Below, piece after piece: positions 1-64,000 of a stretch of 64,000 nucleotides of DNA (position 1 is the stretch's first letter; the number at the start of each line of letters is the position of its first letter). The stretch is from an uncultured Cyclobacteriaceae bacterium (GTDB lineage: Bacteria > Bacteroidota > Bacteroidia > Cytophagales > Cyclobacteriaceae). Location: NCBI GenBank assembly GCA_937146645.1, contig CAKZRQ010000030.1:1-64000 (forward strand), in the 5' to 3' direction. The notes beneath the pieces were generated by a model. That model did no database searches, was not told where the DNA came from, and saw nothing but the letters and a program-made list of their open reading frames with translations. A program made the position numbers and the translations under genes.

Positions 1-570
1 AAGGAAATTTTATCGGTGTCGCTTATCCTGTTTTCGGTGATAGATATACTCGGTTCTATCCCGATTATCATCAATTTAAGGAAGAAGGCTGGACACATTC
101 AGTCCGAGAAGGCGACCCTTGTGGCGGGGATGCTGATGATTCTTTTTCTATTCGCAGGAGAGTCAATTTTGTCTCTTTTTGGAATAGGGGTGGAAGACTT
201 TGCCGTGGCGGGAGGACTGATCATTTTTGCCATTGGTGCAGAAATGATTTTGGGAATAGAACTTTTCAAATCCGATCCGGATGCGGCCCAGGGAGCATCC
301 ATTGTTCCATTGGCTTTCCCGTTGATTGCTGGGGCTGGATCCCTCACGACGATTCTCACCTTAAAAGCTGAGTATTCCCAATTAAACATTGCGATAGGTA
401 TAATTCTTAATTTGATTTTTATCTACGCGGTGTTGAAAAGTACGAGCTGGCTGGAAAGAAAGCTTGGCCAAACTGGCTTAGATATTCTAAGACGAATTTT
501 TGGGATTATTCTCCTCTCCATTGCAGTAAAAATTCTAAAAACTAATCTTTTTCCAGTGATCGCTGGCTAA
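1..570 (+). CDS. MarC family integral membrane protein, 5' end cut by window edge
   Basis: MarC/UPF0056 inner-membrane protein. The frame is open from the first base of the window (it reads KEILS before VSLILFSVIDILGS), so the true start lies to the left and roughly a dozen residues are missing. Visible: the N-terminal helix with the family-typical DILGSIPIIINL, then several hydrophobic helices, among them a glycine-rich one near FPLIAGAGSLTTILTL, which is characteristic of the family. The usual length is about 190-210 residues, so nearly the whole protein is present. MarC was named for multiple antibiotic resistance but has no proven transport substrate, so only the family can be called. It lies 27 bp before rnhA on the same strand and may share its transcript. 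Confidence 0.85.
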   Translation, partial: KEILSVSLILFSVIDILGSIPIIINLRKKAGHIQSEKATLVAGMLMILFLFAGESILSLFGIGVEDFAVAGGLIIFAIGAEMILGIELFKSDPDAAQGASIVPLAFPLIAGAGSLTTILTLKAEYSQLNIAIGIILNLIFIYAVLKSTSWLERKLGQTGLDILRRIFGIILLSIAVKILKTNLFPVIAG

Positions 571-597
571 GCTTTAGTCGAATACCTTTCTTTGTTC

Positions 598-1050
598 ATG
601 GTCATTATTTACACAGATGGTGCCGCAAAGGGTAATCCGGGCCCAGGTGGCTATGGTGCAGTACTTAAGTTTGGAAAGCATAGAAAGGAGCTTTCCGAAG
701 GTTTCCGAATGACCACTAATAATCGGATGGAGCTTTTGGCAGTGATCAAAGCTTTGGAGGCATTAAAGCATGCCGACTACCAGGTGGAAATCTATTCTGA
801 TAGCAAGTATGTGGTGGATGCTATCGAGAAAGGCTGGCTATGGGGCTGGCAAAAGAAGGGTTTCAAAGGGAAGAAGAACCCAGACCTATGGCAAAAGTAC
901 ATTCCACTTCATATGAAATACAAACCCAAATACCATTGGGTAAAAGGGCATGCTGGAAATATAGAAAACGAGCGTTGTGATCAGCTGGCGGTCGAGGCGG
1001 CTGAAGGAGTGGATCTCAAGGTGGATTCTGCATATGAAAACCAAACGTAA
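598..1050 (+). CDS. rnhA: ribonuclease HI
   Basis: Cleaves the RNA strand of RNA-DNA hybrids (primer and R-loop removal) in the cytoplasm. With the ATG at 598 the protein has 150 residues, normal for RNase HI. Catalytic acids are in place: D7 in YTDGAAKGNPG, E45 in NNRMELLA, D68 in SDSKYV and D128 in the C-terminal helix, with H118 in KGHAGN. The basic loop GWQKKGFKGKKNPDLW, typical of the bacterial RNase HI handle, is also present. An in-frame TTG lies two codons upstream at 592; I chose ATG because the family starts right at the first strand. It converges on the minus-strand gene ending at 1112, with a small inverted repeat between them. Confidence 0.96.
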   Translation: MVIIYTDGAAKGNPGPGGYGAVLKFGKHRKELSEGFRMTTNNRMELLAVIKALEALKHADYQVEIYSDSKYVVDAIEKGWLWGWQKKGFKGKKNPDLWQKYIPLHMKYKPKYHWVKGHAGNIENERCDQLAVEAAEGVDLKVDSAYENQT

Positions 1051-1062
1051 AGTCAGAAAGGT

Positions 1063-1107
1063 GAAGGATGAAGTCTGAAAATTTTCATACTTCATAATTC
1101 AGCCTTC
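1063..1107. repeat. imperfect inverted repeat between convergent genes
   Basis: The arms 1070-1081 (gaagtctgaaaa) and 1082-1093 (ttttcatacttc) pair over 12 bp with one mismatch, and the flanks gaagg (1063-1067) and ccttc (1103-1107) extend the symmetry. The repeat sits between rnhA and the convergent isomerase-like gene, so it may act as a weak bidirectional terminator. It could equally be a degenerate copy of the short GAAGT/CTGAAA-rich intergenic words seen in some Cytophagales (recalled, not checked). Confidence 0.4.
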
Positions 1108-1111
1108 TTAC

Positions 1112-2233
1112 TTAAAGATCATTTATCGTTTTGACAGGAATGTCTCCACGATTCAGACTTTTTAATTCCTTAAATACATCTGCCGGATACATCCATCCAT
1201 CATCGGTTAGTTCATAAAGCATTGGCGCCAGATTTTGAACGGCTGCTTTGCAACCCTGGACAATAGCACCCATTTTCCCGGTTTGCTTAGAAAGCACAGC
1301 TTCGTTTTCAATTTCGAAAGGACCTGAAAATCCTTTCTCATGAAGTTTTTCGATAAAGCTTCTCCAGTCCATAGAATCTCCTAAACCAAACCCTGGTAGG
1401 GTTGCTTCATAATGATGGCGATCCCATGAGCTATCTGGCTGAGGAACTCCAGCCTTTGAGGCTAGTTCAGGATTAATGGCCTGAGTGGGATACATATTTC
1501 CCCAGAATGGATCGGGATTATTACGCGTGGATTTCACATGAATTCTTTTCAAGCGTTCCACATCTGTATTTTCAATAACAGCCACTGGATCCGTGTGTTG
1601 CCAAACATCATGAGAGGGATCATAAATCTCCCCATGATTCTTAGATGGGATTAGCTCGTACATCAGCTTCCGAGCTGCTAATACCCCGGTAAGATTATTA
1701 TAAGTACCTGAGAATCTTTCAGATCTCCAACCTTCCATTGGGCAGTTTTCATAAAGGACTGTTACACCCAGGTCCTCAGCATACTTTATGATTGGAGAAA
1801 AAACTTTCTGGTATTCTAATAAATTTTTCTCGAATCCTCCTTCTTGATTTCCTAGCTCATGATTGTAACCTACGAAAGTCCCCACCTTCACATCATTTTC
1901 ATCACCGCCTAACAAATGTGCAATTCGAATTAATCTTAAAAGATGGTCTTGATTTTTTACCCGGTGCTCAGGATCCCCGCCAATCAGGTTTTCAAAAGCT
2001 CCAATTGATAGACGTAGTTTTGCTCCATTGAATTTTTCTAGAATTGCACTTGCCTGTTCTGGACCAAAGTCCTCGTAATCCAAGTGCGTTGCCACAAAAT
2101 CATCCCGCTGTCCATCTCTTCTAAACACACAGAGGTCCAGACCTTGAACATCAATCTCTTTAGCTTTTTGAATAGTGTCATCAAGACTCAGCGTATCAAA
2201 AGCTGAAGTCATGATCCAGATGGGATTCGTCAT
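1112..2233 (-). CDS. sugar phosphate isomerase/epimerase-like TIM barrel protein
   Basis: A 373-residue protein of the xylose isomerase-like/AP endonuclease 2 TIM-barrel superfamily. Candidate metal ligands lie on successive strands as in that fold: E in VTVLYENCPMEGW, D and H in EIYDPSHDVWQ, H in RIHVKST and E in FEIENEA near the C-terminus. There is no signal peptide, so it is probably cytoplasmic. In Bacteroidota such proteins often act in catabolism of unusual sugars or inositols, but nothing nearby reveals the substrate. It is the last gene of a minus-strand run behind the small unknown gene at 2295-2594, with a 61 bp gap. The fold is confident; the reaction is not assigned. Confidence 0.75.
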   Translation of the reverse strand: MTNPIWIMTSAFDTLSLDDTIQKAKEIDVQGLDLCVFRRDGQRDDFVATHLDYEDFGPEQASAILEKFNGAKLRLSIGAFENLIGGDPEHRVKNQDHLLRLIRIAHLLGGDENDVKVGTFVGYNHELGNQEGGFEKNLLEYQKVFSPIIKYAEDLGVTVLYENCPMEGWRSERFSGTYNNLTGVLAARKLMYELIPSKNHGEIYDPSHDVWQHTDPVAVIENTDVERLKRIHVKSTRNNPDPFWGNMYPTQAINPELASKAGVPQPDSSWDRHHYEATLPGFGLGDSMDWRSFIEKLHEKGFSGPFEIENEAVLSKQTGKMGAIVQGCKAAVQNLAPMLYELTDDGWMYPADVFKELKSLNRGDIPVKTINDL

Positions 2234-2294
2234 TGTTTTTGGAGTTTAGAAAAATGAAAAATATGGAAAGGCTAACGGATAATCTAACCGCCAA

Positions 2295-2594
2295 TCAAGA
2301 ATACCTTTTTCTCATCTCAACTTTTTGTTTTTGACGATCCCAAAGAGCTTTAGCTAAATCAAGTGAAAGGTTTTCCGGATCACTTTCATTCAGGATTTTT
2401 TTAAGAGTGAATTCCGATAAGTCTATTCTATAACAAATCTGAAGCATTCGCTCGAAATCCCGGTCTAGAAGTTCTTTCACAGCTTTGCTCAAAAGCAAAA
2501 TAGCATGATTTTCATCCAGTGCTAAAGCTTCATCAGGAAGCTCGAGGTCTTGCCGGATAAGATTAAGCGTTTGCCGTGTGGTATTTTCTTCCAT
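2295..2594 (-). CDS. small conserved-looking protein of unknown function
   Basis: A 99-residue, acidic, mostly helical protein with no membrane segment or signal; I do not recognise the family. The start ATG at 2594 directly follows the T-run of a terminator hairpin at 2595-2620, so no conventional ribosome-binding region precedes it. The next in-frame Met is about 50 residues in, which makes a later start unlikely. The frame is the same as that of the upstream DUF5606 gene: after that gene's TAA (2627-2625) ten sense codons lead into this ATG. Expression therefore probably depends on read-through of the hairpin. Its placement between engB/DUF5606 and an isomerase gives no functional hint. 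Confidence 0.7.
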   Translation of the reverse strand: MEENTTRQTLNLIRQDLELPDEALALDENHAILLLSKAVKELLDRDFERMLQICYRIDLSEFTLKKILNESDPENLSLDLAKALWDRQKQKVEMRKRYS

Positions 2595-2620
2595 AAAAAA
2601 AGTCCCGATAAAACGGGACT
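2595..2620 (-). terminator. Rho-independent terminator directly abutting a start codon
   Basis: On the minus strand the 7 bp stem AGTCCCG/CGGGACT with loop TTTTAT is followed by TTTTTTT, and the next bases are the ATG of the gene at 2594. It should end the engB-DUF5606 transcript. Because it fills the leader of the next gene it may act as an attenuator for it. Confidence 0.85.
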
Positions 2621-2624
2621 GAAT

Positions 2625-3050
2625 TTAGTCTTCTGATTTCTCTTCTTCAGAATCTGGTGTCAATGCATCAGGCATTTCTCTTCGAATGATTGAATACCAG
2701 GAGATCAACTTTTTAATATCTGAAACATAAACTCTGGATTCATCCACATCGGGTAAAACGTGCTTCATGAATGCTCGAAGTTCTGCGTCATCCGGCTTGC
2801 TATCCAACCCAAGATCTCCTTCAAACTCGGCCTCAATTTTTTGCATGACTTGCTCTAAAGGCTCTGCGCCTTCTTCCGTCGTGGTGTAAATAGAAATATC
2901 TGAGAGAATCGAAACCCGTTGGGCAGCTCCAGCTACCATTTTCGCCTTTTTCCCATCGAGGCTTTCCAAAATGACTCCAGTTCGTGAGGGTTTTAATACT
3001 TTATATAATCCCGGTTTTCCGGCTACTGTGGCTAAATCTTTAAAATCCAT
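2625..3050 (-). CDS. DUF5606 domain protein
   Basis: A 141-residue cytoplasmic protein matching what I recall of the Bacteroidota-restricted DUF5606 family. The N-terminal segment contains GKPGLYKVLKPSRTGVILE, resembling a small beta-barrel, followed by SLDGKKAKMVAG and an acidic middle. A helical C-terminal half includes PDDAELRAFMKHVLP and ISWYSIIRREMPDAL. The C-terminus is a run of acidic residues. Function is unknown. It follows engB after 39 bp on the same strand and is probably co-transcribed with it; the terminator at 2595-2620 lies just behind its stop. Confidence 0.8.
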   Translation of the reverse strand: MDFKDLATVAGKPGLYKVLKPSRTGVILESLDGKKAKMVAGAAQRVSILSDISIYTTTEEGAEPLEQVMQKIEAEFEGDLGLDSKPDDAELRAFMKHVLPDVDESRVYVSDIKKLISWYSIIRREMPDALTPDSEEEKSED

Positions 3051-3089
3051 AAATGATGTGGTCGTTTTCTTGCTGCAAATATAGAGAGT

Positions 3090-3704
3090 CTACTCATTCA
3101 ATTCTCCTGAATCATATTCTTTCACCAGTTCTTCAAGAAATTCAGTTAGCTCCTCTTTGCCCGTGCCTTTCTCTGCTGAGGTAACGAAATACTGTGGGGC
3201 TTCTTCTACATAGTCCTCGAGCTTCCGAATAAAAGCATTGATGTTTTGGTGGGTTTTTGATTTGGACTGCTTGTCAGCTTTGGTGAAAACCAAAACAGCA
3301 GGCACTCCTTCAGTGGCACACCAAAGGATAAATTCGAGATCAATTTGTTGTGGCGGTAGTCTGCTATCGATCAAAATACACACCCCGCAGAGGTTATCCC
3401 GCTTTTTAAGGTAGGTGCTGATCATATTCTCCCAGCCATCCTTTACTTTTTTGTTGACTTTGGCGAAGCCATATCCGGGAAGATCCACCAAGTACCAATG
3501 ATCATTTATCAGGAAGTGATTAATGAGTTGAGTCTTTCCAGGTTTTTGGGAAGTTTTGGCGAGGCCATTTTTCCCAGTGATAGAATTGATCAAAGAGCTT
3601 TTACCCACATTTGATCTTCCTATAAAAGCTATTTCTGCTCGATCGGGTTTGGGACAGTTTCCGGGATTGGAATTACTAACTACGAATTTGGCTTGCTTAA
3701 TCAT
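3090..3704 (-). CDS. engB: ribosome biogenesis GTP-binding protein EngB/YsxC
   Basis: A TrmE-Era-EngA-EngB-type GTPase needed for assembly of the large ribosomal subunit. With the start at 3704 it has 204 residues. GTPase motifs: P-loop GRSNVGKSS at 29-37, T in the GKTQLIN switch region, DLPGYG at 74-79, TKAD at 141-144, and SAEKGTGKEEL as the G5 region. The frame stays open upstream to 3752, but a perfect promoter box TACTTTTG (3729-3722) lies inside that extension and the family begins near MIKQAKFVVS, so the shorter form is preferred. The gene is divergent from menG and likely leads a run with DUF5606. Confidence 0.93.
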   Translation of the reverse strand: MIKQAKFVVSNSNPGNCPKPDRAEIAFIGRSNVGKSSLINSITGKNGLAKTSQKPGKTQLINHFLINDHWYLVDLPGYGFAKVNKKVKDGWENMISTYLKKRDNLCGVCILIDSRLPPQQIDLEFILWCATEGVPAVLVFTKADKQSKSKTHQNINAFIRKLEDYVEEAPQYFVTSAEKGTGKEELTEFLEELVKEYDSGELNE

Positions 3705-3721
3705 GGTATCTGATACTCTTG

Positions 3722-3729
3722 CAAAAGTA
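3722..3729 (-). promoter_or_regulatory. putative engB promoter -7 box
   Basis: TACTTTTG on the minus strand fits the Bacteroidota -7 consensus TAnnTTTG, 17 bases before the chosen start at 3704. No clear TTG is seen at the -33 spacing. It also argues against the longer engB reading frame. Confidence 0.4.
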
Positions 3730-3796
3730 GTACATTCTGCAAAATGTGGCATTGATCAATATCCACAACATTCTTCTCTTACTCAGGTTTCTTCAG

Positions 3797-3804
3797 TAAG
3801 TTTG
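3797..3804 (+). promoter_or_regulatory. putative menG promoter -7 box
   Basis: TAAGTTTG fits TAnnTTTG. TTC lies 20 bases upstream in place of the TTG -33 element. The expected leader to the ATG at 3825 is about 15 bases. Confidence 0.4.
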
Positions 3805-3824
3805 CAGTCCCAAATAAGTACCTC

Positions 3825-4547
3825 ATGGCAGTAGTTCCATACAAAGACAAAGAAGATCCTAAAAAGGCCCAGGTGGCGGAGATGTTTGATAACATCAGTC
3901 CTAAATATGATTTGTTAAATCATGTGCTGAGTCTTGGAATAGATATTACCTGGAGAAAAAAGGCGGTGAAGATGTTGGCTGAGGATGAGCCAAAGTTAAT
4001 TCTGGATATCGCTACCGGGACAGGTGACTTTGCCATCGAAGCATTGGCTCTGAATCCAGAAAAGATTATCGGAGTGGATATTTCCGAGGGCATGCTTTCT
4101 GAGGGTCGGAAGAAAATGAAAAAGAAGGGCCTTGATCATATCATTGACCTTCAGTTGGGAGATTCTGAGGGATTGCTTTTTGAGGATAATAAGTTCGATG
4201 CTGTTATCGTTTCCTTTGGAGTACGAAACTTTGAAAATCTGGAAAAAGGATTGGCAGACATGTACAGGGTGCTTAAGCCTGGCGGCAAAACGGTGATCGT
4301 GGAGTTCTCTAAACCTCGAAGATTCCCAATGAAGCAGGCCTATGGATTCTATTCAAACTATGTTTTGCCACAAGTGGGTAAGGTTGTATCCAAAGACAAA
4401 TCTGCTTATACTTATCTTCCTGAATCCGTACAGGCCTTTCCTGATGGAGAAGATTTTCTAGCCGTACTTAAAAAAGTAGGATTTACCAGCACTGTATGCA
4501 AACCACTGACATTTGGAATAAGCTCGATTTACGTTGGCGTAAAGTAG
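3825..4547 (+). CDS. menG: demethylmenaquinone methyltransferase (UbiE/MenG)
   Basis: SAM-dependent C-methyltransferase for the last step of menaquinone synthesis; 240 residues, normal length. Motif [12 protein letters not shown] lies at 60-70, followed by [27 protein letters not shown] and [14 protein letters not shown]. The N-terminal [20 protein letters not shown] is the UbiE/MenG signature region. Menaquinone rather than ubiquinone is inferred because Bacteroidota use menaquinone. Its 3' end overlaps the next gene by 52 bp. A -7 box at 3797-3804 could drive both. Confidence 0.93.
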
Positions 4548-5287
4548 TTTGCACCTTATTCCTTGTTACTTCACTTTCTGGAGCTTCTTTTGGCCAGGGT
4601 ATGTTTGGCATGCTCAGTGGTGCTGGTTCTGATGATCAATTCATTTCCTATGGATTTTTTCTCGCGGGTCATACTTCTATTTATCAGATAAAATACACAG
4701 ATAATTTCCTCAATTCAGGAAACACTGCTGCTCCAAATGTCGCTCGAATAGCTCCTGATTATAAGCCCGGTTTTGCCCTTGGATTTATAGGAATGATGAA
4801 ATTTCATGATCAGTTACATTTAATGCTAGAGCCAAAAATTGGTTTTTACGAGCAGTCCATAGATGTGACCTATTTTTCCACGACAGATGACAATATCCCT
4901 AATCCTGATAATGTAGCACCTCCAACGAACATCGAACGCTATACTTCTGAGCAGACCTTGGTAGAGTTTCCCTTATTGATCAGATATCGGTCTCAACGTT
5001 TCAACAACACTCGGATGTACTTCCTAGGAGGAGGTAGCTATCGTTTTAGAACAAAAGGTCAAGATGAGGCGAATTTGGATGATTTGGTGGTGGATGGTCA
5101 AGATGTTACCCTAGAGCTTGGAATGGGTTTTGAAATCTATTTCAGGTACTTCAAATTCGCTCCTGAGATTCGGTTTTCTCATGGTTTGATGGATATATAC
5201 AGACCTGAAAATACTAATCCACTTTTTGCAGATGCCATAGCTTCGGTAAGGCCGAAGACTATCACGATCTTATTGAATTTTCAATAA
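4496..5287 (+). CDS. porT: PorT-family outer membrane beta-barrel protein (type IX secretion/gliding)
   Basis: A 263-residue barrel protein with an N-terminal export signal (hydrophobic stretch [18 protein letters not shown] after a long charged n-region). The body has alternating beta segments such as [58 protein letters not shown] and [17 protein letters not shown], and the protein ends in a strand with a terminal aromatic region (TITILLNFQ). PorT/SprT is a component of type IX secretion and gliding, and as I recall it often follows menG/ubiE in Bacteroidota, which supports the call. No in-frame ATG, GTG or TTG follows shortly after 4496, so the 52 bp overlap with menG appears real. Other outer-membrane beta-barrel families remain possible. 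Confidence 0.75.
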
Positions 5288-5326
5288 GCGGTCCCTCAGA
5301 TTTTTCAAGATTAGTTAACTTCCTTC

Positions 5327-6085
5327 ATGGAAAGAAAAATAGCCTTAGTCACTGGGGCCACCTCTGGAATAGGCTGGTCCACCGCTTTGACTTTAGCCGG
5401 AATGGGCTTTGATATAATCGCAACGGGTAGAAGAGAGCAAAGGCTCAAGGAATTATCCGAAGCTTTACCCGAAGGGACCAGGTTTTTACCCTTAGTTTTT
5501 GATGTGAGGGATCGTGAAAAAGTCCTGGAAATTCTGGGAAATCTGTCTGAAGATTGGAATAAAATAGATGTATTAGTCAACAATGCTGGAAATGCCCATG
5601 GCATGGATCCAGTTCAAACGGGGAATCTGGATGACTGGGATGCGATGATTGATATTAATGTGAAGGGGCTTCTTTATGTCTCTAAAGAAGTGATCCCCGG
5701 AATGACGGAAAGGAAAAGTGGAATAATCATCAATATCGGATCGATAGCGGGAAAAGAGGTCTATCCCAATGGAAATGTTTACTGCGGATCGAAGCATGCT
5801 GTGGACGCCATCACTCAAGGAATGCGAATCGATTTAAATCCTTTTGGGATTAAAGTAATAGGGATTCATCCTGGATTAGTGGAGACTGAATTTTCAGAGG
5901 TAAGATTTAAAGGTGATTCGGAACGTGCAGAGAAGGTTTATCAGGGCTACGAGCCCCTTTTAGCACAAGACATTGCTGAGATTGTTGAGTTTGTTGTCAA
6001 CCGTCCGCGACATGTTGTTTTAGCCGATATTGTCGTTCTTCCTACGGCTCAAGCTGCCGCAACCTTGGTTAACAAACAGAATTAA
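5327..6085 (+). CDS. short-chain dehydrogenase/reductase (YdfG-like)
   Basis: A 252-residue classical SDR, cytoplasmic. Cofactor motif TGATSGIG lies at 9-16, followed by ATGRREQRL, whose arginines suggest NADP(H) preference. NNAG is at 85-88, the catalytic serine near S139 in NIGSIAG, and Y152/K156 in YCGSKHAV. The closest functional relatives by pattern are YdfG-type enzymes that act on 3-hydroxy acids and serine analogues, but substrate cannot be read from sequence. It starts 39 bp after porT and is followed by the VanX-like gene with a 1 bp gap, so the two are probably translationally coupled. Confidence 0.88.
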   Translation: MERKIALVTGATSGIGWSTALTLAGMGFDIIATGRREQRLKELSEALPEGTRFLPLVFDVRDREKVLEILGNLSEDWNKIDVLVNNAGNAHGMDPVQTGNLDDWDAMIDINVKGLLYVSKEVIPGMTERKSGIIINIGSIAGKEVYPNGNVYCGSKHAVDAITQGMRIDLNPFGIKVIGIHPGLVETEFSEVRFKGDSERAEKVYQGYEPLLAQDIAEIVEFVVNRPRHVVLADIVVLPTAQAAATLVNKQN

Positions 6086-6086
6086 T

Positions 6087-6833
6087 ATGCGGTCCATAAC
6101 CTTCTTCTTATCCTTTCTTGTAATTCTAGCATGCGGTTCTCCTAAGAGTGATCAGGAGGCTTTTTCAGAAAAAATTAGGAATGAGGCAGAACCTCTCGCA
6201 AACACCGAAAAAGTTCAAATCGGGGAATTCGAAAAGTCTCTAATAGATCAAGGAATGGTTGACATAGAAGATGTGGTTCCGGAGGTTATGGTCGATTTAA
6301 AATACTCGACCACGGATAATTTTTTTGGTGAAGATGTTTATGGTGAGCTTACCAAAGCTTATATGCAGCCGGAAGTAGCTGAAATGGTTTTGAATGCTCA
6401 GAAGTATTTAAAAGAAATCAATGTAGATTATACGCTTTTGGTATACGATGGAGTTCGTCCTAGAAGTGTCCAGCAATTTCTTTGGGATAACCTGGATAAG
6501 CCAGACAGCTTGAAACCCCTTTATGTAGCTGATCCGAATGTTGGTAGTTTACACAATTTCGGGGTTGCAGTGGATTTGACGGTTTATGATATGGTAGCTG
6601 ATACGGTTCTTGACATGGGGACTGAATTTGATTTCTTCGGCTATGCCGCCTATCCCGCTAGGGAGGAGCAAATGCTAAAAGAGGGTGTAATCACACCGGA
6701 ACATGTGGCTAATCGAGAAATTCTAAGGGAAGTCATGACCAAAGCCGGTTTTACTGGCATTACCTCCGAATGGTGGCATTTTAATGCTTTTAGCAGGAAA
6801 GTAGCAGGAGAGAAGTTTGAAATTGTTGAATAG
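6087..6833 (+). CDS. VanX-like D-Ala-D-Ala dipeptidase lipoprotein (M15D)
   Basis: A 248-residue exported metallopeptidase. The start at 6087 gives a lipoprotein signal ending ILAC, with C16 as the lipidated residue. VanX-type residues are present: R124 in DGVRP, zinc ligands H156 and D163 in SLHNFGVAVDLTVYD, E228 and H231 in SEWWHFN. In enterococci VanX is cytoplasmic and part of vancomycin resistance. Here the protein is anchored outside the cytoplasm with no other van genes, so it more likely recycles peptidoglycan dipeptides or scavenges D-amino acid peptides. The longer frame from 6030 overlaps the SDR and hides the signal peptide. Confidence 0.88.
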   Translation: MRSITFFLSFLVILACGSPKSDQEAFSEKIRNEAEPLANTEKVQIGEFEKSLIDQGMVDIEDVVPEVMVDLKYSTTDNFFGEDVYGELTKAYMQPEVAEMVLNAQKYLKEINVDYTLLVYDGVRPRSVQQFLWDNLDKPDSLKPLYVADPNVGSLHNFGVAVDLTVYDMVADTVLDMGTEFDFFGYAAYPAREEQMLKEGVITPEHVANREILREVMTKAGFTGITSEWWHFNAFSRKVAGEKFEIVE

Positions 6834-6870
6834 ATTTAGAATGATCAAAATGACCAATAACCCAATGACC

Positions 6871-7605
6871 ATGAAAAGAGTAGTGATTTCCTTTTTTATG
6901 ATGTGCTTAGTCCTGATCGCATCATTTGCCCAAGCTCAGCAGTTTAAAGCCCTCGTTTTTTCAAAGACAGCAGGTTTTAGGCATCAATCCATTCCTAATG
7001 CCGTGGTAGCTTTAAAAAAAATGGCAACTAAACAAGTTTTTTCAGTCCACGCCTCCGAGGATCCAAGAGTGCTGGCGGAAGAGAATTTGATGAAATATGA
7101 TGTCCTTATTTTGGTAAGTTCTACTGGGACTATCTTTGATGAGACTACAAGAGCCTCACTTCAAAAGTTTGTGAGAAGTGGAAAGGGAGTTGTCGGCGTC
7201 CATGCAGCCGCAGATTCAGAATATGACTGGCCGTGGTATAATCAAATGATGGGTGCCTACTTTCTGGCTCACCCGGCCCAACAAACACTGAGACTGGAAG
7301 TGGTAGATCAGAATCATCCATCCACTTGGCACCTTCCAAAAAATTGGATGTGGACGGATGAACTGTATGAATATCGTGATATCAATCCTGATATTAAGGT
7401 CTTATTGAATGCTGATGAAAGCACGTATAAAGTGGCAAAAGGAAATGGCGAGAATCATCCTATGGCCTGGTACCATGAATTCGATGGGGGCCGGGTATTT
7501 TATACTGCCTTAGGTCATGTAGATTCGGCTTGGGAAGATGATGCTTTTTTGAAACACTTATACGGAGGTATATGGTACGCTGCGACTGGGGAACCGTTCG
7601 ATTAA
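6871..7605 (+). CDS. secreted ThuA domain protein
   Basis: A 244-residue exported protein with a cleavable signal peptide (MKRVVISFFMMCLVLIASFAQAQ region) followed by one ThuA domain, a class I glutamine amidotransferase-like fold. Family landmarks are ALVFSKTAGFRHQSIPNAV, the mid-domain GVVGVHAAADSEYDWPWYN, the metal/ligand-like HPAQQTL...NHPSTWHLP region, and GGRVFYTALGHVDSAWED near the end. ThuA proteins are linked to trehalose and sugar utilisation; some similar domains process keto-sugars. The reaction is not established. Several in-frame Mets precede 6871; I chose the one that directly starts the signal peptide. It follows the VanX-like gene closely. Confidence 0.87.
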   Translation: MKRVVISFFMMCLVLIASFAQAQQFKALVFSKTAGFRHQSIPNAVVALKKMATKQVFSVHASEDPRVLAEENLMKYDVLILVSSTGTIFDETTRASLQKFVRSGKGVVGVHAAADSEYDWPWYNQMMGAYFLAHPAQQTLRLEVVDQNHPSTWHLPKNWMWTDELYEYRDINPDIKVLLNADESTYKVAKGNGENHPMAWYHEFDGGRVFYTALGHVDSAWEDDAFLKHLYGGIWYAATGEPFD

Positions 7606-7680
7606 TCTTTTCAAAATCCCGTAACGGATTTGGAACTTAATTATCCGAATTCGGTTCAATAGTTTAAAATCATTAAGACT

Positions 7681-8262
7681 ATGTTACAAGCGCAGGCAAG
7701 ACCCGTTCATTTATACATGGAGGCTAATCCAAATCCAAACTCATTGAAGTTTGTAGCAAACTTTATGCTGGTGGATGATGGAGTGAGCTTTGATTATCCC
7801 GATCCTGAGAGTACTGAAAATTCACCTCTGGCAAACGAACTCTTCAATTTTGCGGCAGTGAAGAGAGTTTTCGTGGCATCGAACTTTGTGACTGTAACCA
7901 AGGATGAAGCTGTCGAATGGGCTGAGATTCAGACGATCATTCGTGATCACATCAAAAAGTATCTTGAATCTGGCCAGAAGGTAGTCAAGGCGAGTTTTGA
8001 TAAAGATCCTCTTTTTGATGAGGCGGACTCGGAGACGGTGAAGAAGATTAAGGGAATCCTGGATGAGTACATCCGTCCAGCAGTGGAGCAGGATGGTGGT
8101 GCGATCGTTTTCCACTCTTTTCAGGATGGTGTGGTGAAAGTGCTTCTTCAAGGGTCTTGTTCTGGCTGTCCTTCTAGTACGGTAACCCTTAAAGCCGGAA
8201 TTGAGAATCTTCTGACCAGAATGCTTCCAGAAGTGAAGGAAGTGCAGGCCGAAGGAGTTTAA
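7681..8262 (+). CDS. Nfu-type iron-sulfur cluster carrier (Nfu_N plus NifU C-terminal domain)
   Basis: A 193-residue cytoplasmic Fe-S carrier that passes clusters to apo-enzymes. The N-terminal Nfu_N domain spans about 10-98, with the characteristic EANPNPNSLKFVANF. The C-terminal NifU-like domain spans about 118-190, with the cluster ligands C160 and C163 in GSCSGCPSSTVTLK. This is the two-domain architecture of mitochondrial NFU1. The gene starts 75 bp after the ThuA gene and its stop at 8262 is 3 bp before the next ATG, so it is probably co-transcribed with DUF3810, although no functional link is known. Confidence 0.92.
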   Translation: MLQAQARPVHLYMEANPNPNSLKFVANFMLVDDGVSFDYPDPESTENSPLANELFNFAAVKRVFVASNFVTVTKDEAVEWAEIQTIIRDHIKKYLESGQKVVKASFDKDPLFDEADSETVKKIKGILDEYIRPAVEQDGGAIVFHSFQDGVVKVLLQGSCSGCPSSTVTLKAGIENLLTRMLPEVKEVQAEGV

Positions 8263-8265
8263 TTG

Positions 8266-9336
8266 ATGAAATTAAAGGACTGGTTTTGGGCGATTTTGGG
8301 ATTGATATTCCTTGGGATTCGCTACTTGGCCAGTTTATTCCCAGAAGTAACCGATAGGATTTATTCCGAAGGAATTTTCCTTTGGATTAGACAAATTATA
8401 GATCAGACGCTTGGAAGGCTTCCTTTTCCAAGCGTCTATTTTTTTTGGATCTCAGTAATTCTGGTTCTGATTTACTTTATCCGGCAGCTCGGAACGAGGA
8501 GCACGCTCAGGCATAAATTGGGTTATACTTTCCGAGCGACTCTAAATGGTACTGGGGCCTTGGTTTTCTTTTTTTTGGTTCTTTGGGGTTTTAATTATCA
8601 ACGAGTGCCAGTAGTAGAGAAACTGGGTTTGGATATTCGTCCACTTGAATTGGAAGAGGTGAAGGAAGAGCTCCTGGAAACCGAAAGTGAGCTCAATCGA
8701 CTTCGGGCAATGATCAAGAGTGATACAACGGCCATTGATGATCCCTGGGACTATCCAGAGCTTGAAGCAGATGTAAGGAAAGAACTTGAAAATCAACTAC
8801 ATCTTTTAGAATTGATCTACGCTGGGAGACCAAGAACCAAGCAATTTCCGCCAACGGGTCTGATGAGAAGATTAGGAATTCTAGGGATCTATTGGCCTTT
8901 TACTGGTGAAAGTTATATTGATGCAGCGCTTCATCCACTTGAAAAGCCATTTACGATAGCGCACGAATTATCTCACAGCGTTGGTGTGACGGATGAAGGC
9001 GAAGCAAACTTCGTAGCCTGGGTAGTAGGTTCGGAAAGCGATAACGTCTATTTGAATTATGCTTCTCAGCTGAGACTAATTCTATACCTTATGCGAGATT
9101 TTTCCAGAATGGATTCTGAGGGATATTCCGATTGGGTTAAAGATTTGAACCGAGGAATAGTTAATGACATTCTTTCAATTCGAGCGAATGCTGACAAGTA
9201 TCCGCCAATCGCATTAGAATTCAGCCGAGCTGCAAACAATGTCTTTCTCAAAACCCAAGGAGTCAAGGAAGGAGTGAAAAGCTATCAGCAAATGCCCATT
9301 TTGGTTTATGCCTGGAAAAGCCGGAATTCTCAGTGA
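8266..9336 (+). CDS. DUF3810 membrane protein with HExxH motif
   Basis: A 356-residue protein with three predicted N-terminal membrane helices (about 7-25, 56-73, 95-110) and a large soluble domain. The soluble part carries HELSH at 233-237 and a glutamate-rich DEGEANFVAW at 243-252, so H233, H237 and E246 could be a zinc site of a gluzincin-type peptidase. DUF3810 is a Bacteroidota family with no assigned function that I know of; the peptidase reading is inference from the motif. ATG at 8266 was chosen over TTG at 8263. Its 3' end overlaps the convergent lipoprotein gene by 7 bp. Confidence 0.8.
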   Translation: MKLKDWFWAILGLIFLGIRYLASLFPEVTDRIYSEGIFLWIRQIIDQTLGRLPFPSVYFFWISVILVLIYFIRQLGTRSTLRHKLGYTFRATLNGTGALVFFFLVLWGFNYQRVPVVEKLGLDIRPLELEEVKEELLETESELNRLRAMIKSDTTAIDDPWDYPELEADVRKELENQLHLLELIYAGRPRTKQFPPTGLMRRLGILGIYWPFTGESYIDAALHPLEKPFTIAHELSHSVGVTDEGEANFVAWVVGSESDNVYLNYASQLRLILYLMRDFSRMDSEGYSDWVKDLNRGIVNDILSIRANADKYPPIALEFSRAANNVFLKTQGVKEGVKSYQQMPILVYAWKSRNSQ

Positions 9337-10334
9337 CCGAAGACAGAGTCTTCGATTTCGAATACCCGATCGAGCTCTAGTTTTCGACCGTTCTCTCGTT
9401 CAACTAGTTTATATTGGATTTGTCTCGTCAAACCACTTCTTACCCATTCGCCATTTTCCTCTTCGAAAATCGGAAATCTGGCAATGATAGAAGTCTCTAC
9501 AATAGCCCATTCTTCTAAACCTTGAAATCCTGTTGTGAACTCTTCAGGGAAAGAAGGTATGGCCACTTCGCTAATCGATTTATTATTGTTCCCTGAAAAG
9601 ATTTTTAAATAGTTTTCAACCGACTCTCCAAAGCGGGTGAAAAAAAGAATAAGCTCTGGTGATCCATCGCTATTTAAATCCTCAACTTCACTTTCCATTA
9701 AAGTCCCTACAGTCTCAAACTGAATTAGACCATTGGTTTCTTCCAAGCCTGATGGAGTAATTATTACCTCTGAGTTTGGATTCTGCTCAGTAGCCTTTAT
9801 TTCAAAGTTAATTCCCTGGAGACTATTTGATTTTTCAATGGAGAAAGCCTTTAGCTGCGTTTCATCTAATGGCTCAGAGAGCTTTTTGTAAGTATAACCC
9901 GAAAGCGAGGCTCCCCCTCCACAGAAAAAGCTGAGAACACCGTCCTCTTCCGGATTAGTAGCTGTAATGGTGAGAATATTGTTATCCAACTTAATTAGGA
10001 TCTCTTCCTCCATAGCATAGGTGAAAAGAGTGTTCTCATCCTTAATTTGCACCGAAGTGCTCCAGGTACAAGAGGGCCTTTTTCTATCTGCTCTTGAACT
10101 TATTTCAAGTTTTAGTAGGTCATCATTAGGCTTAGAAATCCTTGCCACTATCCAATCTGAACCTTGCGATCTGGAATCGTAAGATTCTGTCACATAATCT
10201 CCGACAAAATTTTCAGAGACTGATACTTTAGCCTCCTGTGGCGACTGAGTTGTTTCTTTATCATTAGGATTTTGACAGGAGAACATTGCCTGAAGGTAAA
10301 GCCCTAAAAGCATTAATTGCGAAAGCTTCTTCAT
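9330..10334 (-). CDS. hypothetical lipoprotein with a calcium-type DxNxDG motif
   Basis: A 334-residue putative lipoprotein: signal MKKLSQLMLLGLYLQAMFSC with C20 as the likely lipidation site, then an acidic linker. The body is beta-rich. Around residues 217-228, VEDLNSDGSPELILFF resembles the Ca-binding loop of VCBS/FG-GAP repeats (DxNxDGxxE), but I see only one copy, so a full propeller is not supported. Function unknown. It follows the EamA transporter gene on the same strand with a 15 bp gap, so it is likely co-transcribed. The 3' end overlaps the DUF3810 gene. Confidence 0.72.
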   Translation of the reverse strand: MKKLSQLMLLGLYLQAMFSCQNPNDKETTQSPQEAKVSVSENFVGDYVTESYDSRSQGSDWIVARISKPNDDLLKLEISSRADRKRPSCTWSTSVQIKDENTLFTYAMEEEILIKLDNNILTITATNPEEDGVLSFFCGGGASLSGYTYKKLSEPLDETQLKAFSIEKSNSLQGINFEIKATEQNPNSEVIITPSGLEETNGLIQFETVGTLMESEVEDLNSDGSPELILFFTRFGESVENYLKIFSGNNNKSISEVAIPSFPEEFTTGFQGLEEWAIVETSIIARFPIFEEENGEWVRSGLTRQIQYKLVERENGRKLELDRVFEIEDSVFGH

Positions 10335-10349
10335 AAAGAAAAATTACAC

Positions 10350-11249
10350 TTACCGCCTTCTATTTCCAATCCAAACCCCAAAAATTACAGCTGCAATACC
10401 GATGTAGTGACCGATGAGAAGGGTTTCACCATCCCAGACTCCCCAGAAAATTGCAACGATTGGAATCAGGTAAGTGACAGAGCTAGCAAAAACAGGGGTC
10501 GCAGATTTTACCAGTCGATTAAAGAAAATGAGGGCTATGGCAGTTCCGAAAATCCCAAGGATAGCCACATAAACCAAGGCCAATGGCGCTCCTTCGGCAG
10601 TGACAATCTTATATGAAAATTGGGTTCCGGCCATTAGATAAACCAAAGCCACGGGCAGAACCATGAGTAAAGAAATGGCTGTAATTTCCACTGGCTTTAG
10701 CTCTACGAAGCTGTGCTTGATGATATTTACATTGAATCCATAGCACATGCAGGCTAGAAGCACGAAAAAGGCATAAGCATTGATCTCACTGAAATCACCA
10801 AAACTGTTTCCTTCTTTTACTGACACCAGAATTGTTACGCCAATAAACGCAATGGCAAGTCCAAAAGCATTTTGTCGGGTAATTCGGGACTTAAAAAATA
10901 TCGATCCGATCACCACTACAAAAAGAGGAGTTAAAGCGTTCAGCACGCCGGTAAGCGAACTACTGAGTTGAGTTTGGGCTTTGGCAAAAAGAAAAGCAGG
11001 GATAAAGGAACCGACGAGTCCTACGATAATCAAATTTTGGATTTGCTTCGAGTTTAGTTTTTTGACTCTTGGCAAAGAAAGTGGTAACAGTACGGTTCCT
11101 GCAGCCACAATTCTGAAGGCTCCTAATTCGCCCGGTGAAAAAACATCTAAACCTCTTTTGATCAAAATGAAGGAACTCCCCCAGACGAGCGCCAGGGAAA
11201 TGAGCAGTACCCAGTTTTGAAGGGTATGTTCAGAGTTGGATGGATTCAT
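10350..11249 (-). CDS. EamA/DMT family transporter (RhaT/YdcZ-like exporter)
   Basis: A 299-residue inner-membrane protein with about ten predicted helices arranged as two EamA repeats. The first begins with LLISLALVWGSSFILIKRG; the second begins near FFVLLACMCYGFNVNIIKH. The conserved Trp-Gly-Ser at the N-terminus is typical of drug/metabolite exporters of this superfamily. The substrate cannot be deduced; many family members export amino acids or metabolites. It is downstream of dusB on the same strand with a 72 bp gap and upstream of the lipoprotein gene. Confidence 0.87.
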   Translation of the reverse strand: MNPSNSEHTLQNWVLLISLALVWGSSFILIKRGLDVFSPGELGAFRIVAAGTVLLPLSLPRVKKLNSKQIQNLIIVGLVGSFIPAFLFAKAQTQLSSSLTGVLNALTPLFVVVIGSIFFKSRITRQNAFGLAIAFIGVTILVSVKEGNSFGDFSEINAYAFFVLLACMCYGFNVNIIKHSFVELKPVEITAISLLMVLPVALVYLMAGTQFSYKIVTAEGAPLALVYVAILGIFGTAIALIFFNRLVKSATPVFASSVTYLIPIVAIFWGVWDGETLLIGHYIGIAAVIFGVWIGNRRR

Positions 11250-11321
11250 TTGTGGTGTTATTCAAGGTCGATGACCACAAAAGAAGTGTTTTTAGAAATA
11301 AAATGTTCAAAATTTGCCAGA

Positions 11322-12314
11322 TCAGGCAAACTCGTATCCTGCGAAGACTTCTGCGACCTCGTCAAGAATTTCACAAACCTCTTCATAGGTATCGCTCGTG
11401 ACCATTCTTGTTCTAAATGGTTTGAAGTTTGGCATGCCTCGGAAGTAATTGGTGTAATGTCTTCTCATTTCGAGAATGCCTAATTTTTCACCTTTCCACT
11501 CCACTGAGAAATCCAGATGTTTCTTTGCGACAGCCAATCTTTCTGGGAGTTCTGGTGAGGCTAGTTTTTCACCAGTTTCTAGGAAATGTTTGATTTCATT
11601 AAAAATCCAGGGATAGCCTATGGATGCTCGACCAATCATCATTCCATCCACATTGTACTTGTTCTTGTACTCTTGGGCTTTTTCCGGAGAATCAATATCA
11701 CCATTCCCAAAAACAGGAATGTGTAAACGTGGATTTGCTTTGACCTCATTCAAATAGCTCCAGTCCGCCTCACCCTTGTACATCTGCTTTCGGGTTCTGG
11801 CATGTATGCTGATGGCTTGGATTCCTACATCCTGAAGTCTTTCTGCTACTTCTACAATTCGGATGGTTTCGCTATCCCAACCCAATCTGGTCTTTACCGT
11901 CACAGGAATATTTACAGCTTTGACGATTTCGGCAGTCATGGAAACCATCTTATCAATATCTAGGAGAATTCCCGCTCCAGCTCCTTTACAAGCCACTTTA
12001 TTTACCGGACATCCGTAATTAATATCCAAAATATCAGGCTGAGCTTCCTCTACGATAGCCGCAGCTTCTCGCATGGATTGGATTTCATTTCCGAAGATTT
12101 GAATTCCAATCGGCTTTTCGTAGTCAAAAATATCAAGCTTTTGAACGCTTTTTGCAGCATCCCGGATTAAGCCCTCCGAGCTAATGAATTCGGTATACAT
12201 CAAATCAGCGCCATTTTCCTTGCAAACCGCTCTGAAAGGCGGATCACTCACATCCTCCATTGGGGCAAGTAAAAGGGGATAATCACCAAGCTCTAAGTTT
12301 CCAATCTTTACCAC
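11322..12314 (-). CDS. dusB: tRNA-dihydrouridine synthase (DusB type)
   Basis: FMN enzyme that reduces uridines in the tRNA D-loop; 330 residues, typical length. APMEDVSDPPFR lies at 18-29, the DINYGCPVNKVACKGAGAG signature at 97-115 with catalytic C102, and VKTRLGW, SIHARTRKQMY and FGNGDIDSPE follow in the expected TIM-barrel order. The start is GTG at 12314: no in-frame ATG is nearby, the family starts with MVKIG, and AGGAG lies eight bases upstream, an unusually clear Shine-Dalgarno for this phylum. Its promoter region is shared with the divergent CPBP gene. Confidence 0.93.
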   Translation of the reverse strand: MVKIGNLELGDYPLLLAPMEDVSDPPFRAVCKENGADLMYTEFISSEGLIRDAAKSVQKLDIFDYEKPIGIQIFGNEIQSMREAAAIVEEAQPDILDINYGCPVNKVACKGAGAGILLDIDKMVSMTAEIVKAVNIPVTVKTRLGWDSETIRIVEVAERLQDVGIQAISIHARTRKQMYKGEADWSYLNEVKANPRLHIPVFGNGDIDSPEKAQEYKNKYNVDGMMIGRASIGYPWIFNEIKHFLETGEKLASPELPERLAVAKKHLDFSVEWKGEKLGILEMRRHYTNYFRGMPNFKPFRTRMVTSDTYEEVCEILDEVAEVFAGYEFA

Positions 12315-12319
12315 TTCTT

Positions 12320-12324
12320 CTCCT
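12320..12324 (-). promoter_or_regulatory. Shine-Dalgarno-like site supporting the dusB GTG start
   Basis: On the minus strand AGGAG precedes GAA GAA GTG at the expected spacing. Bacteroidota genes usually have A-rich leaders without such a site, so it helps decide the non-ATG start at 12314. Confidence 0.5.
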
Positions 12325-12331
12325 ATATTTG
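12324..12331 (+). promoter_or_regulatory. putative promoter -7 box for the CPBP-cdsA operon
   Basis: TATATTTG fits TAnnTTTG 20 bases before the ATG at 12351. A good -33 TTG is not visible. It lies within 4 bp of the divergent dusB box. Confidence 0.4.
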
Positions 12332-12334
12332 TGG

Positions 12335-12342
12335 CAAATTTA
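12335..12342 (-). promoter_or_regulatory. putative dusB promoter -7 box
   Basis: TAAATTTG on the minus strand fits TAnnTTTG, 21 bases before the GTG start of dusB. The two divergent boxes are so close that RNA polymerase could occupy only one at a time. Confidence 0.4.
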
Positions 12343-12350
12343 TCGCAAAT

Positions 12351-13307
12351 ATGGAGATTTATAAAACCGAGGCCGAAATAGCTAAAACCAAAAACTGGCT
12401 GCTATCGATGGTAGTCATCATTTTGGTCACTTTCGGTGTTCTGGTTTTGCTTCAGGGATTGGCATTGGCTGTGGTACCATTTTTATTTGGGGCATCCCTT
12501 GATGATATCATTGCCCTTACCAGTGGAGGTGGTCAAAATGTTGAAAATGGAAGAATGGTCCTATTTTTCGTCCAGGCCTTTGGGTCTGGATTAGGATTCG
12601 TGGTAGCTGCATATATCATTGCCAACTTTATTGAAAAAGCAACATTTGACTGGCCTGTTCAGATTTCTAGATTTAATTGGTCAGGGTTTGCATTGGTTCT
12701 CTTAATCACCCTTGGGGGAATGCTTTTCAACTCCATGCTAGTGGATATTAACTCTAAGCTCGTACTTCCTGACTTTCTCGCCGATTTGGAGATATGGATG
12801 ATTGAAATGGAAGAGCAACTCATGGAGATGACTAAATTCATGACAGACTTCGAAACTACAAGCGAGTTTATCATGGGTCTTTTGGTGATTGGTGTGCTGG
12901 CTGGAGTGGGAGAAGAGCTCTTTTTCAGGGGAGTGATCCAAGCCAAATTACATCAATACACAGGTTCCGGACATTTGGGAGTTTGGGTTACGGCTATCAT
13001 TTTCTCCGCTATTCACATGCAGTTTTTTGGCTTCTTACCTAGAATGTTTCTCGGGGCCATGTTTGGATACCTTTACCTCTATTCAGGTTCCCTGATTTAT
13101 CCCATTCTTGCCCATATTTTCAATAATGCCTTTACCGTAGTCATGGTTTATTTGGCAAAGCAAGGTATGGTGGACTTTGATATTGAAGCCACTGACAACG
13201 TATCCTATTGGGCTTCGATGGGTGGCTTTTTAGTACTTTTGGCAGGAATCTATTACTTTAAGAAAACTAACGCTTCCAAGAATGAAGAATTGGGTCAAAG
13301 TCTTTGA
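12351..13307 (+). CDS. CPBP family intramembrane metalloprotease
   Basis: A 318-residue multi-helix membrane protein of the CPBP (CAAX protease/bacteriocin-processing, Rce1-like) family. Catalytic motifs in order: EELFFRG with E188/E189 and R193, H222 in FSAIHMQFFG, and H255/N259 in ILAHIFNN. Family members cleave prenylated or small membrane substrates, or confer self-immunity to peptides, but no prenyl or bacteriocin gene is nearby. It overlaps the next gene by 26 bp. A Met-rich, acidic luminal segment (IEMEEQLMEMTKFMTDF, about 151-167) separates the helical halves. Confidence 0.88.
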   Translation: MEIYKTEAEIAKTKNWLLSMVVIILVTFGVLVLLQGLALAVVPFLFGASLDDIIALTSGGGQNVENGRMVLFFVQAFGSGLGFVVAAYIIANFIEKATFDWPVQISRFNWSGFALVLLITLGGMLFNSMLVDINSKLVLPDFLADLEIWMIEMEEQLMEMTKFMTDFETTSEFIMGLLVIGVLAGVGEELFFRGVIQAKLHQYTGSGHLGVWVTAIIFSAIHMQFFGFLPRMFLGAMFGYLYLYSGSLIYPILAHIFNNAFTVVMVYLAKQGMVDFDIEATDNVSYWASMGGFLVLLAGIYYFKKTNASKNEELGQSL

Positions 13308-13488
13308 GGACGACCAACTGGTGCGGGCGGAAATAGTCAAGGGGGTGTTGATTCAGAATGAAATTCCAGCAGTGGTTTTAAATAAAAAGGAATCTGCCTA
13401 TCAAGTTTTTGGCACTTACGAGGTTCATGTCAATAGAGAAAACGTGCTTAGCGCATCCAATCTAATCAAGAATGAGATCTCGTTTTAA
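13282..13488 (+). CDS. DUF2007-type small protein
   Basis: A 68-residue protein with the pattern of DUF2007 (putative signal-transducing protein): WVKVFEDDQLVRAEIVKGVL, NEIPAVVLNKK, then GTYEVHVNRENVLSASNLI. This is the beta-alpha-beta half-ferredoxin-like layout of a PII-like regulator. It overlaps the CPBP gene by 26 bp at its 5' end and cdsA by 17 bp at its 3' end, so the three proteins are almost certainly made from one message with coupled translation. A regulatory role towards either neighbour is possible but unproven. Confidence 0.82.
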   Translation: MKNWVKVFEDDQLVRAEIVKGVLIQNEIPAVVLNKKESAYQVFGTYEVHVNRENVLSASNLIKNEISF

Positions 13489-14311
13489 CATCAATAATTA
13501 TAGTAACCTTGGTCAGCGTGCTATCACAGCGATAGTGGGCGCCATCATTGTTATTTCAGCGAGCGTCTACTCTGACTGGACTTATTTTTTGGTTTTCGCG
13601 GCTATTCTGGGGTTCTCCCAAATGGAATTTTATAAGCTCACGGGCTTAGATGGAATGTTACCCCTCAAGAGCTTTGGGACCTTTCTTGGTCTGCTGATTT
13701 TTGCCTTGACTTTTATGATTCAGAAGGAGCACCTCCCTATAGAATACCTCTATTTGATTTTCCCAATCACTGCTCTCACCTTCTTTATCAAACTCTATAG
13801 AAAATCTGACAAAAAACCTTTTACAGGTGTGGCATTTACATTGTTAGGATTGTTTTATGTCGCTATTCCATTTTCCCTTTTGAATCTCGCCGTTTTCGCG
13901 GTTGACCAAACATATCATTACGAGATTTTAATTGGTTGCCTTTTGATTCTTTGGGCTAGTGATACGGGAGCTTATTTCGCTGGGACAAAATTTGGTAAGA
14001 CAAAGCTTTTTGAGCGCGTTTCTCCTAAGAAATCATGGGAAGGTTTTCTCGGAGGTGCTTTCGCTGCTGTAACAATTGCCTATGGAGTTTCGAGATATTT
14101 CTCGGTTCTGGATGGATGGAAGTGGATGGTAATTGCTGCAATAATCATCATTGCAGGTACTTACGGAGACCTGATTGAGTCACTTTTTAAGCGATCTATA
14201 GAAATCAAGGATTCTGGGAAAGGCCTTCCAGGACATGGAGGCTTTATGGACAGATTTGATGGACTTTTGCTCTCCGCACCTTTCATCACAGCTTTTTTGA
14301 AAATCTTCTAA
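13472..14311 (+). CDS. cdsA: phosphatidate cytidylyltransferase
   Basis: Makes CDP-diacylglycerol from phosphatidate and CTP at the inner membrane. 279 residues with about eight hydrophobic helices. The C-terminal signature is complete: SLFKRSIEIKDSGKG, then LPGHGGFMDRFD, matching the CDS family pattern S-x-x-K-R-x4-K-D...H-G-G-x-x-D-R-x-D; SWEGFLGG precedes it. The start overlaps DUF2007 by 17 bp. With psd at 15724 this window holds two of the phosphatidylethanolamine pathway steps, separated by the glutamate dehydrogenase gene. Confidence 0.95.
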   Translation: MRSRFNINNYSNLGQRAITAIVGAIIVISASVYSDWTYFLVFAAILGFSQMEFYKLTGLDGMLPLKSFGTFLGLLIFALTFMIQKEHLPIEYLYLIFPITALTFFIKLYRKSDKKPFTGVAFTLLGLFYVAIPFSLLNLAVFAVDQTYHYEILIGCLLILWASDTGAYFAGTKFGKTKLFERVSPKKSWEGFLGGAFAAVTIAYGVSRYFSVLDGWKWMVIAAIIIIAGTYGDLIESLFKRSIEIKDSGKGLPGHGGFMDRFDGLLLSAPFITAFLKIF

Positions 14312-14379
14312 AAGGGCAACATGGAGAGGGAAAAACTACGTATCATTGCATAGCATTTCACTTTTAAAATAAACCCAAT

Positions 14380-15657
14380 ATGGCTTACATTGAACCGGCC
14401 CCGATAAAGGATAAAGAGAATCCTTTGGAGTCAATGATGGAAAGATTCAATATCGCCGCCGAAAAGCTAGGACTCTCAGATGAGGTCTATAATGTACTGA
14501 AGAATCCGGCAAAGCAGGTGATAGTCTCCCTTCCGATTACCATGGATAATGGAAAGATTCAGGTCTTCGAGGGAATCAGAGTAATTCATTCAAATATTCT
14601 TGGTCCTGCGAAGGGTGGAATTCGTTTTGCCCCGGACGTACACATTGATGAAGTACGAGCTTTAGCAGCCTGGATGACCTGGAAATGTGCAGTAGTAGAT
14701 ATCCCTTATGGTGGAGGTAAAGGTGGTGTGAGGTGTAACCCTAGGGAGATGTCCAAAGGGGAGATAGAGCGATTGATGCGTGCTTATACACTCGCAATGA
14801 TCGATGTCTTCGGACCTGATAAAGATATTCCTGCTCCAGATATGGGCACTGGCCCAAAAGAAATGGCCTGGCTGATGGATGAGTACTCCAAAGCAAACGG
14901 TATGACGGTAAACTCTGTGGTGACCGGCAAGCCTTTGGTATTGGGTGGGTCTCTAGGAAGAACTGAAGCTACTGGACGTGGAGTAATGGTCTCCGCTCTG
15001 GCAGCCATGCAAAAACTAAAAATTAATCCATTCCAGGCTACTTGCGCTGTGCAAGGGTTTGGTAATGTGGGCTCCTGGGCAGCCAGACTGCTGGAAGAAA
15101 GAGGATTGAAAATTGTGGCTGTTTCTGATATTTCTGGGGCTTACTACAATAAGCACGGAATTAATATCATCGAAGCAATTCAATATCGAGAGTCCAATAA
15201 TGGGACCTTGGAAGGCTATGACGGAGCTGATCTGATGGATGACCCTATGGATCTATTACTTCTTGATGTGGATGTGTTAGTACCTGCTGCGGTAGAGGAC
15301 GTAATTACCTCACATAATGTGGATAAAATTAAGGCGAAGCTGATTGTAGAAGGAGCGAATGGGCCTACATCGGCCAAAGCTGATGCGATTATCAATGAAA
15401 AGGGAATTATGGCTGTACCGGATATTTTGGCCAATGCCGGCGGAGTTACCGTGTCCTATTTCGAATGGGTGCAAAATCGTTTGGGATATAAATGGACAGC
15501 GGATCGTGTGAATAGACGTTCAGATCGTATTATGAAGGATGCTTTTGATCATGTTTATACTGCGTCTAAAAAGTATGAGGTTCCGATGCGAATAGCGGCC
15601 TACATTGTGGCAATCGAGAAAGTGGCCATGACCTATACCTATCGAGGGGGCTACTGA
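14380..15657 (+). CDS. glutamate dehydrogenase (Glu/Leu/Phe/Val family)
   Basis: A 425-residue cytoplasmic NAD(P)-dependent dehydrogenase interconverting glutamate and 2-oxoglutarate plus ammonia. Substrate-side motifs: GPAKGGIRFAPDVH, and the catalytic lysine region PYGGGKGGVRCNP. The cofactor domain has LGGSLGRTEATGRGV and the Rossmann GFGNVGSWAA. VEGANGPTSAKAD and NAGGVTVSYFEWVQN are typical of the 420-residue hexameric NAD-type GDHs. It provides the entry of peptide-derived amino acids into the TCA cycle, which fits the peptidases and the sucA-odhB-lpdA genes here. A hairpin terminator follows at 15683. Confidence 0.92.
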   Translation: MAYIEPAPIKDKENPLESMMERFNIAAEKLGLSDEVYNVLKNPAKQVIVSLPITMDNGKIQVFEGIRVIHSNILGPAKGGIRFAPDVHIDEVRALAAWMTWKCAVVDIPYGGGKGGVRCNPREMSKGEIERLMRAYTLAMIDVFGPDKDIPAPDMGTGPKEMAWLMDEYSKANGMTVNSVVTGKPLVLGGSLGRTEATGRGVMVSALAAMQKLKINPFQATCAVQGFGNVGSWAARLLEERGLKIVAVSDISGAYYNKHGINIIEAIQYRESNNGTLEGYDGADLMDDPMDLLLLDVDVLVPAAVEDVITSHNVDKIKAKLIVEGANGPTSAKADAIINEKGIMAVPDILANAGGVTVSYFEWVQNRLGYKWTADRVNRRSDRIMKDAFDHVYTASKKYEVPMRIAAYIVAIEKVAMTYTYRGGY

Positions 15658-15682
15658 TATTTTCAAATTATGTTATTTATCT

Positions 15683-15718
15683 TTGAGGCGTGGATTCATT
15701 CACGCCTCAATTGTTTTT
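15683..15718 (+). terminator. Rho-independent terminator after glutamate dehydrogenase
   Basis: The 10 bp perfect stem ttgaggcgtg (15683-15692)/cacgcctcaa (15701-15710) with an 8-base loop is followed by ttgttttt. It ends five bases before the psd ATG, so psd probably depends on partial read-through or on a promoter overlapping this region (TATCTTTG at 15678-15685 fits a -7 box). Confidence 0.75.
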
Positions 15719-15723
15719 AGCCT

Positions 15724-16386
15724 ATGACTATTCATAAAGAAGGAAGATCTATTCTGATTTGGCTTATGATCATCTTGGTCGGCCTCAATGGTACTCTATA
15801 CTATTTGGTACCTGAATCCGAACTTCTGTTGCAAATTATTTTAGCAGCAAGTATCATCTTCTACTTATTAATTCTTCAGTTTTTCAGGAACCCCAGTATT
15901 GAGCTACCAAATGAAGAAAATGTGGTTTATGCTCCTGCCGATGGCAAAGTAGTGGTGATCGAAGAGACTGAAGAAACAGAGTATCTGAAGGAGAAACGAC
16001 TTCAGATTTCGATTTTTATGTCTCCCATAAATGTCCATGTTAATCGCTCACCCTTAAAAGGAGTAGTCGAATATTTCAAGTACCACCCCGGGAAGTATCT
16101 CGTTGCGTGGCACCCAAAATCGAGTACCGAAAATGAAAGAACCACAATGGTACTTAGAACTGATTCCGGGGTAAAAGTATTGGTCAGACAAATTGCCGGA
16201 GCTCTGGCGAGAAGAATCAAATGGTACGTAGATAAAGACTCAGAACTTGAGCAAGGAGGTGAATTTGGCTTTATAAAATTTGGCTCAAGAGTAGATGTTT
16301 TTCTACCTGTTGGAACGGAGGTTCTGGTGGATATCGACCAGGTGACCAAAGGAGCTCGAACGCCTATTGCAAGGCTAAAAAGCTGA
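15724..16386 (+). CDS. psd: phosphatidylserine decarboxylase
   Basis: Converts phosphatidylserine to phosphatidylethanolamine. A 220-residue short-form (PSD-B-like) enzyme. Two hydrophobic stretches at 9-28 and 36-53 anchor it; then PADGKVVVIEE, FMSPINVHVNRSP, and the pyruvoyl self-cleavage site FGSRVDVF with G187/S188. The short form processes at GS in the same way as the larger enzymes. It sits downstream of cdsA and gdh, and no pssA is visible in the window. It converges on the minus-strand gene ending at 16394. Confidence 0.92.
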   Translation: MTIHKEGRSILIWLMIILVGLNGTLYYLVPESELLLQIILAASIIFYLLILQFFRNPSIELPNEENVVYAPADGKVVVIEETEETEYLKEKRLQISIFMSPINVHVNRSPLKGVVEYFKYHPGKYLVAWHPKSSTENERTTMVLRTDSGVKVLVRQIAGALARRIKWYVDKDSELEQGGEFGFIKFGSRVDVFLPVGTEVLVDIDQVTKGARTPIARLKS

Positions 16387-16393
16387 GAGGATC

Positions 16394-16864
16394 TTAGCTA
16401 GTTTTCAGTTTGTAAATCCAGTATCCTAAACCAACGCTGGATAAAAAGAAAATCAAGCTCGCCCATTCAAATATTCTTCGATCTGAAGTTTTTGAATTTA
16501 AGGCAGTTTTTTGCTCGTCCAGATTTCTTTTCAGGATTTGTACTTCTCTTTCGCAGTCAAAGGCAATGCTTTTATAATCTTCTTTTGATTGGTTTAGCTC
16601 AGCTGCCTCGATGGAACTAAGCAATTTTAGCTCTTCCATGATTTGATTATCCTTAGCGATTATTCTTTCCAGCCAATCATTGGTTTCAATCATGTTTTTC
16701 TTGGTCCGATTTCCGAAAATCCCAGACTTTTTACTTTCTGAATCTTGCCACTCGGAATGTAGGATTTCTCGCTCTTTGAGCAACTTTTCTAGTTTGGCCT
16801 GGCCAAAAGAGAGTGTAGGAAGCATGACCAATAAGAACAAAAAAAGAAGGCGATGAATTTTCAT
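16394..16864 (-). CDS. secreted coiled-coil protein with C-terminal membrane helix, unknown function
   Basis: A 156-residue protein that I do not recognise. Visible: an N-terminal signal (HRLLFLFLLVMLPTLSFGQA), a charged helical region from about 25 to 130 that looks like a coiled coil (EREVQILKRNLDEQKTALN and neighbouring heptads), one hydrophobic helix at about 133-150, and a short basic tail. Topology would place the coil in the periplasm. It is the last gene of the M16-ispF-mnmD run, 26 bp behind mnmD. Nothing indicates its role. Confidence 0.65.
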   Translation of the reverse strand: MKIHRLLFLFLLVMLPTLSFGQAKLEKLLKEREILHSEWQDSESKKSGIFGNRTKKNMIETNDWLERIIAKDNQIMEELKLLSSIEAAELNQSKEDYKSIAFDCEREVQILKRNLDEQKTALNSKTSDRRIFEWASLIFFLSSVGLGYWIYKLKTS

Positions 16865-16890
16865 GCCTTCAGATAATCAAAGCTCATGCC

Positions 16891-17568
16891 TTATTGCTTC
16901 CAGGCTCGAGTCATTTCTTTTTTGCCCGGAGGGCCAGGAAGCTTTTCTACTTCGAATCCTACTTCTTTCAAGTCTCTTCTGAGCTGTCCGGTAGCACAAT
17001 AGGTGGTTAAAACACCTCCAGGACGCATTTGATCGAAAATCTTTTGAAACAGGTTCTTTTCCCACATTTCAGGTTGTTTCTTAGGTGCGAAGGCATCATA
17101 AAAAACCACATCCATGGGGTAGAGCTGGACATCCTCAAGGGTAGCCTTATCCTTCTTCATATTGAAATATTCAGTCAGTACAGTTCCTTGATCCCATGAA
17201 GCCTTATGGAGCATTTTCAAGTGAGGTCTATAATGAGCGATATTCTCATCCAGTTCTCCGTAATTCAGCTGGGAATAGATCTCCTCATCCAGTGGAAACG
17301 GTTCAATGGTATGATAAAGCATGGGGATTTGATTTTGATCTGCCCAGACCAAACTCAACCATGCGTTCAGTCCTGTACCAAAACCAACTTCAAAAACTCG
17401 TACAGGTCTTTTTCCTGCATTTTGCGCTAGCCATGAATCCAATCCATACAGCATGAAAACGTGGATAGATTCCTTAAAAGCACCATGAAAACTATGGTAG
17501 GTTTCTTTCAGCTCCTCATGATATAAGGAGTGCGATCCATCCTCAGTCGTGATCAATTTTACACTCAT
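16891..17568 (-). CDS. mnmD: stand-alone tRNA 5-methylaminomethyl-2-thiouridine methyltransferase (MnmD)
   Basis: SAM-dependent enzyme that completes the mnm5 modification at wobble U34 of tRNAs. 225 residues corresponding to the methyltransferase half of E. coli MnmC. N-terminal LITTEDGSHSLYHEELKETY is highly typical, followed by VFEVGFGTGLNAWLSL (SAM motif I), MDVVFYDAFAPKKQPEMW, and GGVLTTYCATGQLRRDLK. The FAD-oxidase half is absent, as in other Bacteroidota and Gram-positive MnmD proteins. It is 3 bp downstream of ispF and clearly in the same operon. Confidence 0.92.
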   Translation of the reverse strand: MSVKLITTEDGSHSLYHEELKETYHSFHGAFKESIHVFMLYGLDSWLAQNAGKRPVRVFEVGFGTGLNAWLSLVWADQNQIPMLYHTIEPFPLDEEIYSQLNYGELDENIAHYRPHLKMLHKASWDQGTVLTEYFNMKKDKATLEDVQLYPMDVVFYDAFAPKKQPEMWEKNLFQKIFDQMRPGGVLTTYCATGQLRRDLKEVGFEVEKLPGPPGKKEMTRAWKQ

Positions 17569-17571
17569 GAA

Positions 17572-18054
17572 TTAGCTTTTATAAATTAATGCTGCGCAAT
17601 GGGCCGAAATACCTTCTTCCCGGCCTACAAAACCAAGTCTCTCAGTTGTGGTGGCTTTAATGGAAATATCTTCCTCAGGGATTCCCATTACTTCGCTCAA
17701 GCACTTTTTCATAGCAGGAATGTGAGGATTGACCTTGGGCTTCTGTAAGCAAATCGTCGTGTCAACGTTCCCTATTTCATATCCTTCTTTGCGCACCAAT
17801 TCCATGACCTCTTTAAGGAGAATTTTACTATCTATACCTTTGAATTTTGGGTCCTGATCAGAAAAGTGATAGCCGATGTCTCGCATATTGGCAGCACCAA
17901 GAATGGCATCACAGATCACATGGATCAATACATCCGCATCGGAATGCCCGACTGCACCTAAATGATAGTCGAGCTTGATGCCGCCCAGCCAGAAGTTATA
18001 CCCATGCTGCAGCTGGTGTACATCGTATCCATAACCAATTCTAAACTTTTGCAT
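17572..18054 (-). CDS. ispF: 2-C-methyl-D-erythritol 2,4-cyclodiphosphate synthase
   Basis: Fifth step of the MEP isoprenoid pathway, forming the cyclic diphosphate; cytoplasmic homotrimer. 160 residues, as expected. Zinc ligands are in the DVH motif near the N-terminus (GYGYDVHQL) and the histidine in LGAVGHSDADVLIH. The substrate-binding loop GYHFSDQDPKF and C-terminal TTERLGFVGREEGISAHA-type region are also present. Its 5' end overlaps the M16 peptidase gene by 14 bp. Confidence 0.95.
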   Translation of the reverse strand: MQKFRIGYGYDVHQLQHGYNFWLGGIKLDYHLGAVGHSDADVLIHVICDAILGAANMRDIGYHFSDQDPKFKGIDSKILLKEVMELVRKEGYEIGNVDTTICLQKPKVNPHIPAMKKCLSEVMGIPEEDISIKATTTERLGFVGREEGISAHCAALIYKS

Positions 18055-19297
18055 TTTTTTCTGATTCGTAGTAGAGAACCGAGGACTTCTCCTCCTTTAA
18101 TATTTTATGAGCCCAATCTATGATTTGGGAGGCAGGAATCTCTGATTTTTTTTCAAATTCCTCAGAGTATCCGGCAGGGTCACCTAGAAAGGCATGATAG
18201 GCCAGACTCATGGCTCGATTCAAAAGCTGAATTCCCTCGTAAGTTTTCATGGCCTCATTCTGGTTTTTGACTCTCTGTAAATCCTTTTCAGAGATACCTT
18301 GATTAAGAAATTCCGAAATTAGGTCATCCACTTCAGCTTCGCCTTCTGCTGCAGATATTCCTTCTTCCATTTTACCTGAAAAGACCAAAAGGCCTGGATC
18401 GTAGGAACCCAGAACATAAGCACCGGCAGAAGCGAATTTGTTTCCGTTTTTTACAAGCTGAGTTTGAACTTTGGAAGAATTCCCAAAACCCAAATAATCC
18501 GTGATTAAGTCAGCCTCTAAATATCCGTCTTCTTGTCGACCAGGCATCTTGAAGCTTTTATAAAGGGCATCCGTTGGGACATCCTTAGCTACATTTTTGA
18601 ATTTGCGTACTGACTGATTTTCTTCGGGCACTACCTCAATTCTTTGCTTTCCCGAAGCGGCGATATCACCAAACCACTTTTCAACTGATGATTTTACTTC
18701 CTGTGGATCTACATTTCCTGCTATGACCAAAACTGCATTATCTGGGGAATAATGAGTTTGGTAAAAATCCTCAACATCTTGCCATTTATATCCTTCAATG
18801 TCAGCGATCTTTTCACCGATGGTTGGCCATCGATACGGATGCTTTTCGAAAGCTAGATTTCTCAAATGATGAAAGGCATCGCCATAAGGTTGATTCAGGT
18901 ATCGCTGCTTGAACTCTTCGATGACTACCTGTCTTTGCGTCTCAATAGTTTTTTCAGTAAGACGGAGCTGAAACATTCGATCAGATTCTAACCATAGGGC
19001 AGTTTCCAGATTGGCCGCTGGAAGAGAAATGTAGTAATTGGTTATGTCCGGACTGGTGAAAGCATTACATGTGCCTCCGACCAAATCCAACTCTCGATCG
19101 AAAAGAGGTACATTTTTCGATCCTCCAAACATTAAATGCTCAAAAAAATGAGCGAGACCCGTTTTCCCAGAAATTTCATTTCTGGAACCCACCTTATATA
19201 GGAGATTCACAGCTGCCATTTGACTCCCATGATCTTCATGAACGATGAGCTCGAGCCCGTTTGAAAGGAATGTCCTTTGGTAGTTTAGTTTATTCAT
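18041..19297 (-). CDS. M16 family zinc peptidase
   Basis: A 418-residue insulinase/processing-peptidase-type protein. The inverted zinc motif HFFEH is at 50-54 (H50, E53, H54), with a downstream glutamate in RQVVIEEFKQRY as the third ligand. Conserved NAFTSPDITNYYISLP and GNVDPQEV follow, and the inactive-like M16 C-terminal domain occupies the second half. No signal peptide is obvious, so it may be cytoplasmic, although family members in Bacteroidota are often exported. M16 proteins are often encoded as tandem pairs, but only one is here. It overlaps ispF by 14 bp. Possible -7 box TAGCTTTG at 19315-19308. Confidence 0.88.
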   Translation of the reverse strand: MNKLNYQRTFLSNGLELIVHEDHGSQMAAVNLLYKVGSRNEISGKTGLAHFFEHLMFGGSKNVPLFDRELDLVGGTCNAFTSPDITNYYISLPAANLETALWLESDRMFQLRLTEKTIETQRQVVIEEFKQRYLNQPYGDAFHHLRNLAFEKHPYRWPTIGEKIADIEGYKWQDVEDFYQTHYSPDNAVLVIAGNVDPQEVKSSVEKWFGDIAASGKQRIEVVPEENQSVRKFKNVAKDVPTDALYKSFKMPGRQEDGYLEADLITDYLGFGNSSKVQTQLVKNGNKFASAGAYVLGSYDPGLLVFSGKMEEGISAAEGEAEVDDLISEFLNQGISEKDLQRVKNQNEAMKTYEGIQLLNRAMSLAYHAFLGDPAGYSEEFEKKSEIPASQIIDWAHKILKEEKSSVLYYESEKNAKV

Positions 19298-19361
19298 TTG
19301 CCTCCGGCAAAGCTAGGTTATTTGAATATGAATGACTAGTAAACCGGATGAATGAGGGGTT

Positions 19362-19393
19362 TTGTTTCAATCAGAAAGAGGTAAGTACCTTTG
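19362..19393 (+). promoter_or_regulatory. putative bshC promoter (TTG - 21 bp - TACCTTTG)
   Basis: TTG at 19362-19364 and TACCTTTG at 19386-19393 form a full Bacteroidota-type promoter with a 21-base spacer. The leader to the bshC ATG would be about 75 bases, longer than for other genes here. Confidence 0.45.
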
Positions 19394-19474
19394 ATGTAAG
19401 CCTTGAAGTTTATTCGCTAAAAAATTAGACCTTTGAGTGTATATTGAATTGCTGTAAACTCCCAACCAAGGCAA

Positions 19475-21034
19475 ATGAAAAAAACAGGCATTGAGCTTAA
19501 AGACACCAACCAGTTCTCCCAATTCTTTTTGGACTATCTCGATGGAAAAGACGAGCTCAGAGATTTTTATGCGCATCGACCAGAATTAAGTGCCTTTAAA
19601 GATGCCATAGAAAAAAAGACTTTTCCTCAGGCTTCAAGGGAAGTGCTTTACTCAGCCTTATCAAGACAATATGCCAATCTTGAAGTAAGCGATGCAGTCA
19701 ATTCAAACATTGAAGCGCTTAGGGATAGTAAGACGTACACCGTTACTACTGGTCACCAGTTAAACCTTTTCACCGGTCCTCTTTACTTTATCTACAAAAT
19801 TGTTTCCACCATTAATTTGGCAAGAGCTCTCAAAAAGGAATATCCAGAAAAGCATTTTGTCCCAGTTTATTGGATGGCAAGTGAAGATCATGATTTCGAT
19901 GAGATCAATTATTTCAAGATGGATGGTGAGAAGTATCAGTGGAATTCGGAACAGGAGGGAGCTGTTGGAGACTTTGAGCTGGATAAATCTTTTAAGGAGT
20001 TTCTGAAAACTGTGAATTTCTCTTCACCTGTTTTTCTTGATGCGTACAAGTCTTCTAAAACTTTGGCGGAAGCCGTCCTTAAATATGTAAATAGCCTATT
20101 TGGGGAATATGGATTGGTTGTAGTTGATGCTCACGATGCTTCTTTGAAATCCTTATTCACAGATGTCATTCAGAAGGACCTTTTTGAGCACACTCCTTTT
20201 CAAAAGGCAACGGCGGTCACAGAGAAATTGGAAGGCTTAGGTTATAAAGGTCAAATCTATCCGAGAGAAATAAACTTCTTCTATTTAGTGGATAGTTGTC
20301 GTGAAAGAATTGAGAAGTCTGGGGAAACCTTTAAGGTATTAAATAGAGATTGGACATTCTCTGAAGAAGAAATGAGAACCCTGATTTCGGAGCATCCTGA
20401 AAGATTTAGCCCAAATGTCGTTCTTCGTCCGCTATATCAAGAAACCATACTTCCGAATATTGCCTATCTCGGAGGTCCAGCAGAAGTAGTCTACTGGCTT
20501 CAACTGATAGGTGTCTTTGATGAGTTCAATACTCCATTTCCAGTTTTACTTCCCAGAAACTTTGGGCTTTTGCTAGAACCTCGTGTTGTAAAAAAGATTA
20601 AAGAGATTGGTTGGGAGCTCAAAGATATCTTCCAAAATGTAGATCAATGGAAGAAAGAATATGTGAAGGAGAATGCACAGGTCGAGTTAAATCTTGAGAA
20701 GGAAAGAAATCAGCTGATTGAAATGTATGATACTGCTGGTGAATCAGCCTCCTCTCTTGAAAAAAGTCTGATGGATTCTTTTCAGGCAGGAAAGGTTCGG
20801 TCTTTAAAAATTCTAGATCAGATGGGTACAAAGCTCAGAAAGGCTGAGGAAAGAAGACATGAGATCTTATTTAATCGCGTAGATGCGATTCGTGATTTTG
20901 CTTACCCTGGAGGATCTCCGCAGGAGCGAGTGGTCAATATGCAGCAATTTTTCCTCGCCAGGCCCGAACTGATTGATGAGCTATTCGAGGCTTTTGATCC
21001 CCTTGATTTCAAAATGTGGGTTCTTGAGCTTTGA
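19475..21034 (+). CDS. bshC: bacillithiol synthase, cysteine-adding enzyme
   Basis: Adds cysteine to glucosaminyl-malate in the last step of bacillithiol synthesis. 519 residues, close to the usual 530-540. Family landmarks: TVTTGHQLNLFTGPLYFIYK, FVPVYWMASEDHDFDEINYF, ARPL-like VVLRPLYQETILPNIAYLGG followed by EVVYWLQL, and a late coiled-coil segment (about 385-470). BshC occurs in Firmicutes, Bacteroidota and Deinococcus, consistent with the taxon. The bshA and bshB genes are not in the window. Its TGA overlaps the next ATG. Confidence 0.93.
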   Translation: MKKTGIELKDTNQFSQFFLDYLDGKDELRDFYAHRPELSAFKDAIEKKTFPQASREVLYSALSRQYANLEVSDAVNSNIEALRDSKTYTVTTGHQLNLFTGPLYFIYKIVSTINLARALKKEYPEKHFVPVYWMASEDHDFDEINYFKMDGEKYQWNSEQEGAVGDFELDKSFKEFLKTVNFSSPVFLDAYKSSKTLAEAVLKYVNSLFGEYGLVVVDAHDASLKSLFTDVIQKDLFEHTPFQKATAVTEKLEGLGYKGQIYPREINFFYLVDSCRERIEKSGETFKVLNRDWTFSEEEMRTLISEHPERFSPNVVLRPLYQETILPNIAYLGGPAEVVYWLQLIGVFDEFNTPFPVLLPRNFGLLLEPRVVKKIKEIGWELKDIFQNVDQWKKEYVKENAQVELNLEKERNQLIEMYDTAGESASSLEKSLMDSFQAGKVRSLKILDQMGTKLRKAEERRHEILFNRVDAIRDFAYPGGSPQERVVNMQQFFLARPELIDELFEAFDPLDFKMWVLEL

Positions 21035-21615
21035 TGAAGGATAAGAAATCTTTACGTCAGGAGTACAAAGAACGCAGGAAGGAGTTGACTGCTGAGCGAA
21101 TTCAAAAGGATTCGGAAAGGATTCGAGCGTACCTTCTGGATTTTTTGGCAGAGAAACCGCAAATAAGAAACGTTCATACTTTTTTGTCGATTGAAAAACT
21201 GAATGAGGTGAATACATTTAGTTTATTAGATATTCTTTGGAAGCAGGATTACGATCTTTTCACCAGTATTCTGGATCCTGAATTAGATAAAATGGCTACC
21301 GTTAGCCTGAAACCAGATGCAACATTTGTAAAAGATCAATTTGGAATTCCAATTCCAGAACAAATTCAAGAGGCTGATTTCTCTAAAATTCAGCTGATCC
21401 TTGTACCTCTTCTAGCTTGGGACAAAAGTGGCAATCGATTGGGGTATGGTAAGGGACATTATGATAAATACCTTGCTTCTTTGGGTGATGATATCTACCG
21501 GGTAGGATTGAGCTTTTTTCCTGCCGAACCTACTTTACCTTTCGAACCACATGACGTACGACTTACTCATGTCATTACTCCCGAGGGTGTGATTGCATTA
21601 GGGAGTGAGAATTAG
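21034..21615 (+). CDS. 5-formyltetrahydrofolate cyclo-ligase
   Basis: ATP-dependent conversion of 5-formyl-THF to 5,10-methenyl-THF in one-carbon metabolism; 193 residues. N-terminal basic KKSLRQEYKERRKEL binds ATP. The signature near the C-terminal third is present: LVPLLAWDKSGNRLGYGKGHYDKYL, split here as LVPLLAWDK and NRLGYGKGHYDKYL. ATG at 21034 overlaps the bshC stop (TGATG), so the genes are translationally coupled; a TTG one codon earlier is less likely. The operon ends with possible terminator structures at 21641-21703. Confidence 0.92.
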   Translation: MKDKKSLRQEYKERRKELTAERIQKDSERIRAYLLDFLAEKPQIRNVHTFLSIEKLNEVNTFSLLDILWKQDYDLFTSILDPELDKMATVSLKPDATFVKDQFGIPIPEQIQEADFSKIQLILVPLLAWDKSGNRLGYGKGHYDKYLASLGDDIYRVGLSFFPAEPTLPFEPHDVRLTHVITPEGVIALGSEN

Positions 21616-21640
21616 GCAAAACCACTTTTTGAAATTTTCG

Positions 21641-21703
21641 ATGGATTTTTTCCGAATTATTGAAAATTCGGAACCCTCTTCTGCGAAATGATCCATTTTT
21701 TTT
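21641..21703 (+). terminator. possible nested hairpin terminator after bshC operon
   Basis: An 8 bp perfect stem tccgaatt/aattcgga (21651-21672, loop attgaa) lies inside a weaker outer pairing atggat (21641-21646)/atccat (21691-21696), which is followed directly by eight T. It is plausible but not a classic compact terminator. Confidence 0.4.
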
Positions 21704-22223
21704 AAAAAAACGTCAGTTTTTTAACCCTCAGCGAAAAAAAATAAAAAAAAATAAGGGTCAATTTTTGCCTAATTTCTTTAAAAGGAAATAATATTTTACT
21801 GATATCAAATTATAGATAATCATCAATCTCAAATTCCTATAAAACGAAGCAAAATTTGGTGTTTAACAGAAATTCAGAAAGTTATCTTTTTTGATATTTA
21901 TCATAACTGAATGCCTTCCAAATATTGTTTCGAATAGATTAAAAAATCATTATTTCTAAGCTAATATTTATTAATAATCGACGATTCACCAAATAATCGA
22001 CTATTTCTACCGCTTGCCCCAATTTTACACCGCTAAACTATTATTGACACTCATAATTAAGTTTAAACGATAAAACACTGAATTTATTATGTAAAAAATG
22101 AAAAAAAATTGAATTAATTAATGAAAAAATAGACTTATAAGGTGTTAATAAATGTTATTTCAATCATTTTGATATTCAGCTCAAATAAATTTTCTTTGGA
22201 TAATCAACTAAACTTAAAACCTT
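21704..22223. other. AT-rich intergenic region upstream of susC
   Basis: About 0.5 kb without a convincing gene and strikingly AT-rich, with many A and T runs. A short frame at 22142-22405 is open but mostly overlaps susC in another frame and reads like noise. The candidate susC promoter sits at its right end. It may hold further regulatory sites or a small RNA, but I can point to no specific structure. Confidence 0.5.
22169..22198 (+). promoter_or_regulatory. putative susC promoter (TTG - 19 bp - TTTCTTTG)
   Basis: TTG at 22169-22171 and TTTCTTTG at 22191-22198 give seven of eight positions of TAnnTTTG with a 19-base spacer. The leader before the ATG at 22224 would be about 18 bases and A-rich. 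Confidence 0.4.
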
Positions 22224-25200
22224 ATGAGAAAAGCTTTACTCTATGTTGTTGCGCTTTTCACCTTAACACTGAGTTTTCAGGTTTCGGCGCAGCAACGGGT
22301 GGTTACCGGTACGGTAATCTCCGAGGAAGATGGGCTAGGTTTGCCAGGTGCAACGGTCCTCGTCAAAGGTACTACGGTTGGAACAACTACCGATTTGGAC
22401 GGTAATTATTCCATTAACGTACCTGACGGGTCGGACATCCTGATTTTCTCTTTTGTGGGTCTTGAAACCGCAGAAGAGGCAATTGGAAATCGATCCGTTA
22501 TTAATGTGACTCTCATGACGGACGCTTCACAGCTATCAGAAGTGGTAGTAACAGCGATCGGAATTGAGAGAGAAAAGAAGGCTTTGGGTTATGCAGTTAC
22601 CTCTGTAGGTAACGAGCAGCTCGAAAACAGGCCTGAACAAGATGTAGCTCGAGTGCTACAAGGAAAAGTTCCTGGTGTGAATATCACCTCGACCAACGGT
22701 ATGTCTGGATCAGGTACCAACATGGTAATTAGAGGTTATTCTTCAGCGACTGGTTCTAACCAGCCACTTTTCGTTGTAGATGGTGTTCCTTTTAACACTA
22801 ACACTAACAGCCAGAACGGATTTACCCGTGGTGGTGCGACTACTTCTTCAAGATTCCTTGATATTGATCCAAACAATATTGAGAGCATGTCTGTATTGAA
22901 AGGTCTTTCAGCCACAGTTCTTTATGGTGACCAAGGTAGAAATGGTGTGATCCTGATCACCACTAAGTCTGGTGCTTCTAAAAGAAAAGCTGCTGAAGTA
23001 ACGATCAATCAGTCTGTATTTACGAATGAGGCGGCTTCTTTGCCTACATATGGTACTACATATGGTAATGGTTTCCAGCAGACTCCAGGTTTATTCTTCT
23101 CTAACTTCGGTCCAAGATTGGATGAGGGAAGAACTATTGACCATCCATATGCAGTTTCTGGTGTTGCTTACGTAAGAGAAGCTTTCCCAGAGTTTTGGGT
23201 AGACGGAATCGTTGGAGGTACTCCTGTACAGTATGACTACAGAGCATACCCAGACGTATCTGAAATCTTCTTCCAAACTGGTTTAATAAGTAACACATCT
23301 GTACAAATTGCAGGTGGTTCTGACAGAACTGGTTATTCTGCTAGCTTCGGTTACACAGATGAAGAAGGTTACGTACCAGGAAATGAGCTTAAGAAGTATA
23401 ACTTCGGATTAGGTATCAATTCTGCTGTAACTGACAAGCTATCTGTTAACTCTTCGTTTACATTTGCTATCACAGACCTAGAGTCGCCACCAGTTAACGC
23501 TGCATTCGGTTCTGGTCCTTCAGGTGGAGTTCCTTCTGTTTTTGCACACGTTCTTTATACTCCGCGTTCTATCGACCTTGGAGGTCTACCTTTCGAAGAG
23601 CCTGTACAGAACAGACCTACTTACTATAGAAATAACAACGGTATTCTTAACCCTAACTGGTTAGTGAAATACTATGAGACTACTTCTGATGTTAATAGAT
23701 TCTTTAACTCTACTTCATTAGTATATGACTTGAACGATGACTTCTCTGTTACATACAGAATCGGTCTTGATACCTATACTGAAGTACAGGAAACTAAGTA
23801 TAACAAAGGTGCCCTTGGTGTATCTCAGGCAGTAGGTTCTGGTGTTTATACTTCAATTAACATCAACAACACAATCTGGAACCAAGATTTAATCTTGAAC
23901 TGGAAGAAGCAGTTCTCCGATAAGTTCGGTATGTCTGCCCTTCTTGGTGGTAACAGTAGATATGACACTTACTCTCAGTTTGGTCTATCTTCTCAAGGAC
24001 AATTGGCGTTCGGTCTTTTCCGTCACCAAAACTTCCAAACTACTTCCAGTAGGGATGCAATTGACAACGGAAACTTGAACTTCGAGTCAGAAGAAAGAAG
24101 AATGGGTATCTATACTCAGTTTACTTTCGATTACTCTAATTTCCTTTATGTTACGCTTTCTGCAAGAAATGACTGGACTTCGACTGTAGAGGCAGAGAAT
24201 AGAAGAATCCTTTATCCAGGAGCTTCTGTTTCTTTCATTCCTAGCACTGCGTTTAACTGGAACTCTAGTACAATCAATGACTTGAAATTGAGATTGGGTT
24301 ACGGTACTTCTGCTGGTTTCCCAAGACCATATAGAACTAGAAATATCTTAGGTCAGACTGCTAGAGCATTCGATAGAGATGGAGTAGTAACTCAGACTCA
24401 AGCTGTAGCAAACAGACTTGGTAACCCTAACTTGAAGCCTGAGCTTCAGGAGGAAATCGAATTTGGTGTTGAAGGTGTAATGTTCAATAACAAATTGAGA
24501 TTCGATCTTTCTTTGTATGAAAGAAATACAAGAGACTTGATCACTTCTTCTCCACTTGATCCAGCTACTGGATTTACTACTACTGAGATTAACATTGGTA
24601 AGATCAGAACTAGAGGTATTGAATTCCAGGCTACTGTAACTCCAGTATCTACTGCTTCAGGTTTCACTTGGGAATCTACAGTGAACTGGGGAATGTATAG
24701 AACTGAGACTCTTGAACTAGGAGCTGGACTTGAGCAGGTTGTTGTTGCAGGTTTCACTAACCTTGGAAACTTCGCTGTACCAGGTGAGCCATTTAACGTT
24801 ATCAAGGGTATTGGTTTCGAAAGAGATGAGCAGACAGGACAGCCAATCATTTTGGCTAACGGTCTTCACAAGCCATCTGCTGACCTTGTAACTCTTGGTG
24901 ATCCAAACCCAAGATGGAATGGATCATGGATCAATACTTTCAGATGGAAAGGATTCACCTTGAATGCAATGCTTGAGTACAGACACAAAGGTGCTGTGTT
25001 CTCAAACACTGTAACTGCAACTCTAGCAAGAGGTGTGACAAAGGATCCTGTAATCGACAGAGAACTTACTTTCATCATGCCAGGTGTGAAGGAAGATGGT
25101 ACTCCAAACGATATCCAGATTACAGCATCTAACTACTTCTTCTCTGGATACCAGGGAGCTACTGATGAGCCAAACGTATTTGATGGTTCAATGATCAGAT

Positions 25201-25439
25201 TGAGAGAACTTTCTTTGGGTTATGAATTGCCAACTTCATTGATGGCTAAGACTCCATTCAAGAGAGCTTCTGTCGCTGTAAGTGGTAGCAACCTTTGGTT
25301 CAATGCTCTAAACTTCCCTCCAAACATGAACTATGATGTGGATGTATTGGGAACTGGTGTAGGTAATGGTCTAGGTTTCGACTTCGTGACTGGCCCTAGC
25401 TCCAGAAGATTTGGTGGAACGGTAACACTTACATTCTAA
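22224..25439 (+). CDS. SusC/RagA family TonB-dependent outer membrane transporter
   Basis: A 1071-residue outer-membrane importer working with its SusD lid and TonB/ExbBD. Order: signal peptide (1-22, ending VSAQ); CarboxypepD_reg-like domain about 25-100 (VVTGTVISEEDGLGLPGATV, TTTDLDGNYSINV); TonB-box/linker with SEVVVTAIGI; plug domain about 118-250 (VARVLQGKVPGVNI, FVVDGVPFN, VLKGLSATVLYGDQGRNGVI); then the barrel to the last strand GGTVTLTF with a terminal Phe. The substrate is unknown; no glycoside hydrolase, sulfatase, peptidase or ECF sigma/anti-sigma pair adjoins it. From about codon 160 on, arginine is almost always AGA or CGT, suggesting high expression. Confidence 0.95.
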   Translation: MRKALLYVVALFTLTLSFQVSAQQRVVTGTVISEEDGLGLPGATVLVKGTTVGTTTDLDGNYSINVPDGSDILIFSFVGLETAEEAIGNRSVINVTLMTDASQLSEVVVTAIGIEREKKALGYAVTSVGNEQLENRPEQDVARVLQGKVPGVNITSTNGMSGSGTNMVIRGYSSATGSNQPLFVVDGVPFNTNTNSQNGFTRGGATTSSRFLDIDPNNIESMSVLKGLSATVLYGDQGRNGVILITTKSGASKRKAAEVTINQSVFTNEAASLPTYGTTYGNGFQQTPGLFFSNFGPRLDEGRTIDHPYAVSGVAYVREAFPEFWVDGIVGGTPVQYDYRAYPDVSEIFFQTGLISNTSVQIAGGSDRTGYSASFGYTDEEGYVPGNELKKYNFGLGINSAVTDKLSVNSSFTFAITDLESPPVNAAFGSGPSGGVPSVFAHVLYTPRSIDLGGLPFEEPVQNRPTYYRNNNGILNPNWLVKYYETTSDVNRFFNSTSLVYDLNDDFSVTYRIGLDTYTEVQETKYNKGALGVSQAVGSGVYTSININNTIWNQDLILNWKKQFSDKFGMSALLGGNSRYDTYSQFGLSSQGQLAFGLFRHQNFQTTSSRDAIDNGNLNFESEERRMGIYTQFTFDYSNFLYVTLSARNDWTSTVEAENRRILYPGASVSFIPSTAFNWNSSTINDLKLRLGYGTSAGFPRPYRTRNILGQTARAFDRDGVVTQTQAVANRLGNPNLKPELQEEIEFGVEGVMFNNKLRFDLSLYERNTRDLITSSPLDPATGFTTTEINIGKIRTRGIEFQATVTPVSTASGFTWESTVNWGMYRTETLELGAGLEQVVVAGFTNLGNFAVPGEPFNVIKGIGFERDEQTGQPIILANGLHKPSADLVTLGDPNPRWNGSWINTFRWKGFTLNAMLEYRHKGAVFSNTVTATLARGVTKDPVIDRELTFIMPGVKEDGTPNDIQITASNYFFSGYQGATDEPNVFDGSMIRLRELSLGYELPTSLMAKTPFKRASVAVSGSNLWFNALNFPPNMNYDVDVLGTGVGNGLGFDFVTGPSSRRFGGTVTLTF

Positions 25440-25458
25440 TCCCCAAAACTGAAGAATA

Positions 25459-27105
25459 ATGAAAAGAAAATTATATAGTCTTTTGATTGCCGCAACCGTT
25501 GTGTTCGCGTCATCATGTGACCTGGATCTATTGGAAGATCCGAATAATGTAAACGCTAGCAATGCAGATGCAAATCTACTATTGAATAGTGTTCAGCTTG
25601 GATATCAGGGGGTTTTTAATACTATCGGTGACGATGGTATGAGACTTACTCGTATGATTAACCAAGGTAGTGCCCAGTATGAAGGTGCTTATACTCCTAC
25701 TACAACCAATGGTTACTGGTCTGGAGCTTACTCTGGAATTCTTGCAGACGTTGAACTAGTTTTGACACTTGCAGAAGAAGGAAACCTTCAAAGACACGCT
25801 GGTATTGCTAAGACAATTAAGGCAATGGTTTATTTCCACCTAGTTGATTCTTACGGTGATGTTCCTTTCACAGAAGCGATTGATCCTACTAACTTCTTCC
25901 CAATTGTTGATCCGGGAGCGCAGGTTTATGATGGAGCATTAGCTTTCTTGAACGAAGCAGAAGCTCACTTCACTGCAGCAGAATCTGCTGGTACTCCAAA
26001 TGACTACTATTATGGTGGTGATTGGGATAAGTGGGTGAAGCTTGTGAATACTCTTAAGCTAAGATATCACTTGAACAGAAGATTGATTGATCCTTCTGGG
26101 TCTGCTTCAGCGATCAATGCATTGATTGCGGGTGGTAACCTAATCGACGAAGGAGATGATTTCATTTTCCAGTTCAGTACAACGAATGCTGACCCTGACT
26201 CTCGTCATCCAAGATTCACAGGTACTTATGTAAATGGTGGTGGTGATTACCAGTCCACTTATTACATGTGGCACCTTACTGAAGCAAAAGGATTTGATGA
26301 TCCAAGAGTTAGATACTACATGTATCGTCAGACTACTGTGAATAGTACAGATGCAGATGAGATCGAATGTATCGATCAGTTCCCTCCACCACATTATATC
26401 GTGGGCGGATTCATTTTCTGTCTTCCTGGTGAGAGAGGATACTGGGGTAGAGATCACTTGAATCCTGATGGTATTCCACCAGATGGTCTTTTGAGAACTG
26501 TATGGGGTGTATATCCTGCAGGTGGTAGATTCGATGATGGATCAGCAGCACCAGTTAACGATATTACTCTAGGTGCTCAAGGAGCAGGTTTCCATCCTAT
26601 CATGATGGCTTCTTATGTTGACTTTATGCTAGCTGAAGCTCAGTTGTTCTTAGGTACGACTGGTGATGCTGCTGTATATCTACAGTCTGGAATTGAGAAG
26701 AGCATGAGCCATGTGAGATCTTATTCACTTGCAACTCCAGAGTCAGGAACTATTTCTGATTTTGATCCTGCTGAAGCCTTTGATGCTGATGTAGCTAACT
26801 ACGTTACTTTCGTTGGAGATGAGTTTGCTGCTGCTAGCTCTGATACAGATAAAATGAGAGTAATCGGAAGAGAGTATTGGTTAGCTCTTTATGGAAATGG
26901 TGTTGAAGCATTCAACCTTTACAGAAGAACTGGTCAGCCTGATAACATGCAGCCAGGACTTCAGGAGAGCTTTGGAGACTTCCCAAGATCATTCTTCTAT
27001 CCACTGAACTATCTGACTACGAACAACAATGCTGTTCAGAAATCAGATCAAACTGTTCAGGTATTCTGGGATAATAATCCTGCAGGTAACGGTTGGGTTT
27101 ATTAA
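25459..27105 (+). CDS. SusD/RagB family nutrient-binding lipoprotein (SusD-like)
   Basis: A 548-residue surface lipoprotein that caps the SusC barrel and captures substrate. Lipobox FASSC with C20, then DLDLLEDPNNV, the usual acidic start of this branch. TPR-like helices follow: LADVELVLTLAEEGNLQRH and IKAMVYFHLVDSYGDVPFTEA are strongly typical. Later FHPIMMASYVDFMLAEAQLF and YWLALYGNGVEAFNLYRRTG match the SusD_2 type. It starts 19 bp after susC. The distinct subfamily is often tied to peptide or non-starch substrates, but substrate cannot be inferred safely. Confidence 0.93.
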   Translation: MKRKLYSLLIAATVVFASSCDLDLLEDPNNVNASNADANLLLNSVQLGYQGVFNTIGDDGMRLTRMINQGSAQYEGAYTPTTTNGYWSGAYSGILADVELVLTLAEEGNLQRHAGIAKTIKAMVYFHLVDSYGDVPFTEAIDPTNFFPIVDPGAQVYDGALAFLNEAEAHFTAAESAGTPNDYYYGGDWDKWVKLVNTLKLRYHLNRRLIDPSGSASAINALIAGGNLIDEGDDFIFQFSTTNADPDSRHPRFTGTYVNGGGDYQSTYYMWHLTEAKGFDDPRVRYYMYRQTTVNSTDADEIECIDQFPPPHYIVGGFIFCLPGERGYWGRDHLNPDGIPPDGLLRTVWGVYPAGGRFDDGSAAPVNDITLGAQGAGFHPIMMASYVDFMLAEAQLFLGTTGDAAVYLQSGIEKSMSHVRSYSLATPESGTISDFDPAEAFDADVANYVTFVGDEFAAASSDTDKMRVIGREYWLALYGNGVEAFNLYRRTGQPDNMQPGLQESFGDFPRSFFYPLNYLTTNNNAVQKSDQTVQVFWDNNPAGNGWVY

Positions 27106-27123
27106 TCAAAAAAAAGAGAAACT

Positions 27124-28077
27124 ATGAAAATGTTTAAATATAGCTTCGGGTTGCTTTTAAGTGCAATCGTCCTATTGAGTTCCTGTAGGGATTTCGTAGA
27201 GCCGAATGTACCTTATAGCACATTTGATACAGCCGCGTACTTGAGAACTATTGACAGAACAAGTACTACGTTCAACTTCTTTGAATTGGGAAGCTCAAAC
27301 TTTGCTTTGACTCTTGAGGCAGTTGATGCGGAAGATGGTGCTACAGTTGAAACTGTAGAAATCCGAGTGAGACATAGAAGATTGATTCCTGGTGTGGGAT
27401 TGGAGTATACTCCAGCCTTGGCTTCTGAAGACGTATTAGTACGTACTCTTCAGGCTTCAGATTTCGCACCTAATGATGAATCAAGATTCTTGAGAACGTC
27501 TTTTACCATTCCAGCTCTTGATGCTATTCAAGCTGTAGGATTGACACCAGAGGATATTGAAGGAGGAGACTCATTTGAATTCCGATTGGTGTTGAATGAC
27601 CGATTCGGTAGAGCGTTCACCAATACTAACCTTTCTGGTAACGTATCTGGTGGTACATTCTATGCATCTCCATTCTTCTATAATGTGTCTGTTATTTGTC
27701 CTTCTGACTTAGGCGGAACATATAATTTCGAGTCTTCTAACATGTCTTCAGCATTTGGTTCTTGTGAAGGAACTATCACTGGAACATCTACTTGGACTCC
27801 TGACTCTGGAACCCCTGGTACTTATGAAGTATCTGATGGTACTTTCGGTTTCTGGGATTGCTATGGTGATTCATGGGATGACGGCGAAGCATTTATGGCT
27901 GATGCCTGTGGTTCTTTGACCATGAGTGGATCTGATAAGTATGGTGATAGTTACAGCATGGTTGTAACTGATAGTTCACCTGAATCTTTCACATTCGTAT
28001 GGACTAATAGCTCAAGTGAGACTGGAACTGTTACAATTTTTGCTCAGGATGGTAAGCCATTACCTCCGATCAATTAA
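27124..28077 (+). CDS. third-position lipoprotein of the Sus-type operon, unknown fold
   Basis: A 317-residue lipoprotein: signal peptide with lipobox LLSSC (C21). Beta-rich throughout, with no recognised enzymatic motif. The N-terminal part (about 25-190) looks like an Ig-like/SusE-type domain, with FEFRLVLNDRFGRAF near its end. The C-terminal part (about 195-310) is rich in Gly, Ser, Thr and Asp and contains four cysteines (in VICPSD, FGSCEG, FWDCYG, ADACGS) that could form disulfides. By position it resembles SusE/SusF accessory glycan-binding proteins, but sequence similarity is not evident to me. It follows susD by 18 bp; a strong terminator follows. Confidence 0.75.
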   Translation: MKMFKYSFGLLLSAIVLLSSCRDFVEPNVPYSTFDTAAYLRTIDRTSTTFNFFELGSSNFALTLEAVDAEDGATVETVEIRVRHRRLIPGVGLEYTPALASEDVLVRTLQASDFAPNDESRFLRTSFTIPALDAIQAVGLTPEDIEGGDSFEFRLVLNDRFGRAFTNTNLSGNVSGGTFYASPFFYNVSVICPSDLGGTYNFESSNMSSAFGSCEGTITGTSTWTPDSGTPGTYEVSDGTFGFWDCYGDSWDDGEAFMADACGSLTMSGSDKYGDSYSMVVTDSSPESFTFVWTNSSSETGTVTIFAQDGKPLPPIN

Positions 28078-28096
28078 TTGAAACTCAGTTAAATCA

Positions 28097-28126
28097 AAGT
28101 GGCGCCAATTGGCGCCACTTTTTTTA
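28097..28126 (+). terminator. strong Rho-independent terminator of the susCD operon
   Basis: A 13 bp perfect palindrome from 28097 to 28122 (half-site aaagtggcgccaa) followed by a T-run to 28126. It separates the Sus-type operon from sucA. Confidence 0.95.
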
Positions 28127-28181
28127 TTTAAATATATTTGAACAAACGAATATGCAATTTTTTAAAGCGGACCTTATCCAT

Positions 28182-28189
28182 TAGCTTTG
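28182..28189 (+). promoter_or_regulatory. putative sucA promoter -7 box
   Basis: TAGCTTTG fits TAnnTTTG, with TTT 19 bases upstream at the -33 position. It lies 20 bases before the ATG at 28210 and inside the longer reading frame, so it supports the shorter start. Confidence 0.4.
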
Positions 28190-28209
28190 GCAACTCCAAA
28201 TATGACGGC

Positions 28210-30993
28210 ATGGATAAATTTTCATACATCGCAAATGCACATGTGAGCTATATCGATGAGCTCTATCAAAACTACAAGGAAGACGCAGATTCAATAGATC
28301 AAAGTTGGAAAGAATTTTTTGATGGGTTTGATTTTGCCTTAACTAATTATGGAGACGAAGAAGGTGTAATTGCCACTTCATCTTCTAACGGAAAGAGTGG
28401 GGCTCTAGCTACTCCTGGGACTATCATGGACATGGAGCAGCTTCCAAAGGAAATCAAAGTTCGTGCTCTCATTCATGCTTATCGTTCCAGAGCCCACTTG
28501 AGATCCACAACTAACCCTGTCCGACAAAGGAGGGATAGAAAGGCACTTTTGGATATAGATGATTTTGGATTAGGTAAAGAAGATTTAAATACTGTTTTCC
28601 AAGCCGGTAATGAAATCGGAATCGGTGACGCCAAACTATCGGATATCGTTGAAGCTCTTGAAAAGATTTATATCAGATCGATAGGTTTCGAGTATTTATC
28701 CATCCGTGACCCAGAGATGCTCGACTGGTTCAAGAATAAAGTGGAGAAAGAATCCCTTGCTTTTGATCCAACTGAAGAATATAAAAAGCGAATTCTCTTC
28801 AAGCTTAACCAAGCCGTAGTTTTTGAAAATTTTCTTCATACTAAATACCTAGGCCAGAAACGATTCTCTTTGGAAGGTGGAGAAAGCACCATTCCATTCT
28901 TAGATGCCGTAATCAATAAGTCTACGGATCTTGGAGTCGAGGAAGCCATGATCGGTATGGCTCACCGTGGAAGGCTAAATGTCCTTGCCAACGTAATGGG
29001 GAAAACGTATGAACAAATTTTCTCTGAATTCGAAGGAACGGCTAAGCCAGATCTCACAATGGGTGATGGTGATGTTAAATATCACATGGGGTATTCCAGT
29101 GATATAGTTACCCCTAATGGTGGAAAAGTTCGATTGAAGTTAGCACCAAATCCTTCGCATCTTGAGGCTGTTAACCCGGTGGTTGAAGGATTTATGAGAG
29201 CGAAGATTGATCATGAATTTGATGGTGATCAGAAGAAGGTGCTCCCAATATTAATCCATGGTGATGCCGCCGTTGCGGGTCAAGGGATCGTCTATGAAGT
29301 TACACAGATGGCTCAGCTTAAGGGATATAATACTGGAGGAACCATCCATTTTGTAATCAATAATCAGGTTGGTTTTACCACTGATTTTGATGATGCCAGA
29401 AGTTCGATCTATTGTACAGATGTTGCAAAGATTATTGATGCACCAGTAATTCACGTGAACGGAGACGACGCCGAGGCTGTAGTTTTTGCTGCAAATCTTG
29501 CGGCTGAATTCAGGCATAAATTCAACAAGGATATTTTTGTCGATATGGTGTGTTACAGACGCCATGGCCATAATGAGTCCGATGAGCCAAAGTTCACTCA
29601 GCCCGAACTTTATAACGTTATTTCAAAGCATCCTAATCCAAGGGAGGTCTATACTAAGAAGCTGACTGAAAGAGGTGATTTGGATCGGCAGATCGCTACT
29701 CAGATGGACAAAGAATTCCGAAAGCTTCTCCAAGATCGATTGAACCTGGTGAAGGAGAAACCTCTTCCATATCAAGCGACGAAGTTTGAGAGAGAGTGGG
29801 GTTCATTAAGAAGGTCTACTCCTGAGGATTTCGATCAATCTCCTGAAACTGGTATGAAGGAGTCTGATGTAAACGTGGTTGCTGAGGCACTCACTACTTT
29901 GCCGCAAGGCTTCAAACCGATCAAGCAGATAGAAGTTCAGATGCGACAGAGGAAGGACATGTTCTTTAACTCAAAGCAACTGAATTGGGCCGGGGCCGAG
30001 CTTTTGGCTTATGGTTCTTTGCTTCTGGAAGGTAAAACTGTAAGACTTACTGGTCAGGATTGTCAACGGGGAACATTTTCCCATCGTCATGCGGTGCTTC
30101 ATGACGCGACTAGTAATGAGCCATTCAACTCTCTGAAGGAAATGAAGGAGAGAAAAGGTGATTTTTATATCTATAATTCATTGCTCTCTGAATATGCTGT
30201 TCTCGGATTTGAGTATGGATATGGAATGGCAAATCCCAACTCTTTAACTATTTGGGAGGCGCAGTTTGGAGATTTTGCTAATGGCGCTCAGACCATGATT
30301 GACCAGTTCATTTCTTCTGGTGAATCTAAGTGGCAAAAAATGAACGGTTTGGTCATGCTCCTACCTCATGGGTATGAAGGTCAGGGACCAGAGCATTCCA
30401 ATGCTCGACCAGAGAGATTTTTGCAGTTATCTGCTGAGTATAACATGGTAGTGGCTAATGTCACTTCACCGTCAAATTTCTTCCATTTACTGAGACGACA
30501 GCTCACCTGGGAATTTAGAAAACCATGCGTAGTCATGTCGCCAAAGTCTCTTCTAAGACATCCAAAGGTAGTTTCACCGATTGACGAATTCACTTCAGGT
30601 TCATTCCAAGAGGTCATTCCTGACTCTGTTACAGTGAAGAAAGATACCAAAAGAGTGATTCTTTGTACCGGAAAGATTTATTACGATCTGGAAGAGGCAA
30701 GAGAAAAGGAGAATATAAAGGATGTTGCCATCGTAAGAATAGAACAATTGCACCCTCTTCCTAAAAAGCAGATAAAGAAAGTCCTTCAGTCCTATAAAAA
30801 TGCAGAAGTAGTCTGGGTACAGGAAGAACCAGAAAATATGGGAGCTTGGGGATATATGCTTCGGATGCTTTACAAAGAGATACCTATGAAGGTCATCGCA
30901 AGAAAAATGAGCGCATCTCCAGCAACCGGATACAATAAAGTCCATGTCGAAGAGCAGAAAGGCATTGTCAAGGAAGCACTCAGCACCAAATAA
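28210..30993 (+). CDS. sucA: 2-oxoglutarate dehydrogenase E1 component
   Basis: Thiamine-diphosphate E1 subunit of the 2-oxoglutarate dehydrogenase complex in the TCA cycle. With ATG 28210 the protein has 927 residues, as in other SucA. The N-terminal E2-binding helix HVSYIDELYQNYKEDADS is followed by GMAHRGRLNVLANVMGK, then HMGYSSDIVT, GDAAVAGQGIVYEV, YRRHGHNESDEPKFTQP and the transketolase-like EYAVLGFEYGYG, PHGYEGQGPEHSNARPERF. The frame runs upstream to 28138, but a promoter box falls in it and the E1 family starts near MDKFSYIANA. First gene of the sucA-odhB-lpdA cluster. Confidence 0.96.
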   Translation: MDKFSYIANAHVSYIDELYQNYKEDADSIDQSWKEFFDGFDFALTNYGDEEGVIATSSSNGKSGALATPGTIMDMEQLPKEIKVRALIHAYRSRAHLRSTTNPVRQRRDRKALLDIDDFGLGKEDLNTVFQAGNEIGIGDAKLSDIVEALEKIYIRSIGFEYLSIRDPEMLDWFKNKVEKESLAFDPTEEYKKRILFKLNQAVVFENFLHTKYLGQKRFSLEGGESTIPFLDAVINKSTDLGVEEAMIGMAHRGRLNVLANVMGKTYEQIFSEFEGTAKPDLTMGDGDVKYHMGYSSDIVTPNGGKVRLKLAPNPSHLEAVNPVVEGFMRAKIDHEFDGDQKKVLPILIHGDAAVAGQGIVYEVTQMAQLKGYNTGGTIHFVINNQVGFTTDFDDARSSIYCTDVAKIIDAPVIHVNGDDAEAVVFAANLAAEFRHKFNKDIFVDMVCYRRHGHNESDEPKFTQPELYNVISKHPNPREVYTKKLTERGDLDRQIATQMDKEFRKLLQDRLNLVKEKPLPYQATKFEREWGSLRRSTPEDFDQSPETGMKESDVNVVAEALTTLPQGFKPIKQIEVQMRQRKDMFFNSKQLNWAGAELLAYGSLLLEGKTVRLTGQDCQRGTFSHRHAVLHDATSNEPFNSLKEMKERKGDFYIYNSLLSEYAVLGFEYGYGMANPNSLTIWEAQFGDFANGAQTMIDQFISSGESKWQKMNGLVMLLPHGYEGQGPEHSNARPERFLQLSAEYNMVVANVTSPSNFFHLLRRQLTWEFRKPCVVMSPKSLLRHPKVVSPIDEFTSGSFQEVIPDSVTVKKDTKRVILCTGKIYYDLEEAREKENIKDVAIVRIEQLHPLPKKQIKKVLQSYKNAEVVWVQEEPENMGAWGYMLRMLYKEIPMKVIARKMSASPATGYNKVHVEEQKGIVKEALSTK

Positions 30994-31054
30994 AATTATA
31001 AACCCGAAATCTATTTGCTTTCAGCAAAGCTGGAACCATCAAAAATAAAGTCAG

Positions 31055-32593
31055 ATGAGCAAAGAAATTAAAGTACCCACGGTCGGTGAATCGATCACGG
31101 AAGTCACAGTAGGACAGTGGTTCAAACAAGATGGAGACCATGTGGAAATGGATGAAGTTTTGTGCGAGCTTGAATCCGATAAAGCCACCTTTGAGCTCCC
31201 AGCGGAAGCAAGTGGAATTTTGAGGATTGTGGCGCAAGAAGGAGATACTCTTGAAATTGGAGCACTGATTTGTAGTATTGATGAATCTGGAGTGGATACG
31301 GAACCAGCACCATCTTCTACCCCTACCGAAAAGGCTCCAGCACCTGTCGAGGCAAAGGCTGAAGCACCTAAACCTAGTGGTGAGATAAAGGAGATGGTTG
31401 TCCCAACCGTCGGTGAATCTATTACGGAAGTTACTTTGGCTAACTGGTTGAAGAGCGACGGAGATTACATTGAGTTGGATGAAATCATTGCTGAGGTAGA
31501 TTCGGATAAGGCCACCTTTGAGCTTCCAGCTGAAGCAAATGGAATTTTAAGACATGTCGCACAGGAAGGTGATACCTTAGAAATAGGAGGGTTGATTTGT
31601 AAGATTGAAGTGATGGATACCGCTCCGGAGCAGGTCTCAGAACCTGCGTCAAGCGCTGAGCCAGCTTCAGCCCCAGCTCCTGAGAATAAAGAATCATATG
31701 CCACTGGTCATGCTTCTCCGGCTGCCGCCAAAATATTGGCAGAAAAAGGAATTTCGGCAGATGCAGTGAAGGGCACAGGAGTAGATGGTAGAATTACTAA
31801 GGAGGATGCACAAGCTGCGCAAAAACCAGCTGCTCCAAAAGCCAGTGCGCCAGCTCCGGCACCAACTCCGGAAGCCATTCATGTCCCCGGGTCAAGGAAC
31901 GAAAGAAGAGAAAGAATGTCTTCTCTAAGAAAGACAGTCTCAAGAAGATTGGTCTCAGTTAAAAATGAGACTGCCATGCTCACCACTTTCAATGAAGTGA
32001 ACATGAAGCCGATTATGGACTTGAGGAAGAAATTCAAGGAGCAGTTCAAAGAAAAGCATGGGGTAGGACTTGGTTTCATGTCTTTCTTCACCAAAGCGGT
32101 TTGTGTTGCCTTACAAGAATGGCCTGCTGTTAATGCGAAGATCGATGGGAATGAAATGGTTTTCAATGACTATTGTGACATCTCCATTGCAGTTTCTGCA
32201 CCAAAGGGACTTGTAGTTCCTGTGATTAGAAATGCAGAGTCTATGACATTTGATCAGATTGAAAAGGAGGTCGTGAGATTGGCTACCAAAGCACGTGATA
32301 ATAAGCTCACTATCGAAGAGATGACTGGAGGAACATTCACTTTGACTAATGGTGGCATCTTTGGCTCCATGATGTCAACTCCAATCATCAATGCCCCTCA
32401 ATCGGCAATTCTTGGTATGCATAATATCGTTCAGAGACCGATGGCTGTTGATGGTGAAGTAGTAATCCTTCCGATGATGTACATCGCCCTTTCTTATGAT
32501 CATAGAATCATCGATGGTCGAGAATCCGTGAGCTTCCTGGTCAGAGTAAAGGAGCTTCTAGAAGATCCGACAAGACTACTTTTCGGAGTCTAA
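31055..32593 (+). CDS. odhB: dihydrolipoyllysine succinyltransferase (E2) with two lipoyl domains
   Basis: E2 core of the 2-oxoglutarate dehydrogenase complex, 512 residues. Two lipoyl domains occur in tandem: about 3-76 (lipoylated K43 in [11 protein letters not shown]) and about 113-186 (K152 in [11 protein letters not shown]). They are joined by Pro/Ala linkers. A peripheral subunit-binding domain follows at about 215-252 ([32 protein letters not shown]), then the catalytic domain with H483 and D487 in [17 protein letters not shown]. coli SucB has one lipoyl domain; duplication is seen in some other phyla. The gene starts 61 bp after sucA and is followed by lpdA. Confidence 0.95.
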
Positions 32594-32629
32594 TTGTTCC
32601 AAAATCGAAAATCAAAAATCTGAAATAGA

Positions 32630-34027
32630 ATGTACGACGTCATAGTAATTGGATCTGGGCCTGGAGGATATGTTGCGGCGATTCGTTGCGCTCAGCTAGG
32701 AATGAAGACTGCCATAATTGAGAAGTATCCGACTCTTGGAGGTACATGCCTGAATGTTGGCTGTATTCCCTCTAAGGCTTTACTTGATTCCTCTGAGCAT
32801 TATCATAATGCAGCCCACACATTCAAAACGCATGGAATTAACCTGAGCAATTTGAAGGTTGACCTAAAGCAAATGATTGCCAGAAAGGATGATGTGGTGA
32901 AGCAGAATGTAGATGGGATTTCCTATTTGATGAAGAAGAATAAAATCGATGTTCATCAAGGAATGGGTTCATTTGTAGACGCTACCACCGTGAAAGTGAC
33001 CAAAGATGATGGTTCTTCGGAGCAGATTCAAGGTAAGAACATCATTATTGCCACAGGCTCAAAGCCAGCAAATCTTCCTTTCATTGATCTCGACAAAGAA
33101 AGAATAATTACCTCGACTGAAGCTCTGAAAATGAAGGAAATCCCGAAGCACCTGATCATTATCGGAGGAGGTGTGATCGGAATGGAATTAGGTTCGGTTT
33201 ATGGAAGAATGGGCGCCAAAGTATCTGTGGTTGAATTTATGGATGGTCTCATTCCGTCCATGGACAAGACCATGGGCAAAGAACTTCAGAAGTCTTTGAA
33301 GAAACTTGGCTTTGACTTTTATCTCAAGCATAAAGTTACTGGAGTAACTCGCAAGGGTAAATCAGTGAAGGTAGTTGCCGAGAACTCCAAAGGCGAATCT
33401 GTGGAAATTGATGGTGATTACGTTTTGGTTTCCATTGGTAGAAGGCCCTATACGGATGGACTGAATGTAGAGGCAGCGGGAGTTAAACTTACCGATCGCG
33501 GTCAGGTGGAGGTGAATGATCATCTTCAGACTTCTGTTCCGAACATTTATGCGATAGGTGATGTGGTAAAAGGAGCAATGCTAGCTCACAAAGCTGAGGA
33601 AGAAGGAACCTTGGTTGCGGAACAACTCGCAGGTCAAAAGCCTCATATCAATTATAATTTGATTCCAGGTGTCGTGTACACCTGGCCAGAAGTAGCGTCT
33701 GTAGGGTTCACTGAGGAGCAATTGAAGGAGCAAGGCAAGAAATATAAGACAGGGAAATTCCCATTTATGGCTTCTGGGAGAGCTCGGGCTTCTATGGATA
33801 CGGATGGGGTAATAAAAGTTCTTGCAGATGCTACAACAGATGAAATTTTGGGCGTTCATATGATAGGACCTAGAACAGCTGATATGATTGCGGAAGCCGT
33901 AGTGGCGATGGAATACAGAGCCTCTGCCGAAGACATTGCAAGGATGTCTCATGCTCACCCCACTTATACCGAAGCGTTTAGAGAGGCTTGTCTGGCGGCG
34001 ACCGATAATCGAGCCATTCATATTTGA
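32630..34027 (+). CDS. lpdA: dihydrolipoyl dehydrogenase (E3)
   Basis: FAD flavoprotein reoxidising dihydrolipoamide for the dehydrogenase complexes; 465 residues. GSGPGGYVAAIR binds FAD, redox cysteines C40 and C45 lie in GGTCLNVGCIPSKALL, GGGVIGMELGSVYGRMGA binds NAD, and YAIGDVVKGAMLAHKAEEEG is the second FAD motif. The C-terminal HAHPTYTEAF provides the His-Glu pair. It completes the sucA-odhB-lpdA set and may also serve pyruvate dehydrogenase and glycine cleavage. The 36 bp spacer before it contains the low-complexity run aaaatcgaaaatcaaaaatc. A terminator follows at 34050. Confidence 0.96.
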   Translation: MYDVIVIGSGPGGYVAAIRCAQLGMKTAIIEKYPTLGGTCLNVGCIPSKALLDSSEHYHNAAHTFKTHGINLSNLKVDLKQMIARKDDVVKQNVDGISYLMKKNKIDVHQGMGSFVDATTVKVTKDDGSSEQIQGKNIIIATGSKPANLPFIDLDKERIITSTEALKMKEIPKHLIIIGGGVIGMELGSVYGRMGAKVSVVEFMDGLIPSMDKTMGKELQKSLKKLGFDFYLKHKVTGVTRKGKSVKVVAENSKGESVEIDGDYVLVSIGRRPYTDGLNVEAAGVKLTDRGQVEVNDHLQTSVPNIYAIGDVVKGAMLAHKAEEEGTLVAEQLAGQKPHINYNLIPGVVYTWPEVASVGFTEEQLKEQGKKYKTGKFPFMASGRARASMDTDGVIKVLADATTDEILGVHMIGPRTADMIAEAVVAMEYRASAEDIARMSHAHPTYTEAFREACLAATDNRAIHI

Positions 34028-34049
34028 TTCGAATCAAACAAGTTTTCAT

Positions 34050-34080
34050 AGCCATCTCAGAGTTCTGGGATGGCTTTTTC
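34050..34080 (+). terminator. Rho-independent terminator after lpdA
   Basis: The stem agccatctcag (34050-34060) and ctgggatggct (34065-34075) pairs with one G-T wobble around the loop agtt and is followed by TTTTTC. Confidence 0.85.
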
Positions 34081-34109
34081 TTTTACCGATAAATGGGTTA
34101 TTTAAAAAG

Positions 34110-34883
34110 ATGAAATTTAAAATTGCGATGATTGGGGCAGGGAATGTCGCATGGCATTTGGCGCCGGCACTTGAAGATGCAGGTCATGATTTAGTAGAGG
34201 TTTATGCGCGGAGCGCCAAAGCCGCCGATCAAATAGCCAGTAGGCTGTATGCGGCAGAAATCAAGACAGACTTGGATTTTTCTGAAAGCAAAGCCACCGT
34301 GTTCATTATTTCAGTCAGCGATGGGGCTATTCAGGAAATCGCAGATGAGATTATTTTGCCAGAAAGAGCCATATTGATCCATACTTCAGGAACAGTACCT
34401 TTAGATGTTCTCAATTATAGTTCGGCAACCTTTGCAGGTGTTTTTTATCCCTTACAAACTTTTTCTAAGGGGAAGGAGATGGATATTTCAGAAGTGCCTT
34501 TTTTGATCGAATCTGAGGATCAGGAAATTTTGAGAAGGTTAAAGCTCCTCGCAAAGTCATTGAAATCTCAAGCGTATCCTATTCGATCGAAGGACAGGCA
34601 AGCTGTTCATGTGGCTGCAGTTTTTGCAAGTAATTTTTCCAACCACATGCTTAGAATTGCTGAAGAAGTGATGCAAAGACAGGGGCTTGACTATGAAATG
34701 CTTAAACCCCTGATTATTGAGACTATTTCCAAAAGTCTACAAATAGGAGCGAAGCGGGCACAGACAGGACCTGCGAGTCGAGAAGATTACGAAACCCTCG
34801 ATGAACACTATCATTTCCTCAGCTACAATCCCGAAATAGCAGAGATTTATAAAATCATTTCAAATGATATTATTGATAGTTGA
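34110..34883 (+). CDS. Rossmann-fold / DUF2520 protein (F420-oxidoreductase-like)
   Basis: A 257-residue cytoplasmic protein with an N-terminal NAD(P)-binding Rossmann domain (KFKIAMIGAGNVAWHLAPAL) and a C-terminal all-helical DUF2520 domain (about 130-250; PIRSKDRQAVHVAAVFASNF, YEMLKPLIIETISKSLQIG). The fold is that of 6-phosphogluconate dehydrogenase-like oxidoreductases. No substrate has been assigned to the family that I know of, though related proteins act in coenzyme-A or lipid precursor pathways. The start at 34110 is the first Met with the GAGN loop in the right place; an open extension back into lpdA has no support. It is the last core gene before the DUF2589-like cassette. Confidence 0.85.
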   Translation: MKFKIAMIGAGNVAWHLAPALEDAGHDLVEVYARSAKAADQIASRLYAAEIKTDLDFSESKATVFIISVSDGAIQEIADEIILPERAILIHTSGTVPLDVLNYSSATFAGVFYPLQTFSKGKEMDISEVPFLIESEDQEILRRLKLLAKSLKSQAYPIRSKDRQAVHVAAVFASNFSNHMLRIAEEVMQRQGLDYEMLKPLIIETISKSLQIGAKRAQTGPASREDYETLDEHYHFLSYNPEIAEIYKIISNDIIDS

Positions 34884-34936
34884 TAGTCAGAAAGTTGCAT
34901 TTCACTAGAAATATTAGAAGAAAAAATTGTCTTAAA

Positions 34937-34967
34937 TTGATAAAATGATTTAAAGTGCTTATATTCA
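34937..34967 (+). promoter_or_regulatory. possible promoter of the DUF2589-like cassette
   Basis: TTG at 34937-34939 and TATATTCA at 34960-34967, spaced by 20 bases, match the Bacteroidota TTG/TAnnTTTG layout with two mismatches in the -7 box. Transcription would start near 34973, inside the hairpin described next. Confidence 0.3.
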
Positions 34968-34970
34968 ATT

Positions 34971-34998
34971 AATTAGGATAAGCCTAATTCTTTTTTTC
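34971..34998 (+). terminator. hairpin with T-run in front of the DUF2589-like cassette
   Basis: The 7 bp stem aattagg/cctaatt (34971-34977, 34983-34989) with loop ataag is followed by ctttttttc. It may terminate the DUF2520 transcript, 88 bp after its stop. If the TTG-20-TATATTCA promoter is real, the hairpin lies at the transcript's very 5' end and could modulate the cassette. Confidence 0.5.
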
Positions 34999-35016
34999 AC
35001 TTCAAATCTTTTTATT

Positions 35017-35655
35017 ATGAGTTACGTAAATCGTACCCTCAGGTCCATTCCATTTGGCCGGATCATCGGCGGACCAATGATAGCAGCTATTCATTCGCAA
35101 GCACTCGCTGCGAAATCTACCGTAAACTTCATTAAGGAAGTTGGCTTCAAAGCCTCACCACCCGAACTTAATGGTGAGCAAGATGAAGATATCGGTGATG
35201 TTAGAAATGTCACTTTTAAGTACTCTCGAAAAACGGCTGGAGGTAGTGTCGAGGATAATGATGCAGGAGAGGAGAATGTATCTTTGACTGTACCTATTTT
35301 AACAATTGTCCCAATTCCTTTTATTAGGATTGAGGAGATGACAATTCAATTCACCGCTAATATTACAGAGCAGCAAGAATTTCGAAGAGGAAGTGCATCC
35401 AGTGGATCTGTTGCAACGGATACCACTATGAATTTCAAGGCAGGAGGGTTCTTTTCTCCAGTGAAATTTAATCTGAACGCGAAGGTATCGACCCGGAACA
35501 ATTGGAGTAGTTACCAAAGTAACAAAGTAAATACTGCTACTCAGTATCAAATGGATGTAAAGGTAAAAGCAGTTCAAGATGAAATGCCAGCAGGTCTAGC
35601 TAAAATCCTCGGTATAATGGAAGAGGCTATTCTTGAGAAACCAGCCACACCTTAA
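35017..35655 (+). CDS. DUF2589-like protein, paralogue 1
   Basis: A 212-residue protein matching what I recall of DUF2589, a family with no known function. Layout: an N-terminal Gly/Ala-rich amphipathic helix at about 16-44 (GGPMIAAIHSQALAAKSTV, ending FIKEVGF); beta strand VRNVTFKYSR at 62-71; the hallmark hydrophobic strand pair PILTIVPIPFIRIEEMTIQF at 93-112; a polar Ser/Gly-rich loop at about 124-136; and a C-terminal QYQMDVKVKAVQDEMPAGLA followed by a helix. No signal peptide, Cys or catalytic motif is seen. It heads a tight operon with three other genes (18, 10 and -1 bp gaps). The paralogue at 36812 shares all four blocks. Confidence 0.8.
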   Translation: MSYVNRTLRSIPFGRIIGGPMIAAIHSQALAAKSTVNFIKEVGFKASPPELNGEQDEDIGDVRNVTFKYSRKTAGGSVEDNDAGEENVSLTVPILTIVPIPFIRIEEMTIQFTANITEQQEFRRGSASSGSVATDTTMNFKAGGFFSPVKFNLNAKVSTRNNWSSYQSNKVNTATQYQMDVKVKAVQDEMPAGLAKILGIMEEAILEKPATP

Positions 35656-35673
35656 TTTTTTGTTTTATAAGCT

Positions 35674-36801
35674 ATGAGCCAGCTTAATAGCATTATTGCG
35701 TCCGTACTTAGCGACATTAATGAGGCTAAGGCAAAAGCTGATTTGACTTCAAGCGAACTCGCCAAGACATACGCGGCTGATAAAGTGCTTCGATATTTCC
35801 CTGTTCCACGGATCAACATAGAAAATCTTGAAGTGGAAATTAAATATGCCGTGAATTCTGTGGAAGAGAAGCCTGTGGACAACGCTTCTACCCGTAAGAA
35901 GATCAACGACTTCATTCAAGTTTTTAGTGATGAAACATCTGTAGCTGTTAAGAAAGCAGTAGAGAATGTCACGAAGAACAATGAACTTTTTAAAGAAGTG
36001 AGTTCAGTGTACCCTTCAAAAGAATGGGAAGCTTCCTTAAAGGAAAAGATGGCAGATGTACTTGTCAAGAGTTTCAGACCAAATAACCCTTCTAAGACAA
36101 AAGATTTAGCATTGAGTGGATTGAAGACTGCGATACCAGATCTACTCCCGGTGGTAAAACGATCATCTTCCATGGCAATAGTTCCTACCGAAAAAGGAGA
36201 CTTTCAAATAATGGGCATAGATGATGATGGTAAATCTGAGTTTCTTATTGATAAAAAATACGTCAGTGAGGTGGATGCGCTCAAAGATGCAAAAGCATTA
36301 ACGACTTCATTAAAATCCAAAAAAGTAGAGGTTACTTCTGTCAAGACAGATGAAATTAAGAAAGTGGATATTGGGGCTTTGAAGGCTGGAAACCGGACTT
36401 TCAATGTTCTCTTGGGAGCTAAAAAGTTTAACGATCCAAAACCTAAAGCTAGTCTCGAAAAAGCTATTGGTGTGAAGGCTGAATTTTTAAATCAGCCTCG
36501 GAAAGAGGTTCCGAATTGGCTAAAGGCATCCAAACCTGCTTCTGCAAATGTTGATCCCGAGAAGTTTGAAGAAGATCTCACACTAAAAATCGCTACTGAA
36601 AAAGTGATTAGTGAAAGGCTGCCTCTCTTGGAACAAGGAATTAACGATATCATGTCTAAGAACGCCATAACCGTTATGAATGTAAATGTTGATAGCGAAT
36701 CGATAAAAAACGCTCAACCTGAAACAGTCAGTACTATTAAGTTTTCACTTAGTGCGCAAGACTTCACACTTTTAGACGATGATCAAGAACCCATTCTTTA
36801 A
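35674..36801 (+). CDS. 375-residue unknown protein of the DUF2589-like cassette
   Basis: Family not recognised. An N-terminal helical part (1-40: SQLNSIIASVLSDINEAKAK) leads into YFPVPRINIENLEVEIKYAV at 41-60. That segment resembles the PIPFIRIEEMTIQF strand of the two flanking DUF2589-like proteins (P-I/V-P then alternating hydrophobics). A long, lysine-rich, mostly helical middle (about 65-325) follows. The C-terminus 333-368 returns to strand-like TVMNVNVDSES and TVSTIKFSLSAQDFTLLDDD. No signal, membrane helix or enzyme motif is visible. A strand-rich core split by a large helical insertion is my inference. It lies 18 bp after paralogue 1 and 10 bp before paralogue 2. Confidence 0.7.
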   Translation: MSQLNSIIASVLSDINEAKAKADLTSSELAKTYAADKVLRYFPVPRINIENLEVEIKYAVNSVEEKPVDNASTRKKINDFIQVFSDETSVAVKKAVENVTKNNELFKEVSSVYPSKEWEASLKEKMADVLVKSFRPNNPSKTKDLALSGLKTAIPDLLPVVKRSSSMAIVPTEKGDFQIMGIDDDGKSEFLIDKKYVSEVDALKDAKALTTSLKSKKVEVTSVKTDEIKKVDIGALKAGNRTFNVLLGAKKFNDPKPKASLEKAIGVKAEFLNQPRKEVPNWLKASKPASANVDPEKFEEDLTLKIATEKVISERLPLLEQGINDIMSKNAITVMNVNVDSESIKNAQPETVSTIKFSLSAQDFTLLDDDQEPIL

Positions 36802-36811
36802 TTAAATCAAA

Positions 36812-37354
36812 ATGATCACACCAAAATATATTTCTGACTTGCTAGGAGCACCGATGGCTGCGGTAGTGCAGGCCGAGGCGATAGCAGCGAAGGCTACAGC
36901 TGAATTTATTCAAGAGGTAGGTTTTTCGAATACTGATCTAAATGAAGATGGTGACTTTGGGACGGTTCGTAACGTAACGTTTTCCTATAATAGGATTGAG
37001 GCAGATGGACAAGCTAGGATGACTAATATCTCAGTCCCACTTTTAACGGTCATTCCAATTCCTTCATTAAAGGTAGCGGAGGCAGAAATTGAATTTGACC
37101 TTGCATTAAGCCAACCCAACCAGAGTACTGAGGGAGGGGAATCCTCTTCTGGTTCAAAGAAGAGATTACCATTTTTGAGTAAATCCCTGAGGCTTAAAGC
37201 GATTATTGGAAAGAAGGCGCAAGAAGGAAAGTCGAATACTACTAATTCTGCTACAGCAAATATGAATGTAAAAATTAGATTGCAACAGGCCGAACCTACA
37301 ATCGGGATGGTTCAGCTATTGAATATTCTAGACAGCGCAAATAAAGAGGAATAA
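36812..37354 (+). CDS. DUF2589-like protein, paralogue 2
   Basis: A 180-residue paralogue of the protein at 35017. Shared blocks: Ala-rich helix LLGAPMAAVVQAEAIAAKAT and EFIQEVGF at 10-38; VRNVTFSYNR at 52-61; SVPLLTVIPIPSLKVAEAEI at 75-94; polar loop NQSTEGGESSSGSKK; and C-terminal NSATANMNVKIRLQQAEPT followed by a final helix MVQLLNIL. It is shorter between the strand pair and the C-terminal block. No signal peptide, cysteines or catalytic residues. The stop overlaps the ATG of the next gene (TAATG), so the two are translationally coupled. Confidence 0.8.
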   Translation: MITPKYISDLLGAPMAAVVQAEAIAAKATAEFIQEVGFSNTDLNEDGDFGTVRNVTFSYNRIEADGQARMTNISVPLLTVIPIPSLKVAEAEIEFDLALSQPNQSTEGGESSSGSKKRLPFLSKSLRLKAIIGKKAQEGKSNTTNSATANMNVKIRLQQAEPTIGMVQLLNILDSANKEE

Positions 37355-37677
37355 TGCCTAATTGGTTTAGTGTCGTTAAGGAAAAAGTATTGAATTTCTT
37401 CTCAGTGAAGAAGAGTCCTGCAGGTGACTCCTCTGAAGTTGAAAAAACTCCGCAGGTAGAAATATCAAGGCAACCAGGTCTCTCTTGTCCAGAGTGCGGT
37501 ACAAAGCTCTTTATAACAATGGAATCCCTTTTGAATTACCTCCCTGTTCAATGCCATGGATGTGGGCTTGAACTAACGATTGATCGAGAGAAATCAAAGA
37601 GTTCAATTGAATCATTAAGGAAACTGAAGATGGGCCTTGATGAGGCAGAAAGTGTTAAGCAGAGAGGTCAACTTTAG
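37354..37677 (+). CDS. small zinc-ribbon protein of the DUF2589-like cassette
   Basis: A 107-residue protein with four cysteines in two CxxC pairs (C45/C48 in LSCPECGTKL, C67/C70 in QCHGCGLEL), a zinc-ribbon layout. An N-terminal amphipathic helix (NWFSVVKEKVLNFFSVK) could bind a membrane or a partner; a charged linker and a C-terminal helix (SSIESLRKLKMGLDEAES) complete it. A ribbon next to a short helix suggests an adaptor rather than an enzyme. The start overlaps the preceding stop by one base. I recall no named family. It converges on the M20 gene with only 5 bp between stops and no visible terminator. Confidence 0.72.
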   Translation: MPNWFSVVKEKVLNFFSVKKSPAGDSSEVEKTPQVEISRQPGLSCPECGTKLFITMESLLNYLPVQCHGCGLELTIDREKSKSSIESLRKLKMGLDEAESVKQRGQL

Positions 37678-37682
37678 CCCTT

Positions 37683-38978
37683 TTATAACCCCGACTTATC
37701 AATAGCCAAAATTGTCCTCAAAAGAACATTAGCTCCATTTGTCACATCTTCTGGGGAGGTATATTCGTATGGAGAATGACTGATTCCATCCTTGCTCGGG
37801 ACGAAAATCATACCAATCGGAGCAATTCTAGCCATTTCCTGTGCATCGTGTCCAGCACCGCTGGGCATATACTTGTAGGCAAGTCCAAGATCCTTGGATG
37901 ACTGCTCAATTACTTTCTGAATTGAGGGGTCTGACAAGGCCGCCTCACTAGCCACTTCAATATGTTCTATTTCAAGCTCTGTATCTTTTTCTTCGGCTAA
38001 TTCTCTTGCCCGCTCTTCAATTTGAGAATAGATAGCCCAAATCTTCTCGGATGACAAATCACGAATTTCTAAGGTCACCTTGGCTTCCCCGGGAATAACA
38101 TTTCCGGCTCCAGGAAAGGCCTGAATTTTCCCAACGGTGCCAACATGGGAGCCTTCAAAAGAATTGACAATCTTATTGATATCCAAAACTAGCTGTGCAG
38201 CTGGAAGCAGTGCATCTTTCCGCATATTCATCGGAGTGGTTCCGGCATGATTGGCCATGCCCTTAAAAGTGAAATCCCACCATTCGATAGCAACAATTCC
38301 TTCTACAATACCTATATCCAAATTCTCCTGATGAAGGTTCGCACCTTGTTCTATATGTAATTCAATGTAAGCAGCATACTCTCCCTTTTTACTTACTTGT
38401 TCTTGTATTTTTGAGGGACTACCACCAATTTTTTTGATTCCTTCTTCCATGGTCAATCCACTGGAACTGACGACTTGTAAAGCCGATTCACTAAGAGACC
38501 CGACTTTTCCCCGACTACCGATTACTCCACCTTCTTCATTGGCGAAAATGATTACTTCAAGCGGATGTCTGGGTTGATAACCGGCTTCTTGTATAGTTTT
38601 GACTGCCTCAATCGCACCGAATGAACCCAAAGGCCCATCATAGTCGCCACCATTTGGGACTTCATCGATATGAGATCCAAAGGCTATTTTCCCTAAGCTT
38701 GGATCCGATCCTTCGATAGAACCAATAATATTTCCCACGGCGTCTATGTGCACTTTCATCCCAGCGTCTTCCATCAATTTGATGGTGAATTCTCTGCCTT
38801 GTAGATCAAAGTCACTGAAGGCGACTCGATCTGACCCACCCATCTCATTTTTTCCGATTTTCGCTAGCTCTTGAATATTTCCGTTCAGTCGCTCGGAATT
38901 CACGGTAAGCTCTTGGGAGAAAAGAGAATTGGATAGGAGTATAAAAAATGAGAATAGAAGAGATGAACGATTTTTCAT
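37683..38978 (-). CDS. exported M20 amidohydrolase (Zn-dependent carbamoylase/allantoate type)
   Basis: A 431-residue M20-family metalloenzyme of the hydantoinase/carbamoylase branch, exported by the signal MKNRSSLLFSFFILLSNSLFSQ. Metal motifs: GSHIDEVPNGGDYDGPLG at 101-118 (H103, D114), EEGG at 148-151, and a late HDAQEMA histidine. The NHAGTTPM region near the dimerisation domain is typical of amidase-type M20 enzymes, which split N-carbamoyl amino acids or ureides. Exact substrate is unknown. The start at 38978 was chosen because it begins the signal peptide. It is encoded behind the desaturase terminator and probably has its own promoter. Confidence 0.87.
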   Translation of the reverse strand: MKNRSSLLFSFFILLSNSLFSQELTVNSERLNGNIQELAKIGKNEMGGSDRVAFSDFDLQGREFTIKLMEDAGMKVHIDAVGNIIGSIEGSDPSLGKIAFGSHIDEVPNGGDYDGPLGSFGAIEAVKTIQEAGYQPRHPLEVIIFANEEGGVIGSRGKVGSLSESALQVVSSSGLTMEEGIKKIGGSPSKIQEQVSKKGEYAAYIELHIEQGANLHQENLDIGIVEGIVAIEWWDFTFKGMANHAGTTPMNMRKDALLPAAQLVLDINKIVNSFEGSHVGTVGKIQAFPGAGNVIPGEAKVTLEIRDLSSEKIWAIYSQIEERARELAEEKDTELEIEHIEVASEAALSDPSIQKVIEQSSKDLGLAYKYMPSGAGHDAQEMARIAPIGMIFVPSKDGISHSPYEYTSPEDVTNGANVLLRTILAIDKSGL

Positions 38979-39002
38979 GGGATCTTTATTTTGATCCAAC
39001 AT

Positions 39003-39032
39003 AAAAAAATCCCTCAGATTTCTGAGGGATTT
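39003..39032 (-). terminator. Rho-independent terminator after the acyl-ACP desaturase gene
   Basis: The 12 bp perfect stem (half-site aaatccctcaga, 39007-39018 and 39021-39032) has a two-base loop in the DNA and, on the minus strand, is followed by ATTTTTTTAT. Confidence 0.9.
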
Positions 39033-39036
39033 ACTA

Positions 39037-40038
39037 TTATTTCATCCATGCGAGCTTTATCTCGTCAGGGGCCTTCATCCTATCGGCCAATCGCATATAT
39101 CGATCTCCGAGATTTGACAAATAGTCCTGCGCCTTAGCAGCCATATCATTTAATCCAGTCAGGGTTTCTATTTTCCAAACCTTAACTAGATGTTCAATAA
39201 TTCTAGCGTAATCCCAACCGGTATAAATACCAATCTTCTGTGTAATTGCTGAAAAGTCTGAAAAAAGAGAAGGATTGTTACCACCTTCACCCATCATGAT
39301 GGCAGGCATCACAATTTGTTTTCTCATCATTTGTTCGAAAGCATGAAGGGCACCATTCGGGTCTATTTCGAAGATTTTGGTCATGAAACTCTTATATGCT
39401 TTCTCATGTCTCGCCTCATCTCCAGCAATAGTCTTACAAATTCTTGAAAGAACTGTATCACCTGCTTTGTCAGCTAATTTTCCAGTATTAACATGGGAAA
39501 TTTTGGTGGCTCTTTCCTGAAATGAAGTATAAATCATGGCCTGATAAGGGTCTCCATCAGTATTTGGATCAAAGCCATTATGGAGGAGTCGATGAATGGT
39601 CTGTTCAACAGCCTTCATATCCACTCGGCCAGTCATGTAGAGGTACTTATTCAAGAGATCGCCGTGACGGTTTTCCTCTGCAGTCCAAGCTTTGGACCAT
39701 CTTACCCAGCCCGATGGATTAAAAAGATTTCTCTCATCATTAATCCCTTCAAGCATATTAAAGTAAGTCTGATAGCTGGGAAGGGCCTCTTCGGTAATCA
39801 TGTTACCGACAAGAGAGCTCAACACTGTATCTGGAATACCTTCGGCTCTTCTCTGGAGCTCCTTTAATTCATCATAGACGTTTGGGCTCTCAAAATCCGG
39901 TAAAAAATCAGAGGGCTGCCAGCATTCATCTGGATTTACCAAAATGTTATCCACGGCATCTGATACTGTATCTTCAATCTGAGTGATAACCTCTAGATTC
40001 TTTTCCAGCTCATAATTAATTTTTTTCTCCTTGCTCAT
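39037..40038 (-). CDS. soluble acyl-ACP desaturase
   Basis: Di-iron fatty acid desaturase (FA_desaturase_2, stearoyl-ACP desaturase type), 333 residues, cytoplasmic. Iron ligand motifs: E83/E84 in TEEALPSY, EENRH at 121-125, E175 in SFQERATKI and DEARHE at 207-212. In plants these enzymes desaturate ACP-bound fatty acids; in Bacteroidota the regiospecificity is not known from sequence. Cytophagales typically contain 16:1 omega-5, so this enzyme is a candidate for that bond (speculative). A TTG one codon earlier is an alternative start; ATG at 40038 is preferred. A -7 box TAACTTTG lies at 40077-40070. Confidence 0.92.
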   Translation of the reverse strand: MSKEKKINYELEKNLEVITQIEDTVSDAVDNILVNPDECWQPSDFLPDFESPNVYDELKELQRRAEGIPDTVLSSLVGNMITEEALPSYQTYFNMLEGINDERNLFNPSGWVRWSKAWTAEENRHGDLLNKYLYMTGRVDMKAVEQTIHRLLHNGFDPNTDGDPYQAMIYTSFQERATKISHVNTGKLADKAGDTVLSRICKTIAGDEARHEKAYKSFMTKIFEIDPNGALHAFEQMMRKQIVMPAIMMGEGGNNPSLFSDFSAITQKIGIYTGWDYARIIEHLVKVWKIETLTGLNDMAAKAQDYLSNLGDRYMRLADRMKAPDEIKLAWMK

Positions 40039-40069
40039 CAATCCTTTGATTCTAATCCTTCGCTAAAAA

Positions 40070-40077
40070 CAAAGTTA
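40070..40077 (-). promoter_or_regulatory. putative acyl-ACP desaturase promoter -7 box
   Basis: TAACTTTG on the minus strand fits TAnnTTTG, 31 bases before the start at 40038. No good -33 TTG was found. Confidence 0.35.
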
Positions 40078-40205
40078 AACACATTTTGTCAGAAAAATAT
40101 TCGATTAGTCCAAAGATGGAATTAATCTATTGCCAGCGGTATATTTTCACTATCAGGCTTTTCTGAAATATTACTATCTTCCTTTTCCACCTTAAGCCCA
40201 TTCAA

Positions 40206-41105
40206 ATGAAGAAGATTCTCGTTGTCGGAAGTAGCAACACGGATATGGTTGTGAAATCGACTAATCTCCCGAAACCCGGAGAAACTGTTTTAGGAGGTGA
40301 TTTTTTTTCGTTTGCCGGGGGCAAAGGTGCTAATCAAGCAGTAGCTGCCGCCAAGCTCGATGGTGATGTGATTTTCATGGCCAAAGTTGGGGATGACCTT
40401 TATGCAGAAGTCGCCATCGAAGGCTTCAAGAAGGTAGGAATTGATACGTCAAAAATTCTTAAAGACCCAAGTACACATTCCGGAGTAGCCTTGATAATGG
40501 TGGATGCAAAGGCAGAAAACTGTATTTCTGTTGCTTCTGGAGCTAATAATTCATTTACACAAGCTGACATAGATTCTCTTGATGGTTGTCTGGCAGAAGT
40601 GGGTTATGTTTTGGTCCAGCTGGAAATCCCAATGGAAATCGTGGAGTATCTGGTGCAAAAATGCCATGCTCAGGGAAAGAAAGTGGTATTGAACCCTGCT
40701 CCCGCAGCAAAGCTGAGTTCCGAATGTTTAAGCTGTTTGGATATCATTACCCCAAACGAAACTGAAACCGAAATTCTCACCGGTATTCAAGTAACGGATG
40801 AATCTTCCGCAAAAGTCGCTGCCGAAAAATTGATGGAGTCTGGCGTCTCCACGGTCATAATCACCATGGGTTCGAAAGGAGCTTTTTTCTCAACTGAAAG
40901 TGAATCAGGACTCATCCCATCCTTCCCTGTTAATGCGGTGGATACCACAGCGGCCGGGGATACATTTAATGGTGCATTGGTAGTTGCCTTGAATGAAGGG
41001 AAAGAGCTGAAAGAAGCTATTTCTTTTGCCAGTAAGGCTGCATCCATCTCAGTAACAAGAATGGGAGCGCAAGATTCTCAGCCATTTAGAAACGAAATCA
41101 CCTAA
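40206..41105 (+). CDS. rbsK: ribokinase
   Basis: PfkB-family kinase phosphorylating ribose at O5; 299 residues. VGSSNTDMVVKSTNLPKPGET at the N-terminus, AGGKGANQAVAAAKL (about 37-51) for substrate binding, NPAPAAKLSSE, TPNETETEILTG, and the ATP/catalytic loop DTTAAGDTFNGAL (about 244-256). Sodium/potassium-binding features were not assessed. It pairs with a sugar transporter 10 bp downstream, so free ribose or a nucleoside-derived sugar is the likely substrate. No RbsR or nucleoside hydrolase is visible. Confidence 0.93.
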   Translation: MKKILVVGSSNTDMVVKSTNLPKPGETVLGGDFFSFAGGKGANQAVAAAKLDGDVIFMAKVGDDLYAEVAIEGFKKVGIDTSKILKDPSTHSGVALIMVDAKAENCISVASGANNSFTQADIDSLDGCLAEVGYVLVQLEIPMEIVEYLVQKCHAQGKKVVLNPAPAAKLSSECLSCLDIITPNETETEILTGIQVTDESSAKVAAEKLMESGVSTVIITMGSKGAFFSTESESGLIPSFPVNAVDTTAAGDTFNGALVVALNEGKELKEAISFASKAASISVTRMGAQDSQPFRNEIT

Positions 41106-41115
41106 CCCAAAAACT

Positions 41116-42120
41116 ATGTTCATTCCAGAATCTTATGGACTCGCTGTGGTCCTTTGTGTCATCACCATGATTTGCTGGGGCTCCTGGGCCAATACCCAAA
41201 AGCTAGCTTCTAAAACCTGGCCTTTTCCGCTGTTTTACTGGGATTATGCGCTTGGGATAGTAATTCTTTCCTTGATTTTTGGAGTCACGCTAGGGAGTAT
41301 GGGAGAGGGTGGAAGGCCCTTTCTGGAAGATTTGTGTCAGGCCGATTCTGATAGTATTGTCTCCGCAATTATTGGTGGGATTATTTTCAATTTGGCTAAT
41401 TTGATGATTGTAGCTGCCATTGATATTGCTGGTATGGCAGTAGCTTTTCCCGTGGGAATAGGGATTGCCTTGGTCCTTGGAGTTTTAGTTAATTACATAG
41501 CCGAACCCATTGGAGATCCTTTAATCCTATTTCTTGGAGTAACTCTAGTGGTGATAGCCATAATTATTGATGCCATTGCCTACGGGAAATTGTCTCAAGG
41601 AAAATCCCAAACTCCTACCAAAGGAATTTTACTTTCTATTGCAGGTGGAGTTCTGATGGGCTTCTTTTATCGCTTTGTAGCGGCGTCGATTTCTACTGAC
41701 TTTGCACAGCCAGAGGCCGGACTTATGACGCCTTATTCGGCCGTGTTTGTTTTCTCAATTGGAATATTCCTTTCGAACTTCCTTTGGAATTCATTCTTCA
41801 TGTACAAACCTCTTCAAGGGGAATCCACCACCTACTCAGATTATTTTAAGTTGGGTAACCCAAAGCTACATTTGGTAGGAATTCTAGGAGGTATAATCTG
41901 GTGCATAGGAATGTCACTAAGTGTAATTTCAGGTGAAAAGGCTGGTTTTGCGATTTCCTATGGATTGGGTCAAGGTGCTACGATGGTTGCAGCAGCCTGG
42001 GGAGTTTTTGTTTGGAGGGAGTTTAAGGATGCACCGAAAGGAACCAGCACTTTGGTGAGGCTAATGTTCTTATTCTTTATTGCTGGATTGGTTCTGATTA
42101 TTTTTTCTAGAAATGCATAA
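41116..42120 (+). CDS. GRP-type sugar transporter (DMT superfamily)
   Basis: A 334-residue inner-membrane protein with about ten helices. ICWGSWANTQKLASKTWPFP at the first loop and FPVGIGIALVLGVLVNYIAEP mid-protein match the glucose/ribose porter (GRP/GlcU-RbsU) group of DMT permeases as I recall it. It probably imports the sugar phosphorylated by RbsK, which precedes it by 10 bp. The acidic loop RPFLEDLCQADSDSI is unusual but not informative. It converges on the SMP-30-like gene with a shared terminator hairpin. Confidence 0.75.
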   Translation: MFIPESYGLAVVLCVITMICWGSWANTQKLASKTWPFPLFYWDYALGIVILSLIFGVTLGSMGEGGRPFLEDLCQADSDSIVSAIIGGIIFNLANLMIVAAIDIAGMAVAFPVGIGIALVLGVLVNYIAEPIGDPLILFLGVTLVVIAIIIDAIAYGKLSQGKSQTPTKGILLSIAGGVLMGFFYRFVAASISTDFAQPEAGLMTPYSAVFVFSIGIFLSNFLWNSFFMYKPLQGESTTYSDYFKLGNPKLHLVGILGGIIWCIGMSLSVISGEKAGFAISYGLGQGATMVAAAWGVFVWREFKDAPKGTSTLVRLMFLFFIAGLVLIIFSRNA

Positions 42121-42148
42121 AAAAAGAGTCTTGAAACATCAAGACTCT
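42119..42148 (-). terminator. bidirectional terminator between rbsK operon and SMP-30-like gene
   Basis: The 10 bp stem agagtcttga/tcaagactct (42125-42134, 42139-42148), loop aaca. The minus-strand exit is followed by TTTTTTTATG, a strong T-run; the plus-strand exit is followed only by cattttc. Confidence 0.8.
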
Positions 42149-42168
42149 CATTTTCACTTAAGGCCATA

Positions 42169-43050
42169 TCAATAATCCAGCTGGTAAGCTGCAACTTTAT
42201 TCTTAAAGAATGTAGGCACAAGGACGACATTATCTTCAGGAATAAATCCAAGGTCGGCAGTGTTAGACTCTTCTGCTTTGGTATCAAGCATAAGGGTTTG
42301 ACCATCAGATGTAACAAACCAAATTTCACCCATCCACCTAGACGCTACGAAATTCCCATCGCCTAGAATAATTAGACCGTCACCTCCTGTCACAGCTGAG
42401 TTAATGATGGAAGTGGAACCGTCTTCATTCCACATGATAAGACCGGTTGCATCTAGTCCATAGATGGTTCCATTTTCGTCAATAGCAATTCCATTTATGG
42501 ACTCATGTCCTTGGGAAATGGTAGAGACTTCACCACCATCCAGCATATGAACATTCCCCATATTCATGTCGGTGAAATAGACTTTTCCATCATGCGTATC
42601 TACATCATTAAGAAACTCAGACCCTTCTACTGGATAGCGATTCGTTATTGTAGCAGAGGCAATATCAATTTCCACCAATTCATTAATATTGGTAACATAT
42701 AGGTTACCATTGGCTATTCCCATGCCTTTAGGAGCATCTAATCCTGTCACCCAATCCTGAGTAATGACAGTACCGTCCTTATCGATTATGGAAATAGAAC
42801 CCTGTCCGTCTTTCTCCAAGGGAGTACCTTCAATATTCGAAACATAAATAGTACCTGTTTCTGTGTCATATAAAACAGATTCACATGTGATAAGGCTTTC
42901 TTCGGTTTCGCCAAGTAGAGTTAAACTTGGTGTTTTGGCATCTTCTACTTCTGCCATAGGCTCAGTTACTTCTTCGGTTTTCTGAGGGCCACAGGCCAAA
43001 ATAGATCCAGATAAAAGGGCCAAAAGTGCGGCTTTGGATAGATTTTTCAT
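42169..43050 (-). CDS. SMP-30/gluconolactonase-like lipoprotein
   Basis: A 293-residue putative lipoprotein (signal ending SILAC, C20) with a six-bladed propeller look. Repeated strand patterns include YDTETGTIYVSNIEGTP, GNLYVTNINELVEID, HDGKVYFTDMNMGNV and GIAIDENGTIYGLDATGL. SMP-30/NHL-type propellers hydrolyse lactones or bind ligands. I do not see enough of the metal site to claim lactonase activity. It is 4 bp behind the esterase gene and is the last gene of that minus-strand pair. Confidence 0.72.
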   Translation of the reverse strand: MKNLSKAALLALLSGSILACGPQKTEEVTEPMAEVEDAKTPSLTLLGETEESLITCESVLYDTETGTIYVSNIEGTPLEKDGQGSISIIDKDGTVITQDWVTGLDAPKGMGIANGNLYVTNINELVEIDIASATITNRYPVEGSEFLNDVDTHDGKVYFTDMNMGNVHMLDGGEVSTISQGHESINGIAIDENGTIYGLDATGLIMWNEDGSTSIINSAVTGGDGLIILGDGNFVASRWMGEIWFVTSDGQTLMLDTKAEESNTADLGFIPEDNVVLVPTFFKNKVAAYQLDY

Positions 43051-43054
43051 AGGA

Positions 43055-44785
43055 TTAGTTTTTAATTAATGTCCAGTTTTGTTGATTGAAATTTGCGGGT
43101 GCTGAGTCCCGGAGCCTGTCTTCAATTTCTTCCAGATACATGGTATTATATCGAAGTCTGGTGAGATAGTTTGGGAGGTTGGGATCACCATTCCAGCAAT
43201 GCTCAGCACGATCACCATAGGCTACAGTTCCACCATAATAAGGATTTTGGGTTTGCTCCAGAAAGTCTTCGGTTAAATACACTGCATTGTTCAGATAATA
43301 ATTATCCATATCCCCACAGTATATATGCACCTTACCTTCCAGCTTTGGGCCTAAGGTATCCCAATCTCTTTCCATAATATATCGGAGATCATAATTCTCT
43401 TGCCAGTACTCGGCAACTTCGTGATCAATCTCTCCAGTGTATCGATCCCAAATGGGCTTAGGATAACCGTCTTCCCCTACAGGCGAGTAGACAGCCTGCC
43501 AAATATCCATCTGATCCCCTGATCTCGATTTATCCCCACCCAATGCGAGCTCGCGATGGTTCATAGCTTTGAGTGATGCGTCCACATTTCCCAGGTAATC
43601 TCTATGTCCTGGTCTTAGAGTCTTCTTGAAATCACCTTCGATATAGTAGGCATTCTGATCTTCATAGATATTCACCAACATATAAGCACGAAAGTCGATG
43701 GGATCGGGACAAGCGGCAAAGCATCCATTGTATTCATCCGGATACTTAACTTGGGCTGCCAAAGCTTCCCAACCTCCTGTGGAGCCACCATATAGAAATC
43801 GTGACCAACCCTCCCCGATTCCCCTGAATTTCTCCTCTATATGTGGAATTAATTCATAAGTAATGGCATCACCATAGGGACCTAAGTTTTCCGAATTCAC
43901 AGCATAACTGTCATCGTAATAAGGGTTTTGGTGCTGAATCTGGATAATGATAAACCTTTTGAAATCTTCAGAAGTCCATTTTTTATAGAAATCATAAGCT
44001 TCCTGTTGCACTATTTTTTGATAGCCATAAATGTCAAATCTTGCGGAATAATCATCATCTGGAAGATCAGGATCGGGTGGAGTGGTTCGGAACCCTCCAA
44101 AGTCAGCAGGGAAGTGACCATGAAATATCATCAGGGGATAATGCGCATTTGGGTTTTCATCAAAGCCCTCGGGTAATAGCACATGCGCTCCCAGATACAT
44201 TTCTCGGCCCCAAAACTCAGTCAATAGATCTGATTTCATTTTGATATGCTTGATATACTCGGTGTCTTCAGGCTCCTCGATTCTTGGGATGATTTGGTCA
44301 ATGACCAAAGCTGTACTGGTTCCAGAGTTCAAGCTTACTTTTTTTGGAGTGCTGTATATATTTCCAGGAGCTCTGTTCCATTTCCTTCCTTCTCCTTGAT
44401 CCATTGGAAGCTTAACCGTATGACCGTCTACACGTTCAAACGTTTCATACTTCTGAATAAAAGCTTGAACATAGTAATCTCCCTCTGGAATATCTGAGAT
44501 ATGCTCAATAGGGTATCCAAAACTTTCCGGATCAAGGATTAGATCATTACCAGATTGAAATCCATCAAAGTCCATCCCGAAAACCTGGTTCGTACCTGTA
44601 TTATCACTTATGCCAAATCGCGGTTCGGAATCTGGATTCGTTGATAATATGACTAGAAGACGGCCATCTATGACCTCCTCTGCTAATTCATCTGAGATTG
44701 ATATTTGAAAAGTTGGTTGGTTGTTTTTTACTGTGCATGACAAGGCAGCTAAGCACAGGAATCCAACAAGCGCAATGTTCTTCAT
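43055..44785 (-). CDS. lipoprotein esterase (alpha/beta-hydrolase)
   Basis: A 576-residue putative lipoprotein with lipobox LAALSC (C17). An N-terminal beta domain (about 25-180) leads to an alpha/beta-hydrolase fold with HVLLPEGFDENPNAHYPLMI, the oxyanion region FHGHFP at 221-226 and the nucleophile elbow GGSTGGWEALAA at 333-344 (S335). Later acidic and histidine residues (HIYCGDMDNYYLN, GDRAEHCWNG) supply plausible Asp/His partners. It resembles putative esterases of the feruloyl/acetyl type, but specificity is open. The upstream extension to 44860 lacks a signal peptide. It is followed by the SMP-30-like gene after 4 bp. Confidence 0.8.
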   Translation of the reverse strand: MKNIALVGFLCLAALSCTVKNNQPTFQISISDELAEEVIDGRLLVILSTNPDSEPRFGISDNTGTNQVFGMDFDGFQSGNDLILDPESFGYPIEHISDIPEGDYYVQAFIQKYETFERVDGHTVKLPMDQGEGRKWNRAPGNIYSTPKKVSLNSGTSTALVIDQIIPRIEEPEDTEYIKHIKMKSDLLTEFWGREMYLGAHVLLPEGFDENPNAHYPLMIFHGHFPADFGGFRTTPPDPDLPDDDYSARFDIYGYQKIVQQEAYDFYKKWTSEDFKRFIIIQIQHQNPYYDDSYAVNSENLGPYGDAITYELIPHIEEKFRGIGEGWSRFLYGGSTGGWEALAAQVKYPDEYNGCFAACPDPIDFRAYMLVNIYEDQNAYYIEGDFKKTLRPGHRDYLGNVDASLKAMNHRELALGGDKSRSGDQMDIWQAVYSPVGEDGYPKPIWDRYTGEIDHEVAEYWQENYDLRYIMERDWDTLGPKLEGKVHIYCGDMDNYYLNNAVYLTEDFLEQTQNPYYGGTVAYGDRAEHCWNGDPNLPNYLTRLRYNTMYLEEIEDRLRDSAPANFNQQNWTLIKN

Positions 44786-44869
44786 AAGGTGGGGTATGTT
44801 TAGTAAGAAAGTTACAAAAATTGATTCATTCGTTTCCGGTTTGACCTCTTTGCAACACAATTACACAAG

Positions 44870-44900
44870 TTGAGCCCCATGGTCAAATTCCTTATCTTTT
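44870..44900 (+). promoter_or_regulatory. putative M19 dipeptidase promoter (TTG - 20 bp - TATCTTTT)
   Basis: TTG at 44870-44872 and TATCTTTT at 44893-44900 match the Bacteroidota consensus with one mismatch. The leader before the ATG at 44922 is about 14 bases. Confidence 0.45.
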
Positions 44901-44921
44901 CTGCCTCAAATTTGAATAATC

Positions 44922-46169
44922 ATGAATCGCTTATTGCCCCTTTTAATTCTTGCTTTTGGATTCTTTTCCTGTACTCAGACCCCAAAAGAGCCAGACCCAA
45001 CATCAATGACTGACGAAGAGCTATTGGCCTATGCCACAGAGATTGCTCAAAATACCATTATGGTAGATGGACATGTGGACTTACCTTATAGAATGAAGGT
45101 TGGAGGTTTTACGCTCCAAAGAGAGATCTTAGATGTATCCGTAAGAACAGATGGAGGTAACTTTGACTACCCGAGAACCAAAGAGGGAGGATTAGATGCT
45201 CCCTTTATGTCAATTTATATTCCAGCCGGTTTTCAGGGAGTTCCTGGCGCATCCAAGTCTCTTGCTGATTCTCTAATTCTGATGACCGAAAGGCTTGCCA
45301 ATACCTTTCCAGATAAATTCGCGATGGCGTACAGCCCCGCAGACGTTGAGGCAAACTTTGAAAAAGGTATCGTTTCCCTACCGATGGGTATGGAGAATGG
45401 TTCAGGGCTTGAAGATGATCTGAGCAATGTGGAATACTTCCATTCCAGAGGTATCCGGTATATCACATTGACGCACGGCAGAGATAACCTTATTGGAGAT
45501 TCAAGCTATGATACCACTGCAACATACGGAGGCCTATCAGACTATGGTAGAGAGGTAGTAGCTGAAATGAATCGAGTGGGTATCATGGTAGATCTTTCTC
45601 ATGTTTCAGATAACACCTTCAAAGATGCCTTGGAAGTGACCAAAGTCCCAACTATTGCTTCTCATTCTTCCGCTAGAGTTTTCACTCCTGGTTTTGAACG
45701 AAATATGAGTGATGAATTGATTAAAGCGATGGCCGAGAATGGTGGGGTAATGATGATCAATTTTGGAGGGGCATTTATCGATTCAAGTTATGCTGCTGGC
45801 AGAAATAAGGTTCGAGAGCATATTGTAAATTGGTTGGCTGAAAATGAGCTTTCCAGATCCGATTCTGTTGCACAAGCCTATATTCAGAAATACACAGAAG
45901 AGAATAACCCATTTCCATCAGTTCTTCGGGTAGCAGACCACATAGATCATGTGGTGGAGTTGGTTGGGATAGAGCACGTAGGTCTTGGATCTGATTTTGA
46001 TGGAGTTGGTGATTCTTTGCCCACCGGTCTAAAGGATGTCAGCATGTATCCTAACCTTATCGCTGAGCTGCTGAAAAGGGGATACTCCAGAGAAGACATT
46101 GAGAAAATATGTTATAAAAATGTTTTCAGAGTCTGGAAAGCTGTGGAGGATTACGCAAAAGCCAGCTGA
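44922..46169 (+). CDS. M19 renal dipeptidase-type lipoprotein
   Basis: A 415-residue membrane-anchored dipeptidase; signal MNRLLPLLILAFGFFSC with C17. M19 zinc-site residues: H51 and D53 in VDGHVDLPYRM, E158 in PMGMENGSG, H227 in VDLSHVSD and H248 in ASHSSARV. VGLGSDFDGVGDSLPTG near the C-terminus is the family signature. It cleaves dipeptides, including some with a D-residue at the C-terminus, and fits the peptide-scavenging set in this window. It is divergent from the esterase pair. Confidence 0.93.
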   Translation: MNRLLPLLILAFGFFSCTQTPKEPDPTSMTDEELLAYATEIAQNTIMVDGHVDLPYRMKVGGFTLQREILDVSVRTDGGNFDYPRTKEGGLDAPFMSIYIPAGFQGVPGASKSLADSLILMTERLANTFPDKFAMAYSPADVEANFEKGIVSLPMGMENGSGLEDDLSNVEYFHSRGIRYITLTHGRDNLIGDSSYDTTATYGGLSDYGREVVAEMNRVGIMVDLSHVSDNTFKDALEVTKVPTIASHSSARVFTPGFERNMSDELIKAMAENGGVMMINFGGAFIDSSYAAGRNKVREHIVNWLAENELSRSDSVAQAYIQKYTEENNPFPSVLRVADHIDHVVELVGIEHVGLGSDFDGVGDSLPTGLKDVSMYPNLIAELLKRGYSREDIEKICYKNVFRVWKAVEDYAKAS

Positions 46170-46276
46170 TGATGACATTATAGAATACTAGTTACTGTTT
46201 TTAGTACTCTCAATTTTTTTGATTGAACATTTTTCCGAATTTAGAATCATCCAAATCAAGAATTAATACAATTGAA

Positions 46277-46789
46277 ATGAAAAAATTATTATTCCTCGCT
46301 TTAACCATTATGGTGATTGGAAGTGTGAAGGCGCAAAAAAGTGCAATGTCAGAAGATGAGTTGAGTATTTTTTCCACTGGAATTGAGGGGTGCTACACGA
46401 ATTATTACATAGCATTTCATGAAAGAGGGGCTATGGAAGTACCTGATGGGGAGCACGAGACTGTCTTGGTGGTTATCAACCAAGGGAGGAGTAAATGTTA
46501 TATGGCAAAAATTAATGTGGTAGATGGGAAGATAACTGCACCACTTACCGTCCAAAAGGAAGATGGGGCTTTCGTTCCAGCAGCTCGAATGTTCAAAGGA
46601 CTGGATGACGAGTGGGAAGCCAAGCAAGATCCAGCTACTCTAAATCAAATTACCGACGGAATGAGCCGACTGTTTAAATCAGAAGAAGGATATTGGTTGA
46701 GAGTCTTCTTCCATACGTTCATAGCTCCTGATCATGGAGGAAATAAAGTTGCGCCTCCAGCAAGCGAGCTATTGAAGAATGGTGAATAA
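46277..46789 (+). CDS. small exported protein of unknown function
   Basis: A 170-residue protein with a clear signal peptide (MKKLLFLALTIMVIGSVKAQ). The mature part begins with acidic KSAMSEDELS and has two cysteines (in IEGCYTNYYIAFHERGA and RSKCYMAKIN). It contains a beta-rich section (HETVLVVINQGRSK) and an aromatic SEEGYWLRVFFHTFIAPDH. I do not recognise the family. The frame extends upstream to 46223, but the signal peptide fixes the start. It stands alone between the M19 dipeptidase and clpB and is followed by a terminator. Confidence 0.7.
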   Translation: MKKLLFLALTIMVIGSVKAQKSAMSEDELSIFSTGIEGCYTNYYIAFHERGAMEVPDGEHETVLVVINQGRSKCYMAKINVVDGKITAPLTVQKEDGAFVPAARMFKGLDDEWEAKQDPATLNQITDGMSRLFKSEEGYWLRVFFHTFIAPDHGGNKVAPPASELLKNGE

Positions 46790-46813
46790 AGGATAATCAC
46801 TAGAGACATTAAG

Positions 46814-46838
46814 AAACCCTGTTTATCAGGGTTTTTTT
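46814..46838 (+). terminator. Rho-independent terminator
   Basis: The 8 bp stem aaaccctg/cagggttt (46814-46821, 46827-46834) with loop tttat is followed by TTTTTTT. It ends the transcript of the small exported protein 22 bp after its stop. Confidence 0.9.
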
Positions 46839-46964
46839 ATGTCAAAATTTCCGGAAGAGCGTTTCTTTTTGTTCAAAATCGGACATAATGACTTGAAAAT
46901 CGAATTGGCTGCGGATTTGATTCTAAAGGAGCAGATAGAATCAAGAAATAAAAGATATACATAT

Positions 46965-49583
46965 ATGAACTTTAACCAATTCACCATAAAGTCCCAGGAG
47001 GCCATACAAAAGGCTCTTGAACTGGCGTCTGCTTCGGGTCAACAAAGTATTGAACCGGTGCATTTGCTTAAGGGGATTTTAAGCGAAGACGAGAACGTCA
47101 CCGGGTTTCTCTTTAAGAAGCTCGGAGCCAGCCGACAGTTGATTGATCAGAAGCTTGACGAACAACTAGATAAACTCCCAAAGGTAAGTGGGGGACAACA
47201 GCCTTACCTCTCAAGCTCATCAAATCAAGTGCTGACCAAAGCTAAGGATCAACTAAAGACTTTTGAAGATGAGTTTGTCACTATAGAACATTTACTACTT
47301 GGAATCCTGGCAGTTTCAGGACCAGCTTCCCAGATCTTAAAGGATCAAGGAATTGCTGAAAAGTCGCTGATTGAAGCGATTAAAGAGCTGAGAAAAGGAA
47401 ATAAAGTCACGGATCAGAATGCTGAGAATAAGTATCAGGCTTTGGAGAAATACTCCAAAAACCTGAATGATTTGGCGAAGAAGGGAAAGATTGATCCGGT
47501 AATCGGAAGAGATGAGGAGATTAGGAGAGTGTTGCAGATTTTGGCCCGAAGGACCAAAAATAATCCTATGCTCCTAGGCGAGCCGGGTGTAGGTAAAACT
47601 GCGATAGTTGAAGGACTGGCGCAACGAATAGTATCTGGCGATGTACCTGAAAATCTCAAGTCAAAAACCTTGATTTCTCTGGACATGGGCTTGCTCGTTG
47701 CCGGCGCAAAATACAAAGGGGAATTCGAGGAGCGTCTGAAAGCAGTGATCAAAGAGGTGACTGATTCAGATGGAGAGATTATTCTATTCATCGATGAGAT
47801 TCATACCCTGATCGGTGCCGGAGGTGGTGGTGAAGGAGCCATGGATGCTGCGAATTTGTTAAAGCCAGCCTTGGCACGAGGAGAGCTTCATGCAATCGGA
47901 GCCACTACGCTTAAGGAATATCAGAAATACATTGAGAAGGATAAGGCACTGGAGAGAAGATTCCAGGCAGTAGTAGTGGATGAGCCAGATGCTGCCGATG
48001 CGATTTCTATTCTCCGTGGAATCAAGGATAAGTATGAATTACACCATGGGGTGAGAATTCAGGATGATGCTGTGATTTCGGCTGTAGAACTTTCTCAGCG
48101 ATACATTTCTGACAGATTCCTACCGGACAAAGCTATCGACCTTATGGATGAAGCAGCAGCCAAACTAAGGATGGAAATAGATTCATTACCTCAGGAATTA
48201 GATGAGCTGAATCGTCGAATTATGCAGTTGGAGATCGAAAGGGAAGCCATTCGAAGAGAAAAGAATAAGGATAAGGAAACTGTCCTTAGTAAGGAATTGG
48301 CAGAACTATCTGAAAAGAGGGATAGTGTAAAAGCTAAGTGGGAAAGCGAGAAAGCGGTAATTCTCGGAATCCGAAGAGAGAAAGAGAACATCGATAAATT
48401 CAAGCTGGAGGCTGAACAGGCTGAGCGTAGTGGAGACTTTGGTCAAGTGGCTGAGATACGATATGGCAAAATCGTGGAATCTGAAAACAGATTAGATTCT
48501 TTCAAGTCTCAGCTAGCGGAAATGCAGGCAGGATCTCCTTTGCTCAAAGAAGAAGTAGATGCTGAGGATATCGCAGCTGTGGTTTCCAAATGGACAGGAA
48601 TTCCCCTGAGCCGAATGATTCAGTCGGAGAGAGAGAAACTGCTTCACCTCGAAGATGAACTTGGTAAGCGAGTAGCCGGACAGGAGGAAGCGATAGCAGC
48701 TTTGTCGGACGCAGTCCGAAGAAGTAGAGCAGGTCTACAGGATCCGAAAAGACCGATCGGAAGTTTCATTTTTATGGGAACTACCGGTGTGGGTAAGACG
48801 GAGCTTGGCAAAGCTCTGGCGGAGTATCTCTTCAATGATGAGAATGCCATGGTCCGAATTGATATGTCGGAATATCAGGAGCGTCATGCGGTCAGCAGAT
48901 TGGTTGGAGCACCTCCGGGATATGTGGGATATGATGAGGGAGGCCAACTTACAGAGGCCGTTCGTAGGAAGCCATATTCTGTGGTTTTGCTAGATGAAAT
49001 AGAGAAAGCTCATCCTGACGTCTTTAATATCTTACTTCAGGTTTTGGATGATGGTCGATTGACGGACAACAAGGGACGAGTGGCTAATTTCAAGAACACC
49101 ATCATAATTCTCACAACCAATATAGGATCTCACCTGATTCAGGAGCGATTTGCAGAGATAGAGGAGTGGAATAAGGATGAGGTGATGGATAAAACCAAAG
49201 CTGAGGTCTTTGAACTTCTCAAGAAATCTGTGAGACCAGAGTTTCTGAACAGAATTGATGAGACGATCATGTTCGAGCCCCTGAACAAGGAAATCATTCG
49301 AAAGATTGTGGACATACAGTGGAAGGAGATTCAGAATCGCTTATCTGAAACAGGAATTGAGATTGAGGCGACAACGGAAGTTTTGGATTATCTCGGAGAT
49401 GCAGGTTTTGATCCTCAGTTCGGGGCAAGACCCTTGAAGAGGACCATGCAGAGACTCATCCTGAATGAACTTTCAAAGCAGATTCTTTCAGGGTACATCA
49501 AGAATGATTCAGCCGTATTGGTGGATTTGGATGCTGATAAGCAGGTCTACTTTAAAAATGTAGACGCTTCGGTAGAAGTTTAA
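46965..49583 (+). CDS. clpB: ATP-dependent chaperone ClpB
   Basis: Hexameric AAA+ disaggregase working with DnaK; 872 residues. The N-terminal double-Clp domain is at 1-150 ([20 protein letters not shown]), the first AAA with Walker [10 protein letters not shown] at 205-213 and [11 protein letters not shown], and a coiled-coil M-domain at about 410-540. A second AAA follows with [26 protein letters not shown] and [13 protein letters not shown], and the C-terminal domain has [11 protein letters not shown]. The frame is open to 46839, but that extension overlaps the terminator's tail and is not family-like. ATG at 46965 follows an AT-rich leader. A terminator follows. Confidence 0.96.
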
Positions 49584-49603
49584 ATTGAGTTGGTTTAGAG
49601 TTA

Positions 49604-49637
49604 AGCCCATGGGGAAGTTTCCCTGTGGGCTTTTTTT
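49604..49637 (+). terminator. Rho-independent terminator after clpB
   Basis: The stem agcccatggggaa/ttccctgtgggct between 49604 and 49631 pairs with two G-T wobbles and is followed by TTTTTTT. Confidence 0.9.
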
Positions 49638-49678
49638 GAACCACTAGCCTTCATTTGGGTTCTTGTAGAAAAGAATCT

Positions 49679-49861
49679 ATGCTAGAGCACTTCTTTCAAT
49701 GTCCATACTGCTTCGAAGAAATTTCAATGCTCGTCGATCCATCGGTGAGTCACCAGGAATATGTGGAGGACTGTGAAGTGTGCTGTAACCCAATTCAGGT
49801 GAATGTGTCTTGCGACTCTGGTGAAATCGAATTTTTGGATGCCCAATCCCTAGAACAATAA
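49679..49861 (+). CDS. CPXCG-type cysteine-rich mini-protein
   Basis: A 60-residue protein with paired cysteine motifs FQCPYC and [11 protein letters not shown], recalled as the CPXCG cysteine-rich family; these cysteines probably bind zinc. The start at 49679 ([11 protein letters not shown]) was chosen because the family begins just before the first CxxC. Its stop overlaps the ATG of the PNPOx-like gene (TAATG), so the two are translationally coupled. Function unknown. Confidence 0.8.
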
Positions 49862-50433
49862 TGCTTTTCGATTCTAGTCACTCTACCTACGAAATCTGGG
49901 ATTACCTTACTCATGAACTCAGGCGTGGAGCATTGGACTCCAAACATCCTTTTCGATATGTGAATCTCGGAAGTATTGGAAAAGGATATCCTGAGGTTCG
50001 TACGGTCGTGCTTCGCAAAGTAGATCAAGAGCTTAATTTTTACATTTTCACGGATGCCAGAACTGAGAAGGTGACGGAAATCAAATCGGACAAGTCGGTG
50101 TCCCTCCATTTTTATCATCCAAAAAAGAGAGTTCAGATTAGGATTCAGGCCAAAGTTGAAATTCATCGGAATGATAATTTAGCCTTAGAACTTTGGCAAC
50201 GGATTCAAGGTGACGCTCAGAAGGCCTACAACTCTACCTTGTCCCCTGGGGAAGAAATATCAGAACCAGAGGAAGGATGGGATTGGCCAGAAACCATGGA
50301 ATCCAGCCATTTTGCTGTGCTCAGGATTATCCCACAGAAAATTGAAGCTCTACAACTGGATGGGCTAAATCATTTACGAATTGAATTCAGGAAAGTAGTT
50401 GATGGCTGGGGGGGTACTTGGTTGGTGCCGTAG
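49861..50433 (+). CDS. pyridoxamine 5'-phosphate oxidase-like flavoprotein
   Basis: A 190-residue split-barrel FMN-binding protein. LRRGALDSKHPFRYVNLGSI, YPEVRTVVLRKVD, NFYIFTDARTEKVTEI and SLHFYHPKKRVQIRI follow the PNPOx-like order, and the C-terminal RIEFRKVVDGWGGTWLVP resembles the Alr4036-type group. True PdxH usually ends in R-L-x-P, which is not seen, so pyridoxal synthesis should not be assumed. It is coupled to the cysteine-rich gene upstream. Confidence 0.8.
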   Translation: MLFDSSHSTYEIWDYLTHELRRGALDSKHPFRYVNLGSIGKGYPEVRTVVLRKVDQELNFYIFTDARTEKVTEIKSDKSVSLHFYHPKKRVQIRIQAKVEIHRNDNLALELWQRIQGDAQKAYNSTLSPGEEISEPEEGWDWPETMESSHFAVLRIIPQKIEALQLDGLNHLRIEFRKVVDGWGGTWLVP

Positions 50434-50501
50434 AATGATTTATCCGATGATGGATATTTCTAGGATTTCCCTAAATTCCATTTCAACCATCAACCAATGA
50501 C

Positions 50502-53500
50502 ATGCGAGTATTTTTAAAAGGTCCTTTGGCCTTTAGTACCATCACCCTCACCCTCATCTTTTGCCTTCTGGCAAACCCGGGTTTTACTCAAAAGAAAAAG
50601 AAGAATCAAGAGTCAGAAACGCCAAAAATTGATAGCTCCCTTTATCAAGGGCTGGAATTTAGAATGGTCGGCCCTTTCCGCGGCGGTCGGGCTACAGCGG
50701 TTGCCGGGGTAGTTCAAGACCCAATGACCTATTACATGGGTGCTACCGGAGGAGTTTGGAAAACCGCCGATGCTGGTGAAAGCTGGAAAAATATTTCAGA
50801 CGGATTTTTCAATACCGCTTCGGTAGGTGTCATAGCCGTTTCAGAATCCGATCCCAATGTAGTTTATGTGGGAATGGGGGAGGCTCCAGTTCGTGGAGTG
50901 ATGACCTCCCATGGTGATGGGGTGTATAAATCTACTGATGGTGGAGAAACTTGGGCCCATTTAGGGTTGGAAAAAACTAGGCAAATATCAAAGATTGTGG
51001 TGCATCCTGATAATCCCGATATGTTGATTGTTGGAGCTCAGGGGAGTCCATACGGAGCCACAGAGGATCGAGGAATCTACCGGTCAACAGACGGAGGAAT
51101 GAGCTGGGAGAAGGTTCATTATGTAGATGAGAATTCTGGAGTTGCAGATTTAAGCATGGATATGAATAATCCCCGAGTGGTTTATGCCAGCTACTGGGAT
51201 CATCGAAGATTTCCTTGGAAGGTTCAAAGTGGAGGACCTGGGTCTGGTCTTTATAAATCCACAGACATGGGCTTGACTTGGGAGAAACTTGAAAAGGGTC
51301 TTCCTGAAGGAACTCTTGGAAAGATGGGCATCTCTGTATCAAGAGCCAATTCAAATATTGTTTGGGCGATTATTGAGGCTGAAAATGGAGGTCTTTATCG
51401 ATCTGATGATGGGGGTGAAAGTTGGAGACTGGTAAATCCAGATCGATTGCTCAGAGCGAGATCCTGGTACTACATGCATATTCAGGCGCACCCTACTGAA
51501 CCACAGACTGTGTATGTGATGAATGCTCCTTTGGTAGAATCAACCGACGGAGGAAAGACTTTCAAAAATATGAGAACTCGCCATGGGGATAATCACCAGC
51601 TTTGGATCAATCCAAAACACCCAAATTACATGGTGAATGCGAATGATGGTGGTGCTAATGTTTCTATAGATCGCGGAGCAAACTGGTCCAGGCAGGATAA
51701 TCAGCCCACGGCACAGTTCTATCGTGTTAACGTGGATCGTCAGTTCCCATATAGGATTTACGGCGGTCAGCAGGATAATTCATCCGTCTCTATTGCCTCT
51801 CGGGCCAATGGTCGAGGAATAGGCTGGAGCGAATTTTATTCGGTTGGAGGATGTGAATCAGCCTACTCCGCCTTCGATCCAGATAATCCTATTTATGTGT
51901 ATTCCGGTTGCTATCAAGGAATCATTACCGAATGGAATTCCGATACCAAGCTGGAAAAAGATGTCATGGCTTATCCTTTCCTCGGACTTGGTTCGAATCC
52001 TCGAGATGTTAAATATCGCTTTAATTGGAATGCTCCCATTATCGCTTCCAAGCATGACCCGTCAGTGATTTATCATGCGGGCAATGTGGTACTCAAGACG
52101 ACAAACCGAGGGTTGAGTTGGGAAGAAATCTCTCCGGATTTGACGAAGAATGATACGGCGAATATCAATTGGGGTGGAGGTCCCATCACGAATGAAGGCG
52201 CAGGCGGTGAGATTTTCCACACGATCTATTATTTGGCGGAATCGCCACATACTCCTGATGTGCTTTATGCTGGAGCAGATGATGGATTACTGCATGTTAC
52301 TCGGGATGGTGGCCAAAGTTGGACTGATATCACGATCCCCGGAACCCCTGAGGGCATGGTGAACCAGATTGAGGTATCGCCACATGATGAGGGTACTGTT
52401 TATGTGGCCTTCAATAGTTATAAGTACAATGACTTTACTCCTCACATTTTTAAGTCAACCGACTATGGTGCTTCATGGAACCGAATTGCTTCTGGCATCG
52501 CAGATGAAGCCCATGTAAGGGTGGTGAGGGAAGATCCGAATCAGGAAGGTTTGCTGTATGCAGGTACCGAGACTGGTTTGTATGTTTCTTTTGATGCAGG
52601 GCAAAGCTGGGAAGAGTTCCAACAAAATCTTCCAATTGTTCCAATCACTGACCTGATGATTCAAGACAATGATATGATCGTTGCTACGCAAGGAAGGGCA
52701 TTCTGGGTATTGGATGACTTGGGACCGCTATATGAAATGGATGCAGCCAAGGAGGCTGATTTTTATGTTTACCAGCCCGAAGACGCTATTCGAGATTTGG
52801 CCTTCAGAACTGAGGCCCCTGAGATGGGGCAGAATCCATACGAGGGATTTGCCATGAAATACTTTGTAAGTGAGATACAAGATTCGACTCATTTGGAAGT
52901 AGAAATCCAGGACAAAAATGGATCGGTTATCCGTACTTTCAGCTCGGATCCTTCCGCAGAAAAGGATAAAATCAAAATGAAAAAAGGCATGAATCAGGTT
53001 CATTGGGATTTGGCCGTTCAGGAATTTGAGCTGGTTCCGGGAGTCTTCTCAGGATTAGAATCTGGCCCTGCAATGGTTCCTCCGGGGCAATATCAAGCCG
53101 TTTTCACCTACGGTGATTTTTCTGAGACCAAGACTTTGAATGTCAAGCCAGATCCACGATGGTCTGCGACACAAGCCGATTACGATGCTCAATACGCTGC
53201 ATTGATGCCTTTGGCAGAAGCTTTGGTGGAAACCAGAACCACGGCTGAGAATATTCGATCCATCAGAGATCAGGTCGAAGATTTGAAAGGAAGAGTTTCT
53301 GAAGATGATTTCCCAGAATGGCATGAGCAGGCCGATGAGCTTATCGAAGAAATCACTGAGGTGGAAGGAAAGCTAATTCAGACCAAACAGAAGACCTTCC
53401 AGGATGTGATCAACTTCCCAAATATGCTTGATGTACAGCTTGGATATATTTATGGCACCATTGCAAATCAGGAGCCACCGGTAACCGAGGGCCAGAAGGC

Positions 53501-53633
53501 GAATGCTGCTGATATGCTCGCAAAATATGAAGAGCTAATGAAAGAAGCTGAATCTATTGATGATGGTGTCTCTGCCTTACAGCAAGCTATTTTCGACCAG
53601 AAGATTCCTTTCATCAAGGGTAAAACCAACTGA
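50502..53633 (+). CDS. exported Asp-box (BNR/VPS10-like) propeller protein
   Basis: A 1043-residue exported protein with signal peptide (hydrophobic 11-28, ending FTQ) and a series of Asp-box motifs of the form S-x-D-x-G-x-x-W: ADAGESW (89-95), STDGGETW (144-151), then STDGGMSW, STDMGLTW, SDDGGESW, STDGGKTF, DRGANW, TRDGGQSW, STDYGASW and SFDAGQSW. These form sialidase/sortilin-type propeller blades. A C-terminal part has a beta domain (about 770-890) and a coiled-coil-like region (about 905-1030). No sialidase Arg triad or type IX sorting tail is evident, so catalysis is not claimed. Bacteroidota encode many such proteins with unknown roles. Terminator at 53672. Confidence 0.85.
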   Translation: MRVFLKGPLAFSTITLTLIFCLLANPGFTQKKKKNQESETPKIDSSLYQGLEFRMVGPFRGGRATAVAGVVQDPMTYYMGATGGVWKTADAGESWKNISDGFFNTASVGVIAVSESDPNVVYVGMGEAPVRGVMTSHGDGVYKSTDGGETWAHLGLEKTRQISKIVVHPDNPDMLIVGAQGSPYGATEDRGIYRSTDGGMSWEKVHYVDENSGVADLSMDMNNPRVVYASYWDHRRFPWKVQSGGPGSGLYKSTDMGLTWEKLEKGLPEGTLGKMGISVSRANSNIVWAIIEAENGGLYRSDDGGESWRLVNPDRLLRARSWYYMHIQAHPTEPQTVYVMNAPLVESTDGGKTFKNMRTRHGDNHQLWINPKHPNYMVNANDGGANVSIDRGANWSRQDNQPTAQFYRVNVDRQFPYRIYGGQQDNSSVSIASRANGRGIGWSEFYSVGGCESAYSAFDPDNPIYVYSGCYQGIITEWNSDTKLEKDVMAYPFLGLGSNPRDVKYRFNWNAPIIASKHDPSVIYHAGNVVLKTTNRGLSWEEISPDLTKNDTANINWGGGPITNEGAGGEIFHTIYYLAESPHTPDVLYAGADDGLLHVTRDGGQSWTDITIPGTPEGMVNQIEVSPHDEGTVYVAFNSYKYNDFTPHIFKSTDYGASWNRIASGIADEAHVRVVREDPNQEGLLYAGTETGLYVSFDAGQSWEEFQQNLPIVPITDLMIQDNDMIVATQGRAFWVLDDLGPLYEMDAAKEADFYVYQPEDAIRDLAFRTEAPEMGQNPYEGFAMKYFVSEIQDSTHLEVEIQDKNGSVIRTFSSDPSAEKDKIKMKKGMNQVHWDLAVQEFELVPGVFSGLESGPAMVPPGQYQAVFTYGDFSETKTLNVKPDPRWSATQADYDAQYAALMPLAEALVETRTTAENIRSIRDQVEDLKGRVSEDDFPEWHEQADELIEEITEVEGKLIQTKQKTFQDVINFPNMLDVQLGYIYGTIANQEPPVTEGQKANAADMLAKYEELMKEAESIDDGVSALQQAIFDQKIPFIKGKTN

Positions 53634-53671
53634 AAAAAACCCTAGAAATCCAGGATTAAGTAATTTTTGTG

Positions 53672-53716
53672 AACCTCAGGGAACTGATTAAAACCAGCAC
53701 CCTGAGGTTTTTTGTT
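53672..53716 (+). terminator. terminator between convergent propeller and DPP4 genes
   Basis: The 10 bp perfect stem aacctcaggg (53672-53681)/ccctgaggtt (53700-53709), loop 18 bases, is followed by TTTTTGTTT. Confidence 0.85.
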
Positions 53717-55971
53717 TAATTAGGTGGAGTGTGCTCGAGCAGATAATTCGTTAGCAAGGTGTACAAGTGCATAGTGGTTCCTTCCCCCTCATAAATACCA
53801 TGAGACCTATTTGGGTAAGGCATAAAATCGAATTGACGATTATGCTTGATCAGCTCATTGATTAGCATCTCAGCACTTTGGTAATGGACATTATCATCAC
53901 CTGTACCATGAATTAGTAATAGATTTCCTTCCAGGTTTTTGGCATAGGTAATGGGAGATCCATTCACAAAATCCTCCATGTTTTCCTGAGGAAGCCCCAT
54001 GTACCTTTCCTGGTAAATATTATCGTAAATCAGCTGGTTTGACACGGAAGCTACGGACATTCCGGTTTGATAAACCTCAGGGAATTTGAATAAAAGATTC
54101 AGAGTCATAGACCCACCTCCGCTCCATCCCCAAACTGCTACGCGTTCTTCATCCAGATATGGCTTTTTCAAAATCTCTTTTGCCGCCAAGCCCTGATCCT
54201 TGGCATTGATTTGACCAATATTTCTATAGATACTCTTTCTCCAGGCAGTGCCCTTTAAGGTTGGGGTTCCTCGATTATCCATATCGATAATGAAATAGCC
54301 TTTTTGCGCCAGCATAATATCGAACAGTCCAACTTGGGTGTTCGTGGCCGTGGCACCCCAAGGCTCCCCATAAACATGGAATAGAACTGGGTACTTTTTA
54401 TTCGGGTCAAAGTTGATCGGGTAAACCACCCGGGCATCCAGCGTGATTCCCTCCTCGGTAGTTACTTGTTCAAATTCTACTTTTGGTAAGGACAGTGATT
54501 CCTTCTTGGCCATGAAGTCCGAATTTGAAACCAATGTCCTTAAGGTTTTGTGCGAGGGAAGTTCTACCAATCTCACCGTCCTTGGCTCTGAAATGCTTTG
54601 GTGTGTGTGAATGGCGAACTTGCCGTTTGGGGAAACATCATAGGTATTGATACCTATAAATGATTCAGGGGTAAGGCGGGTTTTATCACCTTTGCCGTTC
54701 AGATTTTTTGAGAAGAGATATCGCTCGTAAGGAACTTCAGGGGAGGCAATAAAGAAAACCTCTTCATCACTTAGGCCACCAAATGAAGCAACATCGAATT
54801 CATCCTGAGTGACTTGTGATTTTTCTCCGGACTCCAGGTTTACCTTAATGATATTTCTCCATTCACCGTTTTCTGTCATGCGAAGAAATGCCTTGCCACT
54901 GTCCACAATTTTAAGATCATTATTTCCCCAGCCATTGGCTGAGATATCGGGGTAGCCTAAATCAACCCAGGTTTCTTCGGTTTCCACATAGACCTCTTTG
55001 AGTTCTTCTGTCGATGGTTTGTAGGTCCAAACAGTTAGCCTATTCTGCTTTCTGTTCATTTGCTGCACGAGCAACAAATCTTCAGAAATCCACTGCATTC
55101 CCGGCAGGTAGTTTTCCTTATCATCACCTGGAATAGGAACCCATTTGGAGTCTCCAGTACTTGGGTTAATCAAGCCTATCTTTGCGCCAGCTGGGGTTTG
55201 GCCTACCTTCGGATATTGTAAAGGAACAGGCTGAGAATAGACGGAGTCAATGTTGTTCATCATATAAAAAGTCCCAATTTCCTGAGCATCGATCTGCCAA
55301 TAAGCTATGTGTGAACCTTCAGGACTCCATGAAAATCCATCTCTTTTACCAAACTCTTCTTCATAGGCCCAATCGAAAGTTCCATTGATGATTTTATCCG
55401 TGCCATCACTGGTCAGCTGAGTGATTTCCCCGGTGGCAAAGTCTTCCTTGTACAAGTTAAATTTGTGCACATAAGCCACGAATTGGTTGTCAGCAGAAAA
55501 CTTTGCGAACATCAGGGAGGAAGATTCAAAGTTCTTTCCTAACTGGCTCAAAGATTCCGTTTCCAAATCATAAACCCAGTAATCGCCTTTGGTATTTGAG
55601 CGCCAAACCCGACTCGAATTCGTAAAAATCAAGACTTTACTTTCATCCTCTGAAAGGGTGAAGGATTCAACCAGGATCGGTTTGCCACCGGCCATTAGCT
55701 TATTTTCTGGAATAAAGGTGGAGGTTTCACCCGATTCGGTGTCCCATAGTTTTAGCTGATTTCCTGTGCGGGAATAGTCCACGGTCACATAGGCGTTTCC
55801 TTCCTGAACCCATTGAATCGGCTGCAGCCTTTCCTGTCGAAATTCGGCTGAATTATAGATCCTCTCCAAAGTGAGGAGTTTTGGGTCTGTCGAGGTTTGG
55901 GCATAGGAAATCCCAATCCCAAAGGACAGCATAAGAATTCCAACCAATAGCTTGTAATGTCTCAAAGTCAT
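53716..55971 (-). CDS. dipeptidyl-peptidase IV family serine peptidase
   Basis: S9B-type exopeptidase, 751 residues with the start at 55971. Signal peptide LRHYKLLVGILMLSFGIGISYAQ (starting with MT), an eight-bladed DPPIV_N propeller with the substrate-anchoring glutamates in DWAYEEEFGKRDG, and the alpha/beta-hydrolase domain. Catalytic S617 lies in WGWSGGGSMT, D693 in HGTGDDNVH and H724 in NRSHGI; the oxyanion Tyr is in FHVYGEPWGA. It releases X-Pro dipeptides in the periplasm. TTG at 55989 is an alternative start. It lies 47 bp behind the DUF5916 gene and may be co-transcribed. Confidence 0.93.
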   Translation of the reverse strand: MTLRHYKLLVGILMLSFGIGISYAQTSTDPKLLTLERIYNSAEFRQERLQPIQWVQEGNAYVTVDYSRTGNQLKLWDTESGETSTFIPENKLMAGGKPILVESFTLSEDESKVLIFTNSSRVWRSNTKGDYWVYDLETESLSQLGKNFESSSLMFAKFSADNQFVAYVHKFNLYKEDFATGEITQLTSDGTDKIINGTFDWAYEEEFGKRDGFSWSPEGSHIAYWQIDAQEIGTFYMMNNIDSVYSQPVPLQYPKVGQTPAGAKIGLINPSTGDSKWVPIPGDDKENYLPGMQWISEDLLLVQQMNRKQNRLTVWTYKPSTEELKEVYVETEETWVDLGYPDISANGWGNNDLKIVDSGKAFLRMTENGEWRNIIKVNLESGEKSQVTQDEFDVASFGGLSDEEVFFIASPEVPYERYLFSKNLNGKGDKTRLTPESFIGINTYDVSPNGKFAIHTHQSISEPRTVRLVELPSHKTLRTLVSNSDFMAKKESLSLPKVEFEQVTTEEGITLDARVVYPINFDPNKKYPVLFHVYGEPWGATATNTQVGLFDIMLAQKGYFIIDMDNRGTPTLKGTAWRKSIYRNIGQINAKDQGLAAKEILKKPYLDEERVAVWGWSGGGSMTLNLLFKFPEVYQTGMSVASVSNQLIYDNIYQERYMGLPQENMEDFVNGSPITYAKNLEGNLLLIHGTGDDNVHYQSAEMLINELIKHNRQFDFMPYPNRSHGIYEGEGTTMHLYTLLTNYLLEHTPPN

Positions 55972-56018
55972 TTGATTTAGATTTTGCAATAAGTTAACCC
56001 TTATTTAGATATAGGAGG

Positions 56019-58202
56019 CTAGACATTCCACCAGTAGGTGAACTTCATCACTAGCGAGCGATTCTTTACACCGAAAGGCTGTGGTAGGTAATTATCTGTA
56101 TACACGATAAAAAGATCGGATGCAGGCTTAAACCGCCATTGGAATCGGGCGTTCAGGTTAATGTTGTCAATCTGCTCGTTGTACTGAATGAATGTGGTGA
56201 GAAAAAGTGTGTTCGTCATGGTGACGTCTATCCTTGGACCCACCAGCCAAAAACTTGTGGTATTCCATGGCTCAGGCATAACAATCCGGTTGTAATTGGT
56301 GCTCATTGCGATAGCCACATAGGGCTGGAATCTGTATCCAAGTTCCGTTCTCACATTGTACCTATTCCCATCTTCGTAATATCCCCCCGACCTAGTGGAA
56401 AAGCTATACGTGAATAGACTTTGTGGCTTCGAGCTGTATTCTGTTCCCCAAGCATACCATGAAGCTTCCGTACCGGCGGGAAGTTGTTCTTTTCCTGAGT
56501 TTGTTGGATCAAAAGGTCTTTGTAACAAGACGTAGTCATAAGCTCCCCAAATCGTAAATCTACTTTGGCTTCTCCATCTGAAGTTGTAGAATAAAAATGT
56601 GGTATTATCAGTCTGTACTCCATCCGTATTGAAGAAGAAACTGGTGCCAACAGAGGGGCCATGGCTTAATAACCTTTCACTCTTGGGGAAAAAAGTATAA
56701 CTGGCTCCGGGATTTATTCTGTAGTATCCTCTTCGAGGAACAAAGCCAACTTCGGCCGTATAATTATCTGAAACATATTCATGTGACCACTCCCATTCCA
56801 GATTTCCACTTTGGTAGTTTAGGTTAGCAGCATGAACAAAGCCATCTCCGTTTCCATCTGGAGACCAGCTTTTGAGAACCATTGCTTTTCCAGTCCACAG
56901 GTTGTTCGAAGAAGCCAGATTATATTCTAGTCCCAGATTTCGATTGTATTGACTGAAGGTCTGAACACTGTCGCCCTCAGGAGGAGTATAGTTGATGGAT
57001 TGTTTATTGACGAAGATTCCTGTGATATTGGATCTTGCACCCACCTGCCTTTGTAAGGACATCACGGTGAAATTTTCTGCCGGTCGTTGATCTGCTTCCA
57101 CCTCACCTGTTTGAATATTCATTGCCCCAATTCTCCAATCCTTGTTGAGTTTTCCACTGAGCCTTGCACCAAACTGGATTGGAGCATTCAATCCTATTCT
57201 CCTCGAAAAGAAAGGGCGAATTCGGGAGTAACCGAAATTGGCAAATAGGTCACCATTTTCTAGAAAGAACTGCCTTCTTTCCGGAAAGAAAAGCTCAAAT
57301 CTATCTAAGTTGGTTACTTGCTCATCCACTTCAACTTGAGAGAAATCTGGATTAACCGTCAAGTCCAGGTTCAGAGATGAGGTTAAGCCAATTTTGGCGT
57401 CCATGCCTATTTCCCTTTTGTAAGTAGTTCCTTCATTAGATTCGAAATCTTGGGAAAAACCACCCAAAACGTAAGGAATCACAGATACATTTGTACCTGC
57501 TTTAGGTGGAGGATTGTCCCAAACCAATACTCCTGTGTAAGCAAGTGTTGAGGATGGAAATTGTCTTGGCACTGGTGCCCAACCCGATTTTTCAGTCGTC
57601 TTCAAATCCAATCTCGAAAAGTTAATTCCCCATTCTGTTATTCCTGGTTTGTAGCGAAGGGTCTTGAAAGGGATCCGGGCTTCGAATACCCATTTGTCAT
57701 CATAATTACGAACTCTTGATGTCCATTTATTATCCCAGCTCAGATCCATTCGATTTCCATTAGACATGAGTCCATCCCATTGTGCTCCGGCAGCATTAGC
57801 ACCAAATGAAAATCCATTAGTCTGATCATCAAATGGATCCATGAAAAAAATGAAATTGTCATTTTGGCCAAAGCTAAAATCTCGCCTGAGAGACTGTACG
57901 ATATAATCCCCCTCAACTGCGTGATGATTGACTGCTATAATGTAGAGATTGTCCTCATCGTAAGTCATCCGAACCTCTGTCATAACTTGAGAATAACTGG
58001 TATCCATGGGAGTGATCATAAAGAAATCTGTCCCTACATCAGCATCGAGCCAGGCTTGTTCATCCAGAACTCCATCAATTACTATCTCAGAATTGGCCTT
58101 TTTAATATTCAGGCGATAGCTATCATTAATCTTTTGGGCAAGGGCTTGGCGTCCAAATAATAGTGTGGTGATAAGAAGTCCTAGAAAGTGTTGGGTTTTC
58201 AT
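56019..58202 (-). CDS. DUF5916 outer-membrane-type protein with CBM9-like N-terminal domain
   Basis: A 727-residue exported protein (signal MKTQHFLGLLITTLLFGRQA, ending LAQ). The N-terminal part (about 30-215) is a carbohydrate-binding-family-9-like beta sandwich: IVIDGVLDEQAWLDADVGTDF, VRMTYDEDNLYIIAVNHHA and FEARIPFKTLRYK. The rest is DUF5916, predicted to be a beta-barrel (VDEQVTNLDRFELFFPERRQ, GARLSGKLNKDWRIGAMNIQ) with many aromatic strand ends, finishing in RSLVMKFTYWWNV. Substrate unknown. It precedes the DPP4 gene. Perfect -7 box TACCTTTG at 58217-58210. Confidence 0.88.
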   Translation of the reverse strand: MKTQHFLGLLITTLLFGRQALAQKINDSYRLNIKKANSEIVIDGVLDEQAWLDADVGTDFFMITPMDTSYSQVMTEVRMTYDEDNLYIIAVNHHAVEGDYIVQSLRRDFSFGQNDNFIFFMDPFDDQTNGFSFGANAAGAQWDGLMSNGNRMDLSWDNKWTSRVRNYDDKWVFEARIPFKTLRYKPGITEWGINFSRLDLKTTEKSGWAPVPRQFPSSTLAYTGVLVWDNPPPKAGTNVSVIPYVLGGFSQDFESNEGTTYKREIGMDAKIGLTSSLNLDLTVNPDFSQVEVDEQVTNLDRFELFFPERRQFFLENGDLFANFGYSRIRPFFSRRIGLNAPIQFGARLSGKLNKDWRIGAMNIQTGEVEADQRPAENFTVMSLQRQVGARSNITGIFVNKQSINYTPPEGDSVQTFSQYNRNLGLEYNLASSNNLWTGKAMVLKSWSPDGNGDGFVHAANLNYQSGNLEWEWSHEYVSDNYTAEVGFVPRRGYYRINPGASYTFFPKSERLLSHGPSVGTSFFFNTDGVQTDNTTFLFYNFRWRSQSRFTIWGAYDYVLLQRPFDPTNSGKEQLPAGTEASWYAWGTEYSSKPQSLFTYSFSTRSGGYYEDGNRYNVRTELGYRFQPYVAIAMSTNYNRIVMPEPWNTTSFWLVGPRIDVTMTNTLFLTTFIQYNEQIDNINLNARFQWRFKPASDLFIVYTDNYLPQPFGVKNRSLVMKFTYWWNV

Positions 58203-58209
58203 TCTTGAT

Positions 58210-58217
58210 CAAAGGTA
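58210..58217 (-). promoter_or_regulatory. putative DUF5916 promoter -7 box
   Basis: TACCTTTG on the minus strand fits TAnnTTTG, only eight bases before the start at 58202, so the transcript would be almost leaderless. No -33 TTG seen. Confidence 0.3.
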
Positions 58218-58365
58218 GGTTTATACTCTTCGAATCATTACTTCTTTGGTTCTAATGGTCACAATATTATTTCATGTCAGTGATGGATCGTTTGAGCCTT
58301 TGAATTAGGCTCAGCACAGAATAGAAAATCTTTATATTGCTTAAACCACTTAAAATCAATTCGCT

Positions 58366-58941
58366 ATGAAGAAGGTATTTCTGCTCCATGCCCTGTTATT
58401 CCTTTTTAGTTTTCAAGCTGCTCTATCTCAGGATTTACCTCCTTGGTTAGATGATGTTATTTATCCATTACTGGATTTTCATCCATATATAGGAGTAGCT
58501 CCTGTAGAGGAAAATGCTATGCCCTTTGATCCTGCGTTGGACTATAAATTTGTAATTGACATCTATGATAGTGTGAAAGATTCTTCTGCTGTACATCCAG
58601 GTTTAACCGAAGTAGCACGTACCATAAATCTTCATATTGCAAACGGAGTGCCTTTGGAAAAACTTGAAGTAGTAGCTGTAATTCACGGACCGGCCATGTG
58701 GAGTATTTTGGCCGATAGGGCATATCAAGATAAATATGACATATCAAGTCCAAACCTTGTTGCTCTTCAAGAATTAAAACAGGTTGGTGTTGATTTTTAT
58801 CTCTGCGGACAGACCATGCGTCTTCAAAATGTGCCAAAAGAAAATGTTCATTCCGCTATTGAAATTGCTTTATCAGCTAAAACAACATTGATAATGTTGG
58901 ATCAAAAAGGATACAGCTATCTGAATGTCAATGAGGATTAG
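58366..58941 (+). CDS. exported DsrE/DsrF-like protein
   Basis: A 191-residue exported protein (signal MKKVFLLHALLFLFSFQAAL, ending LSQ) whose second half is DsrE-like: INLHIANGVPLEKLEVVAVI, IHGPAMWSIL, LQELKQVGVDFYLCGQTMR with the conserved Cys, and KTTLIMLDQKGYSYL at the end. DsrE-type proteins bind or relay sulfur in the cytoplasm. A periplasmic version may act in sulfide or thiol chemistry, which is inference. Divergent from DUF5916, convergent with the TspO-like gene. Confidence 0.8.
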   Translation: MKKVFLLHALLFLFSFQAALSQDLPPWLDDVIYPLLDFHPYIGVAPVEENAMPFDPALDYKFVIDIYDSVKDSSAVHPGLTEVARTINLHIANGVPLEKLEVVAVIHGPAMWSILADRAYQDKYDISSPNLVALQELKQVGVDFYLCGQTMRLQNVPKENVHSAIEIALSAKTTLIMLDQKGYSYLNVNED

Positions 58942-58997
58942 CTGATCTAATTAGCCAGGGATTTAAACACAGGGCTTTTGATTTTGAATATTTCTCT

Positions 58998-59816
58998 CTA
59001 CCCAACCAATGCTCTCTTCCGATCGTCCATCGCTTTCTTCAGAAATTGAAACCCAAGGGCTAAAACTATCACTGAAGCACAGATCAAGGCAGTTCCATGA
59101 AGAAGGCCTTCGGATCCGGCATGTCTATTTGCAATGGCCACCAAGGCCCAAACTCCTACCAAAGGATAGGCATATAAACGTCGGAGAAATGCTACCGATA
59201 TATTTACCAAAGCCGCAATTGCCATCATTATTACGGTCCAAGTGATCTCATCAATTCCGAAGCCTCCCCAACCAATCTTCGCTAAATATGCTGAAACATT
59301 TGCGACTGTCGCTACAGTGATCCATCCTGCATAAATGGAAATTGGGGTTCTTACCAACCACCTGATTTGAGGGCTGGTGTTCCTGACATTCATTCCCAAA
59401 CCCAGAATCACGATCAGCAAACAGAACAGAATTCCTATCATAGCTACCACGCTTAGACCTGTATTTTCCGTTAGCCAAAACCATAGCCAACCAGCGTTGA
59501 AAATATTGGCAATGATTAAGTAGGGTCCCATTTGAGATATAAAATCTCCGTCCATTTTAGGATTAAAAGCTGCCCGAAGAATATAAATGGCTTGAAAAAT
59601 CAGGGCTAAATAGATAATTCCCCAAATAGAAAAAGCATACCCTGCAGGCGTGAAATAGTTGGCATATTCCGCACTCAGCTCACCCACAGTCTTCCCACCA
59701 ATATTCCCTGTATTTGAGTAATAGTTCCACCAAATAACAATGCCCAACACCGTGGCATTGATAATGGCATAAAGCTTATGTGAAAGCTTGTTTTGTGGAT
59801 AAAGTGCTGATTCCAT
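58998..59816 (-). CDS. TspO/MBR-like tryptophan-rich membrane protein
   Basis: A 272-residue membrane protein with at least seven predicted helices. YFTPAGYAFSIWGIIYLAL (about 52-70) resembles the TspO/MBR hallmark, and GIVIWWNYYSNTGNIGG, WLWFWLTENTG and NRHAGSEGLLHG add the tryptophan-rich character. Standard TspO has about 160 residues and five helices, so this is a longer relative. TspO binds porphyrins in other bacteria; that role is not tested here. The small hairpin at 59854-59889 lies between it and the next gene. Confidence 0.6.
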   Translation of the reverse strand: MESALYPQNKLSHKLYAIINATVLGIVIWWNYYSNTGNIGGKTVGELSAEYANYFTPAGYAFSIWGIIYLALIFQAIYILRAAFNPKMDGDFISQMGPYLIIANIFNAGWLWFWLTENTGLSVVAMIGILFCLLIVILGLGMNVRNTSPQIRWLVRTPISIYAGWITVATVANVSAYLAKIGWGGFGIDEITWTVIMMAIAALVNISVAFLRRLYAYPLVGVWALVAIANRHAGSEGLLHGTALICASVIVLALGFQFLKKAMDDRKRALVG

Positions 59817-59853
59817 AGATGTCTAACAAAAAAACGGGGATAATGTGTTCAAT

Positions 59854-59889
59854 AAAAAAATCCCGCAGCCCTAAACTGCAGGATTTTTC
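59854..59889 (-). terminator. terminator after the S9 peptidase gene
   Basis: The minus-strand stem AAATCCTGCAG/CTGCGGGATTT with one mismatch and loop tttaggg is followed by TTTTTTTA. It closes the transcript of the peptidase ending at 59918. Confidence 0.8.
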
Positions 59890-59917
59890 ATCATTCAAAT
59901 TTTAAATTTCAGCCTTC

Positions 59918-62833
59918 TTAAAAGGCTCTTTTTTCTAAATGCTCTTCCATATCGATTCGATCGATTCCTGTGGCAAGCCAGTCAGGAGCATCTTCTCCTT
60001 TGAGGTGATGATTGAAGAATTCCATCATTCTCACACTATAATCCTTACGATTTTCCAGCTTGCTTAATCCATGGTTTTCACCTTTGTACTGCATAAGTAC
60101 TACTGGCTTTTTCAATCTTCTCAATGCCGAATAGTATTCTATACCCTGTGTAAAATCTACAGCACCATCTTTATCATTATGAAGCATAAGTAATGGAGTA
60201 GTGACATTTTTCACATGATAAACCGGGCTATTTCTTTCGTAGGCCTCCCAGTTTTCCCATGGGGCACCATAGAATCTTCCTTGCGAAGCTTCGAAGATCG
60301 CCATATTTCCACCACCTGAATTCCAGTAAATCAAGTCATACATAGAAATCATATTCGTTAATGGGGCTCCTGCTGCTGCCGCTTTGAACATATCCGTCTG
60401 AGTGATCAGGAAGGATGTTTGGTAACCTCCCCAGGAGTGTCCGTGTATTCCGATGTTGTCCTCATCGATAACCCCTGTTTCGATTGCTGCTTTCACGGCT
60501 GGGATCACCGCCCAAACTGCAGACATACCCGGATCATCGATTTCATAGACGATGTCTGGAATAAAGACTGCGAACCCATTGGCTGTGTAAACATTCGGAT
60601 TCCATCCTGTTCCACCAAAGCTGGGATTGGACCAGTTGTGTCGAGTTTGCGAAAGTTTTTCATAATAGTACACCACTGTCGGGTACTTCTTGCCTTCCAC
60701 ATACCCAGCTGGAAGCATTAATGCGCCCTGAAGCTTCACGCCTTTGTCTGTTTCATAATCCACTAATTGAGTACCTGCAGACCAAAGATATTTTTCCGCA
60801 TCAGGTGCATTTTCAGTGACTTGCTCAGGATTAGAAAGTGAGGCATCCGTCACGAAGATCTGATCAGGATAATTGAACATTTCTTTATTGTAGAAATACA
60901 CCTCAGCGTCCTCAGCTTTCATCAATCGACTGATATTCGCATCTTCCCAAATCAAACTTTCAGGACCCGCTTCTAGTCCACCTTTTTTCCTTGGGGAAAG
61001 CTTAACGATTCCACTCTTCTTGGTCCATTCCCCATAAGTGCGAACATACACATCTCGAGTCAGATCAATTCCTTTTTCTTCTGGGTCTAGTCCAAAGCGG
61101 TATTGATAGCGGATTTGATCCGTTCTACCATTTTCAGTCAGGTTGACCGCTTCACCTTTTCCATTCAATGGTACCTGCCAGATGTCCCAAGCATCTCTAA
61201 GCAAGACATATTCACTATCCGAGCTCCATCCAAGAGCAGGTAGCATCGGTTTTTCTACATTGTGATCGTCTTCCACATCCACAAAAGTGACCGGGATATT
61301 TTCTGTGATATTTGTGCTTTGGCCGGAGGCTATATCATACACATAAAAGTGTCCATCCTCTCCGTAAAGCAATTTGGTCCCGTCTTCAGATGGTCTTGGT
61401 TGCGAAGCGTAGCCCGGAAGATAAAAGTTCTTGAAAAGCTCCTTTCTATCCCCAGTGATCAAGTCCACGATGTAAAAATCGCTGTATCGTTGTCCATTAA
61501 GGTTGATATCCAATTCATACGCCTGATCATCGGAACCCAGGGCATATCTATGCTTTGGAAGAATGTACAAATCCTGCATGCTGCTATCCTGAAGCGTAAT
61601 ATGCTTACCCTGTGCTACGTCGTACATAGCCCAGAAGGAGTAATTTTTGGTTCTGCTTTCCATAACCTGCTGGCGAGACTGAAGCTCGCTGTCGTTCCAG
61701 TGCCAAATGGTCATATCTGGCTTATCAGCATCGTTTTCCTTTTTCTTCTCTACTTTCCCAGAATCTAGCTTCGCAATGGCTTTCTGCAAATCTGAGATAG
61801 ACTTGATGGTGGTATCTGCTATGATCTTTTTCATAGCTGCAGCCTCCGCTACTTTCACAGAATCCTGATCGATTTCCTTTTTAGGCTCTTCTTCCTTTTC
61901 TGCTACCAAAGGATGAATCCCGTAGAATAAGCGAGTCAAATCTTCCGACCACATAGGCCTTCTATTCGGGCTGATGGTATAATCCTGATCAAATCCAGTG
62001 CTGTCCTGGAGTGCATCATAAATAGTCACAGATGGGCTGCTGAGGTTTCTCACACCGATCACTTTTCCATGATCTTGCTTGTATTCTTTATCCTCCACCA
62101 TCTTTAAAGCTGCAAAGGCATCACCTTTCTCGGTCCAGTTTAAGGAGCGATAAGTAGCCTTATCTGAGTCCAAAACGGTGGTGCTCTTAGCTGCCAAATT
62201 CATCAGGTAAAGGCCATTTCCATAGGCATTGGCCCCATCAACTGCATAAGCGAGATGCGTCCCTTCCTTATTGAAACTGAACTCTGTTACATTTCCTAAA
62301 AGCTGTCCTTTTTCCGTATTCAAGTCATACAGCAAAAGGTCTGAGCCCTTAGCCTTGCCATTTCCATCTTTAGGAAGATTGATAGCCAAATGTGTGGCCG
62401 CATCTCCATTAAACGAAAAGCTGCTTACATTTTCGAAGGTTTCTTTCTCGTCAGTGCCGAGTTTCATCAAGACCAATTTGTCTTTCGGGCCTTTTTTATC
62501 CTTGGACTTTTTCTTCGAGAATTTTGGGTATTCTTTGAAAGCGATCCACTTGCTGTCGTCACTGAAGGCGATGGAAGGAAAATTCGTATGGCCAATATCA
62601 AAGGTCTTCTTGGAATCAGGGTCACCTATTTTTTGAAGAATTACTTCCCCATTATCCTCCGAAGCAATCATCCCATAGGCGATCCATTGCCCATCAGGAG
62701 TAATCTTAAAGGTGTTCCCTTGCATGTATTTCCATGTTGGGATGTCCTTCCATGTGATGCCCTTTTTTTCTTGGGCTATCGCAAAGCTTCCAAAGAAAAT
62801 TAGAAAGCTAAGAAAGAGTAGTTGTTTCCGCAT
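59918..62833 (-). CDS. large exported S9 family peptidase
   Basis: A 971-residue prolyl-oligopeptidase-type enzyme with signal peptide (MRKQLLFLSFLIFFGSFAIAQ). A WD-like propeller (about 30-640) precedes the catalytic domain: S800 in GHSWGGYQT, acid at 887-889 in HNDKDGAVDF and H921 in GENHGLSK. Two lysine/acid-rich insertions, near 105-120 (FSKKKSKDKKGPKDK) and about 313-378 (EEEPKKEIDQDSVKVAEAA and onward), are unusual for the propeller and may form surface coils. Specificity unknown. It starts about 100 bp behind the ccsA-type gene. Confidence 0.9.
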   Translation of the reverse strand: MRKQLLFLSFLIFFGSFAIAQEKKGITWKDIPTWKYMQGNTFKITPDGQWIAYGMIASEDNGEVILQKIGDPDSKKTFDIGHTNFPSIAFSDDSKWIAFKEYPKFSKKKSKDKKGPKDKLVLMKLGTDEKETFENVSSFSFNGDAATHLAINLPKDGNGKAKGSDLLLYDLNTEKGQLLGNVTEFSFNKEGTHLAYAVDGANAYGNGLYLMNLAAKSTTVLDSDKATYRSLNWTEKGDAFAALKMVEDKEYKQDHGKVIGVRNLSSPSVTIYDALQDSTGFDQDYTISPNRRPMWSEDLTRLFYGIHPLVAEKEEEPKKEIDQDSVKVAEAAAMKKIIADTTIKSISDLQKAIAKLDSGKVEKKKENDADKPDMTIWHWNDSELQSRQQVMESRTKNYSFWAMYDVAQGKHITLQDSSMQDLYILPKHRYALGSDDQAYELDINLNGQRYSDFYIVDLITGDRKELFKNFYLPGYASQPRPSEDGTKLLYGEDGHFYVYDIASGQSTNITENIPVTFVDVEDDHNVEKPMLPALGWSSDSEYVLLRDAWDIWQVPLNGKGEAVNLTENGRTDQIRYQYRFGLDPEEKGIDLTRDVYVRTYGEWTKKSGIVKLSPRKKGGLEAGPESLIWEDANISRLMKAEDAEVYFYNKEMFNYPDQIFVTDASLSNPEQVTENAPDAEKYLWSAGTQLVDYETDKGVKLQGALMLPAGYVEGKKYPTVVYYYEKLSQTRHNWSNPSFGGTGWNPNVYTANGFAVFIPDIVYEIDDPGMSAVWAVIPAVKAAIETGVIDEDNIGIHGHSWGGYQTSFLITQTDMFKAAAAGAPLTNMISMYDLIYWNSGGGNMAIFEASQGRFYGAPWENWEAYERNSPVYHVKNVTTPLLMLHNDKDGAVDFTQGIEYYSALRRLKKPVVLMQYKGENHGLSKLENRKDYSVRMMEFFNHHLKGEDAPDWLATGIDRIDMEEHLEKRAF

Positions 62834-62937
62834 AGTTGTTCGTTTTTTCGAGCACGGAAAATAGGGAAAAAGTGCTACTTCTCCGATCTGCAGGCAAGAA
62901 GAGGGAGAAATTATTCTTCAAATGGAAATTATCCACT

Positions 62938-64000
62938 TCAGAGCAATAATCTTCTTTGCTCCTCTGGCTTTAGTTTTTGGAATCTGAAGTAAGCGAGTAC
63001 TGAAATAACTATCAAAATTATGGTCAGTACATAGACCCAAAATGGAACTGGTACCGGGTCACCTTTGGCGTAGCTATGTAATCCCGAGAGGTAGTAATTC
63101 ACCCCAAAGGATGTCATGATGATGGAGCCAAATGCCCAAAGACTGGCAAGATTATAAATGATTGAGCTTCGCGTTCCAGGGATTAATCGCAAGTGAAGTA
63201 CCACTGCATAAACAAGGATAGAAATCAAAGCCCATGTTTCTTTGGGGTCCCAGGCCCAGTATCTTCCCCAGCTCTCATTCGCCCAGACGCCGCCCAAAAA
63301 TGTTCCGATGGTAAGAAGAAATAAACCTATCGTAATGGATAACTCATTCACTACGATCAACTCTTTCATGGAAAGCCACCATCTGGAATTAGGATTTACC
63401 GGTTTCAGAATGAGTAAACAGAGACTGAGCAATGCAATTATCGCCGATAGGGCCAAAGGGGCATAGCCACTCACAATTATGGCCACATGGATTTTCAACC
63501 AATAGGAGTGAAGTACCGGCATCAGATTGGTGATTTCCGGATTCAGCCAGTCTAAAAATCCGACAAAAAGCAGGGTTCCTGAGAATAGGAGTGCCAGAGG
63601 GATGGTGAATTTGGACTTACTCGAAAAAATCAATCCAAAAAGTAAAATCCCCCATGCCACAAAAACCATCATTTCAAATCCATCGCTCCATGGCGGATGC
63701 TTTGCAATGTACCATCTTAAGGCTAGATGAAAGGTGAATACCCCCCATCCAATCCAGCTTAATATTGAGCCTGTTTTCCAAAGCACATGCAAGACTTTTC
63801 CCGATTTAAAAAGTCGGATGATTCCCAAAATCAACATGACCAGTCCAAGTAACCAGAAGATCCCAAATAGCCTGTTTCCCAGGTTTAATTGGTTGTAAAG
63901 GAGCTCCCCTCTGATTTCTTTTTCGCTTGGATAGACTTTTTCTCCGGCCTTTTGCTGATAGAGCGAAATATATCCAAGAGCCTCATCAGCGCTGGTCCAT
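62938..64000 (-). CDS. cytochrome c biogenesis protein CcsA-type, cut by window edge
   Basis: The C-terminal part of a membrane protein for haem export and cytochrome c maturation (system II). The frame stays open to the right edge (reading ...LGLVMLILGII upstream of the first Met at 63837), so the start lies outside. Visible: several hydrophobic helices; HPPWSDGFEMMVFVAWG with the family tryptophans; YWLKIHVAIIVSGY; and the haem-handling ESWGRYWAWDPKETWALIS with conserved Trp and a following HLRL histidine region. In Bacteroidota CcsA is often fused behind ResB, and about 50 residues of soluble sequence precede the first helix here, consistent with fusion. It is upstream of the S9 peptidase gene. 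Confidence 0.88.
   Translation of the reverse strand, partial: WTSADEALGYISLYQQKAGEKVYPSEKEIRGELLYNQLNLGNRLFGIFWLLGLVMLILGIIRLFKSGKVLHVLWKTGSILSWIGWGVFTFHLALRWYIAKHPPWSDGFEMMVFVAWGILLFGLIFSSKSKFTIPLALLFSGTLLFVGFLDWLNPEITNLMPVLHSYWLKIHVAIIVSGYAPLALSAIIALLSLCLLILKPVNPNSRWWLSMKELIVVNELSITIGLFLLTIGTFLGGVWANESWGRYWAWDPKETWALISILVYAVVLHLRLIPGTRSSIIYNLASLWAFGSIIMTSFGVNYYLSGLHSYAKGDPVPVPFWVYVLTIILIVISVLAYFRFQKLKPEEQRRLLL

Follow-up and report, generated by a model that had tools for sequence, protein, structure and literature searches.

The four tandem genes at positions 35017-37677 of the window (the whole 64,000-nucleotide stretch of Cyclobacteriaceae DNA, from an Algoriphagus-type genome, that was analysed) make up, judged from sequence and gene order, the core of a gene system that is spread across many bacterial phyla and occurs in some archaea. 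The system is apparently undescribed; no description of its central set, an ORF2-like gene between two DUF2589 genes (D-O2-D, in ten bacterial phyla, with related archaeal clusters), was found in the literature searched. The cassette is read here, tentatively and at somewhat less than an even chance, as an apparatus that docks on the membrane and carries cell-wall hydrolases or releases them. The system may be a hitherto unknown route of releasing or delivering cell-wall-cutting enzymes.

Gene order and distribution

The ORF list of the window holds four forward-strand genes exactly where the original prediction had placed them, with the gaps of 18, 10 and -1 bp that it had claimed. The genes are ORF1 (upstream DUF2589 copy, D1; 35017..35655, + strand, 212 aa), ORF2 (35674..36801, + strand, 375 aa), ORF3 (downstream DUF2589 copy, D2; 36812..37354, + strand, 180 aa) and ORF4 (37354..37677, + strand, 107 aa). 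The cassette in the window ends with ORF4, which is followed by a convergent gene, and there is no endolysin gene within the operon. A hairpin 5' of ORF1 was no better than those of shuffled sequences (z -0.84), and the Rfam search gave no match at the gathering score.

DUF2589 alone was used as the query to find 140 loci with window-like patterns, and the best 80 of these were named and counted by an HMM search of all ORFs; where loci were GC-rich, greedy gene calling had overlooked genes. The counts ignore kinship, some of the genomes (L156, L157 and L159, for example) being nearly identical, and the HMMs for ORF2, zinc and muramidase drew in part on the loci that they count. An ORF2-like gene is present in 75 of these best 80 of 140 loci. 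The order DUF2589-ORF2-DUF2589 is found in 68 of them, from ten bacterial phyla (one represented by a contig marked as contamination), and the full order D-O2-D-Zn in 58, from eight phyla. Four archaeal loci have the order DUF2589-DUF2589-ORF2. Gaps of 60 bp or less separate 65/75 D-O2, 65/68 O2-D and 57/61 D-Zn pairs in the same best 80 of 140. The order of the cassette is not due to chance, as it is repeated across many phyla. Two checks had been set in advance by the original prediction; one was co-occurrence, and the four genes are present together in related and unrelated genomes.

Within Algoriphagus the cassette is present in 12 of 72 genomes, patchily and at one site in the genus; the interval 34884..37682 (strand not applicable) is absent at that site from most congeners. 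In a tree of flanking genes the carriers (7 of 30 rows) do not form one clade and imply six changes against a shuffled mean of 6.5, so neither gain nor loss of the cassette is shown; a single origin is still compatible with the tree.

Subunits of the cassette

The other check was the PF11655 (DUF2589) HMM, which matches both paralogues over nearly the full profile of 154 positions (cut-off 23 bits): ORF1 with E 4.3e-27 and 95.8 bits (positions 1-153), and ORF3 with E 9.4e-24 and 85 bits (positions 2-152). The two proteins are 36% identical over 190 columns. Three of the four shared blocks named in the original prediction (FIxEVGF, VRNVTFxY and VPxLTxxPIP) are as described, while ORF3 has one residue fewer in the last (NxAT...V). 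A tree of 78 of the 103 DUF2589 copies (25 were dropped for length or lack of a domain match) separates upstream from downstream copies, with ORF1 in the upstream-copy clade and ORF3 in the downstream-copy group; it requires 2 changes versus 26 in shuffles, and 0 of 500 shuffles were as low. By this phylogeny D1 and D2 are anciently diverged DUF2589 proteins. The DUF2589 structure model, built from an 82-row alignment, was poor (pLDDT 58.5), and the Foldseek matches to it, the best at E 1.9, carried no meaning and were set aside. No sequence relatives of DUF2589 were found in the PDB.

The precomputed label PF27375.1 (a new Pfam family) is carried by each of the 56 homologues of ORF2, among them a protein 100% identical to it. 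The profile search gave no Pfam match for ORF2, PF11655 included, and no PF27375 match in the Pfam copy searched. The N-terminal module (about residues 1-70; 35674..35883, + strand) is modelled as a long helix (2-35) followed by a FPVPRINIENLEVEI strand (52-67), and the N-terminal part is common to shorter ORF2-like proteins in many phyla (short versus long forms, HHalign probability 99.5 over 98 columns). The C-terminal module (about residues 331-360; 36664..36753, + strand) forms the C-terminal block of the family alignment and has two modelled strands (331-338 and 352-359). On these alignments the ORF2 family is one of conserved ends around a variable middle. The middle may be absent (as in L104), crystallin-like (a beta/gamma-crystallin insert in 2 of 52 ORF2-like proteins) or helical.

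The insert of the window's ORF2 (residues 165-300; 36166..36573, + strand) is tentatively UPF0339/YegP-like. Foldseek on the ORF2 model returned nothing at E <=0.001, and a further assessment with VIA placed two UPF0339 structures on top. The UPF0339/YegP (DUF1508) structures 2k49 and 2k8e share 10-12% identity with the insert, with Z in the range the tool calls common; ORF2 differs in having no Pfam match and in that its candidate domain is embedded within another protein. Two designed proteins matched the ORF2 family in the PDB (E 0.028 and 0.23) and were taken as chance.

The conserved ends of ORF2 may also be distantly DUF2589-like, making ORF2 a possible third relative of D1 and D2. The ORF2 family matches a broad DUF2589 set with HHalign probability 85.6 (E 5.6e-6), against at most 0.4% for 12 other families and reversed profiles. 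The link to the strict PF11655-labelled set is weak (probability 2-7%, E 0.005-0.03), long, window-type ORF2 proteins give probabilities of 0.2 and 2.7 against DUF2589, and PF11655 is not among the families listed for the 52 ORF2-like proteins.

ORF4, predicted to be a small zinc-ribbon protein at the end of the cassette, does have two CxxC knuckles (CPEC-x18-CHGC; 37486..37563, + strand), from which zinc binding is predicted. The 59 fetched loci, in which some genomes are present twice, gave a family of 59 members, and CxxC-x18-CxxC is found in 58 of the 59; all Pfam and NCBIfam matches fell below the cut-off. The N-terminal amphipathic stretch MPNWFSVVKEKVLNFFSV (37354..37407, + strand) has a hydrophobic moment of 0.34, which is not exceptional against a background median of 0.24 and 90% point of 0.47; the median for 28 long homologues is 0.43. 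Most long ORF4 homologues begin with an amphipathic helix, which suggests membrane docking; c15 has an amphipathic N-terminus as well. By eye, none of the four cassette proteins looks like a membrane-spanning holin. What goes beyond the original prediction is that ORF4 starts with an amphipathic stretch, that ORF2 carries a variable insert and that cell-wall enzymes follow the cassette at other loci.

Some support for the putative assembly of related subunits, in the cytoplasm or at the membrane, comes from ORF2 as a possible third relative and from the amphipathic helix on most long ORF4 homologues.

Cell-wall enzymes at other loci and their possible meaning

A same-strand gene for a peptidoglycan-directed enzyme is found in 21 of the best 80 of 140 loci. 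The muramidase-family HMM accounts for 15, and Pfam peptidoglycan-directed domains add six (L107, L109, L111, L114, L115 and L123); in L109 and L115 M74 was below the Pfam cut-off (23.3 versus 25) and PG_binding_1 above it. The enzymes include muramidase, pesticin-type lysozyme, M23 and amidase types, among others, and such enzymes of unrelated folds adjoin the core in Bacteroidota, Pseudomonadota and Actinomycetota. Of the 21 loci, 14 are related gut-type Bacteroidota, some near-identical, and most of these have a LytTR regulator. Proteases are also neighbours (S8 in L079, trypsin-like in L071). A crude hydropathy window on first-start ORFs (not SignalP) gave no signal-like N-terminus in 24 payload candidates. 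By-eye readings as NlpC/P60-like, SleB-like, L,D-transpeptidase-like or caspase-like (L163, L168, L148, L127, L104, L116 and L081), with no significant Pfam support, were not counted; nor were L103 (PG_binding_1, E 0.11) and L105 (Zincin_1 above the cut-off, LysM below).

Among 148 cassette-adjacent genes the Pfam tally gave LytTR 12, PG_binding_1 9 and Muramidase 7, and none of these three is listed with a count of 2 or more for the 147 control genes drawn from those loci; the tallies list 25 families, so single control matches are possible. These tallies used greedy gene calls at 79 loci, left out Algoriphagus/Belliella-type loci, the window and seven near-duplicates, and dropped the control gene L082:2214-7055 from the 148 that had been drawn. 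In a sample of 395 Bacteroidota genomes, muramidase PF11860 shows only a weak enrichment with DUF2589 (4/28 DUF2589-positive versus 19/367 negative, Fisher p 0.07).

In the mechanism proposed here, the alanine-rich helices at the N-termini of the DUF2589-type subunits would join these into one cytoplasmic hetero-oligomer, which the amphipathic N-terminus of ORF4 would dock on the inner face of the membrane. To judge from other loci, the assembly would hold an exchangeable enzyme, a cell-wall hydrolase or a protease, that has no obvious signal peptide and is encoded nearby on the same strand, and on a signal would move or release it. In gut Bacteroidales the LytTR regulator would set the timing. 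The window's Algoriphagus version consists of the core alone, so its cargo would be the insert of ORF2, the product of a gene elsewhere, or none. The conserved core with its short gaps, the separation of upstream and downstream copies, the variable ORF2 inserts, the match of ORF2 to the broad DUF2589 set, the payload genes and the amphipathic N-termini speak for this mechanism. Against it stand the loci with no hydrolase gene, the kinship of 14 of the 21 payload loci, the poor DUF2589 model, the weak link of ORF2 to the strict DUF2589 set, the ordinary moment of the window's own ORF4, the weak muramidase enrichment and the lack of a significant Pfam match for the archaeal payloads.

The boldest reading, which we consider unlikely, is a delivery machine of a new class, with no kinship to contractile injection or to known secretion systems. 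In bacteria and archaea alike, its DUF2589-fold subunits, swappable ORF2 display domain and membrane-docking zinc ribbon would export exchangeable signal-less cell-wall hydrolases and proteases, or inject them, to act on other cells.

The core also occurs by itself, in Algoriphagus/Belliella and in Ignavibacteria. No hydrolase gene is present at the window cassette or at ten named Algoriphagus/Belliella-type loci (L090-L098 and L121), and none was recognised by eye beside Ignavibacteria, cyanobacterial or Acetivibrio copies. These core-only loci, the patchy presence in Algoriphagus and the 59 of the best 80 of 140 loci with no supported peptidoglycan enzyme favour a membrane-surface scaffold or stress protein complex, in which the core works by itself and hydrolases are occasional passengers. 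The increase on lactate of Archaeoglobus AF0414-AF0417, called DUF2589-related (PMC3949148), fits as well. However, the recurrence of unrelated peptidoglycan-directed folds beside the core in three phyla, and the failure of these families to reach 2 among control genes, argue against this explanation, which we regard as unlikely while taking it seriously.

Regulated self-lysis is rather unlikely. Here the complex would open the producer's inner membrane and a signal-less hydrolase would reach the wall, as with holin and endolysin in the absence of a recognised holin, with LytTR as the trigger in gut Bacteroidales. The hydrolases do resemble endolysins without signal peptides, and the LytTR count and the amphipathic N-termini noted above agree with this. 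However, cassettes exist in archaea, most of which lack murein, and the archaeal payloads had no significant Pfam match; the S8 and trypsin-like proteases fit less well, and the Algoriphagus core lacks a hydrolase.

A constant core with a changing set of lytic and proteolytic neighbours, and patchy presence at one site in Algoriphagus, would also be expected of an anti-phage or abortive-infection system whose enzymes kill the infected cell. PADLOC models on 10 scanned proteins gave nothing meaningful (one listed match, E 0.027), and this explanation is very improbable. The payload-free Algoriphagus core is a clean system for asking what the core alone does.

Comparison with known systems

ORF1 and ORF3 are near full-length members of DUF2589, which Pfam (PF11655) treats as proteins of unknown function. 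In the literature searched, one paper mentions DUF2589; it gives the family no function, and its passage on DUF2589 does not describe the D-O2-D-Zn gene system.

Phage holin-endolysin cassettes are similar in that signal-less muramidase, lysozyme or CHAP type enzymes lie nearby on the same strand at other loci. They differ from the present system, which has no recognised holin, has DUF2589-type partner genes and is unconfirmed in viral contigs. Contractile injection systems and T6SS likewise combine a fixed set of genes with lytic payloads that can be exchanged, whereas the cassette has no sheath co-occurrence beyond chance: PF04984 is found in 8/28 DUF2589-positive versus 79/367 negative Bacteroidota genomes (Fisher p 0.35), with no match in the window's genome. 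A pattern-based scan of viral contigs confirmed no relative, and one unannotated record turned up among 50,697 phage records. That the cassette is part of a contractile injection system or phage, or its cargo adaptor, is thus extremely improbable.

Lastly, archaeal peptidoglycan hydrolases without signal peptides (PMC12352652) must also leave the cell, by a delivery route left open there. They are slightly enriched with the contractile sheath PF04984 (P 0.059), whereas DUF2589 here has no sheath association; the word "operon" is absent from that text. A constant core with an exchangeable payload would explain, in a way open to test, how peptidoglycan hydrolases that lack signal peptides act.

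The four-gene cassette and its distribution

The cassette consists of four tandem genes on the + strand (35017-37677), spaced by 18, 10 and -1 bp. ORF1 and ORF3, which are 36% identical, both matched PF11655 (DUF2589) far over the cut-off in the Pfam search, as the original prediction had proposed. For ORF2 (375 aa) and ORF4 (107 aa), neither Pfam nor NCBIfam gave a match above cut-off, and the top PHROG matches had E values of 0.11 and 0.002; a newer label, PF27375.1, falls on 56 of 56 ORF2 homologues. In the nearest named relative, Algoriphagus sediminis (L090), the upstream DUF2589 protein is 99% identical to that of the window, one sign that the genome belongs to this genus. The upstream neighbours (28138-34883) are an apparent 2-oxoglutarate dehydrogenase cluster (sucA, sucB, lpd; named by eye) and a DUF2520-type gene, with the cassette directly downstream and a hydantoinase/amidase-like gene convergent with it. 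A conserved element, TAAAGTGnTTATATTCAATT, lies 5' of ORF1 in the window (34937-34980) and in several Algoriphagus copies (L059-L065), and the stretch that follows varies in length among these copies. The element is overlapped by a sigma-70-like match, TTGATA-17-TATATT, the number of such matches being within the chance count.

Within the genus, the cassette comes and goes as one unit. Twelve of 72 genus genomes have DUF2589, 11 of them in both copies; the twelfth, G032, has a single match at a contig end. Among 58 relatives, DUF2589 was present in 10 and an ORF2 match in nine (full length in eight). Full-length ORF2 occurs in 8 of the 9 DUF2589-bearing genus genomes searched for it, the remaining one being G032. 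The flanking DUF2520-type gene was found in 69/72 genus genomes. At the 30 loci read, DUF2589 and ORF2 stand immediately 3' of this gene in 7 and are absent there in 23, in 19 of which the very next gene is a convergent one, pirin-like by eye. The flanking-gene tree did not distinguish gain from loss.

This gene system is widespread. When named genomes were scanned with the DUF2589 alignment alone, 140 loci were found, and among the best 80 an ORF2-like gene was present in 75, the order DUF2589-ORF2-DUF2589 in 68, and this order followed by the zinc gene in 58. The three-gene order in these 80 covers Bacteroidota, Ignavibacteriota, Pseudomonadota, Nitrospinota, Actinomycetota, Chloroflexota, Planctomycetota, Cyanobacteriota, Bacillota and Thermodesulfobacteriota, with three further loci lacking a phylum assignment; phyla with a single locus are less sure because many loci are metagenome-assembled and the sole Bacillota record (L134) is titled as contamination. 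The loci of Actinomycetota and Chloroflexota in this set showed no zinc gene. Spacing was 60 bp or less in 65/75 upstream DUF2589-ORF2 pairs, 65/68 ORF2-downstream DUF2589 pairs and 57/61 DUF2589-zinc gene pairs. Four archaeal loci have both DUF2589 genes before ORF2, and a second form, DUF2589-ORF2-helical protein, is common among unnamed Bacteroidota loci.

Several variants were also observed. Some Bacteroidales (e.g. L129, L135, L137, L138) carry six to seven DUF2589 genes around one ORF2. In L129, L137, L155 and similar Bacteroidales loci, DUF2589 is fused to or beside DUF6734 (5/67 long copies) or bears Big_1 Ig-like parts (5/67). A helix-hairpin-helix protein (by eye) lies between the upstream DUF2589 gene and ORF2 at L107:2699-3355 and L111:8960-9604; HHH_3 was matched by 2 of 148 cassette-adjacent genes. 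In L105, L109, L112, L114, L116 and L118, where the zinc gene was not found, the downstream copy is succeeded by an additional helical protein of ~170-213 aa, whose tail looks winged-helix-like by eye. A 1398-aa SpvB/TcdB-midN/midC protein (L084:2622-6818) lies 3' of a DUF2589-ORF2-helical cassette.

DUF2589 paralogues and amphipathic N-termini

The upstream and downstream DUF2589 copies are old paralogues. The tree held 78 domains (40 upstream and 38 downstream of ORF2; 25 of 103 copies were dropped) and required two label changes, versus a mean of 26 in shuffled labels, with 0 of 500 shuffles as low. The clade holding all 40 upstream copies had support of 100/100; one long-branched downstream copy (L166) was placed inside it.

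ORF4 probably contacts the membrane. Its homologues carry CxxC-x18-CxxC in 58 of 59 cases, and most of the 28 long forms have a Trp/Phe-rich amphipathic start (L103 and L120 are examples without one). The median hydrophobic moment of the long forms was 0.43 versus 0.24 for a background of 510 proteins (p 2.7e-9, which is too small because the rows are related); that of the window's own ORF4 is 0.34. The same kind of start is found on c15, a separate protein of gut cassettes (median 0.53, n=10), in which the zinc proteins are short.

Peptidoglycan-directed enzymes beside the core

A constant core recurs, joined in about one quarter of loci by an exchangeable, signal-less lytic enzyme. A peptidoglycan-directed gene lies on the cassette strand in 21 of the 80 named loci (15 by muramidase HMM, six more by Pfam); the other 59 have no HMM- or Pfam-supported gene of this kind on that strand. 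Gut Bacteroidales have the order LytTR, DUF2589, ORF2, DUF2589, zinc gene, c15 and PG_binding_1/N-acetylmuramidase; for example, L131 matched Muramidase (E 1.3e-69), PG_binding_1 (2.4e-17) and LytTR (1.2e-15). Elsewhere the same-strand gene encodes a Pesticin-type lysozyme (L123), a LysM protein plus Amidase_2 (L107), an M23 peptidase plus a CHAP/PG_binding_1 protein (L111), PG_binding_1 with an M74 part (L109, L114 and L115, M74 being over cut-off in L114 alone) or PG_binding_1 (L106). Loci beyond these 80 have genes for a phage lysozyme (L057), a PG_binding_1 protein (L082), a CHAP protein (L089), a subtilase (L079) and a trypsin-like protein (L071). The 148 cassette-adjacent genes (79 loci) included LytTR 12 times, PG_binding_1 nine, Muramidase seven and CHAP two, and none of these was among the families reaching two in 147 control genes more than 4.5 kb away. 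None of the 24 payload candidates or the 14 muramidase-family proteins (overlapping sets) had a signal-like N-terminus; their top 12-residue hydropathy was 2.01 versus 2.43-2.88 in five secreted-looking neighbours.

In two gut-type cassettes (L153:11456-11866 and L139:11543-11950), a lipoprotein-like gene (lipobox by eye) takes the place of c15, just 5' of the muramidase in L153; it could be an immunity protein. Small 3' genes at L081:10597-11025, L078:5631-5996 and L116:11482-12138 have His and Cys motifs and resemble caspase-like peptidases by eye; those of L081 and L116 had no Pfam match.

Proposed working and comparison with known systems

As the likeliest working, we infer that the DUF2589-type subunits co-assemble into a complex which ORF4 would dock on the membrane and which would carry or release the lytic enzyme. 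Its target would be either other cells or the producer itself, through lysis. The archaeal copies, whose payloads have no Pfam identification, would argue for other cells. The Algoriphagus cassette of the window has no enzyme gene. In PMC12352652, a known signal peptide was found in 67 of 210 archaeal peptidoglycan hydrolases; for others, the DUF2589 system may serve as the route.

Literature searches on related themes gave nothing on the cassette system, and the term PF11655 occurred in none of the papers searched; most subscription papers lie outside that search, and a description there is possible. Among the papers searched, the term DUF2589 occurs in one, PMC3949148, which gives the Archaeoglobus genes AF0414-AF0417 as up-regulated on lactate. 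PADLOC models gave no meaningful match to the 10 proteins scanned, and a pattern-based scan of viral contigs confirmed no relative. Matches were found in 1 of 50,697 phage records and 4 of 72,556 plasmid records. No contractile sheath was found in the window's genome, and in 395 Bacteroidota genomes the sheath was not associated with DUF2589 (8/28 positive versus 79/367 negative, p 0.35). By their handles, the draws compared are taken to be the same 395 genomes, in which the muramidase PF11860 was only weakly associated with DUF2589 (4/28 versus 19/367, p 0.07).
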